Source: Chloroflexota bacterium
GTDB lineage: Bacteria > Chloroflexota > Dormibacteria > Dormibacterales > Dormibacteraceae
Assembly (NCBI GenBank): GCA_005881025.1
Contig: VBFO01000006.1
Location: forward strand, 1-49,886
Reading direction: 5' to 3'
DNA: 49,886 nucleotides
The notes beneath the pieces are model-generated. The model did no database searches and was not told the DNA's origin. It saw only the letters and a list, made by a program, of their open reading frames with translations. Below, piece after piece: positions 1 to 49,886 of the stretch. Both the position numbers and the translations under genes were made by a program. How positions within the stretch are numbered: the first letter of the stretch is position 1; the number at the start of each line of letters is the position of its first letter.

Positions 1-47
1 CTTCCGGCGCGCCTGGAGTCGGGCGCGCCTTTTCGCTCGATCGCCAT

Positions 48-1964
48 GTGGTTGTTCAAAAAAACGTCTGCGTTGCGGGCCATACCCGCGCGTTGAGCTT
101 GTATGGGCGGCTACCGCTGCCTCGGCGCGCCTTGAGCACGACCGCCGCAGATTCAAAGACCAAGAGTGGAGACCCTCTGTTCGCGCCGATCGAGGAGCAC
201 GCCATCCTCGGCGACACGAGGTCGGCGGCGCTCGTGACGCGCGAAGGCTGCATCGACTGGATGTGTCTGCCCAGGTTCGACGCCGACCCTGTATTTGCAC
301 GACTCCTTGACGCGGAGCACGGGGGGCGATTCGAGCTGTCGATTGAAGGAGCTGTCAGCGGGCGTCGCTACCGGCGGGATTCTGCGGTACTGGAAACCAG
401 CTGGCACGGTGCATCCGGAACCGGGCTGATCACCGAAGCGATGGCGCTCGACGTCAAGGGCATGCGACCACAGCTCGTCCTCGTGAGAACCGTCGAATGC
501 ACCTCTGGCACCATCGAGGTTCGTGCTCTGTTCGAGCCCCGGGGCGGCATTCCGGGCCGGCCGCCGGCGGCCGACGATCGCGGTGGATATCTCATCTGTT
601 GGTGGAACGCGCTGGCTCTGATCGTGCAGACGTTCCCGCATCATGCTCTCGGCATCAACCGCGAGCTGCGGATCACCCTGTCATCCGGCAACCGGTTCAC
701 TGTCCTGATGTCGATGGCCGACCGCACCCCCGCGGTCATTGTCACCGAGACCGATGCGTTGCGAATGATCGAGGAGGCGGACGCTACTTGGCGAGCCTGG
801 GCCGATGGCATCACTTACAAGGGTCCCTATCGCGGCCACGTCGTCAGGAGCCTGATCACCATGAAGCTGCTCACGTACTCTCCGTCCGGTGCACCCGTGG
901 CGGCCCCGACCACGTCGATGCCCGAGGTAGTGGGCGGTGGGCTCAACTGGGACTACAGGTATTCGTGGCCACGGGACGCCGGCATCGGTTCAGGTGCCTT
1001 GATGAGCTCTGGCAAACGAGAGGAAGCCGAAGGCTTCATGCGCTGGTTGAACATCGCAAGCGCGCTCACCCGGCCGCGAATGTCAGTTCTGTACACGCTG
1101 GATGGGACGCCCGGCCACCGGGAGCGGGAGCTACGCGACGTTTCCGGCTATCGGGGCAGCCTGCCGGTTCGAATCTCCAACGAGGCCTTCCGGCAGCACC
1201 AGCTCGATGTCTACGGCTGGGTTGTCGATACTGCCTGGCACCTAGATCAGCCGGTGGCCCGGCTTGACTCGAGGAGCTGGGCCCTGGTAGGGAGCCTCGT
1301 CGACTTCGTGGCCGGACACTGGCATGAGCCTGACGCCGGCATCTGGGAGAGGCGGGACGAGCGGCGACACCACGTCTCGTCGAAGCTCCTCGCATTCGTC
1401 GCACTTGACCGCGCGCTGCGAATGTCCAAGCAGCGCAGGGTGCGGCCTGAGCGTTTGCGGAAGTGGGAGGATGCTCGCGCCGCGCTCCGGGCCGATGTCA
1501 TGACCAACGGCTGGTCGGAAACGATTTGCAGCTACGTGAGCTGGTACGGATCGGACGAGGTGGATGCATCGCTGCTGCTGCTGCCGATGTCAGAGCTCGA
1601 GCCTCAGGGATCGGAGCGAGTCAGGCAAACGATCGATGCGGTCATGGACCGCCTGCTCCTGCCGGGAGCCCGGGTGCTTCGGTATGCCGAAGGCCTCGAC
1701 GGCGCAGCTCAGGAAGGCGCATTTCTTCCTTGCAGCTTCTGGCTCGTGGACGCACTCGCGCGCTGCGGCCGTCTGCCGGAGGCCAAACGATTCATGGACC
1801 AGGCGCTCGGCCTGGCCGGTGAGCTGGGCCTCATGGGCGAGGAGGTGCAGCGGCAGGCCAGCGAGATGCTGGGCAACTATCCGCTGGCGTTGACACACTC
1901 GGCGCTGGTGCTTGCCGCGCTCTCGCTTGAGCACGCCGAGCGTGCGCTGATCAAGGATGCATGA
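48..1964 (+). CDS. Glycoside hydrolase family 15-like protein (glucoamylase/trehalase-like)
   Basis: 638-aa ORF; motifs ILGDTRSAALVTREGCIDWMCLPRFDADPVFARLLD and GLNWDYRYSWPRDA typical of bacterial GH15 proteins; true start may be internal. Confidence 0.85.
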   Translation: MVVQKNVCVAGHTRALSLYGRLPLPRRALSTTAADSKTKSGDPLFAPIEEHAILGDTRSAALVTREGCIDWMCLPRFDADPVFARLLDAEHGGRFELSIEGAVSGRRYRRDSAVLETSWHGASGTGLITEAMALDVKGMRPQLVLVRTVECTSGTIEVRALFEPRGGIPGRPPAADDRGGYLICWWNALALIVQTFPHHALGINRELRITLSSGNRFTVLMSMADRTPAVIVTETDALRMIEEADATWRAWADGITYKGPYRGHVVRSLITMKLLTYSPSGAPVAAPTTSMPEVVGGGLNWDYRYSWPRDAGIGSGALMSSGKREEAEGFMRWLNIASALTRPRMSVLYTLDGTPGHRERELRDVSGYRGSLPVRISNEAFRQHQLDVYGWVVDTAWHLDQPVARLDSRSWALVGSLVDFVAGHWHEPDAGIWERRDERRHHVSSKLLAFVALDRALRMSKQRRVRPERLRKWEDARAALRADVMTNGWSETICSYVSWYGSDEVDASLLLLPMSELEPQGSERVRQTIDAVMDRLLLPGARVLRYAEGLDGAAQEGAFLPCSFWLVDALARCGRLPEAKRFMDQALGLAGELGLMGEEVQRQASEMLGNYPLALTHSALVLAALSLEHAERALIKDA

Positions 1965-2418
1965 GGCCGAGGATCGCCCCATAAGCGACGTGCGCCACGA
2001 GCGTCACGATGACTGTCGAGCGGCCGTAGTTCTGTGCGAACAGCGCCGGCGGCTCCAGGACGTTGAGCTCTGGGCCGCTTCGCTCGGACGCCATGCGCGG
2101 ATGGATCGCCGGCAGCGCAGGGATCAAGACAGTCAGCGCGATCAGCCCGTGGACCAGCCCGAAGGAGGCGCCAAGAACCGGTCCAGAGCGGCCGAGCAAG
2201 GCGAACGCGGAGCCGTAGAAGAGCGCGAAGACCTGGCCCATGACCGCGTGGATCACGATCCCCGGCAGGCGCGCCCGATCGAGGCTCGGCGTGACCATGG
2301 TGCCCAGCATCGTCGGCAGGTCCATGCGGGTGTGACCTGCCAGCTGCGCGGTCACGAGGATCCCCGTGAGCACGGCCGTGGCGACAAATCCGAACGTCGC
2401 CCACCCTTGCCAATCCAT
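1951..2418 (-). CDS. Small multi-pass membrane protein, unknown function
   Basis: 155-aa ORF with several hydrophobic segments; overlaps the 3' end of the GH15 gene by 14 nt. Confidence 0.6.
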   Translation of the reverse strand: MDWQGWATFGFVATAVLTGILVTAQLAGHTRMDLPTMLGTMVTPSLDRARLPGIVIHAVMGQVFALFYGSAFALLGRSGPVLGASFGLVHGLIALTVLIPALPAIHPRMASERSGPELNVLEPPALFAQNYGRSTVIVTLVAHVAYGAILGLMHP

Positions 2419-2435
2419 AAAGGTGTAACGCCCGG

Positions 2436-3386
2436 ATGAGACTTCAGGGTGAGGTCGCGGTGGTGACCGGCGCCTCCAGCGGCATTGGTCGCGCCGTCGC
2501 CCGCGAGCTTGCCTCGAGGGGATGTGCCGTTGCCATGGTGGCGAGGTCGCGCGAAGGCCTCGAGGCTGCGGCGCGTGACGTCTCGGAGCTGGGCGGCCGC
2601 GCTGCGATCATGACCGGCGACATCTCCGATCCGTCCACAGCCGAGGAGCTTGCAAGCCTCGCGGAAAGAGAGCTCGGCCCGATCTCGGTCTGGATCAACA
2701 ATGCCATGGTCACGGTGCTCTCACCGGCGACCTGCATGGAGCCGTCTGAGTATCGTCGGGTCACCGAGGTCAACTATCTGGGCACTGTCTACGGGACGTT
2801 GATCGCCCTCAAGCGTATGGAGTCGCGCAACAGGGGCGTCATTGTCCAGGTGGGATCAGCGCTCGCTTATCGCTCGATTCCACTGCAGAGCGCGTACTGT
2901 GCCTCCAAGGCAGCGATCCGAGGGTTTACGGATTCCGTTCGCTGCGAGCTGATGCACGAGCGACGCCGGATCAGGATCTCAATGGTCCAGCTGCCCGCGG
3001 TGAACACGCCTCAGTTTCTGGTGGCCCGCAATCGTCTGCCTCGCCGGCCACGGCCGGTGGCGCCGGTCTTCACGCCCGAGGTTGCAGCGCGAGCGATCGC
3101 GTATGCCGCCGAGCATGGTCCGCGCGAGGTGACGGCCGGAGGCAGCGCGCTGCTGGCAGTTGCCGCGCAGCGACTTGCCCCGTGGCTGGCCGACCGCTAC
3201 CTGGCCAGGACCGGCTACGAGTCGCAGCAGACCGACCAGCTGGAGCCGCCCGGTCGTCCGGACAACCTCTTCGAACCACTAGAGGGAGACCGCGGGGCGG
3301 CAGGGCCGTTTCGCGACGAGGCGCATGGAATGAGCCTTCAGCTGTGGCTGCGGACGCGTCTGGCGCCGCTGGCCGTCCGCCGCTGA
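2436..3386 (+). CDS. SDR family NAD(P)-dependent oxidoreductase
   Basis: N-terminal VTGASSGIGRAVA Rossmann motif and SAYCASKAAIRGF (YxxxK) catalytic motif. Confidence 0.9.
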   Translation: MRLQGEVAVVTGASSGIGRAVARELASRGCAVAMVARSREGLEAAARDVSELGGRAAIMTGDISDPSTAEELASLAERELGPISVWINNAMVTVLSPATCMEPSEYRRVTEVNYLGTVYGTLIALKRMESRNRGVIVQVGSALAYRSIPLQSAYCASKAAIRGFTDSVRCELMHERRRIRISMVQLPAVNTPQFLVARNRLPRRPRPVAPVFTPEVAARAIAYAAEHGPREVTAGGSALLAVAAQRLAPWLADRYLARTGYESQQTDQLEPPGRPDNLFEPLEGDRGAAGPFRDEAHGMSLQLWLRTRLAPLAVRR

Positions 3387-3402
3387 GCTGCCGCTGCTGG
3401 AG

Positions 3403-4740
3403 CTAGCTGGACAGGATTCCGGCGACCGCGCCGAGTGAGCGCAGCACCGGCGCCGCGATGCCGGTGTGACGCGCGGGCTCGAGCACCGCTCCTGGCAGCG
3501 TCGCCGCAAATGCGTCGACGGCTTCCGCGTCCCACTGGGTTCCTCGGCCGCGCATCAGCTCAGCCAGCGCGACGCTTTGCTCGAGCGCCGCGCGATACGG
3601 CCTGTCCGATGTCATCGCGTCCCACGCGTCGGCGACGGCCATGATGCGGGCCCCGAGCGGGATGGCGGTCCCGGAGAGGCCGCGAGGATAGCCGCGGCCA
3701 TCGATTCTTTCGTGGTGCGCTAGCACCAGCTCGCGGCCCTGGCGGTACTCCGGAAACTTGGCCAGGATCTCGGCTCCAGTCTCCGGATGCATCTTCATGA
3801 GCGCGAACTCTTCGTCGGTCAACCGCCCGTGCTTGTGGAGCACCTGGTCAGGCACCGCGATCTTGCCGAGGTCGTGAACACGAGCCGCGAGGCGGATCAG
3901 CTCCACCTCACGCTCGGGGAGATGCATCTGCCTGGCGATTCGCACCGAATGCGAGGCGACGCTCTGCGAATGCTGGAATGTGTAGGGGTCGCGACGGTCG
4001 ACCACGTCGGCCATGGACTCCACCGCTGCCAGCGTCTGCTCGCGCATCTGAACTGCCCGCTTCAGCGAGAGCTGGAGACCGGCCAGAGGCGCCATCATCA
4101 CCAGCGCCAGCCACGGGTGATCGCCTGAGATCACCGCGAGCAGATATCCCGCCGAGTACAGGGCTGCTGTCTGCTTCAGGTCCACGCCCGCTGCCTCGGC
4201 CCACACCTGGAACGGGCTGCGCTGGGTGTTCAGCGCCGCAGCGACCACGACCAGCGTCGTATTCACGACGTACATGGCCACCGCTGCCGCTGTTGCGGCG
4301 AGGAACAGACCGGCGCCGTCGGCGTCGCGCATCGCGGCGGCGACTCCCTGGAAGATGACGGCACCAGCGGCTGCCGCCACCATCAGCTGTCCTGCGTTGA
4401 AGACGAGGTCGATCGGGATGCGCCGCCGCGTTCCCGTGGCGGGGTTTCGCCGTATGCAGAGCGCGCCCTCACCGATGAGCCTGCTGAGGCCGATCAGCGC
4501 CACCGCCGCCGCGGGTGGGAACACGACCACGATCGCGAGCTCGATGGCCGGCGTGGCGTCTGCCTTGTAGCTCTTCGTCACCATGACCGGAAAGTTCGCT
4601 GCGATCGCCCCGAGCCCTACCAGCACTGCGGCCAGGATTGGGTCCGCCTGGGTGTGCGACGGCAGCCGCAGCAGCAGCATCGCGACCGCTGCTGCGGGCG
4701 CAGCCATGGCGAGGAGGTACAGGCGGAGGCTAAGCCTCAC
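3403..4740 (-). CDS. Membrane-anchored HD-GYP domain protein
   Basis: Hydrophobic N-terminal half; HDLGK and HHERIDGRGYPRGL HD-GYP motifs; GTG start at 4740 preferred over the upstream extension, 8 nt after the preceding gene. Confidence 0.85.
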   Translation of the reverse strand: MRLSLRLYLLAMAAPAAAVAMLLLRLPSHTQADPILAAVLVGLGAIAANFPVMVTKSYKADATPAIELAIVVVFPPAAAVALIGLSRLIGEGALCIRRNPATGTRRRIPIDLVFNAGQLMVAAAAGAVIFQGVAAAMRDADGAGLFLAATAAAVAMYVVNTTLVVVAAALNTQRSPFQVWAEAAGVDLKQTAALYSAGYLLAVISGDHPWLALVMMAPLAGLQLSLKRAVQMREQTLAAVESMADVVDRRDPYTFQHSQSVASHSVRIARQMHLPEREVELIRLAARVHDLGKIAVPDQVLHKHGRLTDEEFALMKMHPETGAEILAKFPEYRQGRELVLAHHERIDGRGYPRGLSGTAIPLGARIMAVADAWDAMTSDRPYRAALEQSVALAELMRGRGTQWDAEAVDAFAATLPGAVLEPARHTGIAAPVLRSLGAVAGILSS

Positions 4741-4748
4741 GGTGCTGG

Positions 4749-4964
4749 TTAGGGCAGTCCGAGCGAGACGTCGAACGTGGTCGAGGAGCTGGTCGTCTTG
4801 AGGTAGACGTTCGAACCCAGGACGTTGATGTTCGTGGTCGACTTCACCGGCGTGCCGACGCCGACTGTGGGATCCACTGAGCAATACGTGTGTGCGCTGG
4901 CGCTGGTGACCGCCGAAAGGAGCATGCCGATGGCCAGGACGAAGCCGAGGACCAACCTTCTCAT
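4749..4964 (-). CDS. Small secreted protein, unknown function
   Basis: ATG at 4964 preceded by GGGTGGGAG; signal peptide RRLVLGFVLAIGMLLSAVTSASA then a short mature domain. Confidence 0.6.
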   Translation of the reverse strand: MRRLVLGFVLAIGMLLSAVTSASAHTYCSVDPTVGVGTPVKSTTNINVLGSNVYLKTTSSSTTFDVSLGLP

Positions 4965-5089
4965 CTGATCTCCCACCCTTTTTGTTCAGCCCGCCAAGGG
5001 CTGATCACATGAAGCGTAGGCAGGCGGATGTAGAGACTGGTCAAGGAACTGTTAAGACTTTTTAAGAACTCTTCCTGAGAGCCAACTCC

Positions 5090-5107
5090 AAGTGGTATTG
5101 ACCACTT
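5090..5107. promoter_or_regulatory. Probable GntR (DasR/NagR-like) operator
   Basis: AAGTGGTATTGACCACTT, 7-bp perfect inverted repeat; core AGTGGTATTGACCACT resembles dre sites (A[C/G]TGGTCTAGACCA[C/G]T); overlaps TTGACC(5098-5103)-17-TTAACT. Confidence 0.7.
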
Positions 5108-5183
5108 ATCCCTTTTGTGCTTAACTCTGCGCTCAGCACGGCATGAGAGGGTATTACCAGTTAGTCCAGAGGGGCCCGGGACG

Positions 5184-5951
5184 ATGACCAAGCAGGAGGA
5201 GGCGCGCGAGCGCGTGCTCGACCTGCTGGAAGCCCTCGAGGTCGGGAGGGCGATCCCATCCGAACGGCTGCTGACCCAGGAGCTGGGTGTCTCCCGGCTG
5301 ACCGTCCGTGCCGCCCTGGACGAGCTCGTCCGTGACGGCTACCTCGACCGCCGGCACGGCAGCGGTACGTACGTGACCGAGCCCAAGATCGCCCAGCCCC
5401 TGACGTTGACATCCTTCAGCGAAGACATGCGCCGGCGCGGGATGGTCCCGGGCAGCCGGACGCTGGAGCTCGTCACCACCTCCACGGGCGCCCGGCTCGC
5501 GCGCAGGCTCGATGTCTCGCCGGAGGCACGGCTGGTGCGGGTGAAGCGCCTGCGACTCGCGGACAACGAACCGATGGCGATGGAGGTGCTGCACATCCCG
5601 GAGGCCCTGGTCCCCGGGTTGTCGAAATCCGATCTGGAGGACCGCTCCTTCTATGAGCTGTTGGAGGAGCGGTATGGAATCGTCATCGTCTCTGGCACCC
5701 AGAGCATCGAGCCCACAGTCACCAGTGAGGAGGAGTCGGAGGTGCTTGGGGTGCCCCTGCACACGCCGGCCTTTCTGTTCGAGCGGACGACCGTGTCCGA
5801 GTCAGGGCGGGTCGTCGAGTTCGTCCGCTCAATCTATCGAGGCGACCGCTACCGCCTGGTCGCCGACCTGACGCTGCCGCGAAGCCGCAATGGGCGCACC
5901 CGTGCGGTGGCGGTGGCCAGGACCAGAACGGCGAAAGGCGCGCCGAATTAA
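5184..5951 (+). CDS. GntR family regulator with UTRA domain (NagR/DasR-like)
   Basis: SERLLTQELGVSRLTVRAALDELVRDGYLDRRHGSGTYV wHTH and C-terminal UTRA-type region; ATG at 5184. Confidence 0.9.
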   Translation: MTKQEEARERVLDLLEALEVGRAIPSERLLTQELGVSRLTVRAALDELVRDGYLDRRHGSGTYVTEPKIAQPLTLTSFSEDMRRRGMVPGSRTLELVTTSTGARLARRLDVSPEARLVRVKRLRLADNEPMAMEVLHIPEALVPGLSKSDLEDRSFYELLEERYGIVIVSGTQSIEPTVTSEEESEVLGVPLHTPAFLFERTTVSESGRVVEFVRSIYRGDRYRLVADLTLPRSRNGRTRAVAVARTRTAKGAPN

Positions 5952-5973
5952 TGAGAAGGGGGATCAAACCCAT

Positions 5974-7257
5974 ATGAGTCCGAGGAAGTTTTTGGTCACC
6001 GCCATCGGTTTGGCGGCAGCGCTCGTGGTCGCGGCATGTGGATCGACCTCGCAGGCGATCAACCCCGCCGACCAGACCGGGACGCTGACGGTGTGGCTGA
6101 TGAACGGCAGCGCACCACAGAGCGTCGTCGACGGGGTCAACGCCGATTTCAAGGCGAAGTACCCGAACGTCATCGTCAACGTCGAGATCCAGCAGTGGTC
6201 GAATGTCACCACCAAGCTCGACACCGCTTTTGCCGGCTCAGCACCGCCGGACGTGATGGAGCTCGGCAACACCCTGGTCGCCAAGTACGGCTATAACGGG
6301 GCCCTGGCCGACATCACGGGGCAGAAGTCCTCGTTTCAGAACTCCGGCACGTGGCTCCAGTCCCTGACTGACTCGTGCACGGTTTCCGGAAAGCTTTACT
6401 GCGTCCCGTATTACGCGGGCAGCCGCGCGGTCATCTACCGCAAGGACATGTTCGCGGCCGCGGGCGCGACCGTCCCGACAAGCATGGACGAGATGCTGGC
6501 TGCCGGCCAGAAGCTCATGACCAAGTACGGGTCAGACCCGAACTTCTCCGCGCTGTACTTCCCCGGCAAGTACTGGTACGCGGCGGCACCGTTCGTCTGG
6601 GACTTCGGCGGCGATATCGCCACCCAGTCGGGGAGCCAGTGGTCTGGCGCCATCAACAGCTCGGCATCGCAGCAGGGCCTGAGCGTGCTCCAGAACCTGG
6701 TCAGCAAGCTATCGCGCGCTGACAAGACTGGTGACGAGCTGAAGCAGGACCAGGCGTTCGCGCAGGGTCACATCGCGATGATCATCGCCAACGGCTGGGA
6801 GGTCGGCGTCATCACCGACAAGAAGAGCGGCAACCCAAGCCTGCTCCCCAACCTCGGCGCATTCCCGATCCCGAGCCACGTCGCGGGCCAGACCGCGCCA
6901 GTGTTCCTCGGCGGATCGGACCTCGGAATCGCCGCCAAGAGCCAGCACCAGGCCCTCGCTCGGGAGTGGGTCGGCCTCCTCGGTGGCACCAAGTACCAGA
7001 GCCAGATGGTGACGGTCGGCGGGGTCATCCCCAACACGACCTCACTTGTGACTCTGAGCAGCGGGCTGCCGGCGATCTTCGCGGCCGCGGCCAAGAACAG
7101 CCGGTTCACGCCCAACTCTCCAAACTGGGCCAACGTCGAATCCTCGAACGTGCTCCAGAACATGCTGGTGGCGATCTTCACCGGCAGATCGAGCATCCCG
7201 GATGCGACCAAGGCCGCCAGTGACAAGATCGCGACAATACTGAACGCCAGCAGCTGA
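5974..7257 (+). CDS. Carbohydrate ABC transporter substrate-binding lipoprotein
   Basis: Signal/lipobox VVAACGS; LTVWLMNGSAPQSVVDGVNADFKAKYPNVIVNVEIQQW typical of family 1 SBPs. Confidence 0.9.
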   Translation: MSPRKFLVTAIGLAAALVVAACGSTSQAINPADQTGTLTVWLMNGSAPQSVVDGVNADFKAKYPNVIVNVEIQQWSNVTTKLDTAFAGSAPPDVMELGNTLVAKYGYNGALADITGQKSSFQNSGTWLQSLTDSCTVSGKLYCVPYYAGSRAVIYRKDMFAAAGATVPTSMDEMLAAGQKLMTKYGSDPNFSALYFPGKYWYAAAPFVWDFGGDIATQSGSQWSGAINSSASQQGLSVLQNLVSKLSRADKTGDELKQDQAFAQGHIAMIIANGWEVGVITDKKSGNPSLLPNLGAFPIPSHVAGQTAPVFLGGSDLGIAAKSQHQALAREWVGLLGGTKYQSQMVTVGGVIPNTTSLVTLSSGLPAIFAAAAKNSRFTPNSPNWANVESSNVLQNMLVAIFTGRSSIPDATKAASDKIATILNASS

Positions 7258-7283
7258 CGAACTCGAACAGGGGGAAGGCTTCG

Positions 7284-8261
7284 ATGCGAGCGGCCGGAGA
7301 GATCGGCGCCACCAAGGCGCTAGCTCGAAGCCACGCCGAAGCCTCCCCCTTCAACTTCCGTGCCGCCGTCGCCCGACACAGCCTGCCCTATGCGCTGATC
7401 GCACCAGCGCTGCTGGTCATCCTTGGCGTACTCGGGTGGCCGCTGGTGATGCTGCTCTGGCTGTCGCTGCAGCATTACGGCCTGCGCGAGCTCTTCCAGC
7501 ACCAGGGGACCTTCGTGGGCCTGAAGAACTTCAGCACGATCCTCGCGGACCCCCAGTTCGCCTACACGCTGCGGACGACCATCATCTTCACTGTCGTCAA
7601 CGTCGGCCTGTCGATGTTGTTCGCCACCCTGATCGCGCTCCTGCTTGAGCGCGTGAGCCGATTCGTGCGGGTTCTCCTCGGTGCGGGACTCGTCTTCGTC
7701 TGGGCCACACCGGTCATTCCGGCCGTCAACCTCTGGCAGTGGATGTTCGACTACGAGTTCGGTGTCATGAACTGGCTGCTGACCCGCATCGGCGCCGGCA
7801 ACTACCTGCACCACAACTGGTTTGAGAATCCCCTGCAGGGCTTCTCCGTCATCACAGTGATCGTCGTCTGGGGCGCGATCCCATTCCTCGCCATCTCACT
7901 GCACGCCGGCTTGACGCAGGTGCCCAGGGAGCTGGTCGAGGCGGCGCAGATCGACGGCGCGAGAGCATGGCAGGTCTTCAGGCACGTCACGGTGCCGACG
8001 CTTAGGCCGCTGCTGCTGGTGCTTTTCAGCCTCTCGACGATCTGGGACTTTGGCGTCTTCAACCAGGTCTGGGTGCTCCTCAACCAGCGCCCGGCGCAGG
8101 ACTACTACCTGATGGCTGTCTTCTCATTTCAGGAGTCTTTCCGCGTCAGCCAGTACGGGTTGGGGTCGGCGGTGGCGGTGGTCATGATCGCCATCCTCGT
8201 GGTGGCCACCTTCCTCTATGTCCGGCAGACCGTGCGTTCGATCAACGAGGGCGGGGCATGA
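7284..8261 (+). CDS. Sugar ABC transporter permease (MalF/UgpA-like)
   Basis: EAAQIDGARAWQVFRHVTVPTLRP EAA loop, multiple TM segments. Confidence 0.92.
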   Translation: MRAAGEIGATKALARSHAEASPFNFRAAVARHSLPYALIAPALLVILGVLGWPLVMLLWLSLQHYGLRELFQHQGTFVGLKNFSTILADPQFAYTLRTTIIFTVVNVGLSMLFATLIALLLERVSRFVRVLLGAGLVFVWATPVIPAVNLWQWMFDYEFGVMNWLLTRIGAGNYLHHNWFENPLQGFSVITVIVVWGAIPFLAISLHAGLTQVPRELVEAAQIDGARAWQVFRHVTVPTLRPLLLVLFSLSTIWDFGVFNQVWVLLNQRPAQDYYLMAVFSFQESFRVSQYGLGSAVAVVMIAILVVATFLYVRQTVRSINEGGA

Positions 8262-9085
8262 GGCGCGGGATCGCGCGCACCGGCTACGACGCGATCGGCG
8301 TGCTCGTCTTCGCGGTGATGATGTTCCCGATCTACTGGATGGTTTCCACCGCGCTCAAGCCGGGTACGGAGATCCTCAGCCTGACTCCTTACTGGGTGCC
8401 GAATCCGATCACGTTCGACAACTTCAAGACCGCGATCGCGGTGCCCTTTTTCTGGAACGACGTCGTGAACAGCCTCGTGGTGGTGCTCACGGTGGTCGCC
8501 ATCTCAATCGTGCTCGCGTTCCTTGCCGCTGTCGCGGTGGCGCGTTTCGGATTTCGGGGACGGTCGGCTTTCATCGTGATGGTGATCGCGGTGCAGATGG
8601 TGCCGCTCAACGCGTTGGTGATCCCGATCTACCTGCTGCTCGACTCGGTCGGCCAGGTGGACAGTCTGCTCGGCGTCATCGCCTACTACATGGCGGTCGT
8701 GCTGCCGTTCATGATCTGGACCCTGCGCGGCTTCGTGCACAACATCCCGGTCGACCTCGAGGAGGCGGCGATGGTGGACGGCGCGTCACGGGTCGGGGCC
8801 TTCATGCGAATTGTCTTTCCGCTGGTCGCGCCGGGCCTGGTCGCGACCGCGATCTTCGGTTTCATCCAGGCCTGGAACGAATACATCATCGCGTACGTGC
8901 TGCTGAGCAGCTCATCGAAGCAGACGCTCACGATCTGGCTCGCGTCCTTCACCACTCAGCACGGGACGGACTGGGGCGGCTTGATGGCCGGCGCCACGCT
9001 CACGGCCCTGCCGGTGGTGGTTTTCTTCCTGCTGGTGCAGCGGCACGTCGCGGGCGGATTGACCGCCGGCGCTGTGAAGGGCTGA
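8258..9085 (+). CDS. Sugar ABC transporter permease (MalG/UgpE-like)
   Basis: EEAAMVDGASRVGAFMRIVFPLVAPGL EAA loop; 4-bp ATGA overlap with the upstream gene. Confidence 0.92.
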   Translation: MRRGIARTGYDAIGVLVFAVMMFPIYWMVSTALKPGTEILSLTPYWVPNPITFDNFKTAIAVPFFWNDVVNSLVVVLTVVAISIVLAFLAAVAVARFGFRGRSAFIVMVIAVQMVPLNALVIPIYLLLDSVGQVDSLLGVIAYYMAVVLPFMIWTLRGFVHNIPVDLEEAAMVDGASRVGAFMRIVFPLVAPGLVATAIFGFIQAWNEYIIAYVLLSSSSKQTLTIWLASFTTQHGTDWGGLMAGATLTALPVVVFFLLVQRHVAGGLTAGAVKG

Positions 9086-9087
9086 GC

Positions 9088-10527
9088 GTGGAGTCGATCG
9101 AGCTGCTTGCGGATCGATGCCTCCTTCCTGGCTTCACCGGAACCGAACCGCCCGATTGGGTGAGACGCCGCGCCGCCGCGGGCATCGGAGGCTTCTGCCT
9201 GTTCGCGCGCAACATCGTTTCTCCCGAGCAGGTCGAACACCTTTGTTCAACCCTGCATGCAGAGAGTCCCGGCCTGGTGATCGCGATCGATGAAGAGGGC
9301 GGCGACGTCACCCGCCTCGAGGCTTCGACCGGCAGCTCCTATCCCGGCAACCTGGCCCTCGGCGTGGCCGGTGATGCCGGGCTGACGCGGGCGGTGGCGA
9401 GGTCGATTGGAATGGATCTGGCCCGAGCCGGCATCGACATGAACCTGGCGCCGGTGGCGGACGTGAACAGCAACCCGCTCAACCCGATAGTCGGAGTCCG
9501 CTCGTTCGGCTCGAACGCGTCGGCTGCAGCAGAGCAGACGGCGGCTTGGGTCGAGGGACTGCAGAGCGCAGGCGTCGGTGCTTGCGTCAAGCACTTTCCC
9601 GGCCACGGCGATACCTCGGTCGACTCACATCTGGCCCTTCCAGTCGTGGGGGAGGACCCGCCGGCTGCGGCACTGCTCCCATTCCGTGCCGCGATCGCGG
9701 CTGGAGCGCGCGCAGTCATGAGCGGGCACGTCGTGGTGCGTTCGGTCGATGCGGCCCCGGCCACGATCTCAGCCGCTGTGATGACCCGGATGCTCCGCAG
9801 CGAGCTCGGGTTCGCCGGACTTGCGGTGACCGACGGTCTCGAGATGCAGGCGATCACGCGCGAGCTTGCCATCGCTGAAGCTGCGGTGCGCGCGATCGCT
9901 GCCGGTTGCGACCTTGTTTGCGTAGGCGGCGGTCTGGCTGATGAGGCGACCGCGATCAGCCTGCGTGATGCGCTGGCCGCCGCTGTTCATGCCGGCAGTC
10001 TCAGCGAGGAGAGGCTTGTCGAGGCCGCCTCCCACGTGAGCTCGTTCGCCGCATGGCGTTCCAGGCAGCCCCGCCAATCTGAGATTCCCGACCGCGAGGT
10101 CGGGCTCGTCGCCGCCCGTCGAGCCCTGCGCATTGATGGCCACGTCCGCGTTGATGATGATGCCCTCGTGATCCAGCTCGATCCCGAGCCATCGATCGCC
10201 GCCGGGTATATCCCGTGGGGCGTCTCGGAGCCGCTGGCTCACCGCGGGGTCAGGCTATCGACGGTGATCCTGCGCGACGCAAGGGCTGCCGTCGAAAGGC
10301 ACCTGGCCGAAGCCGCAGGACGAACCGTGGTGTTGACCGTCCGCGACCTTCACCGCCACCCGTGGCAGCTCGCCATCGCCGACTCTGTCCTGTCACGCCG
10401 GCCCGACACAGTCCTGGTCGAGATGGGTCTACCCGCGTGCCGCCCGCAGGCGGCTTTGTCTTACGTCGCGACAAGCGGTGCGGCGCGGGTCTGCGCCATC
10501 GCTGCAGCGGAGGCGATGCGGCCTTGA
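9088..10527 (+). CDS. nagZ: Beta-N-acetylhexosaminidase, GH3 family (NagZ-like, no signal peptide)
   Basis: IAIDEEGGDVTRLE, KHFPGHGDTSVDSHLALP, VTDGLEMQAI GH3/NagZ motifs; GTG start at 9088 in the longer ORF 8218..10527. Confidence 0.88.
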   Translation: MESIELLADRCLLPGFTGTEPPDWVRRRAAAGIGGFCLFARNIVSPEQVEHLCSTLHAESPGLVIAIDEEGGDVTRLEASTGSSYPGNLALGVAGDAGLTRAVARSIGMDLARAGIDMNLAPVADVNSNPLNPIVGVRSFGSNASAAAEQTAAWVEGLQSAGVGACVKHFPGHGDTSVDSHLALPVVGEDPPAAALLPFRAAIAAGARAVMSGHVVVRSVDAAPATISAAVMTRMLRSELGFAGLAVTDGLEMQAITRELAIAEAAVRAIAAGCDLVCVGGGLADEATAISLRDALAAAVHAGSLSEERLVEAASHVSSFAAWRSRQPRQSEIPDREVGLVAARRALRIDGHVRVDDDALVIQLDPEPSIAAGYIPWGVSEPLAHRGVRLSTVILRDARAAVERHLAEAAGRTVVLTVRDLHRHPWQLAIADSVLSRRPDTVLVEMGLPACRPQAALSYVATSGAARVCAIAAAEAMRP

Positions 10528-11387
10528 GCGAAGAGGTGCACCGCCACGCGGCACGTCTCGACAGCATGAGCGAGGTCGAGCTGCTCGAGCTGATGAACGA
10601 CGAGGACGGCAACGCGATCGCGGCCGTGCGGGCACAGATCCCGAGCCTCGCCCATGCGATCGATCAGATCGCCGGCCGCATTAAGAATGGCGGGCGCCTT
10701 CACTACTTTGGTTCTGGAACGAGCGGCAGGCTCGCCACTCTTGATGCCGCGGAATGCGCTCCGACATTCGGCGTCGATCCTCAGCTGGTGATCGCGCATG
10801 CCGCTGCCGACGGCGAGGCCGAGGACGACCGCGACCTCGGCGTGAGCGACGCCCGTTCGGCCGGGCTGACGACGCGGGACACCCTGGTGGCGGTAAGCGC
10901 GTCAGGCAGCACCGCTTACGTGCTTGGCGCCGTCGAACACGGACGAACATCTGGCGTTCTCATCGTCGCGGTCACGTGTGCGCCGGGCTCGATGCTCGGT
11001 CGGGTCGCAGACATCGCGATCGAGGTCGCCGTTGGGCCGGAGGTGATAGCGGGATCGACACGCCTCAAGGCCGGCACGGCGCAGAAGGTGGCGCTGAACA
11101 TGCTCAGCACGGGAGTGTTCACGCGCCTCGGCCACACGTATCGCGGCCGGATGGTCGGTGTCACGGCCGCCAACGCGAAGCAGCGCGGACGGGCCTTGCG
11201 ACTCGTGGTTGATGTCACCGGCGCCGGCGAGACGGCCGCCTCGGACGCCCTCGCGCAAGCCCATGGGAACGCGAAGATCGCCATCCTCATGCTGCGCTGC
11301 CGGCTCTCGACGGTCGATGCAGAGGCGCGGCTTTCCGCAGCTCGCGGGGACCTCGCGGCTGCCCTCGGCGAGAGGCGGCACGCGTGA
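10524..11387 (+). CDS. murQ: N-acetylmuramic acid 6-phosphate etherase
   Basis: HYFGSGTSGRLATLDAAECAPTFG, GSTRLKAGTAQKVALNMLSTG; TTG start overlapping the upstream stop (TTGA). Confidence 0.9.
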   Translation: MSEEVHRHAARLDSMSEVELLELMNDEDGNAIAAVRAQIPSLAHAIDQIAGRIKNGGRLHYFGSGTSGRLATLDAAECAPTFGVDPQLVIAHAAADGEAEDDRDLGVSDARSAGLTTRDTLVAVSASGSTAYVLGAVEHGRTSGVLIVAVTCAPGSMLGRVADIAIEVAVGPEVIAGSTRLKAGTAQKVALNMLSTGVFTRLGHTYRGRMVGVTAANAKQRGRALRLVVDVTGAGETAASDALAQAHGNAKIAILMLRCRLSTVDAEARLSAARGDLAAALGERRHA

Positions 11388-12508
11388 AGACGCTCATCCG
11401 CGGCCGTGTGCACGGCCTGAAAGGCGAGTCCGCCGGTGTCCTAATCGAGGGAGCGGTCATCACGTGGATCGGGCGCGGCTCAGCCCCGGAACACCCAGAC
11501 GAGGAGGTCCAGCTTGCTGCCGGCGAGCTGCTCGCACCGGGCTTCATCGACCTTCAGGTCAACGGCTTTGGCGGACACGACGCCGCCGAAGGTCTTGACG
11601 CGATCGGCGCCATCGCTGACGCACTGCCCACCACCGGCGTGACCGCGTTCCTTCCGACCTTGATCTCGGCGCCTGTCAAGTCTGGGGCCGAGTTCGCGGC
11701 CTCGGTGTCCGGGGCGGAGAGCAACGGTGCTCGTGTGCTGGGCGCGCACATCGAAGGCCCTTTCATCAACCCGTCGTTTCGAGGCGCACACGATCGTTCA
11801 TGCCTGGCCGAACCGACGCCGGAGCAGGTCGAGGTGATCGCGCGGGCGAGGCCGCGGCTGGTGACGCTCGCGCCTGAGCTCCCGGGAGCCCTCGAGGCGA
11901 TCGCGAGGCTGCGCCGGCGTGGCGTCGTCGTCAGCGCGGGTCACACCGGTGCGGATTTCGAGCAGGGCGGCCTGGCGATCAAAGCCGGGATCCGCTTCGG
12001 CACGCACATCTACAACGCCATGCCGCCGGTCCATCACCGGCGGCCGGGCATCGCGCTGGCGCTGGCGCTCGACCGGCGCGTCACCGTCGGTCTCATCGCG
12101 GATGGGCTGCATGTTCATCCGTCCGTCATGCAGCAGCTCGTGAGCGTCAAGGGCACGTCGCGCATCGCGCTCACGACTGACCAGACCGCGGCCGCCGCCT
12201 CAGCACCGGGCAGCTTCCAGCTCTCGGGCCGTCGGGTGTACAGCGACGGAATGGTGGTGAAGCTCGAGGACGGCACACTGGCCGGAAGCGCATCGACCAT
12301 GGACGACCTCGTGCGACGCACCGCCCAGCTGCCCGGTATGAGCGCGGAGCGCGCGATCACGATGGCGTCGTCGGTCCCCGCTCGCGTGCTCGGCGAGCGC
12401 CGGCTGGGACGCATCAGCGTCGGCGCATGTGCAGACCTGGTGGTGCTGGATGCCGAGCTTCGCGTGCGCCAGACGTGGGTAGGCGGCCGCGTAAGGTTCA
12501 GGCGGTGA
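11384..12508 (+). CDS. nagA: N-acetylglucosamine-6-phosphate deacetylase
   Basis: LAPGFIDLQVNGFGGHD, HIEGPFINPSFRGAHD, THIYNAMPPVHHRRPG, GTG start with 4-bp overlap. Confidence 0.92.
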   Translation: MKTLIRGRVHGLKGESAGVLIEGAVITWIGRGSAPEHPDEEVQLAAGELLAPGFIDLQVNGFGGHDAAEGLDAIGAIADALPTTGVTAFLPTLISAPVKSGAEFAASVSGAESNGARVLGAHIEGPFINPSFRGAHDRSCLAEPTPEQVEVIARARPRLVTLAPELPGALEAIARLRRRGVVVSAGHTGADFEQGGLAIKAGIRFGTHIYNAMPPVHHRRPGIALALALDRRVTVGLIADGLHVHPSVMQQLVSVKGTSRIALTTDQTAAAASAPGSFQLSGRRVYSDGMVVKLEDGTLAGSASTMDDLVRRTAQLPGMSAERAITMASSVPARVLGERRLGRISVGACADLVVLDAELRVRQTWVGGRVRFRR

Positions 12509-13539
12509 GCCGGTTCCGCGACGAGATCGGTCAGCAGCCTGAGATCGCCGCCCGGCTGCTTGCGCAGAGCGGCTCCGCGCTGGAGGCGATTGCGCGTGAG
12601 TTCGACGCGCACCGTCCGCGCGGTTTCGTCATCGCGGCGCGAGGCAGCTCCGACCACGCAGCGGACTACGGTCGGTACCTTTTCGGCCGGCGCCAACGGA
12701 TGCTGGTGTCGCTGGCAGCGCCTTCGATGTTCACCCACTACGCAAGCCCGCCCAGCCTGGAAGGTCAGTGCGTGATTGGAATCTCGCAGTCTGGTGAGTC
12801 GCCTGATGTGATCGCGGTCATCGCAGAGGCAGCGCGTCAGGGCGCGCTCACCATCGCGATCACCAATGAGGCAGGCTCGCCGCTTGGAACGGCGGCCCGG
12901 CTCGTGGTCCCGATGCTCGCAGGTCCCGAGCTGAGCGTTCCCGCGTCCAAGACATATCTCGCCAGCCTGATGGCACTGGCAATGATCTCTGCCGCGCTCG
13001 CGCCTGATGCCGGCTTCCAGCGTGCCCTCGAGCAGGTGCCGGACAAGCTGCGTGAGGCCATGGATAAGGAAGAAGGCCTCGCCCCGCTGGCGCGGGCTCT
13101 CACAGGGCCGCGCGCGATAGTGCTCGGCCGTGGCTTCAATCTCTGCACCGCGGAGGAGGTGGCGTTGAAGCTCACCGAGACGAGCTACGTGCTCGCCCGC
13201 GCCTGGTCGGTGGCCGACTTCGTGCATGGCCCTATCGCCGTTGCCGAGCCCGGATTTCCGGTTCTGCTCGTCGGTGCGGGGGGCTCGGTGGCAAAGGACG
13301 TCGAGGCGATCGCGGCCAGGCTCACCGAGCTCGGCTGCCGAGTGATGGGGCTGTTCGACTGCACCTCGGCTCCCCTTCCACAGGATTCTGCCGTGCGCAT
13401 CGACTCCGGCCTGCCGGAGGAGCTGACACCGCTGACGCTGGCCGTGCTCGGCCAGCTGCTTGCGCACCAGGTGGCGATCGCGAAGGGCGTGGATCCTGAC
13501 GTGCCGAGGGCGCTCCGCAAAGTCACCCGCACCTGGTGA
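12505..13539 (+). CDS. SIS-domain sugar-phosphate isomerase/deaminase (GlmS C-terminal-like, NagB-II type)
   Basis: ARGSSDHAADYGRYLF, IGISQSGESPDVIAV, ALKLTETSYVLARAWSVADFVHGP; GTG start with 4-bp overlap. Confidence 0.85.
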   Translation: MSRFRDEIGQQPEIAARLLAQSGSALEAIAREFDAHRPRGFVIAARGSSDHAADYGRYLFGRRQRMLVSLAAPSMFTHYASPPSLEGQCVIGISQSGESPDVIAVIAEAARQGALTIAITNEAGSPLGTAARLVVPMLAGPELSVPASKTYLASLMALAMISAALAPDAGFQRALEQVPDKLREAMDKEEGLAPLARALTGPRAIVLGRGFNLCTAEEVALKLTETSYVLARAWSVADFVHGPIAVAEPGFPVLLVGAGGSVAKDVEAIAARLTELGCRVMGLFDCTSAPLPQDSAVRIDSGLPEELTPLTLAVLGQLLAHQVAIAKGVDPDVPRALRKVTRTW

Positions 13540-14399
13540 CAGACGATCAGGTCCTCGGTCTCGACATCGGTGGTTCGTCGAGCCGGGCGAGGCTGAGCGC
13601 CGGCGGAAGGACGCTCGCCGAGGCGTCAGGCCTCGGCGCGAACGCAGTGGAGATCGCGCCGCGTCACATCCAGGCGAGGCTCACCGCGCTCATCGACGAG
13701 CTTGGCTCGCCGCGGCCGACCGCTTGCTGCGCGGGCGCCGCCGGAGCCGAGGTTCCCGCCGGCAAGAGGCGTCTCGAGCGACTGCTGGCCCGCCTGCTTC
13801 CTGGCTGCCGGGTGGAGGTCGTGCACGACGCGCGTCTCATCCTCGCTGCGGCCGGGCTCGACATCGGCATCGCGCTCATCGCGGGCACCGGATCGGTGGC
13901 GTACGGCCGCGACGAGCGCGGCGCTGAGGCGAGGGTCGGTGGATGGGGTTGGTTGCTCGGAGACGAGGGGAGCGGCGTCTGGCTGGTGCGCGAGGCTGCG
14001 CGGGAATTGATGCTGCGTCGCGAGTCAAACCAGCGTCTCGGTGCCCTCGGTGACCGAATGCTGGCCGCCACTCAGTCGCGTGAGATCCTCGAGCTGACGG
14101 GCAAGCTCCATGCAATGCGTGAACCGGGACGCTGGGCCGCGCTCGCGGGCGCCGTGTTCGACGCGGCCGACACGGACGAAGGCGCGGCGCGCGTGCTCGA
14201 GCGTGCGGCTGACGCGCTGGCGGTTCTCGTCGATCGGGTACGTGAGCGCCTCGAGGTGCAGGGTCCGGTGGTTCTGGCCGGCGGGTTGCTTCTCAATCAG
14301 CCGCGCCTCGAGCTGCTCGTGAAGGCTCGCGTCGGCGATGCGGTCAGCCTTGCCGATCCTCCAGTCGCTGGAGCGGTCCGAATCGCCGAGCGTCTTTAA
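13536..14399 (+). CDS. BadF/BadG/BcrA-type ATPase, probable N-acetylglucosamine/N-acetylmuramate kinase
   Basis: VLGLDIGGSSSRARL phosphate-1 motif, IALIAGTGSVAYGRD, GWGWLLGDEGSGVWL; GTG start with 4-bp overlap. Confidence 0.85.
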   Translation: MTDDQVLGLDIGGSSSRARLSAGGRTLAEASGLGANAVEIAPRHIQARLTALIDELGSPRPTACCAGAAGAEVPAGKRRLERLLARLLPGCRVEVVHDARLILAAAGLDIGIALIAGTGSVAYGRDERGAEARVGGWGWLLGDEGSGVWLVREAARELMLRRESNQRLGALGDRMLAATQSREILELTGKLHAMREPGRWAALAGAVFDAADTDEGAARVLERAADALAVLVDRVRERLEVQGPVVLAGGLLLNQPRLELLVKARVGDAVSLADPPVAGAVRIAERL

Positions 14400-14418
14400 C
14401 CGGTATCCTCGATCGCTC

Positions 14419-15150
14419 ATGGGATCCCCTGCGCCGCCCGAGATCATGTCGGGCGAAAGTCCCGAAGCGGTCATGCTCTGGGCTCACAGCAAGTTCTCGC
14501 GGCTTGCCCTGGTGGCGAGTCTGCAGGCCGAGTCGTCAGTGCTCATCGACATGGCTTCGCGTGCCGGTATCGGAGTGCGTGTGATCACGCTCGACACCGG
14601 GCGCCTTCCGCAGGAGACCCACGACATGATCGATCGAGTGCGCGACCGCTATCGGATCAGCGTCGACGTCATCGTTCCGGATGCGGCCGATGTGAAGCAG
14701 CTGGTGCATGAGCATGGAACCAATCCGTTCTACCGCTCGCCTGACCTACGCCGTCTGTGCTGTGAGGTGCGCAAGTCGCGCCCGCTCGCCGGGGCTCTGA
14801 TCGGGTTCGACGCATGGCTGACCGGCGTGCGCCGCCAGCAGGCTTCAACCCGATCCGAGACTCAGGTCGTGGCGGAGGACCTCGAACATCCTGGCCTGAC
14901 CAAGGTGGCTCCGCTGGCGGCGTGGTCGAAGGACCAGGTCTGGTCCTACATCCACGAGCACGACGTGCCGTACCACTCGCTCTATGACCGCGGCTATACG
15001 TCTATCGGCTGTGCTCCATGCACGCGTGCGACCAGCGCCGGCGAGGACGAGCGAGCAGGGCGCTGGTGGTGGGAGAACGATGAGGTGAAGGAGTGCGGCC
15101 TGCACTGGACCCCCGACAACCGGCCGCTGCCGATCGTTCACCATGAGTAA
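14419..15150 (+). CDS. cysH: Phosphoadenylyl/adenylyl-sulfate reductase (APS-reductase type with Fe-S cysteines)
   Basis: TLDTGRLPQETHDMID; LCCEVRKSRPL and IGCAPCTR (CC...CxxC) cysteines of [4Fe-4S] APS reductases. Confidence 0.88.
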   Translation: MGSPAPPEIMSGESPEAVMLWAHSKFSRLALVASLQAESSVLIDMASRAGIGVRVITLDTGRLPQETHDMIDRVRDRYRISVDVIVPDAADVKQLVHEHGTNPFYRSPDLRRLCCEVRKSRPLAGALIGFDAWLTGVRRQQASTRSETQVVAEDLEHPGLTKVAPLAAWSKDQVWSYIHEHDVPYHSLYDRGYTSIGCAPCTRATSAGEDERAGRWWWENDEVKECGLHWTPDNRPLPIVHHE

Positions 15151-15153
15151 GGA

Positions 15154-15921
15154 ATGACGAACGAGGCGGGCCTCTCCGACGAGCATTCCGTCAGCGTCGA
15201 GCGGCTGACCAAGACCTTCCCTCATGGCGACCGGATGCTGGTGGCCCTGCAGGAAGTCACTCTCGAGGTGCAGGCAGGTGAGTTCGTCTGCGTGGTGGGC
15301 GCTTCAGGGTCCGGCAAGAGCACCTTGCTCAACGTGCTCGCGGGTCTGGAGGGAGCGACCGCAGGCCAGGCTCATGTGCACGGGCGCATGGCCCTCATGT
15401 TTCAGGAACCGGCACTGCTGCCATGGCTAACGGCGGCCGAGAATGTCGAGCTGGCGCTGGAGCTCCGTCACGTAAGACGGGCGGAGCGAAAGGCGACGGC
15501 TCAGGAGCTGCTCGAGCTGGTTCATCTGCACGGCTTCGAGAAGCGCCGGCCACACGAGCTTTCCGGCGGCATGAAGCACCGCGTGGCCCTGGCTCGAGCG
15601 CTGGCACAGGATGCAGACGTGCTCCTGATGGATGAGCCGTTCGCGGCGCTCGACGCCATCACCCGCGACTTGCTCCACGAGGAGCTGCTCCGTCTGTGGA
15701 GCTCCAAGGGGCTCACCATTCTCTTCGTCACGCACAACGCCCGGGAGGCTGTCCGCCTTGGCGACCGGGTGCTCGTCTTTACGAGCCGGCCTGGCAGGGT
15801 CGCCCACGAGATCCGCGTCGACCTGGCGCGGCCGCGCAGCCTTGATTCGCCTGAGCTCGCCGTCATCGCAGGCCGGATCACTGAGCGCCTCAAGCAGGAG
15901 ACGCGTCTGCGTGTCGGCTGA
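15154..15921 (+). CDS. ABC transporter ATP-binding protein (SsuB/TauB/NrtD-like)
   Basis: VGASGSGKSTLLNVLAG Walker A, LSGGMKHRVALARAL signature, VLLMDEPFAALD Walker B. Confidence 0.9.
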   Translation: MTNEAGLSDEHSVSVERLTKTFPHGDRMLVALQEVTLEVQAGEFVCVVGASGSGKSTLLNVLAGLEGATAGQAHVHGRMALMFQEPALLPWLTAAENVELALELRHVRRAERKATAQELLELVHLHGFEKRRPHELSGGMKHRVALARALAQDADVLLMDEPFAALDAITRDLLHEELLRLWSSKGLTILFVTHNAREAVRLGDRVLVFTSRPGRVAHEIRVDLARPRSLDSPELAVIAGRITERLKQETRLRVG

Positions 15922-16051
15922 GGCTCGGCCGAAAGCCCTTGGCGAGAGATTTCGGCGATCCAGGTGGTCCAGATGTGGGTGAAGCGTCGAGCAGCGCAGC
16001 GAGCGCATCGTGGTGATGCGTGAGCGAGCAGCGGAGGAGCTGAACCCGTAG

Positions 16052-16957
16052 ATGGGCCGCATGGGCGCCGAAGATCCGTCAAGGGCCTTTCCGACCGAGC
16101 CTCCGCCGCTGATCGAGCCTCTGGCTGCGGCCGAGCTCGCCGCACCCGCGGAGACGCTGGCCGAGCCGAGCCAGCCCAGACAGCCGGGACGGTTCCTTTC
16201 GTGGCTCTGGCCGAAGCTGGCCGCAGTCGCGCTGGGTCTTGGCATCTGGCAGGTGGTGGTGTGGTCGGGTTGGAAACCCGACTACGTCCTCCCGGGTCCG
16301 CTCCCGGTCTTTCAACGCCTGGCACAGGACCTGGGCCAGGCCGACTTCTACACGGGCGTCGCCGTCACGATGCGGCGGGCGCTGACCGGGTACGCGATCG
16401 CGGTGGTGATCGGCAGCGCAGTCGGGCTGCTCGTGGCGCGGGTGCCCATCGTCCGCAAAGCGGTGGGGCACGCCATCCTGGGCCTGCAGTCCATGCCCTC
16501 GATCGCGTGGTTCCCGCTCGCGATCCTTCTCTTCCAGCTCAGCGAGGGCGCGATCCTCTTCGTGGTCATCCTCGGGGCAGCACCAGCGGTCACAGTCGGC
16601 CTCCTGAGCGGCGTCGACCATGTGCAGCCGCTGCTGGTGCGTGTCGGGAGGGTCATGGGCGCTCGCGGCCTGGGCCTCTACCGCTACGTGATCCTTCCCG
16701 CCGCCCTACCTGGATTCGTGAGTGGCCTCAAGCAGGGCTGGGCTTTCGCATGGCGCAGCCTGATGGCCGGCGAGATCATCGGAGTCGTCTCTCATGTGCC
16801 GTCACTGGGTCAGCAGCTGCAGGTGGCCCGTGACTTCGCCGACGCCGAGCAGCTGCTCGCGCTGATGATCGTGATCTTCGTGATCGGCGTGGTGGTGGAT
16901 CTCGCATTTGGCTTCGCCGACCGTTCCATCCGCCGGCGCTGGGGCCTCCTCGCTTAG
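16052..16957 (+). CDS. ABC transporter permease (SsuC/TauC-like)
   Basis: ARGLGLYRYVILPAALPGFVSGLKQGWAFAWRSLMAGEI EAA-type motif; multiple TM segments. Confidence 0.88.
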   Translation: MGRMGAEDPSRAFPTEPPPLIEPLAAAELAAPAETLAEPSQPRQPGRFLSWLWPKLAAVALGLGIWQVVVWSGWKPDYVLPGPLPVFQRLAQDLGQADFYTGVAVTMRRALTGYAIAVVIGSAVGLLVARVPIVRKAVGHAILGLQSMPSIAWFPLAILLFQLSEGAILFVVILGAAPAVTVGLLSGVDHVQPLLVRVGRVMGARGLGLYRYVILPAALPGFVSGLKQGWAFAWRSLMAGEIIGVVSHVPSLGQQLQVARDFADAEQLLALMIVIFVIGVVVDLAFGFADRSIRRRWGLLA

Positions 16958-16964
16958 CGCGACG

Positions 16965-17525
16965 GTGGCAAGGCTCATCTACGCCGCCCTTTCGTCGCTG
17001 GATGGCTACGTAGCAGACAGCCAGGGCAACTTCGACTGGGCCGCACCGGATGAAGAGGTGCACGCCGCCGTCAACGACATCCTGCGGCCGGTAGGAACTC
17101 ATCTCTACGGACGCCGCATGTATGAGGTGCTGGTCGCGTGGGAGACGATGGAGACCGCGGGACAGTCCCCCCTGATCCGGGACTTCGCCGAGATCTGGCG
17201 TTCAGCCGACAAGGTCGTCTACTCGAGAACATTGAAGAAACTCTCGAGCGCCAGGACGCGGATCGAGCGCGATTTCGACCCTGAGACCGTCCGCAAGCTG
17301 AAGGCAGCCGCCCGGCGAGACCTCAGCATCGGAGGTCCCGAGCTGGCCTCGCTCGCGTTCCGCGCGGGGCTTGTCGACGAGTGTCACCTGTTCCTGGCGC
17401 CCGTCGTGGTGGGCGCCGGCAATCGGTCGCTGCCCACAAGCGGGTTCTTGAGGTTCGAGCTGCTGGGCGAACGCCACTTCAAGAGCGGCTTCGTGCAGCT
17501 GCACTACCGGACGCCGGCTAGGTAG
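16965..17525 (+). CDS. Dihydrofolate reductase / RibD C-terminal-like protein
   Basis: LIYAALSSLDGYVADSQGNFDW, LYGRRMYEVL, DLSIGGPELASLAFRAGLVDECHLFLAPVVVGAG; GTG start at 16965. Confidence 0.88.
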   Translation: MARLIYAALSSLDGYVADSQGNFDWAAPDEEVHAAVNDILRPVGTHLYGRRMYEVLVAWETMETAGQSPLIRDFAEIWRSADKVVYSRTLKKLSSARTRIERDFDPETVRKLKAAARRDLSIGGPELASLAFRAGLVDECHLFLAPVVVGAGNRSLPTSGFLRFELLGERHFKSGFVQLHYRTPAR

Positions 17526-18225
17526 GCGGCGTCTCGCTGAGCCTGCTGCGCAGGCGCTCCAGCTCGTTCGACGCCCACTCAGAGTCCAGCTCGTAGCTCC
17601 GCTCGCGACTCCAGGCGAGGATTGCCTCCCACTCGCTGATGGCATCGGGGATGCGCCCTAGCCGCTCGAGCAGGAACGCCCGGCTGAAAAGGGCCGAGAT
17701 GGTATTCGGGTCGAGGGAGGCCGCTTGCCTCCAGGTGGCGAGCGCCTCGTCGACCATGCCCAGGCCGGCCTGGACCGTGCCGCTCTGCTCGATCAGGCCT
17801 GGATGATCGGGGGCAAGTGTCAGCCCGGCGGCCACGATGACATTGGCTCGTGCAAGGTCGCCCGCGCGCAGGTAAGCCTCAGCCAGCAGCCGGTGCGAGC
17901 TCACGTCGTTTGGCCTGGCGGCGAGGCGCTCCTTGTAGGTGCTGATCGCATCCTCGACATCGCCGAGGGCGGCCAGGGCCACGATGAGCTGCAGGTGCGT
18001 CTTCTCAGCGTCCGGCTCCAGCACCAGCGACCGTCGGTACCAGCCGAGCGCCTCGCGCATGGTGACTCGGGCGCGGCTGAACAGGATGTACCCGCGATCG
18101 CGAAGGAGCTGGGCATTCTCGCCCTTGGCCAGCTCAGAGTCGAGTGCTTCTATGGCCCGCTGGAACGAGTCATCGTCCTGCCGTACCTCGTACGCCGTCA
18201 CGAGGGCTGCGATGTCCGTTCCCAT
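17518..18225 (-). CDS. Tetratricopeptide repeat protein
   Basis: 235-aa helical repeats (e.g. LARANVIVAAGLTLAPDHPGLIEQSGTVQAGLGMVDEALATWRQAASLDPN). Confidence 0.75.
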   Translation of the reverse strand: MGTDIAALVTAYEVRQDDDSFQRAIEALDSELAKGENAQLLRDRGYILFSRARVTMREALGWYRRSLVLEPDAEKTHLQLIVALAALGDVEDAISTYKERLAARPNDVSSHRLLAEAYLRAGDLARANVIVAAGLTLAPDHPGLIEQSGTVQAGLGMVDEALATWRQAASLDPNTISALFSRAFLLERLGRIPDAISEWEAILAWSRERSYELDSEWASNELERLRSRLSETPPT

Positions 18226-18240
18226 GACTTCATTATTGAC

Positions 18241-19446
18241 ATGCAGATGCGGGCTCTGCGGATCGTCATCGCGCTCGCGGTCGTGTTCGCGGGCCTCCTG
18301 ACCTGGAATTACTTCCGCACGATCCCGGCCGCCTCTGCCTCCACGTCGCTGCCGGTCCAGACCGTGATCGCCGGCGAAGCACCCCAGCTGCCATGGCCGA
18401 GCATCGGCTCGGCGGCGATGGGCGTGAGCGGGCTCGGCGCGATCGCGACGTCAGGCAACGAGCAGCCGATCCCGGCGGCGAGCGTGGCCAAGGTGATGAC
18501 AGCGCTCGTGGTGCTGACCGACAAACCACTCCAGGCCGGTGCGCCAGGGCCGGCGCTGACGATGACCGGTGACGACGTCCAGACCTATCAAACCGACAAC
18601 GCCCAGAACCAATCGGCGGTTCCAGTCCGTGAGGGCGAGGTGCTTTCGGAGCTTCAGATGCTCCAGGGCATGCTGATCCCGTCGGCCAACAACTTCGCGC
18701 AGACGCTGGCACGCTGGGACGCGAGCTCGGAGAGCGCCTTCGTCGACCGGATGAACCAACGCGCCAAAGCCCTCGGGCTCGTGAACACGTTGTTCGCGGA
18801 TCCCGCGGGCATCTCGCCGGACACCGTCAGCACTGCGAGCGACCTGATGAGGCTTGGCATGGCTGCGATGAAGCTGCCGGTCTTCGCCGCCATCGTTCAG
18901 CTGCCGCAGGTCAAGCTTCCCGTCGCCGGCGTGGTCTACAACGTGAACAGCGTCATCGGCAAGGCGGGGATCATCGGCATCAAGACGGGATCGGGCCTGC
19001 AGACAGGCGCGAACTTTCTGTTCGCGGCGGCCGTGACCGTGAGCCAGCATCCGATCACGATCTTCGGATGCGTCATGGGCCAGCCGACTCTGAGGATCGC
19101 GTTCGATCGCGCGCAGAAGCTCATCTCCGCGTTGAAGTCAGGGCTGTCAGTGAAGCGTGAGATCGCGCGCAACCAGGCGATCGGTGCTTACGCGACGGCG
19201 TGGGACCAGCACTCCGACCTGCTGTCGACAAGCGACGTCCTCCTGGTGGAGTGGCCGGGGATGATCCTCCGCCAGCAGCTGGAGGCTCCGGCGCTTGCGA
19301 TCGACAGACCGATCTCACCCGGCACGCGGGAGGGCACGCTGCACATCACGCTCGGGGACTACAGCCTTGACATCCCGGTCGTCACTTCCCAGCAGCTGTA
19401 CCCGCCGGGCCGCCTGTGGAGGGTCACGCGCTTACCCGGAAACTAG
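18241..19446 (+). CDS. D-alanyl-D-alanine carboxypeptidase / serine-type PBP (S11 family)
   Basis: N-terminal signal/TM; IPAASVAKVMTALVVL (SxxK), PSANNFAQTLARWD, KTGSGLQTGANFLFAA (KTG). Confidence 0.85.
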   Translation: MQMRALRIVIALAVVFAGLLTWNYFRTIPAASASTSLPVQTVIAGEAPQLPWPSIGSAAMGVSGLGAIATSGNEQPIPAASVAKVMTALVVLTDKPLQAGAPGPALTMTGDDVQTYQTDNAQNQSAVPVREGEVLSELQMLQGMLIPSANNFAQTLARWDASSESAFVDRMNQRAKALGLVNTLFADPAGISPDTVSTASDLMRLGMAAMKLPVFAAIVQLPQVKLPVAGVVYNVNSVIGKAGIIGIKTGSGLQTGANFLFAAAVTVSQHPITIFGCVMGQPTLRIAFDRAQKLISALKSGLSVKREIARNQAIGAYATAWDQHSDLLSTSDVLLVEWPGMILRQQLEAPALAIDRPISPGTREGTLHITLGDYSLDIPVVTSQQLYPPGRLWRVTRLPGN

Positions 19447-19488
19447 CGTGGCATGGGCGGGCGGGCTCATCCCGACCGCATACATCGC

Positions 19489-19545
19489 CGTTTGAGCACA
19501 AATACACGTAATTCCCGCGTTTTAACGTGTGATTGCGCACAAACG
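19489..19545. repeat. 57-bp imperfect palindrome between convergent genes
   Basis: Arms CGTTTGAGCACAAATACACGTAA and TTAACGTGTGATTGCGCACAAACG; 18 of 23 arm positions complementary. Confidence 0.75.
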
Positions 19546-19560
19546 CGGAGACCGCGGCTG

Positions 19561-20280
19561 TCAGCAGGCCCAGTCGTGGTCCAGGTGATTGAAGGTGTGC
19601 TGAACCAACCAGACGGGGACGGTCACCTCGGGCAGGAAGGACCGCGAGCACGACCCGCCTGCGAACCAGATGGCACTCAAGTATCCAGGCATCGCCAGCA
19701 CCCCCGTGATCATCAGCCACATCGCCGGTGATGAGTAGATGCCGACCGGAAGATCGGTCTGCGAAAGGCGTGTGACGGCCCCCTGCAAGGTGAAGCGGTT
19801 GAGGTTCAGCTGCTGCGACCACTTGTTGAGGATCTCGACGTCGAGCCACCACATCGAGATGCTCGAGGCGCCGAGCGCGTAGGCGTACCTGATCGACGTC
19901 TCAGCCTCGCTGCAGCCGATCGCCCAGGCTTCGCGCTCGATGTCCATGCCGGTGATCGAGTGCGCCTGATGCCGGCAGCCGGACGTGATCAAGTATCGGT
20001 ACTGAGGCAGGTAGCCCGTGTTGAGGTATAGCGACGGCGGCGCGGAGCGCGGCGCGTTTGCGTACTGATCCATCATGCAAAGGTTGCCGCTGAAGGGCGC
20101 GCCTCCGTTGACGCCGATGACCGCGAACGATCCTGCGGATGGCATCGGACTGCCGCACTGAGGCCAGGAGATGTCGTATCCCTTCTCACCCGGCGTGTAA
20201 GGATCGCCCATCGCACGAGCATGAATCGTGGTGGCGAACAGCAGCAGGATTGCGGTTCCTAATGCGCAAGCAGCGCGCAT
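19561..20280 (-). CDS. Secreted protein, glycoside-hydrolase-like (DUF1906/GH25-like fold suspected)
   Basis: Signal peptide MRAACALGTAILLLFATTIHARA; GYDISWPQCG and GMDIEREAW...SMWWLDVE motifs. Confidence 0.6.
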   Translation of the reverse strand: MRAACALGTAILLLFATTIHARAMGDPYTPGEKGYDISWPQCGSPMPSAGSFAVIGVNGGAPFSGNLCMMDQYANAPRSAPPSLYLNTGYLPQYRYLITSGCRHQAHSITGMDIEREAWAIGCSEAETSIRYAYALGASSISMWWLDVEILNKWSQQLNLNRFTLQGAVTRLSQTDLPVGIYSSPAMWLMITGVLAMPGYLSAIWFAGGSCSRSFLPEVTVPVWLVQHTFNHLDHDWAC

Positions 20281-20324
20281 CTTTGACGCACCCCCCAGGT
20301 CAGGGAATACCCGCTAGTACCAGC

Positions 20325-21242
20325 TTAGACTGCTTTAGAAACTCCCACCAGCAGCCCTTTACCTTGTAACCATTCGGCGATGGCATCGCTAGCTGGCTTG
20401 TCGAGCGCCGCGATCGGGGGCGCGAGCCAGGGTTCACAGATCTTCATCGCCGAAAGCGCGGCCTTGATCGAACCGGGAAAGACACCGCCGCGGAGGCGCA
20501 GGATCAGCTGCACCACCTCGTCCTGGTGGGTCCGCGCAGCCTCGAGCTCCCCCCGCCGGAACTCGTCATGGATGCGCACTATCCACTGAGGCGCGACGTT
20601 CGCGCCGCCGCAGATGGTGCCCGACGCCCCCATCACGAGTGAAGGCAACAGCATCGTGTCGCTACCGGTGAAGGTGCGAAACCGCGGGAGGTCGCGCATC
20701 AGGATGCACACACGCTCGAAGTACTCGAAGTCGCGGCTCGAGTCCTTGATGCCGGCGATGGCGCCCTCGTGTGCGAGGGCGGAGACGGTCTCCGGCTCGG
20801 CCACGATCTTGGTGTTCTGCGGGATGTTGTAGAGCAGGATCGGGATGCGGCTCTCCGCAGCCAGGGCGCGGTAGAAGGCCAGCACCGAGGCCTGATCGAT
20901 CGGGTAGTAGAACGGTGGCGTGACCAGGGCTGCGGCGGCGCCTGACCTTGCCGCGGCCTCCACCTCCGCCATCGCCGCTCGAAGGTGACTCTGAGCCACG
21001 CCACAGATCACGGGCACGCGTCCGCGAGCGGCTTCCATCACGGCGCTCAGCATCGCCCGGCGCGAAGGCTCGTCGAGGGACGCGATCTCGCCAGTGGACC
21101 CGAGCACCAGCAGGCCGGTGACGCCGCCATCGACCACGTGCTCGACCAGCCGAACCACTGCCGGCTCGTCGACAGACCCACCCTTGGTCAATGGCGAGAC
21201 GAGCGCAGGAAGGACGCCGACAAGCTCGTCGATGTTGCCCAC
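20325..21242 (-). CDS. Dihydrodipicolinate synthase/N-acetylneuraminate lyase family protein
   Basis: ALVSPLTKGGSVDEPAVVRLVEHVVDGGVTGLLVLGSTGEIASL, ILLYNIPQNT, IAGIKDSSRD; GTG start at 21242. Confidence 0.9.
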   Translation of the reverse strand: MGNIDELVGVLPALVSPLTKGGSVDEPAVVRLVEHVVDGGVTGLLVLGSTGEIASLDEPSRRAMLSAVMEAARGRVPVICGVAQSHLRAAMAEVEAAARSGAAAALVTPPFYYPIDQASVLAFYRALAAESRIPILLYNIPQNTKIVAEPETVSALAHEGAIAGIKDSSRDFEYFERVCILMRDLPRFRTFTGSDTMLLPSLVMGASGTICGGANVAPQWIVRIHDEFRRGELEAARTHQDEVVQLILRLRGGVFPGSIKAALSAMKICEPWLAPPIAALDKPASDAIAEWLQGKGLLVGVSKAV

Positions 21243-21267
21243 GCGTTTAGGCTAATCGCTGAGCCAC

Positions 21268-22149
21268 ATGAAGCTGCTGATGTTCGAGCTCTCCGGCGAC
21301 AGGCGCCTCGGAGCCTTGAGGCCCGGTCATGAGCAGGAGCTGGTCGATCTAAGCCCGGTCGCGCACGACCTGCTTGCGCTCATCGACGCAGGCGAGGAAG
21401 GTCTGGACGAAGCGCGGCGCTCAATCATCAAGCCGGCCGGCGCCGTGCACTCACTCGAAAGCGTGAGACTGTTGCCACCACTGGACCCACCGCGCGGGAA
21501 CATCATCGGCATCGGCCGCAACTACCAAAAGCATGCTGAGGAGACGGCGGCCGGCAACCATGCTGCCGAGCCCCCCACCGTATTCACCAAAGCGATCACC
21601 TCCATCACCGGTCCGACCGACGACATCGCCGTCGACCCAGCGGTCAGCGACAAGATCGATTGGGAGGTCGAGCTGGCTGTCGTGATCGGCCGTCGTGGGG
21701 CCAACATCGACCGCCAGAACGGCTTTGATCATGTCTTCGGCTACATGGTGATCAACGACGTCAGCGCCCGCGACATCCAGATGGGATGGGGCGGCCAGTA
21801 CTTCAAAGGGAAGAGCCTCGACCGTTCCTCTCCGATCGGACCCTGGGTGGTGACCAGGGACGAGATCCCGGAACCTCAACGGCTTGGACTGGCCCTGAGG
21901 GTCAACGGGCAGCTGAAGCAAGATGGCAACACCAGGGACATGATCTACCCGGTCGACGCGCTGGTCGAATGGACGTCGAAAGGGATGACGCTGCTGCCGG
22001 GCGCCGTCATCGCTACGGGCACCCCGGACGGCGTCGGGTTCGCACGGACCCCGCCCGAGTTCCTGAAACCTGGCGACGTCATGGAGACCGAGGTCGAGGG
22101 AATCGGAGCGCTGACGAACCGGATCGTGGCCGCGAAGGCTCGCGCCTAG
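21268..22149 (+). CDS. Fumarylacetoacetate hydrolase family protein
   Basis: IIGIGRNYQKHAEE, DWEVELAVVIGRRG, GYMVINDVSARDIQ, GTPDGVGFARTPPEFLKPGD. Confidence 0.92.
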   Translation: MKLLMFELSGDRRLGALRPGHEQELVDLSPVAHDLLALIDAGEEGLDEARRSIIKPAGAVHSLESVRLLPPLDPPRGNIIGIGRNYQKHAEETAAGNHAAEPPTVFTKAITSITGPTDDIAVDPAVSDKIDWEVELAVVIGRRGANIDRQNGFDHVFGYMVINDVSARDIQMGWGGQYFKGKSLDRSSPIGPWVVTRDEIPEPQRLGLALRVNGQLKQDGNTRDMIYPVDALVEWTSKGMTLLPGAVIATGTPDGVGFARTPPEFLKPGDVMETEVEGIGALTNRIVAAKARA

Positions 22150-23231
22150 AGGATCGCCTTACCGGTCTCAGGGTCGAACAGGTGCACGCGCCTGGTATCG
22201 ACGACGAGCCGGATCCTGTCGCCGGGCGAAACATGCAGGTTGGGATCGACCCTCGCGGTGACGGCGCTGTCCGTGCCGACCAGCCCGTAGACGAACTGGT
22301 CGGCGCCGAGCACCTCGGTCACCTCCACCTTCATGTCCAGTCCGGAGGCCCCGTTGGTGGTGCCCTGCGATGTTTCGTCGCGCAGACGCTCCCTCATCGC
22401 CTCAGGACGCAGACCCAGGATCCCTTTCTCGACTCCTGGTGCTGACGGCAGCGGGACCTCGAACCCCGAGGCTTTGGCAGTCTTCCCCTGCACGGTGACA
22501 GGGATGAAGTTCATCGTCGGGCTGCCGATAAATCCCGCGACGTACATGTTGGCCGGTTGGTCGTAGATCTCGCGAGGCGGTGCCACCTGCTGCAGCACGC
22601 CGTCGCGCATGACCGCAATCCGGTCGCCCATCGTCATCGCCTCGACCTGGTCATGGGTGACATAGATGAAGGTCGCGTGCAGCGCGCGGTGCTGCTTCTG
22701 GAGCTCGATGCGAGTCTGCACTCGGAGCTTGGCGTCCAGGTTCGAAAGTGGTTCGTCGAGCAGGAACGCCTGCGGCTCGCGCACGATGGCTCGGCCCAGC
22801 GCAACGCGCTGGCGCTGACCGCCTGACAGCTGGCGCGGCTTGCGGTTCAGGAGCGGGCCCAGCTCGAGTATCTCGGCCGCCTGCTTGACGCGGCGGTCGA
22901 TGTCCGCCTTCGGCGTGCCGCGCATGCGCAGGCCGAAAGCCATGTTGTCCTGGACTGTCATGTGCGGGTAGAGCGCGTACGACTGGAACACCATCGCGAT
23001 ATCCCGATCGCGCGGCGGCATGTCGTTGACGACCGTGTCGCCGATCCGGATCTCTCCATCGCTGATCTCTTCCAGGCCCGCAAGCATCCGGAGCGCAGTC
23101 GATTTGCCACAACCCGAGGGGCCGACCAGGACCATGAACTCGGTGTCCTTGACCTCGAGGTTGAAGTCGTTGACGGCCAGGGTGCCGCCTGCGAATCTCT
23201 TAGTTACGTGGTCGTAGGTGACTGAGGCCAT
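22146..23231 (-). CDS. Carbohydrate ABC transporter ATP-binding protein (UgpC/MsmK/MsiK-like)
   Basis: VGPSGCGKSTALRMLAGLEEISDGEIRIG, LSGGQRQRVALGRAIVREPQAFLLDEPLSNLDAKLR, C-terminal TOBE-like region. Confidence 0.93.
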   Translation of the reverse strand: MASVTYDHVTKRFAGGTLAVNDFNLEVKDTEFMVLVGPSGCGKSTALRMLAGLEEISDGEIRIGDTVVNDMPPRDRDIAMVFQSYALYPHMTVQDNMAFGLRMRGTPKADIDRRVKQAAEILELGPLLNRKPRQLSGGQRQRVALGRAIVREPQAFLLDEPLSNLDAKLRVQTRIELQKQHRALHATFIYVTHDQVEAMTMGDRIAVMRDGVLQQVAPPREIYDQPANMYVAGFIGSPTMNFIPVTVQGKTAKASGFEVPLPSAPGVEKGILGLRPEAMRERLRDETSQGTTNGASGLDMKVEVTEVLGADQFVYGLVGTDSAVTARVDPNLHVSPGDRIRLVVDTRRVHLFDPETGKAIL

Positions 23232-23243
23232 GGTCCCGTAATC

Positions 23244-24215
23244 CTAAGCAGAACTCAACGGGTTGGAAACCACGGCCTCGACCGCCTCACGGAGATGTGC
23301 GGCTGTGTCCTCCGGCCGTGTGTCGTTCACGAAGGTTCCCGCTCCCAGCTCAACACCGGCCAGGTACTTGAGCCTGTCGTGGCGCCGGTGTGGGGGATAG
23401 AACTCGACGTGAAGGTGAGCCTCCGGCCATGCACCGCCGTCGGAGGGCGCCTGATGCATCGCCATCACGTACGGCGTCGAGAAGCTGAAGTGGTGGTCGT
23501 ACGCTCGCGCGATCCGCAGCAGCGCGTCAGCCAGATCGGCGCGGCCCTCCGCATCCAGATCCGCGATCGACGCGACGTGCCTTCGCGGATACACATGCAC
23601 CTCGTACGGCCACCGGGCGGCGTTGGGCACAAAGGCGACAGTGCCGCCGTCGGAAAAGACGCTGCGCGGACCCGCCGCCTCGCGCTCGATCTCCTCGCAG
23701 TGAAGGCACCTGCCGGTTGAGTCGAGATGCTCTCGGGCAGCCTCGAGCTCTGCCGCCGCGAAGGGAGGCACGAACGGGAGCGCATAGATCTGGCCGTGAG
23801 GATGGTGCAGCGTGACGCCAACCTCCTCCCCTTTGTTCTCGAAGATGTAGACGTACTGGACCTCCGGCCGGGAACCGAGGTCAACGTAGCGATCCGCCCA
23901 CACGTCGATCAGCAGCTGAACCCTATCGGCCGGGAGCTGCGCCAGCGTCAGCTCGTGCACCGGCGTGTAGACCACCACCTCGCAGCCCGTCGAGGAAGGA
24001 CGCACCGGCCTGTCGCCGACCCGGTCGGGACCGAAGGCTGGAAAGCGGTTCTCGAACACGACCACCTCGAAGGTGTCGAGCGGCACCTCCGAGCGACCGT
24101 TCGGTCCAGATGGGCATAGGGGGCAGAAATCGGTCGGCAGGAAGGTGCGGTCGTTGCGCTCGGTCGCATACGCAACCCACTCACGGCGCAGCGGATCGAA
24201 GCGGAGCTCAGGCAT
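23244..24215 (-). CDS. galT: Galactose-1-phosphate uridylyltransferase
   Basis: MPELRFDPLRREWVAYATERNDR, HHPHGQIYALPFVPP, YEVHVYPRRHV; ATG at 24215. Confidence 0.9.
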   Translation of the reverse strand: MPELRFDPLRREWVAYATERNDRTFLPTDFCPLCPSGPNGRSEVPLDTFEVVVFENRFPAFGPDRVGDRPVRPSSTGCEVVVYTPVHELTLAQLPADRVQLLIDVWADRYVDLGSRPEVQYVYIFENKGEEVGVTLHHPHGQIYALPFVPPFAAAELEAAREHLDSTGRCLHCEEIEREAAGPRSVFSDGGTVAFVPNAARWPYEVHVYPRRHVASIADLDAEGRADLADALLRIARAYDHHFSFSTPYVMAMHQAPSDGGAWPEAHLHVEFYPPHRRHDRLKYLAGVELGAGTFVNDTRPEDTAAHLREAVEAVVSNPLSSA

Positions 24216-24309
24216 TCGGCTCGGGCTTCGGAGCCTGTCGCGCGTATGACAGCAGATAGCGTCCGTCCGGAAGCTCGAGGTCGACGCGGGCAAGGCGCGT
24301 CACGGCCAC
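24208..24309 (-). CDS. Candidate small ORF (33 aa) between deoR and galT
   Basis: GTG at 24309: VAVTRLARVDLELPDGRYLLSYARQAPKPEPNA*; stop overlaps the galT start (ATGCCTGA); not in the ORF track. Confidence 0.35.
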   Translation of the reverse strand: MAVTRLARVDLELPDGRYLLSYARQAPKPEPNA

Positions 24310-24349
24310 ACGACGCGGCGGCTTGACGCCGTCAGTCGCGGGGCGCCCG

Positions 24350-25138
24350 TCAGGCGATCTTTTCACGATCGTTCACCTGTGCCACCTTCACATCGACTCC
24401 AGCCGCCCGAATGGCATCCAGCTCGTTGGCATGCGCGCTCGAGTCGGTGATCAGAGTGTGCACCCGGCCGGTGGGCACGGTCTGGCACATCGTCTCCTGA
24501 CCGATCTTCGTGTGGTCGGCGAGGACGACGACTTGCTGAGCCGCACCTGCGAGTGCGCGATCCATCGCGGCGACGACCGGGCTCGGCGTGCTCAGTCCGC
24601 GCTCGGCGCTGAAGCCATTGCCGGAAATGAACGCCTGTGACGCGCGCAGAGATCGAACGGACTCCTCCGCCGCCGGCCCGACCAGCGCGTGTATGGAGCG
24701 ACGAAGCGTGCCGCCGGTCAGGATCACCTCCACGTGCGGCGCTTCCATCAGCGCCTGCGCCACCAGCAGCGAGTTCGTCACCACGGTGAGCTCCGGCGAG
24801 CTCACCAGGAGCCGGGCCAGAGCCTGAGTGGTGGTACCCGGGCCGAGGAGGATGGCCTCCCCCGGGCGGACCATCGCGGCCGCGATCTCCGCGATGCCGG
24901 CCTTCTCGACGCCGGCCTGCCGCGCCTTCTCCGAGTAGCTCGGCTCGTGACCGAGAGCTGCCGGCAGGACGGCACCGCCATGGGTCCTGACTAAAAGCCC
25001 GTCCTTCGCCATCGAGCGGAGGTCCCTCCGCAATGTGATCTCGGTCGTCCCCAGCGTCTGCGCCATCTCGGCGACCGAGACGGCGCCGCGGGCGCGGATG
25101 CTCTCCGCTATGAGCCGCCTGCGTTCCAGGGCGAGCAT
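24350..25138 (-). CDS. DeoR family transcriptional regulator
   Basis: ERRRLIAESIRARGAVSVAEMAQTLGTTEITLRRDLRSM wHTH and DeoR-type sugar-binding domain; internal ATG at 25138 preferred over TTG at 25159. Confidence 0.9.
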   Translation of the reverse strand: MLALERRRLIAESIRARGAVSVAEMAQTLGTTEITLRRDLRSMAKDGLLVRTHGGAVLPAALGHEPSYSEKARQAGVEKAGIAEIAAAMVRPGEAILLGPGTTTQALARLLVSSPELTVVTNSLLVAQALMEAPHVEVILTGGTLRRSIHALVGPAAEESVRSLRASQAFISGNGFSAERGLSTPSPVVAAMDRALAGAAQQVVVLADHTKIGQETMCQTVPTGRVHTLITDSSAHANELDAIRAAGVDVKVAQVNDREKIA

Positions 25139-25202
25139 GTCCGCAGGATCGTACTCCAACGATCACATTCGATCAATATCGGCCACAAACGGAAGTGAAC
25201 TG

Positions 25203-25253
25203 TTGACAAAACTGACCGAATGAGTATCGTTCGCCATTGTTCGCGGTCCGAAC
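25203..25253 (+). promoter_or_regulatory. Putative sigma-70 promoter plus operator for the galactoside ABC operon
   Basis: TTGACA (25203-25208)-16-TATCGT (25225-25230), then inverted repeat GTTCG-CGGTC-CGAAC (25239-25253) near the expected TSS. Confidence 0.55.
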
Positions 25254-25308
25254 GTGCTTTGAAGCATGGGCACAGTGCCCACATCTGATCGAGGTGAGGA
25301 GGAAGTCC

Positions 25309-26718
25309 ATGGGTGATTCAAGGGAAGCAAAACGAGTGGCCGCGAGGCTCCAGGCACGCAGCCTCGAGCTTCCATACGTAGGAGAGGTGCCTCTGAACCT
25401 CGACCTTTCGAGGCGGGACATGCTCAAGATCGCGGGCTACGGCAGCCTGGCCGCCTTCCTCGCCGCCTGCGGCTCGACCTCGACGACTGGCGGCAGCATC
25501 ACGGCCACCGGCGGAAACATGTCTCTGGGCAGCTATGGGTCCGACCCCGGCTCGAAGGCAGGGGTCAAGGCGATCGTCGACGCCTTCACGGCCGCCAACG
25601 GCGGCACCAAGGTGAAGCTGAACACGGTTGACCACGGCACCTTCCAGAACCAGATCACCTCCTATCTGCAGGGCACGCCGGAGGATGTGTTCACATGGTT
25701 CTCCGGACACCGGATGCGCTTTTTTGCGGACAAGGGCCTGGCCACGCCCATCGACGACGTATGGAACGCCGTCAAGTCGAACTACACCGCGGGCTTCGAG
25801 GCCTCGATCAAGGGCAACGACGGCCACGCGTATGCGGTTCCAACCGACTACTACCCCTGGGCGGTGTTCTATCGCAAGGATGTGTGGGCGGCCAAGAACT
25901 ACACGGTGCCGACCAACTGGGACGACTTCAAGAAGCTCTGCGAGCAGATGAAGAAGGACGGCCTCACGCCGATCGCCTTCGCGGACAAGGATGGCTGGCC
26001 GGCGCAGGGCACCTTCGACATCCTCAACCTGCGCATGAACGGCTACGACTTCCACGTCAACCTGCTCACCGGCGCCAACGGGCAGAAGTGGACCGACCCG
26101 AAGGTCGCGCAGGTCTTCAAGAAGTGGTCTGAGATAACCCCCTACTACTCGCCAGGATTCAAGGGCCTCACGTGGGAGCAGGGCGCCGACCAGCTGTTGC
26201 GCAAGCAGGCCGGCATGTACCTGCTCGGACTCTTCGTCTCCGACGAGTTCAAGGCCAGCGGCAAACAGGCGGACGTCGACCAGCTGGACTTCTTCGCGTT
26301 CCCTGACGTGGGTTCGCAGTACGACGCCGAGAAGGCGCTCGACGCGCCGATCGACGTCTACATGGTGACCAAGAAGTCCCCGACTCTGAGCAACGACCTC
26401 GGCCAGGCCAAGGCCTTTATGGAGTTCATGGCCAAGGGCTCGACGCAGGTCCTGTACTGGAAGAACGCTCCGGGCTCGATCCCGACCGCGAACGATGCCG
26501 ACACCAGCCAGTACCCGGCTCTCACCAAGAAGGCCGTCGACATCGTCAGCAAGGCTCAGAAGATCACGCAGTACTTCGACCGCGACTCCCGGCCCGACTA
26601 CTCGGGCCCCAACGGGATGCAGGGGTTCCTGCTGCGGTTCCTGTCGAACCCGACCAGCGACACCACGAGCCTCCAGAAGGATATGCAGAGCTTCTGGGAC
26701 TCACTTCCCCCCGAGTAA
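25309..26718 (+). CDS. Carbohydrate ABC transporter substrate-binding lipoprotein (Tat-like signal)
   Basis: LSRRDMLKIAGYGSLAAFLAACGS twin-arginine/lipobox; SBP family 1 features. Confidence 0.9.
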   Translation: MGDSREAKRVAARLQARSLELPYVGEVPLNLDLSRRDMLKIAGYGSLAAFLAACGSTSTTGGSITATGGNMSLGSYGSDPGSKAGVKAIVDAFTAANGGTKVKLNTVDHGTFQNQITSYLQGTPEDVFTWFSGHRMRFFADKGLATPIDDVWNAVKSNYTAGFEASIKGNDGHAYAVPTDYYPWAVFYRKDVWAAKNYTVPTNWDDFKKLCEQMKKDGLTPIAFADKDGWPAQGTFDILNLRMNGYDFHVNLLTGANGQKWTDPKVAQVFKKWSEITPYYSPGFKGLTWEQGADQLLRKQAGMYLLGLFVSDEFKASGKQADVDQLDFFAFPDVGSQYDAEKALDAPIDVYMVTKKSPTLSNDLGQAKAFMEFMAKGSTQVLYWKNAPGSIPTANDADTSQYPALTKKAVDIVSKAQKITQYFDRDSRPDYSGPNGMQGFLLRFLSNPTSDTTSLQKDMQSFWDSLPPE

Positions 26719-26739
26719 AGCCACCCATATCATCTGAAC

Positions 26740-27708
26740 GTGGCTAACACCACGACGAACGCAGCCCCCGCCCGGGCCCGGCAGCCCGAGGCGGGGGCTG
26801 TCGCAATCCCGGCCCGGCGCCGGCGGTACACACTGCTGACGCGCCACGACAAGATCCTGCTGGCGTTGATGGTCGGCATACCTCTGACGCTGGACGTGAT
26901 CCTCATCTGGGGGCCGACGCTGGCCTCGATCCTGCTGTCCTTCACCAACTGGGACGGCGTCGGCGACATCACCTCCAAGAACTTCGTCGGGTTGAAGAAC
27001 TACCAGTTCATGTTCACGGGCTACACGCTGTTCTGGCCTGCCTTCACGCACAACCTGATCTGGCTGCTGTGGCTGACCCTGATCGCAACTCCGTTGGGGA
27101 TGCTGTTTGCAGTGCTGCTCGATCGCGAGATCCGCGGTACGCGGGTATACCAGAGCGTGTTCTATCTGCCGGTAGTCCTGTCGCTGGTGGTCGTGGGCTT
27201 GATCTGGGAGCTCCAGTACACGCCCACCGACGGCTTCATCAACAACGCGCTGGGGTTGGTCAAGTCGGGCCACATCATCGACTGGCTCGGCGATTCGCGC
27301 ATCAACCTCTACGCGATCCTTGGCGCCGCCAGCTGGCGGCACATCGGCTACATCATGATCCTGTACCTGGCCGGACTGAAGAGCGTCGACCCGTCACTGC
27401 GCGAGGCGGCTCGAGTAGACGGAGCGACCGAGGTGCAGACGTTCTTCAACGTCGTTTTTCCGGTGATGGCGCCGATCAACGTCGTGATAGTGGTCGTCAC
27501 CGCGATCGAGGCGCTGCGCGCCTTCGACATCGCGTTCATCATCAACCAGGGCAAGAACGGACTTGAGCTGCTGTCGATCCTGATCACCAACAACAGCCTC
27601 AGTGAGGCGAGCCTGGTGGGCTTCGGCTCCGCCATCGCGGTGATCCTGCTCCTGATCTCGATGGTGCCAATCGTCATCTTCCTGACTCGCGTGATGAGGA
27701 ACGCCTGA
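26740..27708 (+). CDS. Sugar ABC transporter permease
   Basis: REAARVDGATEVQTFFNVVFPVMAPIN EAA loop; GTG start. Confidence 0.92.
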   Translation: MANTTTNAAPARARQPEAGAVAIPARRRRYTLLTRHDKILLALMVGIPLTLDVILIWGPTLASILLSFTNWDGVGDITSKNFVGLKNYQFMFTGYTLFWPAFTHNLIWLLWLTLIATPLGMLFAVLLDREIRGTRVYQSVFYLPVVLSLVVVGLIWELQYTPTDGFINNALGLVKSGHIIDWLGDSRINLYAILGAASWRHIGYIMILYLAGLKSVDPSLREAARVDGATEVQTFFNVVFPVMAPINVVIVVVTAIEALRAFDIAFIINQGKNGLELLSILITNNSLSEASLVGFGSAIAVILLLISMVPIVIFLTRVMRNA

Positions 27709-28658
27709 TGGCGACCGCGACCGCCGTCGCCGGGGCGCGAATCCGCAGGACGCCTCGCGGGCGGCGCCTCAAACCTGCGCGCATGGTGCTGCACGCCTTC
27801 CTTTTTCTCGTGGCCATCCTGTGGCTGTTCCCGCTTGCGTGGGCGCTGTTCATGTCGCTGCGGACCTACGGCGACACCGCCCTGCACGGTTACATCTCGT
27901 GGCCAACCGACGGCCTGACCCTCACGAACTACCAGACCTTCTGGACCCAAGGCGAGCTACCACTCTTCTACTTGAACACCCTGTTGGTCGTCATTCCTGG
28001 GGTGACGCTGACCCTGATCCTCGCCTCGATGGTCGCCTTCTGCTGCACCCAGTTCAGCTGGAAGTTCAACCTGACGGTGCTGATGCTCTTCACCGCCGGA
28101 AACCTCCTACCACCACAGGTCCTGGTCGTCCCCCTCTACTTCATCTACACCCACACTCCGATAGCGATGTTGGGATCGATCGACATCGGGAGCTTCTCCT
28201 TCGCGCTGTTCAGCGACAACAACCTGCTGTACGACCAGTACATCGGGCTCATCCTCATCCATGTGGTTTTCCAGACCGGCTTCGCAACCTTTGTGCTCAG
28301 CAACTACATGAAAACGATCACAAAGGAGATTACTGAGTCGGCGCTCGTCGACGGCGCCAATGTCTTCAGGATCTGGTGGAGCGTCATCTTGCCCCTGTGC
28401 CGGCCGGCCCTGGCGGCCATGGCCACGCTGCTGTTCACGTTCATGTACAACGACTTCTTCTGGGCCCTCTTCCTGTTGAAGACCGGTGACAAGCGCCCCA
28501 TCACCACGGCCCTCAACAACCTGCAGGGCGAGTTCTTCGTCAACAACAACCTGATCGCTGCGGGCGCCCTGGTGGCATGCATTCCGCCGATCCTGGTTTA
28601 CATAGTGCTGCAGAAGCAGTTCATCTCCGGCCTCACGCTCGGATCGACGAAAGGCTGA
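27708..28658 (+). CDS. Sugar ABC transporter permease (MalG-like)
   Basis: ESALVDGANVFRIWWSVILPLCRPALAAM EAA loop. Confidence 0.92.
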   Translation: MATATAVAGARIRRTPRGRRLKPARMVLHAFLFLVAILWLFPLAWALFMSLRTYGDTALHGYISWPTDGLTLTNYQTFWTQGELPLFYLNTLLVVIPGVTLTLILASMVAFCCTQFSWKFNLTVLMLFTAGNLLPPQVLVVPLYFIYTHTPIAMLGSIDIGSFSFALFSDNNLLYDQYIGLILIHVVFQTGFATFVLSNYMKTITKEITESALVDGANVFRIWWSVILPLCRPALAAMATLLFTFMYNDFFWALFLLKTGDKRPITTALNNLQGEFFVNNNLIAAGALVACIPPILVYIVLQKQFISGLTLGSTKG

Positions 28659-28702
28659 GCACTCACCCTTCCGCCGCACTTCTAGGCGATCGCCTGCCGC
28701 AC

Positions 28703-30688
28703 ATGCTTTACGGCGGCGACTATAACCCTGACCAGTGGCCTGAGCGCGTGTGGGACGAAGACGTGCGCCTCATGCAGGAGGCGGGGGTCAACCTGGTCTC
28801 GCTGGGTATCTTTTCGTGGTCGCGGCTCGAGCCGGCCGCCGCCGAGTACGACTTCGGGTGGCTCGACCGGGTGATGGACCTCCTGCACGCCGGAGGCATC
28901 GCAGTGGACCTCGCCACCGCCACCGCCTCGCCCCCGCCATGGCTGTCGCACAAACACCCCGAGATGCTCCCGGTGCTGGCGGATGGCGTCCGCCTGTCGC
29001 ACGGCGCGCGCCAGCACTACTGCCCCAGCAGCCCTGTCTACCGGTTCGCCACCCAGCACCTGGTCGAGCAGATGGCGAAGCGATACGCCAAGCATCCCGC
29101 GCTCGCCATGTGGCACGTGGGAAACGAGTACGGCTGCCATGTTCCCGCTTGCTACTGCGACGTTTCGGCTGCTGCGTTCCGCTCCTGGCTCGAGGAGCGA
29201 TACGGCTCGATCGAAGACCTCAATCGCGCATGGGGCACCGACTTCTGGTCTCAGCGCTACTCGGGTTGGGAGGAGGTGCTCCCTCCGCGCAAGACCCCAA
29301 CCTGGCCCAACCCGAGCCAGCAGCTGGACTTCATGCGCTTTTCCTCGGACGAGCTGCTGGCGTGCTACGAGGTCGAGCGCTCCGTGCTGACAGAGCACAG
29401 CCCTGGAGTCCCGGTGACAACGAACTTCATGCGCTTCTTCAAGCCGCTCGACTACTGGAAGTGGGCGGAACGGGAAGACGTGGTCAGCGACGACGTCTAC
29501 CAGGACCCTGCCGATCCCGAGGCAGGGATGCGTTCTGCGATGGCCGGGGACCTCATGCGCTCACTCGGTCGCGGACGGCCCTGGGTGCTGATGGAGCAGT
29601 CGCCGAACCGAGTGAACTGGCGAGATGTCAATGTCGCCAAGGCGCCAGGACAGATGCGACTCTGGAGCTACCAGGCCATCGCGCACGGCGCGGACGGGGT
29701 GATGTTCTTCCAGTGGCGCCAGTCACGCGCTGGGGCTGAGAAGTTCCACAGCGCGATGGTGCCTCATGGGCCGGTGGCTTCCTCACCAACCTGGCGGGAG
29801 ACAAGGCAGCTGGGGCAGGAGCTACGCCGATTGGATCCCGTGTGCGGAAGCCGTGTCGAGGCCGAGGTCGCCATCGTTCTCGACTGGGAGTCATGGTGGG
29901 CGCTGGAGCTCCCGTCGAAGCCGTCAACGCGAGTCGAGCAGGTCGACCAGCTGGAGCAGTACTACAGGCCCGTGTTCGCAGCCAACGTCGTCGCCGATTT
30001 CGTGCGCCCCGACCATGACCTGTCGGGCTACAAGCTCGTCCTGGTCCCGAATCTGTACCTGGTCAGCGACGCCGGCGCGGCGAGCCTGGTGTCTTTCGTC
30101 CGGGCCGGAGGCGCGCTCGTGATGTCGTTCTTCAGCGGAGTGGTCGACCCGTTCGACCACATCCGGCTCGGCGGTTACCCTGCACCCTTCGCATCGATGC
30201 TCGGCCTAAGGGTGGTGGACTGGCTGCCACTGAGCGATGACGACCACCTCACGGTGTCGTTCCCGGATGGAACACAGGGTCGTGGCGACCTGTGGTCGGA
30301 GCTCATTGAAACCACGGGCGCGGATGTGCTCGCCACGTTCTCAGGAGGCCGTCTCGACAAGCACCCTGCGGTGACGCGGCACAAGTTCGGCTCCGGCTCT
30401 GCGATTTACGTCGGGACGCGGCTCGATCAACCGGCGATGGGGCGGGTTCTGAGCTCGGTCTTCATCGACGCCGAGATTGAGCCTGCGATCGATGTGCCCT
30501 CCGGCGTCGAGGTGGTGCGCAGATCCGTGCCGCGCAGCTCGATCCTGTTTCTCCTCAACCACCGCGACGGCGCCGTGGACGTGCCGATCGCCAAAGCCGG
30601 AACCAATCTCATCGACGGCCATGAGGTGCACGCGGGCCTGCTCCGGCTGGGCCCTTACGGTGCAGCAGTCATCAGGGAAGGCTGGTAG
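28703..30688 (+). CDS. Beta-galactosidase, glycoside hydrolase family 42
   Basis: MLYGGDYNPDQWPERVWDEDVRLMQEAGVNLVSLGIFSWSRLEP, WHVGNEYGCHVPACYC, LMEQSPNRVNW; start uncertain (ATG 28703 or a non-ATG codon upstream). Confidence 0.9.
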   Translation: MLYGGDYNPDQWPERVWDEDVRLMQEAGVNLVSLGIFSWSRLEPAAAEYDFGWLDRVMDLLHAGGIAVDLATATASPPPWLSHKHPEMLPVLADGVRLSHGARQHYCPSSPVYRFATQHLVEQMAKRYAKHPALAMWHVGNEYGCHVPACYCDVSAAAFRSWLEERYGSIEDLNRAWGTDFWSQRYSGWEEVLPPRKTPTWPNPSQQLDFMRFSSDELLACYEVERSVLTEHSPGVPVTTNFMRFFKPLDYWKWAEREDVVSDDVYQDPADPEAGMRSAMAGDLMRSLGRGRPWVLMEQSPNRVNWRDVNVAKAPGQMRLWSYQAIAHGADGVMFFQWRQSRAGAEKFHSAMVPHGPVASSPTWRETRQLGQELRRLDPVCGSRVEAEVAIVLDWESWWALELPSKPSTRVEQVDQLEQYYRPVFAANVVADFVRPDHDLSGYKLVLVPNLYLVSDAGAASLVSFVRAGGALVMSFFSGVVDPFDHIRLGGYPAPFASMLGLRVVDWLPLSDDDHLTVSFPDGTQGRGDLWSELIETTGADVLATFSGGRLDKHPAVTRHKFGSGSAIYVGTRLDQPAMGRVLSSVFIDAEIEPAIDVPSGVEVVRRSVPRSSILFLLNHRDGAVDVPIAKAGTNLIDGHEVHAGLLRLGPYGAAVIREGW

Positions 30689-30708
30689 CCACGACCACCC
30701 TGGTGAAA

Positions 30709-30774
30709 GACCCTTTTGGCGCCAAACGGGTGCTTGGCACCTTGGCGAACGACCCTTTTGGCACCAAACGGCTC
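30709..30774. repeat. Duplicated palindromic motif GACCCTTTTGGC(G/A)CCAAACGG
   Basis: GACCCTTTTGGCGCCAAACGG at 30709 and GACCCTTTTGGCACCAAACGG at 30751 (42-bp period), with a partial third CTTGGCACCTTGG between them. Confidence 0.7.
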
Positions 30775-30880
30775 GAATCGATCAGGCAACAAATGGTTAG
30801 CGACCCCTCCGGCCGCCATGCTCGTTGGGAGGAGTGAAGAGAACCGGGGCCGCGAGCACGCGGGCAAGAGGGGTTAGCGC

Positions 30881-31435
30881 ATGGGGACGCTTCAGCAAGC
30901 CGGACAACATCTCCGCGACGAGCGCCACGACCGCCGGGTCGCAGGGCTCGCGATCGATATCGGCCGTCAGCTGGGCATGAGCGGGCAGCAGCTGGACGCC
31001 GTCGGCCGCGGTGGCCTGCTGCACGACATCGGCAAGCTCGGGATCCCGGCCGCGATCCTGGAGAAGACGTGCGCGCTCACCGAGCCAGAGTGGCGGGTGA
31101 TGAAGACCCACCCCGAGCTCGGGCTCGCGATCCTTGGCGGCACCGGTCGCTACACCAGGGAGATGCTCGCAGTGCTCTACCACCACGAGCGGATGGACGG
31201 TAGCGGCTACCCGCATGGGCTGGCGGCGGCCGAGATCCCGATCGAGGCGCGGATCGTCGCCGTCGCCGACACTTATGACGTACTGACGTCCGATCGGCCT
31301 TACCGGCACGCGTTCACGCAGGTCGAGGCGCTCCGCCGCATCCTCGACGAAGCAGGGCCGCACCTGGATCCACGGGTGGTCGACGCACTGCTCCAGGTGC
31401 CCGCAGTCAACCCGCGCTATCTGTACGTGGCGTAG
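30881..31435 (+). CDS. Stand-alone HD-GYP domain protein
   Basis: LLHDIGKLGIPAAIL, YHHERMDGSGYPHGL, VADTYDVLTSDRPYR. Confidence 0.9.
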   Translation: MGTLQQAGQHLRDERHDRRVAGLAIDIGRQLGMSGQQLDAVGRGGLLHDIGKLGIPAAILEKTCALTEPEWRVMKTHPELGLAILGGTGRYTREMLAVLYHHERMDGSGYPHGLAAAEIPIEARIVAVADTYDVLTSDRPYRHAFTQVEALRRILDEAGPHLDPRVVDALLQVPAVNPRYLYVA

Positions 31436-34009
31436 CTAGCCAGTATTTTGTAGACCGGCAGCCACTCCGTTCACCGTCAGCAGCAGCAGGCGCTCGGCGC
31501 GGGTTCCACCGCGGCCTTCCCGGAGCTCGTGCAGCGCGCGCAGCTGAAGCTGTGAGAGCGCGTCGACGTAGGGATTGCGAAGCTCGATCGCCCACGAGAG
31601 CACGCGACGGTCCTCGAGCAGCCGGCGATGCCCAGTCACCGCCAGCACACCTTTCAATGTCAGGTCGTACTCATTTAGCACGCGAGCCGTCAGCTCGGGT
31701 CTGCGACCGAGGGCGAGGTAGCGCGCCGCGATCAACCGATCCGTCTTGGCCAGGCTCATCTCCGCGTTGTCGAGCAGGACGTTGAACAGAGGCCACGACC
31801 TGTATGCCTCCTTAAGCCGAGACAGAGGAGCCGCGGCGATGCCGCTGCCAAGCCCGTACCACCCGGGCAGGTTCAGGCGCATCTGCGACCAGGCGAAGAC
31901 CCAGGGGATCGCGCGCAGATCCTCGAGCGTGCGACCACCTGCGCGTCGTGCAGGTCGCGAGCCGATGCGCATGCGGCTCAGCTCGTCGATCGGGCTGACG
32001 CGCGCGAACCAGGACTCGAAGTCAGGAGACTCGACGAGCGTGCGATAGGCCTGGCGAGCGGCGGCGTTCACGGTCGCCGCCACGCCCGCGAAACGCCGGG
32101 CGGCGCGCTCGGCCCGCAGCTGCACGGGTCGCGTCGATGCCTCGAGAACTGCCGACGTGACCTGCTCGAGGTGGCGGCGCGCGATCGCGGGATTCGAGTA
32201 GCGCGCGAAGATCACCTCGCCCTGCTCGGTGACCTTGAACCGCCCGGCCACCGATCCCGGCGCCTGTGCTCGGACCGCTCGGTTGGCTGGACCACCACCA
32301 CGACCAAGCGCTCCACCGCGTCCGTGAAAGATGGTCAACCGGATGCGGTGCGTGGACGCCCACCTGGCCAGCGCAGACTGCGCCTCGTAAAGAGCCAGGC
32401 TCGCAGAGGTCGGCCCGATCTCCTTGGCGGAGTCCGAATAACCAATCATCACCTCTAGCCGGCGGCCGGTGGCTTCGAGGCGACGCTGCACCGGCTCCAG
32501 CTCCAGCATGCCGTCGAGGACCGTCGTCGCGCTGCGCAGGGCCGCTTCGGTTTCGAAGAGTGGGATCACGTCCAGGACAGGGGCTGCTCCGCCGCAAGCA
32601 AGGTCGGCGAGGCGGTACACGCCGGCAATGTCCGCTGCATCGCGGGTGAAGCTGACGATGAATCGCCTCGAGGCTTCGGCGCCGAACCTTTCCTGAAGCC
32701 TCGACATCGTCCTGAAAATGTCGAGAACATCTGTAGTGGGGGAGAGCTGCGCGCTGTGCTGGCGTATCTCGAGCTCGGCGAGGTGAAGGCCAAACGTCTG
32801 CGCCTGCCAGATGAGGTGCTGCACCTCGCCGAACGCGATCCGCTGCGCGCCCGCCGATTCCAGTGACGCCTGGAGCATGACCAGGTCGGCGATCAGCTCA
32901 CGCGCTCCGCGGTAGGCATCCTCGGATCGAAGCCGCGTCCCCCGGAGTCGCTCCGCGACGTGAAGCAGGAACTGGCGATGGGGCTCGCCTGGGGAGCGCT
33001 TCTCGAGCTCCGCTTGCCGGCGCGGGTCCAGGCGCCGAAGGGCTGACAGCCTCCGGCGGAGCGCCGGGCTTGCGGGCGTGGTGAGCGCGTCGGCCGTCAG
33101 CGAGCGGCCGATCCTGGTGGCCGCGTTCTCCAGGGCGATCAGCACGTGCTCCGCGTGGATCTCCATCGCCTCGGAGGTGACCGCCGGCGTGATGGCCGGA
33201 TTGCCGTCCCGGTCTCCGCCAACCCAGCTGCCGAAGCGAAGGAAGGCGGGCACGAGCGACGGGCGGCGCCCGCTGCCGGCCGGATCCAGGGCGCGATCGA
33301 GGGCCCGATAGATCTCGGGCACCGCGCGAAAGAGCGTCTCGTCGAAAATCGAAGCCACCGCGCGCACCTCGTCCAGCGGAAGCAGCTGCGTCGACCGCAG
33401 CTGGCCTGTCCGCCACAGCAGGTCGATCTCCTCGAGCAGCCTGCGCTTACCCTCGACACGTTCATTGGTGGAGGCGGTGGGATCGTTAACCCGATCCAGC
33501 TGGTCGCCGACGCGCCTGATCGCTGTCACGACCGCGCGCCGCCGCGCCTCGGTCGGATGGGCGGTGAAGACGGGGTGCACCTCGAGGCCTTTGACGAGCT
33601 CCTGCATGCGCCGGCGGCCAAGCTGCCGCGATAGCTGGCGGGTGGTGGCCGCGAGCGATTCTGGAAGTGGCTCCGGTCCATGGTCCCGCTCACGCAGCAC
33701 TCGTGCCCGGTGATGCTCTTCGGCGAGGTTGGCGAGATGGAAGTAGCAGGTGAAGGCGCGGGCCACCTGCTCGGCCCGCTCCACCGACCATGACGCCACG
33801 AGGTGCTCGGCAGCCCGCTCCTGCGTTGAAGATCCGCGCGCTGCGATGACCAGGCGGCGAAGCCTTTCGACGTCATGCAACAGAGATTTGCCGCCTTGCT
33901 CGGCGATCACCTGGCCGAGCAGCGCACCCAGGAGGCGCACGTCTCGCCGGAGCGGATCAGGAATCTCGCGCCGCGCAACCTCTCTGGCTGGGTGAGGCCG
34001 GCGTCTCAC
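31436..34009 (-). CDS. ppc: Phosphoenolpyruvate carboxylase
   Basis: VFTAHPTEARRRAV, FGSWVGGDRDGNPAIT, MIGYSDSAKEIGPTSA, FHGRGGALGRGGGPANRA; GTG start 1 nt after the cimA stop. Confidence 0.95.
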   Translation of the reverse strand: MRRRPHPAREVARREIPDPLRRDVRLLGALLGQVIAEQGGKSLLHDVERLRRLVIAARGSSTQERAAEHLVASWSVERAEQVARAFTCYFHLANLAEEHHRARVLRERDHGPEPLPESLAATTRQLSRQLGRRRMQELVKGLEVHPVFTAHPTEARRRAVVTAIRRVGDQLDRVNDPTASTNERVEGKRRLLEEIDLLWRTGQLRSTQLLPLDEVRAVASIFDETLFRAVPEIYRALDRALDPAGSGRRPSLVPAFLRFGSWVGGDRDGNPAITPAVTSEAMEIHAEHVLIALENAATRIGRSLTADALTTPASPALRRRLSALRRLDPRRQAELEKRSPGEPHRQFLLHVAERLRGTRLRSEDAYRGARELIADLVMLQASLESAGAQRIAFGEVQHLIWQAQTFGLHLAELEIRQHSAQLSPTTDVLDIFRTMSRLQERFGAEASRRFIVSFTRDAADIAGVYRLADLACGGAAPVLDVIPLFETEAALRSATTVLDGMLELEPVQRRLEATGRRLEVMIGYSDSAKEIGPTSASLALYEAQSALARWASTHRIRLTIFHGRGGALGRGGGPANRAVRAQAPGSVAGRFKVTEQGEVIFARYSNPAIARRHLEQVTSAVLEASTRPVQLRAERAARRFAGVAATVNAAARQAYRTLVESPDFESWFARVSPIDELSRMRIGSRPARRAGGRTLEDLRAIPWVFAWSQMRLNLPGWYGLGSGIAAAPLSRLKEAYRSWPLFNVLLDNAEMSLAKTDRLIAARYLALGRRPELTARVLNEYDLTLKGVLAVTGHRRLLEDRRVLSWAIELRNPYVDALSQLQLRALHELREGRGGTRAERLLLLTVNGVAAGLQNTG

Positions 34010-34010
34010 A

Positions 34011-35609
34011 TCAGGTCAAGCGTGCGTACTCGAGCGAGTCCAGCAGCGCCTCCAGCGAGGCCTCGATGATGTTGCTCGAGCACCCGACGGTGGCCCACCT
34101 GCGCGATCCTTTTCCCGATTCAACCAGCACTCGCGTGGTCGCTGCGGTGCCGGCGCCGCCGTCGAGGATGCGCACCTTGTAATCGAGCAGGCGCACTCCC
34201 TTCAAAGCAGGGAAGGAAGGGATGAGCGCCTTGCGCAGCGCAGCGTCCAGAGCGTTGACCGGGCCGTTGCCTGACGCCGCCGTGTGATAGACCTCGTCGC
34301 CGACCTCGACCTTGACGGTGGCTTCGGCCTGTACGGCTGCGCCGTGCTTGCGGACCATTGTCGTGAAGTCGACCACCCGCCACGGCGCGGTGTAATCAGG
34401 CCTGAGCCTGCGCAGCAGCAGCTCGAACGATGCGTCAGCCGCCTCGTAGGAGTAACCGCGGTGCTCGAGCTCCTTCAAGTGCTGCACGAGCCGGCGCGTC
34501 TCAGGATCGTCGCGGTCGAGCTCAAGCCCGAACTCTCGCGCCTTCGAGAGCACGTTTCCGCGCCCGGACAGCTCCGACACCAACACACGCTGTTGGTTCC
34601 CGACGAGCCCGGGATCGATGTGCTGGTACGCGTCGCTGTCCTTCAAGACCGCCGCCACGTGCTGGCCTCCCTTGTGCGCGAATGCGCCCAGGCCCACAAA
34701 CGGCTGCTGCGCCGGCAGCGCCAGGTTGGCGATCTCGGCCACGGTGCGGGCGAGCTCCGTGAACCGGCTCACACTGCCTGCGGGCATTGCCTCGACGCCC
34801 TGCTTGAGGACCAGGTTCGCCACGACCGAGATCAGGTTGGCGTTGCCGCACCTCTCTCCGTAGCCGTTGATGGTGCCCTGCACCATTTCAGCGCCCGCGG
34901 CGACGCCTTCGAGCGTGTTGGCCACCGCCAGCTCGCAGTCGTTGTGTGTGTGGATGCCCACGCGGGCGGTGGCGCCGGCCTCCCGCAGGCGCTGCGCTAC
35001 CGACTCCACACCTCGATGGACATGCACAGGAAGGCTGCCGCCGTTGGTGTCGCACAGCACGACCCAGGCAGCGCCGGCCGCGGCCGCCGCAGCGCACACC
35101 TCCAGCGCATATAAAGGATCGCGCGCGAATCCGTCGAAGAAGTGCTCGGCGTCGAACACGACCTCGTGACCCTTCGCGACTCCGTAAGCGACCGACTCGC
35201 CGATCATGGCCAGGTTCTCGTCGGTTGTGGTCTGCAGGACGGTACGGACCTGCCAGGTGTCGCTCTTGCCCACCAGCGTCCATGTCGGCGCTCCGCTGCG
35301 GTCGAGCGCGGCCAGGTTGGCATCATCCCTGCATGTGCCTCCGGCGCGCCGTGTGGCGCCGAAAGCAGCGAGCCGGGCCCGTTTGAGTGGGACACCGGCC
35401 ATCGCGGCGAAGAACTCCTCATCCTTGGGGTTGGAACCCGGGAATCCGCCCTCGACGTAGTCGACCCCGATCCGGTCGAGCGCGCGCGAGATCGACAGCT
35501 TGTCGGACACGGAAAAGGACACGCCCGAGCCCTGGGCGCCATCACGCAGGGTCGTGTCGTACACGACCACGCGCCGGGCTCCGTTCAGTTTCAACTTCTT
35601 GGCGGCCAT
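34011..35609 (-). CDS. cimA: (R)-citramalate synthase
   Basis: VVVYDTTLRDGAQGSGVSFSVSDKLSISRALDRIGVDYVEGGFPGSNPKDEEFF, GIHTHNDCELAVANTLEGVAAGAEMVQGTINGYGERCGNANL and C-terminal regulatory domain. Confidence 0.92.
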   Translation of the reverse strand: MAAKKLKLNGARRVVVYDTTLRDGAQGSGVSFSVSDKLSISRALDRIGVDYVEGGFPGSNPKDEEFFAAMAGVPLKRARLAAFGATRRAGGTCRDDANLAALDRSGAPTWTLVGKSDTWQVRTVLQTTTDENLAMIGESVAYGVAKGHEVVFDAEHFFDGFARDPLYALEVCAAAAAAGAAWVVLCDTNGGSLPVHVHRGVESVAQRLREAGATARVGIHTHNDCELAVANTLEGVAAGAEMVQGTINGYGERCGNANLISVVANLVLKQGVEAMPAGSVSRFTELARTVAEIANLALPAQQPFVGLGAFAHKGGQHVAAVLKDSDAYQHIDPGLVGNQQRVLVSELSGRGNVLSKAREFGLELDRDDPETRRLVQHLKELEHRGYSYEAADASFELLLRRLRPDYTAPWRVVDFTTMVRKHGAAVQAEATVKVEVGDEVYHTAASGNGPVNALDAALRKALIPSFPALKGVRLLDYKVRILDGGAGTAATTRVLVESGKGSRRWATVGCSSNIIEASLEALLDSLEYARLT

Positions 35610-35615
35610 AAAAAA

Positions 35616-35641
35616 ACCTCCCAGCCGTTCGGCCGGGAGGT
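35616..35641 (-). terminator. Intrinsic terminator/attenuator hairpin immediately upstream of cimA
   Basis: Minus strand ACCTCCCGGCC-GAAC-GGCTGGGAGGT (11-bp stem, one G-T) followed by T7 (35610-35616 region) and then the cimA ATG. Confidence 0.85.
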
Positions 35642-35662
35642 CCCTCGACTAGCGGTTGCGCG

Positions 35663-35719
35663 CTACGTCGCTGGACCTCCCAGGCGAATCTCGATCGCAA
35701 TCGCGTTGGAAACCTTCAT
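35663..35719 (-). CDS. Isoleucine-rich attenuator leader peptide (18 aa)
   Basis: ATG AAG GTT TCC AAC GCG ATT GCG ATC GAG ATT CGC CTG GGA GGT CCA GCG ACG TAG = MKVSNAIAIEIRLGGPAT; not in the ORF track; sits upstream of the terminator and cimA. Confidence 0.75.
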   Translation of the reverse strand: MKVSNAIAIEIRLGGPAT

Positions 35720-35817
35720 CGGTAGGGCAGCAGATTACCTCAGGCCGCCTCCGGCGTCATGGTTTCGACCGCCAAAGCTTGGCCCGCCGGCTAGTGCGAG
35801 GCCACTAATCTTCACGG

Positions 35818-36480
35818 GTGGCGGAGTCCAGGGTCCTGGGACTGCTCGTCGTGACGCGCGACCAGCCGGGAGTGTTCTACCGGGTGGCGGAGGTGATCTT
35901 CCGCCACGGCGGGAACATCGAGTACATCGCCGGCGGATCCGGGCGGGATCAGGAGGCCGAGCTCCAGCTCGAGGTCTCGGGCACCGCGGACGAGCATGAG
36001 CTTGTGCCTGAGCTCGAGGCTGTTGAGGGCGTCACCAGGGTCAGCCTGGTGCCGACCTTCCAGCGCATCTTCGGCAAGCGCGTCATCGTCATTGGAGGAG
36101 GCGCCCAGGTGGGCATGGTCGCGCAGGGCGCGGTCTCGGAGGCCGATCGCCACAACATCAGGGGAGAGCGCATCTCGGTGGACACCATTCCGCTGGTGGG
36201 GGAGGATCAGCTGGCTGACGCGGTGCGAGCCGTGGCGCGTCTGCACCGCGCCCGCGTGCTGGTGCTCGCCGGAGCGCTCATGGGAGGAGACATCTCCAAC
36301 GCCGTCCGCGAGATTCGCGAGGCAGGGATCATCGTGCTGTGCACCAACATGGCCGGCTCAGTGCCCGACGCCGCGGACCTTGTGGTCAGCGACCCGGTCG
36401 AAGCCGGCGTGATGGCGGTCATGCTCGTGGCGGATACGGCGAAATTCTCGATCGAGCACGTTCGCGGCCGACGATTCTGA
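35818..36480 (+). CDS. ACT-domain protein with DUF5612-like C-terminus
   Basis: VLGLLVVTRDQPGVFYRVAEVIFRHGGNIEYI ACT-type N-terminus; GALMGGDISNAVREIREAGIIVLCTNMAGSVPDAADLVV. Confidence 0.7.
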   Translation: MAESRVLGLLVVTRDQPGVFYRVAEVIFRHGGNIEYIAGGSGRDQEAELQLEVSGTADEHELVPELEAVEGVTRVSLVPTFQRIFGKRVIVIGGGAQVGMVAQGAVSEADRHNIRGERISVDTIPLVGEDQLADAVRAVARLHRARVLVLAGALMGGDISNAVREIREAGIIVLCTNMAGSVPDAADLVVSDPVEAGVMAVMLVADTAKFSIEHVRGRRF

Positions 36481-37123
36481 AAGGCAGCTCGAGCACCGCG
36501 AATATCACCCCTGCCAGCAACGCCGCCCCCACGATGTACCAGGGCCATGGTCCCAACAGGTCGAGCACGTTGCTGCCAGGCGGCACGCTGCGCAGGAACA
36601 GGTAGTTGCCGTTCGTCAGCAGGTTGGCGAAAGCGTCAAGGACGAGCAGACCGACGCTGAGCCCGAACACACGCACCGCCGCCCACTGGCGGGGGTAGAT
36701 CCGAAGCCCAACCACCAGGAACAGGGCAGCGCCGGGGATGGCCGCATGCTGGATGAAGTACTGGAAGAAGGGGTAGGTGGGGAAGTGGTCGCCGATGTCC
36801 GGCGTCAGGACCCCGTTGGCGGTGCCGGCGATGCCCCAGAAGTAGGTGAGCTCGACGAGCAGCTGCCGGCGCGTCCACAGTGCCGCCACCGCGATGAGAG
36901 CCGCGACGTCACACAGGTGGAGCGGCAGGTCGTTCTGCAGGTTGAAGACACCGTCCCACCACTCCACGGCAAACCAGCTGATCTCGTTGACGGCGATCAG
37001 GATCGCCAGCGCCCGCGCAGCCGGGACCGTCCACGCGCCCGGGCGCATGCGAGCGGAAGTCACAAGCACCGTGATGACGGCCGCGCTTACGGTGACGGTG
37101 AGGATGTGCTCGAAGGAGAACAT
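36419..37123 (-). CDS. TIGR02206/YwaF-like integral membrane protein
   Basis: LQNDLPLHLCDVAALIAVAALWTRRQLLVELTYFWGIAGTANGVLTPDIGDHFPTYPFFQYFIQHA. Confidence 0.8.
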   Translation of the reverse strand: MFSFEHILTVTVSAAVITVLVTSARMRPGAWTVPAARALAILIAVNEISWFAVEWWDGVFNLQNDLPLHLCDVAALIAVAALWTRRQLLVELTYFWGIAGTANGVLTPDIGDHFPTYPFFQYFIQHAAIPGAALFLVVGLRIYPRQWAAVRVFGLSVGLLVLDAFANLLTNGNYLFLRSVPPGSNVLDLLGPWPWYIVGAALLAGVIFAVLELPFRIVGRERARSRISPYPPRA

Positions 37124-37133
37124 CAGCGGAGGG

Positions 37134-38585
37134 TTATCGTGCGACAGGCACGCTTCCGGCGAACTCGCTCATCTCGTCGATGCGCTCGGCGACCAGCTGA
37201 AACCCCCGCTGGAGGCGGCGGTAGAAGGTGGGGCGGGAGAGGTGCAGGCGCTCCATGATCACCTCGTGGCTGCCTACCTTCTTGACGTAATAGTCGAGCA
37301 GCAGGCGTCCCGCTTCGGCGTCTCTTGGCTGGGATGATGCCGCCAGCTCGCTGATCACGTCGACGAGCACCGCGCGCAGGTTTGCGGCCGCCGACCCGCT
37401 GCCCTGGGCCACGCCTGGCAGCCCGCCGAGTGGGCTGCGGCCAAGCGCCTCCGGGGTGCCGAGGTCGTCTAGCGCCGCTCGCACGAGCTGCGGCCGGACG
37501 GTGCTGGCCGGGTCGCGTGTCCACCTGATCTCATTGCGGATCTCCACGGCGACGGGCATGGCTGGGATCAGGGGCGCCACCATCGCCGCGGGCAGGCCGG
37601 CTCGCAGCAGCCTGCCCATAAGCCAGCAGAGCATGATGCAGGCCAGGACCGCGCCCGACCAGAGGGATCCGCCCCAGACAGTGCCGTCGAACAGGATCCG
37701 GCCCATGTAAGCAAGCGCGAATGCGCCACCGATGACCGCACACAGGGATGCCGAAGGGCGGCCGGGCCGGCGCGCAGACCACGCGATCCACGCATCGGCG
37801 GCGAGGCCGGTGATGAACAGCACCGGTACGTACGACACGTGCAGCTTGGTGATGGTGACGAGAAGACCGTGGACCGTGAACACGAAGGTGAGCGATCCCG
37901 GTCGGAGCTTGAACCCGCTGTTCAGGAGCAGCCCCGCGCCCGCGAGGATCAACGACTGAGCCAGCAAAGCAGCCACGCCCACGTTCTTGCCGACCCAGCT
38001 CGGTGTGCCGGCGGGAACCGCGTACTGTGCCGACGCCCATGGATCGATCAGCGGGTGGACGAACTGCAGGGCAAAGGTCAGCACCGACAGCAGCAGCGAC
38101 GCCGACAGCAAGGTCACGACGCCCGCCGTTGTCTCGCCGCGGCGTGCGGCCGCGCGCAGCGGGCCGCTCACCATCACCGCGGCAGCGGCCATCTCGATCA
38201 GGCGTGGTGGAGTGAGCAGGGCATCCAGGCCCACCGCGTCTGGTCCCACCACGCCCTTCGCCCAGTAGCCGTTGTCCACGATCCAGGCGGCGCCGAATAT
38301 GAGCGCAGCGCCAAGCGATCCGATGTACCCGTCGGGAAGGGCGCGATCCCAGGGCTTCCCGGCTCTGAGCCCGGCCCCGAATCCGGCGAACAGAATGGCG
38401 GTGGCTGCAAGCCAGGCGGCAAGGACTATGCCGTAGCCGACGTTGGCGACCGCGTCGATCCGGTTCGGTTGGATCACGTACGCGTAGGAGGTGATGTACG
38501 CACCCAGCACAAGCGCCCCCATCAGGGCCGCCACCACCGCGTCGAAAACGCGAGGATCGGCCACCAAGCTTCGCGCCGACCTCAT
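37134..38585 (-). CDS. Polytopic membrane protein with C-terminal helix-turn-helix
   Basis: 483 aa; many hydrophobic segments then VKKVGSHEVIMERLHLSRPTFYRRLQRGFQLVAERIDEM. Confidence 0.7.
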   Translation of the reverse strand: MRSARSLVADPRVFDAVVAALMGALVLGAYITSYAYVIQPNRIDAVANVGYGIVLAAWLAATAILFAGFGAGLRAGKPWDRALPDGYIGSLGAALIFGAAWIVDNGYWAKGVVGPDAVGLDALLTPPRLIEMAAAAVMVSGPLRAAARRGETTAGVVTLLSASLLLSVLTFALQFVHPLIDPWASAQYAVPAGTPSWVGKNVGVAALLAQSLILAGAGLLLNSGFKLRPGSLTFVFTVHGLLVTITKLHVSYVPVLFITGLAADAWIAWSARRPGRPSASLCAVIGGAFALAYMGRILFDGTVWGGSLWSGAVLACIMLCWLMGRLLRAGLPAAMVAPLIPAMPVAVEIRNEIRWTRDPASTVRPQLVRAALDDLGTPEALGRSPLGGLPGVAQGSGSAAANLRAVLVDVISELAASSQPRDAEAGRLLLDYYVKKVGSHEVIMERLHLSRPTFYRRLQRGFQLVAERIDEMSEFAGSVPVAR

Positions 38586-38620
38586 GCCGGGCCAAACATA
38601 CTCGCGGCGGCCTGCATTTT

Positions 38621-38664
38621 TGAGACCAGTTTCGAGACCGAGCTGAGACTGGCTGTGAGACCGG
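38621..38664. promoter_or_regulatory. Four phased direct repeats (TGAGACCRG iterons)
   Basis: GAGACC/T cores at 38622, 38634, 38645, 38657 (spacing 12, 11, 12 bp) in a divergent intergenic region. Confidence 0.75.
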
Positions 38665-38718
38665 ATCTGCAGAACATCGGTGGCGTTCCGGCCACCAGTT
38701 GCTCAGCAGGAGGATCCC

Positions 38719-39480
38719 ATGGCCATCAATCGCGAGTTCGACAGCATCGTGACCGTCGAGCCGCCCCCCGACGGGGCAGCGCCCGTATACCCGGAAGCCC
38801 TGAGTGCGGCCATTGCCGAGCCGCAAGCGATCCCGCAGACCGCGTTCCCAACATTCATCGAGCCTGTGGCTTCGGCGCCCGAAATCATGGTCGCGCCGGT
38901 TGCGCCGCGACAGGCGCGTAGGCGCCCGAGGTGGGTCGTGCCATCGGCCATCGCTGCCGTTGGACTCATCGCGTCAGGCACGCTCGGCTACTTCCTCTAC
39001 ACGACCAACTCGGAGCTCAACTCGACCAGGCACCGGCTCGCGGTGACCCAGCAGACGCTGGAGACCACCCAGCACCAGCTGGCCGACGCGAAGCTTGACC
39101 TCGCCACCAGGCAGCAGATCGAGAGGTACGTCTACCTCGTGACCGCAGACGCAGGCAAGGTCAACGTGGACTACAACCAGGTCGAGCTCTGTGACAGCTA
39201 CAGCACGTGCCGGTTTGCCGCGCAGGCGGCGCTGACCGACATGCAGTCACTTCAGACCGACCGCCACTCGCTGGTCGTGCCGGTTGACCTCGCCAACGCA
39301 GACAGCCAGCTCGGTGACAGCTTGAGCGCCGGCATCGCGGCGCTTCAGGAGCTCATCAGCGGGATGGACACCGACAACGTCAGCAAGATCAGGGATGGAT
39401 TCAAGAAGCTGGAAGGCGCGATGCTGACCATGTCCAAGGCCGAGGTCGTGCTCGGTTCAGAGCTCAGGCAGCAGGCGTGA
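38719..39480 (+). CDS. Single-pass membrane protein with coiled-coil region, unknown function
   Basis: Pro-rich N-terminus, TM WVVPSAIAAVGLIASGTLGYFLY, then a coiled coil; GCAGGAGGATCCC upstream of ATG. Confidence 0.7.
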   Translation: MAINREFDSIVTVEPPPDGAAPVYPEALSAAIAEPQAIPQTAFPTFIEPVASAPEIMVAPVAPRQARRRPRWVVPSAIAAVGLIASGTLGYFLYTTNSELNSTRHRLAVTQQTLETTQHQLADAKLDLATRQQIERYVYLVTADAGKVNVDYNQVELCDSYSTCRFAAQAALTDMQSLQTDRHSLVVPVDLANADSQLGDSLSAGIAALQELISGMDTDNVSKIRDGFKKLEGAMLTMSKAEVVLGSELRQQA

Positions 39481-40238
39481 CCTTCCGTATCGGACGTATC
39501 GCTTCAATGGCGGCGGTGGCGCTCATCGTGGGCGCCGCCGGCGCCGCGGCCGGACTCGAGTGGCGCGCGAGTGCAGGCGAGGCGCAGACGCTTGCGTCGC
39601 AGACAAGAACCATCAACCACCTTCAGGATGAGGTCAGCTCGCTCGAGAGGTTTCTCTCCTCGCATCCTGAGTGGAGCGCTGTCGCGGACCGCGTGGAGCC
39701 GTCTGTGGTCACGGTCGAGACGGACGATGATCTCGGCTCCGGCTGGGTCGCGCACGCAGACGCGGGCGGATCCGACATAGTCACGAACTTTCACGTGGTC
39801 GAGTCCGCATATGCGGTCGGGGTCCGGTCGGTGGAGGTGTTTCACTTCGACCAGGAGCTGAAGGGCACCATCGTGCGCGTGGACCGAACCGATGATCTCG
39901 CGGTGGTTCATGTCAGCGAGCGTCTGCCGGCTCTGACCGCTGTGACAGCCAGGCCGAAGGCGGGCACCTGGGTGATGGCCGTCGGCGCACCGTTGGGCTT
40001 GAGCCAGTCGGTGTCGGTGGGCGTGATCGCGGCGTATCGCAGCATCGAAGGCAGCGATTACGTTCAGTTCACAGCGCAGATCAGCCCCGGCAACAGCGGC
40101 GGTCCAGTCACCGACCAGCAGGGTCGCGTGGTCGGCATCGCCACCGGCAAGCTCGTATATCCGGGATCCGAGGGTCTGGGTTTTGCGATCCCTGTCCAGA
40201 CCGCTTGCGCGAGCCTCGTCGCGTGCGAGCAAGCTTGA
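39477..40238 (+). CDS. Trypsin-like (S1C/HtrA-like) serine protease, membrane-anchored
   Basis: VTNFHVVES, DDLAVVHV, QISPGNSGGPVTDQQGRVVGIATG catalytic triad motifs; 4-bp overlap. Confidence 0.85.
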   Translation: MTFRIGRIASMAAVALIVGAAGAAAGLEWRASAGEAQTLASQTRTINHLQDEVSSLERFLSSHPEWSAVADRVEPSVVTVETDDDLGSGWVAHADAGGSDIVTNFHVVESAYAVGVRSVEVFHFDQELKGTIVRVDRTDDLAVVHVSERLPALTAVTARPKAGTWVMAVGAPLGLSQSVSVGVIAAYRSIEGSDYVQFTAQISPGNSGGPVTDQQGRVVGIATGKLVYPGSEGLGFAIPVQTACASLVACEQA

Positions 40239-41716
40239 GCGCGGTGAGCACCACGGCCAGAGCGACGCTGGAGCGGCCGGCCGCGCCGGCCCGGTCGCGC
40301 ATGGGTCTTGGCCGGCTGCTGTCGATCAACTCGATGTGGTTCGGGCAGGGCGCTCACTGGCCGCCGATCACATTCATCCTCGTGCCCGCAACCGCCGTGC
40401 TCATCGCGGGCAAGTCCGCGGACCTTCTCATCGGCAACGTGAGCGCGGCGGGCAACGTGTTCGCGCTCATTGCGCCGATCCTGGCCGGCTGGTTGAGCGA
40501 CAGGACGAGCACACGGTGGGGAAGACGGCGTCCCTGGATCGCGGCCGGCACCCTGGTGAATCTCGCGGGCATCGCCCTGCTCGCCTTCTCCGGTTCCCCG
40601 CTTTCGTTCGCCCTGGCCTACATGCTCGTCCAGCTGACCTTCAATCTCGCGGGCGGCGCTTACGCGGCGGTCATCCCTGACGTCGTGCCGGAGCAGGATC
40701 GTGGCCGGGCATCCGGACTGCTGGGCATGATGAACGCGCTCGGGGCGGTGCTCGGCCTGGCCGCGGTCACGGGCGCGGCGGCGCTGTTTCACGGCCGCAC
40801 CGCGATCGTTGTCGGCTACTCGGCCGTCGCAGTCATCCTGCTGGTGACGACTGTCATCACCCTGGTCGCGGTGCGCGAGCCGCCGGCAGGTGCGCGCCAC
40901 GAGTCAGCGCAGCTGAATCCTCGCGTCAGCCTGGTGGCGGGCCTGGCAGCTCTGGCGGTCGCAGCGTGGATCGCCTACCTCCTGATCCCTGCCGGTCGGT
41001 TCACGATGGCGATCGCCCTGACGGGGGCTGCCGCGGCCGTGCTGACCGTGTTGATCGCGATCAGAGAGCCGGCGATCACTGGCTTCTTCGCCGCCTTCCG
41101 CAGCCGCGACTTCTTCTGGACGTTCGCCACGCGGGCGCTGGTCATGATGGGCATCGCCACCATCCAGCCCTGGCTCGGCCTGTACTTCAAGGACGTGCTC
41201 GGACGTCCCGACTGGACCACGCTTGCAGGCCTGTGGGGGCTCACCTTGCTGGGCGGTGCGATTGTGCCTGGGGTGGTCGGCGGCCACCTCTCCGATCGAA
41301 TCCACCGCCGGAAGCCTTTCGTCTACATCGCGGGAGTGGTGATGGGGCTTGTCGCCTCGGTTTTGCTCTTCGGCCTGCTGCGCAACGTCGCCCTGATCTT
41401 CGTGCTCGGCTTCATCTTCGGAATCGGCTACGGCCTGTACGTGGCCGTGGACTGGGCGCTGGCGTGCGACGTGCTGCCAGACCGCGAGACGTCGTCAGGC
41501 CGGGACATGGGCCTGTGGCACATCGCCTTCACCCTGCCGCCGGCCCTCGCGCCGGCGCTCTTTGCGCCGATTCTGCACATCTTCAATGCCTCCGGTCATG
41601 TGGTGCTGGGCTTGACGACAGGTGATTTCCTCGGCTTCAGGCTCGTCTTCGCGGGCGCTGTGGTCTGGTTCGTGCTCGGGACGTTCTTCGTCAGCCGCAT
41701 CCGAGGCGTGCGCTGA
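40235..41716 (+). CDS. MFS transporter
   Basis: AGWLSDRTSTRWGRRRPWI and GGHLSDRIHRRKPFVYIAG loops, ~12 TM; TTG start overlapping the upstream stop. Confidence 0.88.
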   Translation: MSAVSTTARATLERPAAPARSRMGLGRLLSINSMWFGQGAHWPPITFILVPATAVLIAGKSADLLIGNVSAAGNVFALIAPILAGWLSDRTSTRWGRRRPWIAAGTLVNLAGIALLAFSGSPLSFALAYMLVQLTFNLAGGAYAAVIPDVVPEQDRGRASGLLGMMNALGAVLGLAAVTGAAALFHGRTAIVVGYSAVAVILLVTTVITLVAVREPPAGARHESAQLNPRVSLVAGLAALAVAAWIAYLLIPAGRFTMAIALTGAAAAVLTVLIAIREPAITGFFAAFRSRDFFWTFATRALVMMGIATIQPWLGLYFKDVLGRPDWTTLAGLWGLTLLGGAIVPGVVGGHLSDRIHRRKPFVYIAGVVMGLVASVLLFGLLRNVALIFVLGFIFGIGYGLYVAVDWALACDVLPDRETSSGRDMGLWHIAFTLPPALAPALFAPILHIFNASGHVVLGLTTGDFLGFRLVFAGAVVWFVLGTFFVSRIRGVR

Positions 41717-41761
41717 CCCTCGCTGTAACGCTCCGTCCTCGAGCGACACCAAGCCAGTGGT

Positions 41762-42406
41762 GTGTCCGCGTCTATTCTTTGGCGGGGGTTGAGCAGGAGG
41801 CCCGACGATTCAGACCTCGCCGCGCTCAAAGCCGGTGACGAGGCAGTGTTTCAGGCGCTGGTGCAGCGCTATCACGGGCCTCTCATGAGACTCGCCGTCG
41901 GTTACGTGCGCGATCGCTCGGCCGCGGAGGACGTGGTGCAGGAAACATGGCTGACCTGCTTGCGCAGCCTGGATCGCTTCGAGGGCCGGTCGAGCCTCAA
42001 GACGTGGATCTTTGGCATTGCCCTGAACGTGGCCCGAACACGCCGCCGCAAAGATGCCCGCGTGCTTCCTTTCGCTTCTCTCTTCAGGCGGGACGATTCC
42101 GACTCGAGCGCGCCGACGGTCGACCCGCGGCGATTCGGGTCCGAAGGAAAGTGGAGGACACCACCTGACGATTGGAGCAACGTGCCGGAGTCGCATGTGC
42201 TCAGCCGCGAGACGCTCGACCGGGTGAGAAGCGCCATCGACAGGCTGCCGCCGCGCCAGCGCGAGGTCATCATCCTTCGCGACGTCGCGGGCTTCGACGC
42301 GCAGGCGGTGTCAGCCGTGCTGGCGATCACTCCCGAAAACCAGCGGGTGCGGCTGCATCGGGCACGCGCCGCCGTACGCAAGGTGCTCGAGGAGTACCTC
42401 CGATGA
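41762..42406 (+). CDS. RNA polymerase sigma factor, ECF (sigma-70 family)
   Basis: VRDRSAAEDVVQETWLTCLRSLDRFEGRSSLKTWIFGIALNVARTRRRK and IDRLPPRQREVIILRDVAGFDAQAVSAVL; start could be TTG 41789. Confidence 0.9.
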   Translation: MSASILWRGLSRRPDDSDLAALKAGDEAVFQALVQRYHGPLMRLAVGYVRDRSAAEDVVQETWLTCLRSLDRFEGRSSLKTWIFGIALNVARTRRRKDARVLPFASLFRRDDSDSSAPTVDPRRFGSEGKWRTPPDDWSNVPESHVLSRETLDRVRSAIDRLPPRQREVIILRDVAGFDAQAVSAVLAITPENQRVRLHRARAAVRKVLEEYLR

Positions 42407-42642
42407 TCTGCCGTGAGGTTGTGGAGCTGATGACCGACTACCTCGATGGTGCCCTCTCGCAAGAGGATCGGGCGCGGTTTGAAGACCACATCGCTGGATG
42501 CAACGGATGCACCGCTTATCTCGAGCAGCTGCGGCGAACACGCAGCGTGATCGGCCGGCTGGCGGCCGAGCCGGTGCCGGCCGGCCTGGAGGCCGAACTA
42601 CTTTCGGCGTTCAGGTCCTGGCGGTCAGGACCTCGTCCGTAA
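42403..42642 (+). CDS. Anti-sigma factor-like zinc-finger (zf-HC2) protein
   Basis: CREVVELMTDYLDGALSQEDRARFEDHIAGCNGCTAYLEQL; ATGA overlap with the sigma gene. Confidence 0.85.
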   Translation: MICREVVELMTDYLDGALSQEDRARFEDHIAGCNGCTAYLEQLRRTRSVIGRLAAEPVPAGLEAELLSAFRSWRSGPRP

Positions 42643-42730
42643 CGCCCGAGACGCATCGACGCACTCAACCTCCATGCGGCCCTCGATTCGTGCACTGGCA
42701 GGGCCGCTGGTTTCAAGGAGGAGCTTTACG

Positions 42731-43894
42731 GTGCGAACAGTATTGCGATTGGCATCGGCGGTCGGGCTGATGGCGGCGGTCGTGGCGGGAACATCGATTG
42801 TCGCCAGCGCTGCGGGGAGCACGACCCACGTTTACGTAAACGACAACACGAAGGGCACGAACACCATCGCTGCCTTCTCGCGTGCGGCCGACGGAACCCT
42901 GACGCCTCTTGCCGGCTCACCGTATGTCGCGGGCGGCGCCGGGACTGGCGTACTGATCGGATCGCAGGGGGCACTGCAGACCGCCGCCGGCGGCCGTTAC
43001 CTGCTGGCGGCCGACGCCGGCAGCAACCAGGTGTCTGTGCTGCGCATCGGGCCTGACGGATCGCTCAGGGCGGTCGAGGGGAGCCCGTTCTCGTCCCGCG
43101 GAATCCGGCCGATCAGCATCGCGGTCCACGGCAACCTCGTCTATGTCGCCAACTTGGGCGATGGCGCCTCCGGCAGCAACTACACGGGCTTCAGGCTCAA
43201 CCCCGAGGGGAGGCTCATCGCGATCCCCGGGTCGACCTTCTCGCTTCCCAACACCGCCAACCCCGGCGACATCCTCTTCAACTCGACAGGAACCAACCTG
43301 ATCGGCGTCGAGGTCGGAACAGGTGATTCGAGCACCTGGCTGATCGACAGCTTCACAGTCAGCCCCAACGGACGGCTGATCCCCGCAACCGGATCGCCGT
43401 TTGCCGCCCAGTCGGCAGGTCCGTTCGGCAGCGAGTTCTCGCCGACGAACCCCGCCCACCTGTACGTCTCCAACGCCCACGCCGGCGGCGCCAACGGAAC
43501 CGTGTCGGCGTTCAGCGTCTACCGGAGCGGAGCCGTTTCTTCCATCGGCGCGTCGCCTTATGCCGACGGCCAGACCGCCCCTTGCTGGGTCGAGATCACC
43601 CACGATGGAAACTTTCTATTCGCGGTCAACACCGGCAGCACGACTCTTTCCAGCTACGCCATTCAGTCCGATGGCTCGCTGCAGCTGATCGGCAGCACCG
43701 GGTTCAGCAGCGGAACCGGCATCAGGCCGTTTGACGCTCGCCTCGACCCCTCCGGCTCGACCCTCTACGTCGTCGACGCGGCGCTTGACGCCGTAAGCGC
43801 GTTCGCCGTCAGCGGAGGTTCTCTGACCGAGCTTCCGCAGTCTCCATTCGCACTTCCCTCCGGTGCGACCCCGTTCGGGATCGTGGCGGCCTGA
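42731..43894 (+). CDS. Secreted beta-propeller protein (6-phosphogluconolactonase/YVTN-like)
   Basis: Signal peptide; repeated VSAFSV/YVSNAHAGG/GSPF propeller blades; GTG start with GGAGG upstream. Confidence 0.8.
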   Translation: MRTVLRLASAVGLMAAVVAGTSIVASAAGSTTHVYVNDNTKGTNTIAAFSRAADGTLTPLAGSPYVAGGAGTGVLIGSQGALQTAAGGRYLLAADAGSNQVSVLRIGPDGSLRAVEGSPFSSRGIRPISIAVHGNLVYVANLGDGASGSNYTGFRLNPEGRLIAIPGSTFSLPNTANPGDILFNSTGTNLIGVEVGTGDSSTWLIDSFTVSPNGRLIPATGSPFAAQSAGPFGSEFSPTNPAHLYVSNAHAGGANGTVSAFSVYRSGAVSSIGASPYADGQTAPCWVEITHDGNFLFAVNTGSTTLSSYAIQSDGSLQLIGSTGFSSGTGIRPFDARLDPSGSTLYVVDAALDAVSAFAVSGGSLTELPQSPFALPSGATPFGIVAA

Positions 43895-43980
43895 TCGGAT
43901 CCGACATCCGCTCCTCCCCGATGTGGGGAGGAGCGGGCCGAAGAGGTCTATTAGTCTTGACCCAGTCAAGGAGGTAGGGA

Positions 43981-44586
43981 TTGGCTTTCATCTCTCGCGG
44001 GTTCAAGGGCAAGCGCCGCACCGACGTCAGCTCGTCGAGGGTCCCGCCCGGGCAGCATGTCGTCAATGACTTCCCGGTTCTGTCCGCCGGGCCGACGCCA
44101 CACATTCCGATGGAACGTTGGTTGTTCACCATCGACGGCGAGATCGATGAGCCCAGGAACTGGACCTGGGACCAGTTCAAGGCGCTCCCCACCGAGGAGA
44201 TCACCGTTGACATCCACTGCGTCACCAAATGGACGAAGCTGGACACGAAATGGAAGGGCGTCTCGATCGACACCCTGATGGAAGGAGTGGAGACGGCCGC
44301 CGAGTTCGTGGTCGCTAAGAGCGCGGGCGGTTACACGACCAACCTCCCGTTGGACGAGATCACCGGTCACAAGGCCTGGGTCGCATATGAGTACGACGGC
44401 GAACCTCTTCACCCTGAGCACGGTGGCCCGGCCCGACTGTTGGTCCCTCACCTCTATTTGTGGAAGAGCGCGAAATGGGTCTGGGGTCTGACGCTTGCGA
44501 AAGAGGACCAGCCAGGGTTCTGGGAAACGAACGGATACAACAACCACGGAGATCCATGGCGAGAGGAGCGGTACTGGGGAGACTAG
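43981..44586 (+). CDS. Sulfite oxidase-like molybdopterin-dependent oxidoreductase
   Basis: WLFTIDGEIDEPRNWTWDQFKALPTEEITVDIHCVTKWTKLDTKWKGVSIDTL, GGPARLLVPHLYLWKSAKWV; TTG start with GGAGG. Confidence 0.9.
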   Translation: MAFISRGFKGKRRTDVSSSRVPPGQHVVNDFPVLSAGPTPHIPMERWLFTIDGEIDEPRNWTWDQFKALPTEEITVDIHCVTKWTKLDTKWKGVSIDTLMEGVETAAEFVVAKSAGGYTTNLPLDEITGHKAWVAYEYDGEPLHPEHGGPARLLVPHLYLWKSAKWVWGLTLAKEDQPGFWETNGYNNHGDPWREERYWGD

Positions 44587-45308
44587 CCTGGAAAATCGGC
44601 GAGATCACCGACGTCATCCGGGAGACGCCGAATGTGGCGAGCCTTCTCATCGATGTTCCGGATTGGCCGGGGCACCTTGCGGGGCAGCACGTCGACGTGC
44701 GCCTGACGGCCGACGATGGCTACCAGGCCCAGCGCAGCTACTCCATAGCCTCTGCACCCCAGGACCCGCGAGTCGCTATCACAGTGGAGCGGCTGGAGGA
44801 TGGCGAGGTGTCTCCCTACCTCGTGGGCGAGCTGCGTGCAAAGGACAAGCTCGAGCTGAGGGGACCCATCGGAGGCTACTTCGTGTGGAAGGCGGACGAT
44901 CCACGGCCGCTTCTGCTGATCGGTGGAGGGTCGGGAGTCGTGCCGCTGATGGCGATGATCCGCCACCGCGCAGCGGCGGACACCAAGCCTCCGGTGCGAT
45001 TCCTCTACTCGTCGCGCACCATCGAGGACGTCATCTATCGGCAGGAGCTGGAGAGACTGACGGCGACCGGCGACTCCCTGGACGTCCGGCACACCTTGAC
45101 CCGCGCCCAACCACCCGGATGGAAAGGCTATTCGCGACGTCTCGACCGCCAGATGATCGACGACGTCGCCTGGCCCGCACACGATTCACCCGTAGCCTTT
45201 GTCTGCGGCCCCACGTCTTTCGTCGAGGCGGCCGCGAATCTGCTCGTCGAGCACGGCTACGACCAGGCCTGGATCAAGACCGAGCGCTTCGGCGCCACAG
45301 GAGGTTGA
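44556..45308 (+). CDS. FAD/NAD(P)-binding ferredoxin reductase-like oxidoreductase
   Basis: RSYSIASAPQDPR, LLIGGGSGVVPLMAMIRH, FVCGPTSFVEAAANLLVEHGYDQAWIKTERFG. Confidence 0.88.
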   Translation: MARGAVLGRLAWKIGEITDVIRETPNVASLLIDVPDWPGHLAGQHVDVRLTADDGYQAQRSYSIASAPQDPRVAITVERLEDGEVSPYLVGELRAKDKLELRGPIGGYFVWKADDPRPLLLIGGGSGVVPLMAMIRHRAAADTKPPVRFLYSSRTIEDVIYRQELERLTATGDSLDVRHTLTRAQPPGWKGYSRRLDRQMIDDVAWPAHDSPVAFVCGPTSFVEAAANLLVEHGYDQAWIKTERFGATGG

Positions 45309-45313
45309 GCAAC

Positions 45314-45589
45314 ATGCAGCGTACGTCCGACCTGAAGCTGGACGGCAACGCGATCGGCGGGCTGCTTGGCGAGATCTTCTCCCTGGAGATGACGGCCGCC
45401 GAAAGCACATGCGGCGGGTGTGGCGCCATCAACGCGATCGGGCGCGTTGACGTTTACACGAATGCTCCCGGCGTGGTCATGCGGTGTCCCTCATGCACCC
45501 ACGTGCTGATGAGGATCGTGCGTGGCAAGGGTCGCTACTGGATCGACCTTTCGGGGATCCGCACGCTGGAGCTGAAAGCCGGCCCGTAA
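45314..45589 (+). CDS. DUF6510-like small zinc-ribbon protein
   Basis: LDGNAIGGLLGEIFSLEMTAAESTCGGCGAINAIG...MRCPSCTHVLMRI, two CxxC pairs. Confidence 0.75.
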   Translation: MQRTSDLKLDGNAIGGLLGEIFSLEMTAAESTCGGCGAINAIGRVDVYTNAPGVVMRCPSCTHVLMRIVRGKGRYWIDLSGIRTLELKAGP

Positions 45590-45593
45590 CGGC

Positions 45594-47648
45594 TCACGCG
45601 GCGGTGACGGCCTTCGGCTTTCCCTCGCCTGCGCCATCCGGTGCCTGGTTGGCCGTCCGCGGGCTCCGCTCGCCAGGGAGCCAGACGTCGAAGATCGTGC
45701 CGGCGCCCTCGGAGCTGGTGAAGCGGATGAATCCGCCCATCGCCTCGACGAATCGCTTCGACAGGGCCAGCGCGAGCCCCGCGTCGCCGCCTTTCGTGTC
45801 CGCCCTCAGCTGCGCGAACTCGGTGAAGACAAGATGCTGCCGGTCGGCAGGTATGCCCACCCCCGTGTCGATGACGGACAGGCGCACGCCGTTCGAGCCG
45901 CCCGCCACCTCGACGCGTACATAGCCTCTGGCTGGCGTGAACTTGATCGCGTTCGAGACCAGGTTCATCACCACCTGGCGCAGGCGCAGCCGGTCTGCGA
46001 ACGCCACAGCGTCCTGCGCGACCTCCGAGCGCAATGCGACCTTCTTGGCCTCGGCCACCGGCCGCATCATTTCGAGCACCCCATCCACCTCAGGACCGAC
46101 TGCAACCGGCTCTGGCTGCATCGGCAGGGAGCCCGCCATCACGCGGGCAAGATCGAGGTAGTCGTTCACCAGTCCGAGCAGATGATGCGAAGCGTCGTCG
46201 ACCCGCTGTACGTAGCTCATCTGCTTGTCGTTCAGCGATCCTGCCGCGCCGGTGAGAAGAAGATTGCTGAAGCCGAGCATCGCGTTCAGGGGGTTCCGCA
46301 TCTCGTGGCTCACAGTGGCCAGGGCCTTCGATTTGACCTCGCTTTCGTGGCGAGCCTTTTCCGCCTCGCTTCGCTGCAGCGACTCGCTCAGCGCGGTCGC
46401 CACGGCCTCCATCATCGACACGGCAATCCCTGAGATCTGCGAGCCGGGCGGTGCGACGCCGACCATGACCCCGATTGGGTCCGGCGTCCCGGCGAGTGGA
46501 ACGAAAGCAGCACCCGCCCGACCGGCATCTTCCTTGTCCGCCTGCCAGTAGCGCGCGTCCTGGCCGAGCCCATCCGCCAGGATCGGCCGCCGCTCCTGCA
46601 TCGCGGCCTTGACCAGGGCGCCAAGCCATATGGGCAGCCGGTTGCCGGGGGTCTGGCCGCCACCCGCCTCGAACGACTCGACGATCGTGCCGTCGGGACC
46701 GGCTGCGACAAGAAAACATCTGTCGAGCTGGGCCGCCTGGCGCGTGACGTCGAGCGCCTTGCGCGTGAGCTCGGCCGGCTGGGCGCCCTGGAGGGCAAGC
46801 AACCCAAGCTCGCTGATCACGTTACCGGCCCGTTCCCGCTCGCTCAGCTCCAGCATCTTCTGGTCGACACGCCGGGCCAGGTTGAAAAGCGCGTCGCGAC
46901 CAGCGGTCTCTGAGCCTTCCTGCAGCCTGATGTGCCTGCCGCCCAGGCCGAACGAGTCGAAAACGCCCGATATGCGCCGAATGCGCTTCACGACGCCGAA
47001 CTCGAGGATCGCCATCAAGGCTCCGATCTCGAGCATTGAGATGACGATGGCAACGACAAACACCCACACAAGCGTCGACGTCATGGCGGCCGATTCGCTC
47101 TTGAGCGACGTCATCACGACCACGGCGTAGGGTGTGTTGGGCACCGGAGCCACTGTTTCCAGCACCGGTTCACCTTGGATCGTCCGGTCCTGTGTGACGC
47201 TGTTTCGCGTCGCCGCCGCGACCTCACTCTGGTCGATCAAACCCTGCCGGCCGACGTCGTGAGGGATCGAGCTCGCGACGACGGGGTAGCCGGGGGTGTC
47301 CGTGGCGACTATCCAGACGCCGATCACATCCGGCTCGTCGGAGACGATCGTGAGCAGGGAGTAGCTGACGGCGGACGGATTGGTCTGCTGTGCGACGAAC
47401 GCGCCGATGGCGCTGTCGGCCAGGTGCCGCGCATTCACCTCGCCCGTACCCTCGATGTTCTGCCGCACCTGCTGGGCGAGCAGGAGACCAAAAGCCGCGG
47501 TGCCGGCGATCGTCACCACGATGACGGGGACGATCAGCTTGATGCCAAGCGGGATGTTTCGGTCGAGGCTGTGCAGCAGCCCTGACCCCGTGGTCGTCTC
47601 GACTGGCGAGCCCTGCAGCCCACCCTCGCGGCGATCGGCAAGGATCAT
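45594..47648 (-). CDS. Sensor histidine kinase (extracytoplasmic sensor, HAMP-like linker, GAF, HisKA, HATPase_c)
   Basis: TVSHEMRNPLNAMLGFSNLLL, VMNLVSNAIKFTP, VIDTGVGI; degenerate G2 box GDAGLALALSKR. Confidence 0.88.
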   Translation of the reverse strand: MILADRREGGLQGSPVETTTGSGLLHSLDRNIPLGIKLIVPVIVVTIAGTAAFGLLLAQQVRQNIEGTGEVNARHLADSAIGAFVAQQTNPSAVSYSLLTIVSDEPDVIGVWIVATDTPGYPVVASSIPHDVGRQGLIDQSEVAAATRNSVTQDRTIQGEPVLETVAPVPNTPYAVVVMTSLKSESAAMTSTLVWVFVVAIVISMLEIGALMAILEFGVVKRIRRISGVFDSFGLGGRHIRLQEGSETAGRDALFNLARRVDQKMLELSERERAGNVISELGLLALQGAQPAELTRKALDVTRQAAQLDRCFLVAAGPDGTIVESFEAGGGQTPGNRLPIWLGALVKAAMQERRPILADGLGQDARYWQADKEDAGRAGAAFVPLAGTPDPIGVMVGVAPPGSQISGIAVSMMEAVATALSESLQRSEAEKARHESEVKSKALATVSHEMRNPLNAMLGFSNLLLTGAAGSLNDKQMSYVQRVDDASHHLLGLVNDYLDLARVMAGSLPMQPEPVAVGPEVDGVLEMMRPVAEAKKVALRSEVAQDAVAFADRLRLRQVVMNLVSNAIKFTPARGYVRVEVAGGSNGVRLSVIDTGVGIPADRQHLVFTEFAQLRADTKGGDAGLALALSKRFVEAMGGFIRFTSSEGAGTIFDVWLPGERSPRTANQAPDGAGEGKPKAVTAA

Positions 47649-47678
47649 CGCCGTCTCCTCATGGTGGCGATCCCTCGA

Positions 47679-48344
47679 TCACCCATCCAGAAGGCCCGCC
47701 CTGCCGGCCGCGGCCACAGCCTGAGCTCGCGTATGCGCGCCAAGCTTCTCGAGCGCGCCGCGAACGTTGGTGCGAACGGCACCGTATTCGATCCCCAGGT
47801 GGGTCGCGATCTCGCCGTTGTCGAGGCCGCCCGCCAACAGCCTCAGTACTTCCTGCTCGCGCGGAGTCAGCCTGCGCGGGGCCTCTGCCGGCTGTCCAGG
47901 CCGATCCTGTATTTGCCGTCGCGCCTCCAGCAGCCGCGCCATGGTCGCCGTCTCGAGCAGGAACTCGCCCGCGGCGGCCTGCCGGATCGCGCCCACCAGC
48001 TCCTCGGCAGTCGCGGCCTTGGAGACGAAGCCCGACGCACCAGCCTCCACCGCGCGCATCACGGCTGACTCCGAGGTCTCAGACGACAGGAAAAGGATCG
48101 CCGTATCCGGGAGGTTGACTCTGATGCGCTCGGTGGCCTGGACGCCATCGCCGTCTGGGAGGCGGTAGTCCATCAGGACGAGGTCGGGCTTGAGCAGCAC
48201 CGCCTTCTCCACTGCGTCTTTCACGCTGGTGGCCACGCCGACGACGTTGAAATCGGGATACTCCGCCAGTATCGAAGAGAGGCCTTCGAACATCAGCCGA
48301 TAGTCCTCGACCAGGAGCAGGGTCACCTTCGCCCGGCCAGTCAC
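47679..48344 (-). CDS. NarL/FixJ-type response regulator
   Basis: VLMDYRLPDGDGVQATERI receiver; LTPREQEVLRLLAGGLDNGEIATHLGIEYGAVRTNVRGALEKLG LuxR HTH. Confidence 0.92.
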   Translation of the reverse strand: MTGRAKVTLLLVEDYRLMFEGLSSILAEYPDFNVVGVATSVKDAVEKAVLLKPDLVLMDYRLPDGDGVQATERIRVNLPDTAILFLSSETSESAVMRAVEAGASGFVSKAATAEELVGAIRQAAAGEFLLETATMARLLEARRQIQDRPGQPAEAPRRLTPREQEVLRLLAGGLDNGEIATHLGIEYGAVRTNVRGALEKLGAHTRAQAVAAAGRAGLLDG

Positions 48345-48712
48345 TGCCGCTCTTCCCCTAACTGGTCAAGCGCCGAGCGGATGGAAGTCCGGCGCCCAGG
48401 TGCGCCCGGCTGGCCGGGTTGCAGACCGGCCATCAGCTCTCGCAGCTGCCTCGATGCCTCTGCCAACGCCTCTTCCGCAGTCGACAGCAACTCTTCCACA
48501 CGGGTCGGGTCGTCCAGGTGTCTGCGCAGCTGGCCCAGGCGCAGGCTGGCCGCGGTCATGGCCTGGACCACGCCGTCATGGATCTCAGCCGCCAGGCGGC
48601 CGCGTTCGAGGTCGTGTGCAGCGATCACCTCGGCCAGCACTCGCTGCAGCTGGTGGGGATCGCGCAATCGATCTTTGAGGTCGTCAGAACTCAGGTCTGC
48701 GGACAGGCTCAT
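48341..48712 (-). CDS. HisKA_3-type dimerisation/phosphoacceptor domain protein lacking an ATPase domain
   Basis: DLERGRLAAEIHDGVVQAMTAASLRLGQLRRHL; 123 aa, ends before any HATPase_c motif; 4-bp overlap with the RR gene. Confidence 0.75.
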   Translation of the reverse strand: MSLSADLSSDDLKDRLRDPHQLQRVLAEVIAAHDLERGRLAAEIHDGVVQAMTAASLRLGQLRRHLDDPTRVEELLSTAEEALAEASRQLRELMAGLQPGQPGAPGRRTSIRSALDQLGEERQ

Positions 48713-48774
48713 TGGCTCCGGCAGGCTGTTAATTGTCGGCTAAAAGCCGCCTGGTTCCGGCTAGTTAAGTGACC

Positions 48775-49467
48775 TCAAAACGCCTCTCCGGCCAGCCGCT
48801 TCGGGTCGAGGATCGTGATCCTCGCCCGGCCCACCGAGATCAGCCCGTCCACCCTCAGCTCGCGGAGGGTCCGGGCAACTACTTCTCGCACCGAGCCGAC
48901 TGCGTCAGCCAGCTGCTGCTGGGTGATCGGGGCCACAGGTGTGTCTGGAGACTCGACATCGATGCTCGCCACGCCGATGAGGTGCGCGGCCACTCGTTGC
49001 CGAACGCTCATGAAGGCGAACCGGCCGGCCGCATCGGACAGAGCGCCGCCCCATTCGACCAGCCCTTTGACCAGGTGCATGCTGAACTCGCAGTACCGAT
49101 TGCCGAAGGCCCGGATCAAATCCGGTTCGAAAAAGACCAGGGTTGACCGCTCGACTGCGACCATGCTCCGCTCGGGAACTGGGTTGGTGTAGTCCGGCTG
49201 GAACAGGGAGACCAGGCCCACCATGACTCCGCGCCCGATCAAACGAAGCGTTGCCTCGCGGCCGTCATGCGAGCGGATGGTCAGTCGAACAGTACCGTCG
49301 GAGATCACCGCCGGAGTCCAGCCCTGCGCCCCGCCCATGATTGTCTCGCCGGCCCGATAGGTGACGGCATACGCAGCGTTCGCCGCCTCGACGATGGCCT
49401 CAGCCGGAATGCCGGGTAGTAGGCGTTGAACCTGTTTGTGATCCACGCCGGTAATTCGAAGTGGCAC
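48775..49467 (-). CDS. Crp/Fnr family transcriptional regulator
   Basis: cNMP-binding-like N-terminus and APITQQQLADAVGSVREVVARTLRELRVDGLISVGRARITILD HTH; GTG start. Confidence 0.88.
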   Translation of the reverse strand: MPLRITGVDHKQVQRLLPGIPAEAIVEAANAAYAVTYRAGETIMGGAQGWTPAVISDGTVRLTIRSHDGREATLRLIGRGVMVGLVSLFQPDYTNPVPERSMVAVERSTLVFFEPDLIRAFGNRYCEFSMHLVKGLVEWGGALSDAAGRFAFMSVRQRVAAHLIGVASIDVESPDTPVAPITQQQLADAVGSVREVVARTLRELRVDGLISVGRARITILDPKRLAGEAF

Positions 49468-49537
49468 TTCACGCAGCCCTTTAGAGGTATGTGGACTTTT
49501 CGGTTACGATCATAGCACCCATGATAGGTAGGTAGAT

Positions 49538-49886
49538 ATGAGCGATACCCTCAACACCGAGGGCGCGGCGCGATTCCTGGGCGTGAGCGAGGCTTCAATA
49601 CGGCGCTGGAGCGACCTGGGGCTGCTGGCCGTAGAGCGAAGAGGACGCCGCGGGGTCCGGCGTTTCGCGCCCGAGGAGCTGGTCCGGTTCCGCACCCGCG
49701 AAGCGGCGCCGGCGCCGGCCCGTCATCGACAGGATTCAGTCGCGATCGGTGCCTTGCGGCTGCCCCTTCACAGCCACCTCGCGACGTTCTACGACTCCGA
49801 CGCCAGCCGCCTCCGCCTCACGGCCCCCTTCCTGCGCGATGGCCTCCTGGCAGGCGAGCCGTGCTTTCTGGTGGCGTCGGGGGAAA
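49538..49886 (+). CDS. MerR/excisionase-like HTH plus MEDS (DcmR-type sensory) domain protein, truncated by window end
   Basis: TEGAARFLGVSEASIRRWSDLGLLAVERRGRRGVRRFAPEELVRF then HLATFYDSDASRLRLTAPFLRDGLLAGEPCFLVASGE; no stop before 49886. Confidence 0.75.
   Translation, partial: MSDTLNTEGAARFLGVSEASIRRWSDLGLLAVERRGRRGVRRFAPEELVRFRTREAAPAPARHRQDSVAIGALRLPLHSHLATFYDSDASRLRLTAPFLRDGLLAGEPCFLVASGE

Follow-up and report, generated by a model that had tools for sequence, protein, structure and literature searches.

A phased four-copy GAGAC array as the likely operator of an activator-dependent promoter beside a membrane-HTH gene in Dormibacterota

At promoters of the PhoB/OmpR type (the pho box), direct repeats spaced about one helical turn apart replace the −35 element and lie approximately 10 bp upstream of the −10 element. 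Among the classical proteins of envelope stress are PspA and proteases of the HtrA type. SARP promoters carry direct repeats 11 bp apart, with the downstream repeat 8 bp from the −10 element and the afs box overlapping the −35 element (PMC10936776). At the afs box of Streptomyces, the activator AfsR contacts region 4 of sigma (PMC10936776). In the relevant passages of its main text, a 2024 survey of PSP systems names PspF, ClgR, LiaRS, and PadR-type regulators; these passages contain no regulator of the membrane-HTH type and no mention of Dormibacter (PMC11237479).

The Dormibacterota are a little-known group of soil bacteria, and our literature search found no relevant publication on a GAGAC motif or on PSP control in this group. 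Here, we analyze a 49,886-nt stretch of DNA (the window) from a genome that belongs to the Dormibacterota, a class within Chloroflexota, as indicated by its named relatives. The window contains four phased GAGAC repeats between a minus-strand gene for a membrane protein with a helix-turn-helix (HTH) and a plus-strand operon. From sequence comparisons, we consider it likely that this array is the operator of an activator-dependent plus-strand promoter, that it is most likely bound by the divergently encoded membrane-HTH protein, and that it controls a small envelope-maintenance regulon. Features of the locus are listed in Table 1.

Table 1. Features of the GAGAC array, the flanking genes, and the predicted promoter elements in the window
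Feature	Position	Strand	Basis or remark
Four-repeat array, complete, TTTGAGACCAGTTTCGAGACCGAGCTGAGACTGGCTGTGAGAC	38619..38661	+	Predicted activator binding site; exact repeats, conserved in 21 genomes
Repeat 1, GAGAC	38622..38626	+	Distal to the plus-strand promoter
Repeat 2, GAGAC	38634..38638	+	Most variable copy in relatives (GANAC)
Repeat 3, GAGAC	38645..38649	+	Followed by conserved TG (GAGACTG); at the −35 position
Repeat 4, GAGAC	38657..38661	+	Promoter-proximal
Predicted −10 hexamer GAACAT, plus-strand operon	38672..38677	+	10 bp after repeat 4
Predicted transcription start zone (near 38684)	38683..38686	+	From the −10 position; coincides with the ATG in leaderless targets
Ribosome-binding site AGGAGG, plus-strand gene	38708..38713	+	Sequence
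−10-like element TATGTT, regulator gene	38595..38600	-	21 bp from the array; TATGGTT/TATCGTT in most orthologs, with or without an array
Candidate regulator, multi-TM with C-terminal helical putative DNA-binding domain	37134..38585	-	ORF; AF2 model; co-occurrence and linkage with the array
C-terminal domain, ~110 aa, sigma-region-4-like in the predicted structure	37170..37499	-	AF2 pLDDT 92.9; Foldseek
Helix-turn-helix SHEVIMERLHLSRPTFYRRLQR, most conserved part	37203..37268	-	Alignment A1; AF2 helices 440-447 and 451-478
Coiled-coil protein, single TM, no known family; first target gene	38719..39480	+	Conserved neighbor
HtrA/DegP-type trypsin-like protease, membrane-anchored, no PDZ seen	39477..40238	+	PF13365 2e-25; TIGR02037 6e-35, below its cut-off
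MFS transporter, start codon uncertain	40205..41716	+	PF07690 3e-29

The array and its spread among related genomes

The sequence-only reading had located four direct repeats at spacings of 12, 11, and 12 bp, and the positions it gave for their cores proved exact. We searched for the array as GAGAC-N7-GAGAC-N6-GAGAC-N7-GAGAC, with up to three mismatches allowed. The window contains a single match, which has no mismatches, and none was found in 100 dinucleotide shuffles. Pairs of GAGACC are common in the same genome (~290 matches per strand at two mismatches); therefore, the meaningful signal is the four-copy phasing and not the GAGACC word. Exact GAGACC pairs on two other contigs of this genome (C64 and C66) fall inside coding sequence and were set aside as chance matches.

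A first pattern search in 101 relatives detected arrays in 16 genomes, and a refined pattern applied to 110 genomes of the class detected 48 arrays in 20 genomes; the reversed-pattern control gave no match in either search. With a relaxed pattern, three more arrays, whose spacing is shifted, were picked up in G009 and G010; this brings the total to 51 copies in 21 genomes, all from one family of Dormibacterota. When the first gap was made one base longer, the control pattern matched four times in 400 genomes across the phylum, and none of these matches was a true array. The window genome carries three arrays: the copy in the window, one on contig C47 (13142-13184), and one on contig C126 (41452-41494).

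Orthologs of the minus-strand HTH gene were detected in ~20 genomes of the same family, encoding proteins that are 60-74% identical. Every ortholog that is divergent from the coiled-coil gene and has upstream sequence available carries the array in the orthologous intergenic region, with the same spacing; the absence that the sequence-only reading had named as a refutation was thus not observed. Several genomes of genus g9 have two arrays, one on either side of the HTH gene. In relatives, plus-strand repeat 2 (the third copy when the minus strand is read) has drifted to GAAAC or GACAC. Only a decayed version with 12/9/12 spacing was found in G017, where it lies (L117, ~1444) between the HTH gene and a TMEM164-family gene. 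A gene for a TMEM164-family membrane protein (36419-37123, minus strand) is also located directly downstream of the HTH gene in the window.

The repeats could in principle be a chance arrangement or act at the RNA level, for instance as a leader hairpin, and an 8-bp stem (CCAGTTTC/GAGACTGG) can form within the array. However, RNA folding of the array region is no more stable than that of shuffles (z −0.33), the pattern is missing from shuffled and reversed controls, and transcription is predicted to start only past the array. The conservation data refute such a reading, which we regard as vanishingly improbable. The broader earlier proposal, that helically phased repeats serve an activator-type promoter as its operator, is supported by the conservation of the array.

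Promoter layout and downstream genes

A scan for promoter and terminator consensus elements returned nothing, including no consensus −35 element in either direction, which agrees with the earlier observation that the minus-strand gene has no recognizable −35. We aligned the 29 distinct arrays at their 3′ ends. A hexamer of the form nAnnnT follows the last repeat in all 29, at a distance of 10 bp in 3 cases and 11 bp in 26, whereas at most 8 of 29 had such a hexamer at this spacing in shuffles; these hexamers are weak, and the motif test that identified them used the same 29 arrays. The TG that follows repeat 3, the copy that occupies the −35 position, is almost invariant across arrays. In the window, the predicted −10 and start are located upstream of the ribosome-binding site and of the ATG at 38719. 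Several other targets (L100, L097, L098, L102, L103, and L105) have their ATG 23-24 bp past the last repeat. Because this places the ATG at or beside the predicted transcription start, these targets look leaderless. In G034 (L088, ~4080-4120), the secreted-protein target may be preceded by a leaderless upstream reading frame of 11 codons (MSRFKSDKKRE).

For nearly every array with enough downstream sequence, a reading frame begins within ~140 bp in the GAGAC direction. Many of the downstream genes encode secreted, membrane, or PspA proteins. They include the coiled-coil/HtrA-like protease/MFS operon, pspA operons, and three families of small secreted or membrane proteins, as well as genes for an acyltransferase-domain protein, a DegT-type aminotransferase, a B12-radical-SAM-like protein (named from the appearance of its sequence only), and large proteins of unknown family. 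Arrays lie directly upstream of pspA in about ten relatives (PF04012, 5e-24 for the copy in G018, L114), and pspA was not detected in the window genome. Apart from PspA and the HtrA-like protease, the majority of target products look secreted or membrane-bound. Judged by the types of target, the array-associated genes suggest an envelope-stress regulon. Every array has its predicted −10 on the side toward which GAGAC reads, which makes the plus-strand operon the most likely main target at the locus in the window. Directly downstream of its MFS gene are genes for an ECF-type sigma factor and then a zf-HC2 anti-sigma-like protein (41762-42642, plus strand), followed by a lactonase-like beta-propeller gene (42674-43894). 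An identity as replication iterons of a plasmid or phage was rejected for the repeats, as the arrays stand at a fixed distance from a −10 before many unrelated genes and no rep gene was seen among the adjacent genes.

The absence of a −35 and the presence of a −10 just after the repeats suggest that a bound activator recruits RNA polymerase. We propose that the array is the operator of a promoter reading rightward into the coiled-coil/HtrA-like protease/MFS operon. Four protein copies, presumably one per GAGAC repeat, would bind along a single helix face. The promoter-proximal pair of repeats would thereby cover the place of the missing −35, with the weak −10 GAACAT 10 bp further on, and the bound activator would recruit RNA polymerase. 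The same activator may control a small envelope-maintenance regulon, including pspA in relatives, in response to what may be an envelope-stress signal.

A repressor that blocks RNA polymerase at the plus-strand promoter would also work from a site covering the −35 and part of the spacer, as the array does. We nevertheless consider repression improbable: promoters with no recognizable −35 and weak −10 hexamers would need help rather than blocking, and the fixed 10-11 bp between the repeats and the −10 suits a protein in contact with sigma.

The sequence-only reading had instead tied the array to the minus-strand gene, as a substitute for its missing −35. The TATGTT it described on that strand is present, and most orthologs have TATGGTT or TATCGTT. 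At loci with divergent genes, this conserved element is separated from the array by 20-22 bp (10 loci) or 10 bp (2 loci), two distances that differ by about one helical turn, so autoregulation is possible there. As the main function of the array, with activation of the HTH gene itself read toward 38585, autoregulation is very improbable. The conserved −10 is on the opposite side in 29 of 29 arrays, and arrays away from the HTH gene lack TATGGTT on the side corresponding to the minus-strand gene. Moreover, five HTH-gene orthologs have a different upstream gene and no array there, yet most of them keep a TATGGTT-like element. In these five, the array is located ~2.7-3 kb away, directly before a PspA/IM30 gene that is convergent with the HTH gene. 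The assignment of the array chiefly to the minus-strand gene is therefore not supported, and activation of the plus-strand operon is the reading we favor.

The candidate regulator

Hydrophobic segments span residues 8-349 of the protein encoded at 37134..38585 and are followed by the C-terminal HTH. The AlphaFold 2 (AF2) model has a mean pLDDT of 79.9 for the whole protein and 92.9 for the C-terminal domain. In a Foldseek search with the C-terminal domain, the best matches were to ECF sigma region 4, with a probability of 0.98 but a weak E-value of 0.76; a search with the full-length model returned nothing informative. Sequence searches with the C-terminal domain against Pfam, NCBIfam, and PDB gave nothing above threshold. 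Judged from their sequences, distant relatives of the HTH domain in other Chloroflexota are fused to ATPase-like or response-regulator proteins. Other genera have homologs of the membrane half that lack the HTH domain (L034, L035, L036, and L037). In G001, G014, and G029, membrane-half homologs adjoin homologs of the coiled-coil gene, which suggests a conserved sensor pair.

Arrays occur only in genomes that encode the membrane-HTH protein of the window or its putative DNA-binding domain. Within the family, 20 of the 23 genomes that encode the HTH domain carry the strict array, against 0 of the 19 that lack the domain (Fisher P = 3.5e-9, phylogeny ignored). This contrast repeats within genera g9, g10, g11, and g12 (G009 versus G019; G010 versus G020 and G024; G021 versus G011; and the g9 genomes versus G023).

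An HTH-domain gene lies within 6 kb of 30 of the 51 arrays. These linked arrays include three loci of HTH paralogs that are 36% identical and loci in G021 and G039, where the HTH domain sits in other, smaller proteins; a locus of a solo HTH domain in another genus is among the linked ones. Two further paralog loci (G017:C207 and G038:C383) have no nearby array. At loci where the HTH gene has no array before it, one still stands ~3 kb away at pspA, so linkage is not simply a consequence of the HTH gene being a target. A short, apparently soluble HTH-domain frame in G039 (C273, 2423-2755, minus strand), on a contig with a three-mismatch array, may be a solo regulator. In G005 (L109, 1362-4430), the same or a related HTH domain ends a 1022-aa STAND/AAA-like protein whose gene directly precedes an operon containing two pspA-like genes; this locus has no GAGAC array and no convincing repeats of a different family.

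Co-occurrence and linkage make the adjacent membrane-HTH protein, which the sequence-only reading had raised as a possible regulator, the best candidate, and the array is probably regulated by this protein. If so, its sigma-4-like HTH domain would act while anchored in the membrane. The same two lines of evidence could also make the HTH protein a partner rather than the DNA-binding regulator. The array would then be bound by another protein encoded elsewhere, for instance an OmpR/PhoB-type response regulator or a SARP, with the membrane-HTH protein as a linked partner or sensor only. OmpR-type regulators are the main rival. The promoter geometry fits that described for SARPs (PMC10936776). However, the SARP domain BTAD (PF03704) was not found in the window genome (G000, 87% complete), and it was likewise undetected in two other array-bearing genomes (G015 and G021) but present in many array-less ones, which makes a SARP regulator unlikely. 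SARPs were rejected as the best candidate because the distribution of BTAD across genomes does not correlate with arrays. In addition, no other regulator was seen to recur beside arrays, whereas the HTH domain does, in ~20 genomes, at paralog loci, and in a solo form. We therefore judge control by another regulator to be unlikely and retain the membrane-HTH protein as the probable activator.

Significance and comparison with described systems

What sequence comparison establishes is the array, its phasing and polarity, the spacing to the predicted −10, the members of the putative regulon, and the co-occurrence and linkage with the regulator gene. These define a candidate regulon, complete with operator, promoter layout, and a named candidate for its regulator, in a group for which hardly any transcription control is known, and they tie pspA and an HtrA-like protease to what may be a new type of membrane regulator. 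They also supply a functional hypothesis for an unannotated putative DNA-binding domain that recurs across Chloroflexota. Through the proposed regulator-operator link, a single protein and a single 43-bp site would suffice for a direct test of envelope-stress control in Dormibacterota. Tentatively, the protein may represent an undescribed class of membrane-embedded activator, in which a multi-helix sensor tethers a sigma-region-4-like domain and four phased GAGAC sites replace −35 recognition. Such a protein might be the master switch of a Dormibacterota envelope-stress regulon (pspA, HtrA-like protease, and secreted proteins), and the same domain might serve again, across Chloroflexota, in STAND-type ATPases and response regulators.

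Like SARP promoters, the arrays consist of tandem direct repeats ~11 bp apart over the −35 position at a fixed short distance from a weak −10, here 10-11 bp in all 29 arrays. They differ from SARP promoters in having four repeats at 12/11/12 spacing with the core GAGAC, and their candidate regulator, a membrane protein, has an HTH domain of a different, sigma-4-like type. The layout likewise resembles that of PhoB/OmpR promoters, in which repeats about one turn apart take the place of the −35 approximately 10 bp before the −10, but the candidate regulator lacks a receiver domain and an OmpR winged helix.

The predicted fold of the C-terminal domain is similar to ECF sigma region 4 (e.g., the domain of an M. 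tuberculosis sigma factor, PDB 3hug). In contrast to an ECF sigma factor, the protein has no sigma region 2 and no Sigma70_r4 match, and the domain is covalently linked to a membrane domain. The similarity is thus confined to a region-4-like fold, and no sigma family was matched.

With hydrophobic segments and a C-terminal HTH domain predicted to bind DNA in one chain, the protein has the makeup of a one-component membrane regulator. It shares with transmembrane regulators of the ToxR/CadC class the combination of a membrane domain and a DNA-binding domain in one polypeptide (PMC10269533). ToxR and CadC have an N-terminal OmpR-type winged helix and a single transmembrane segment, whereas the candidate regulator has many transmembrane helices and a putative DNA-binding domain that is C-terminal, all helical, and without a Pfam or NCBIfam family match, which places it outside that class. 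Finally, the system resembles described PSP systems (PMC11237479) in that the putative targets of the array in relatives include pspA operons, which lie beside the regulator gene, and in that the operon in the window includes an HtrA-like protease.
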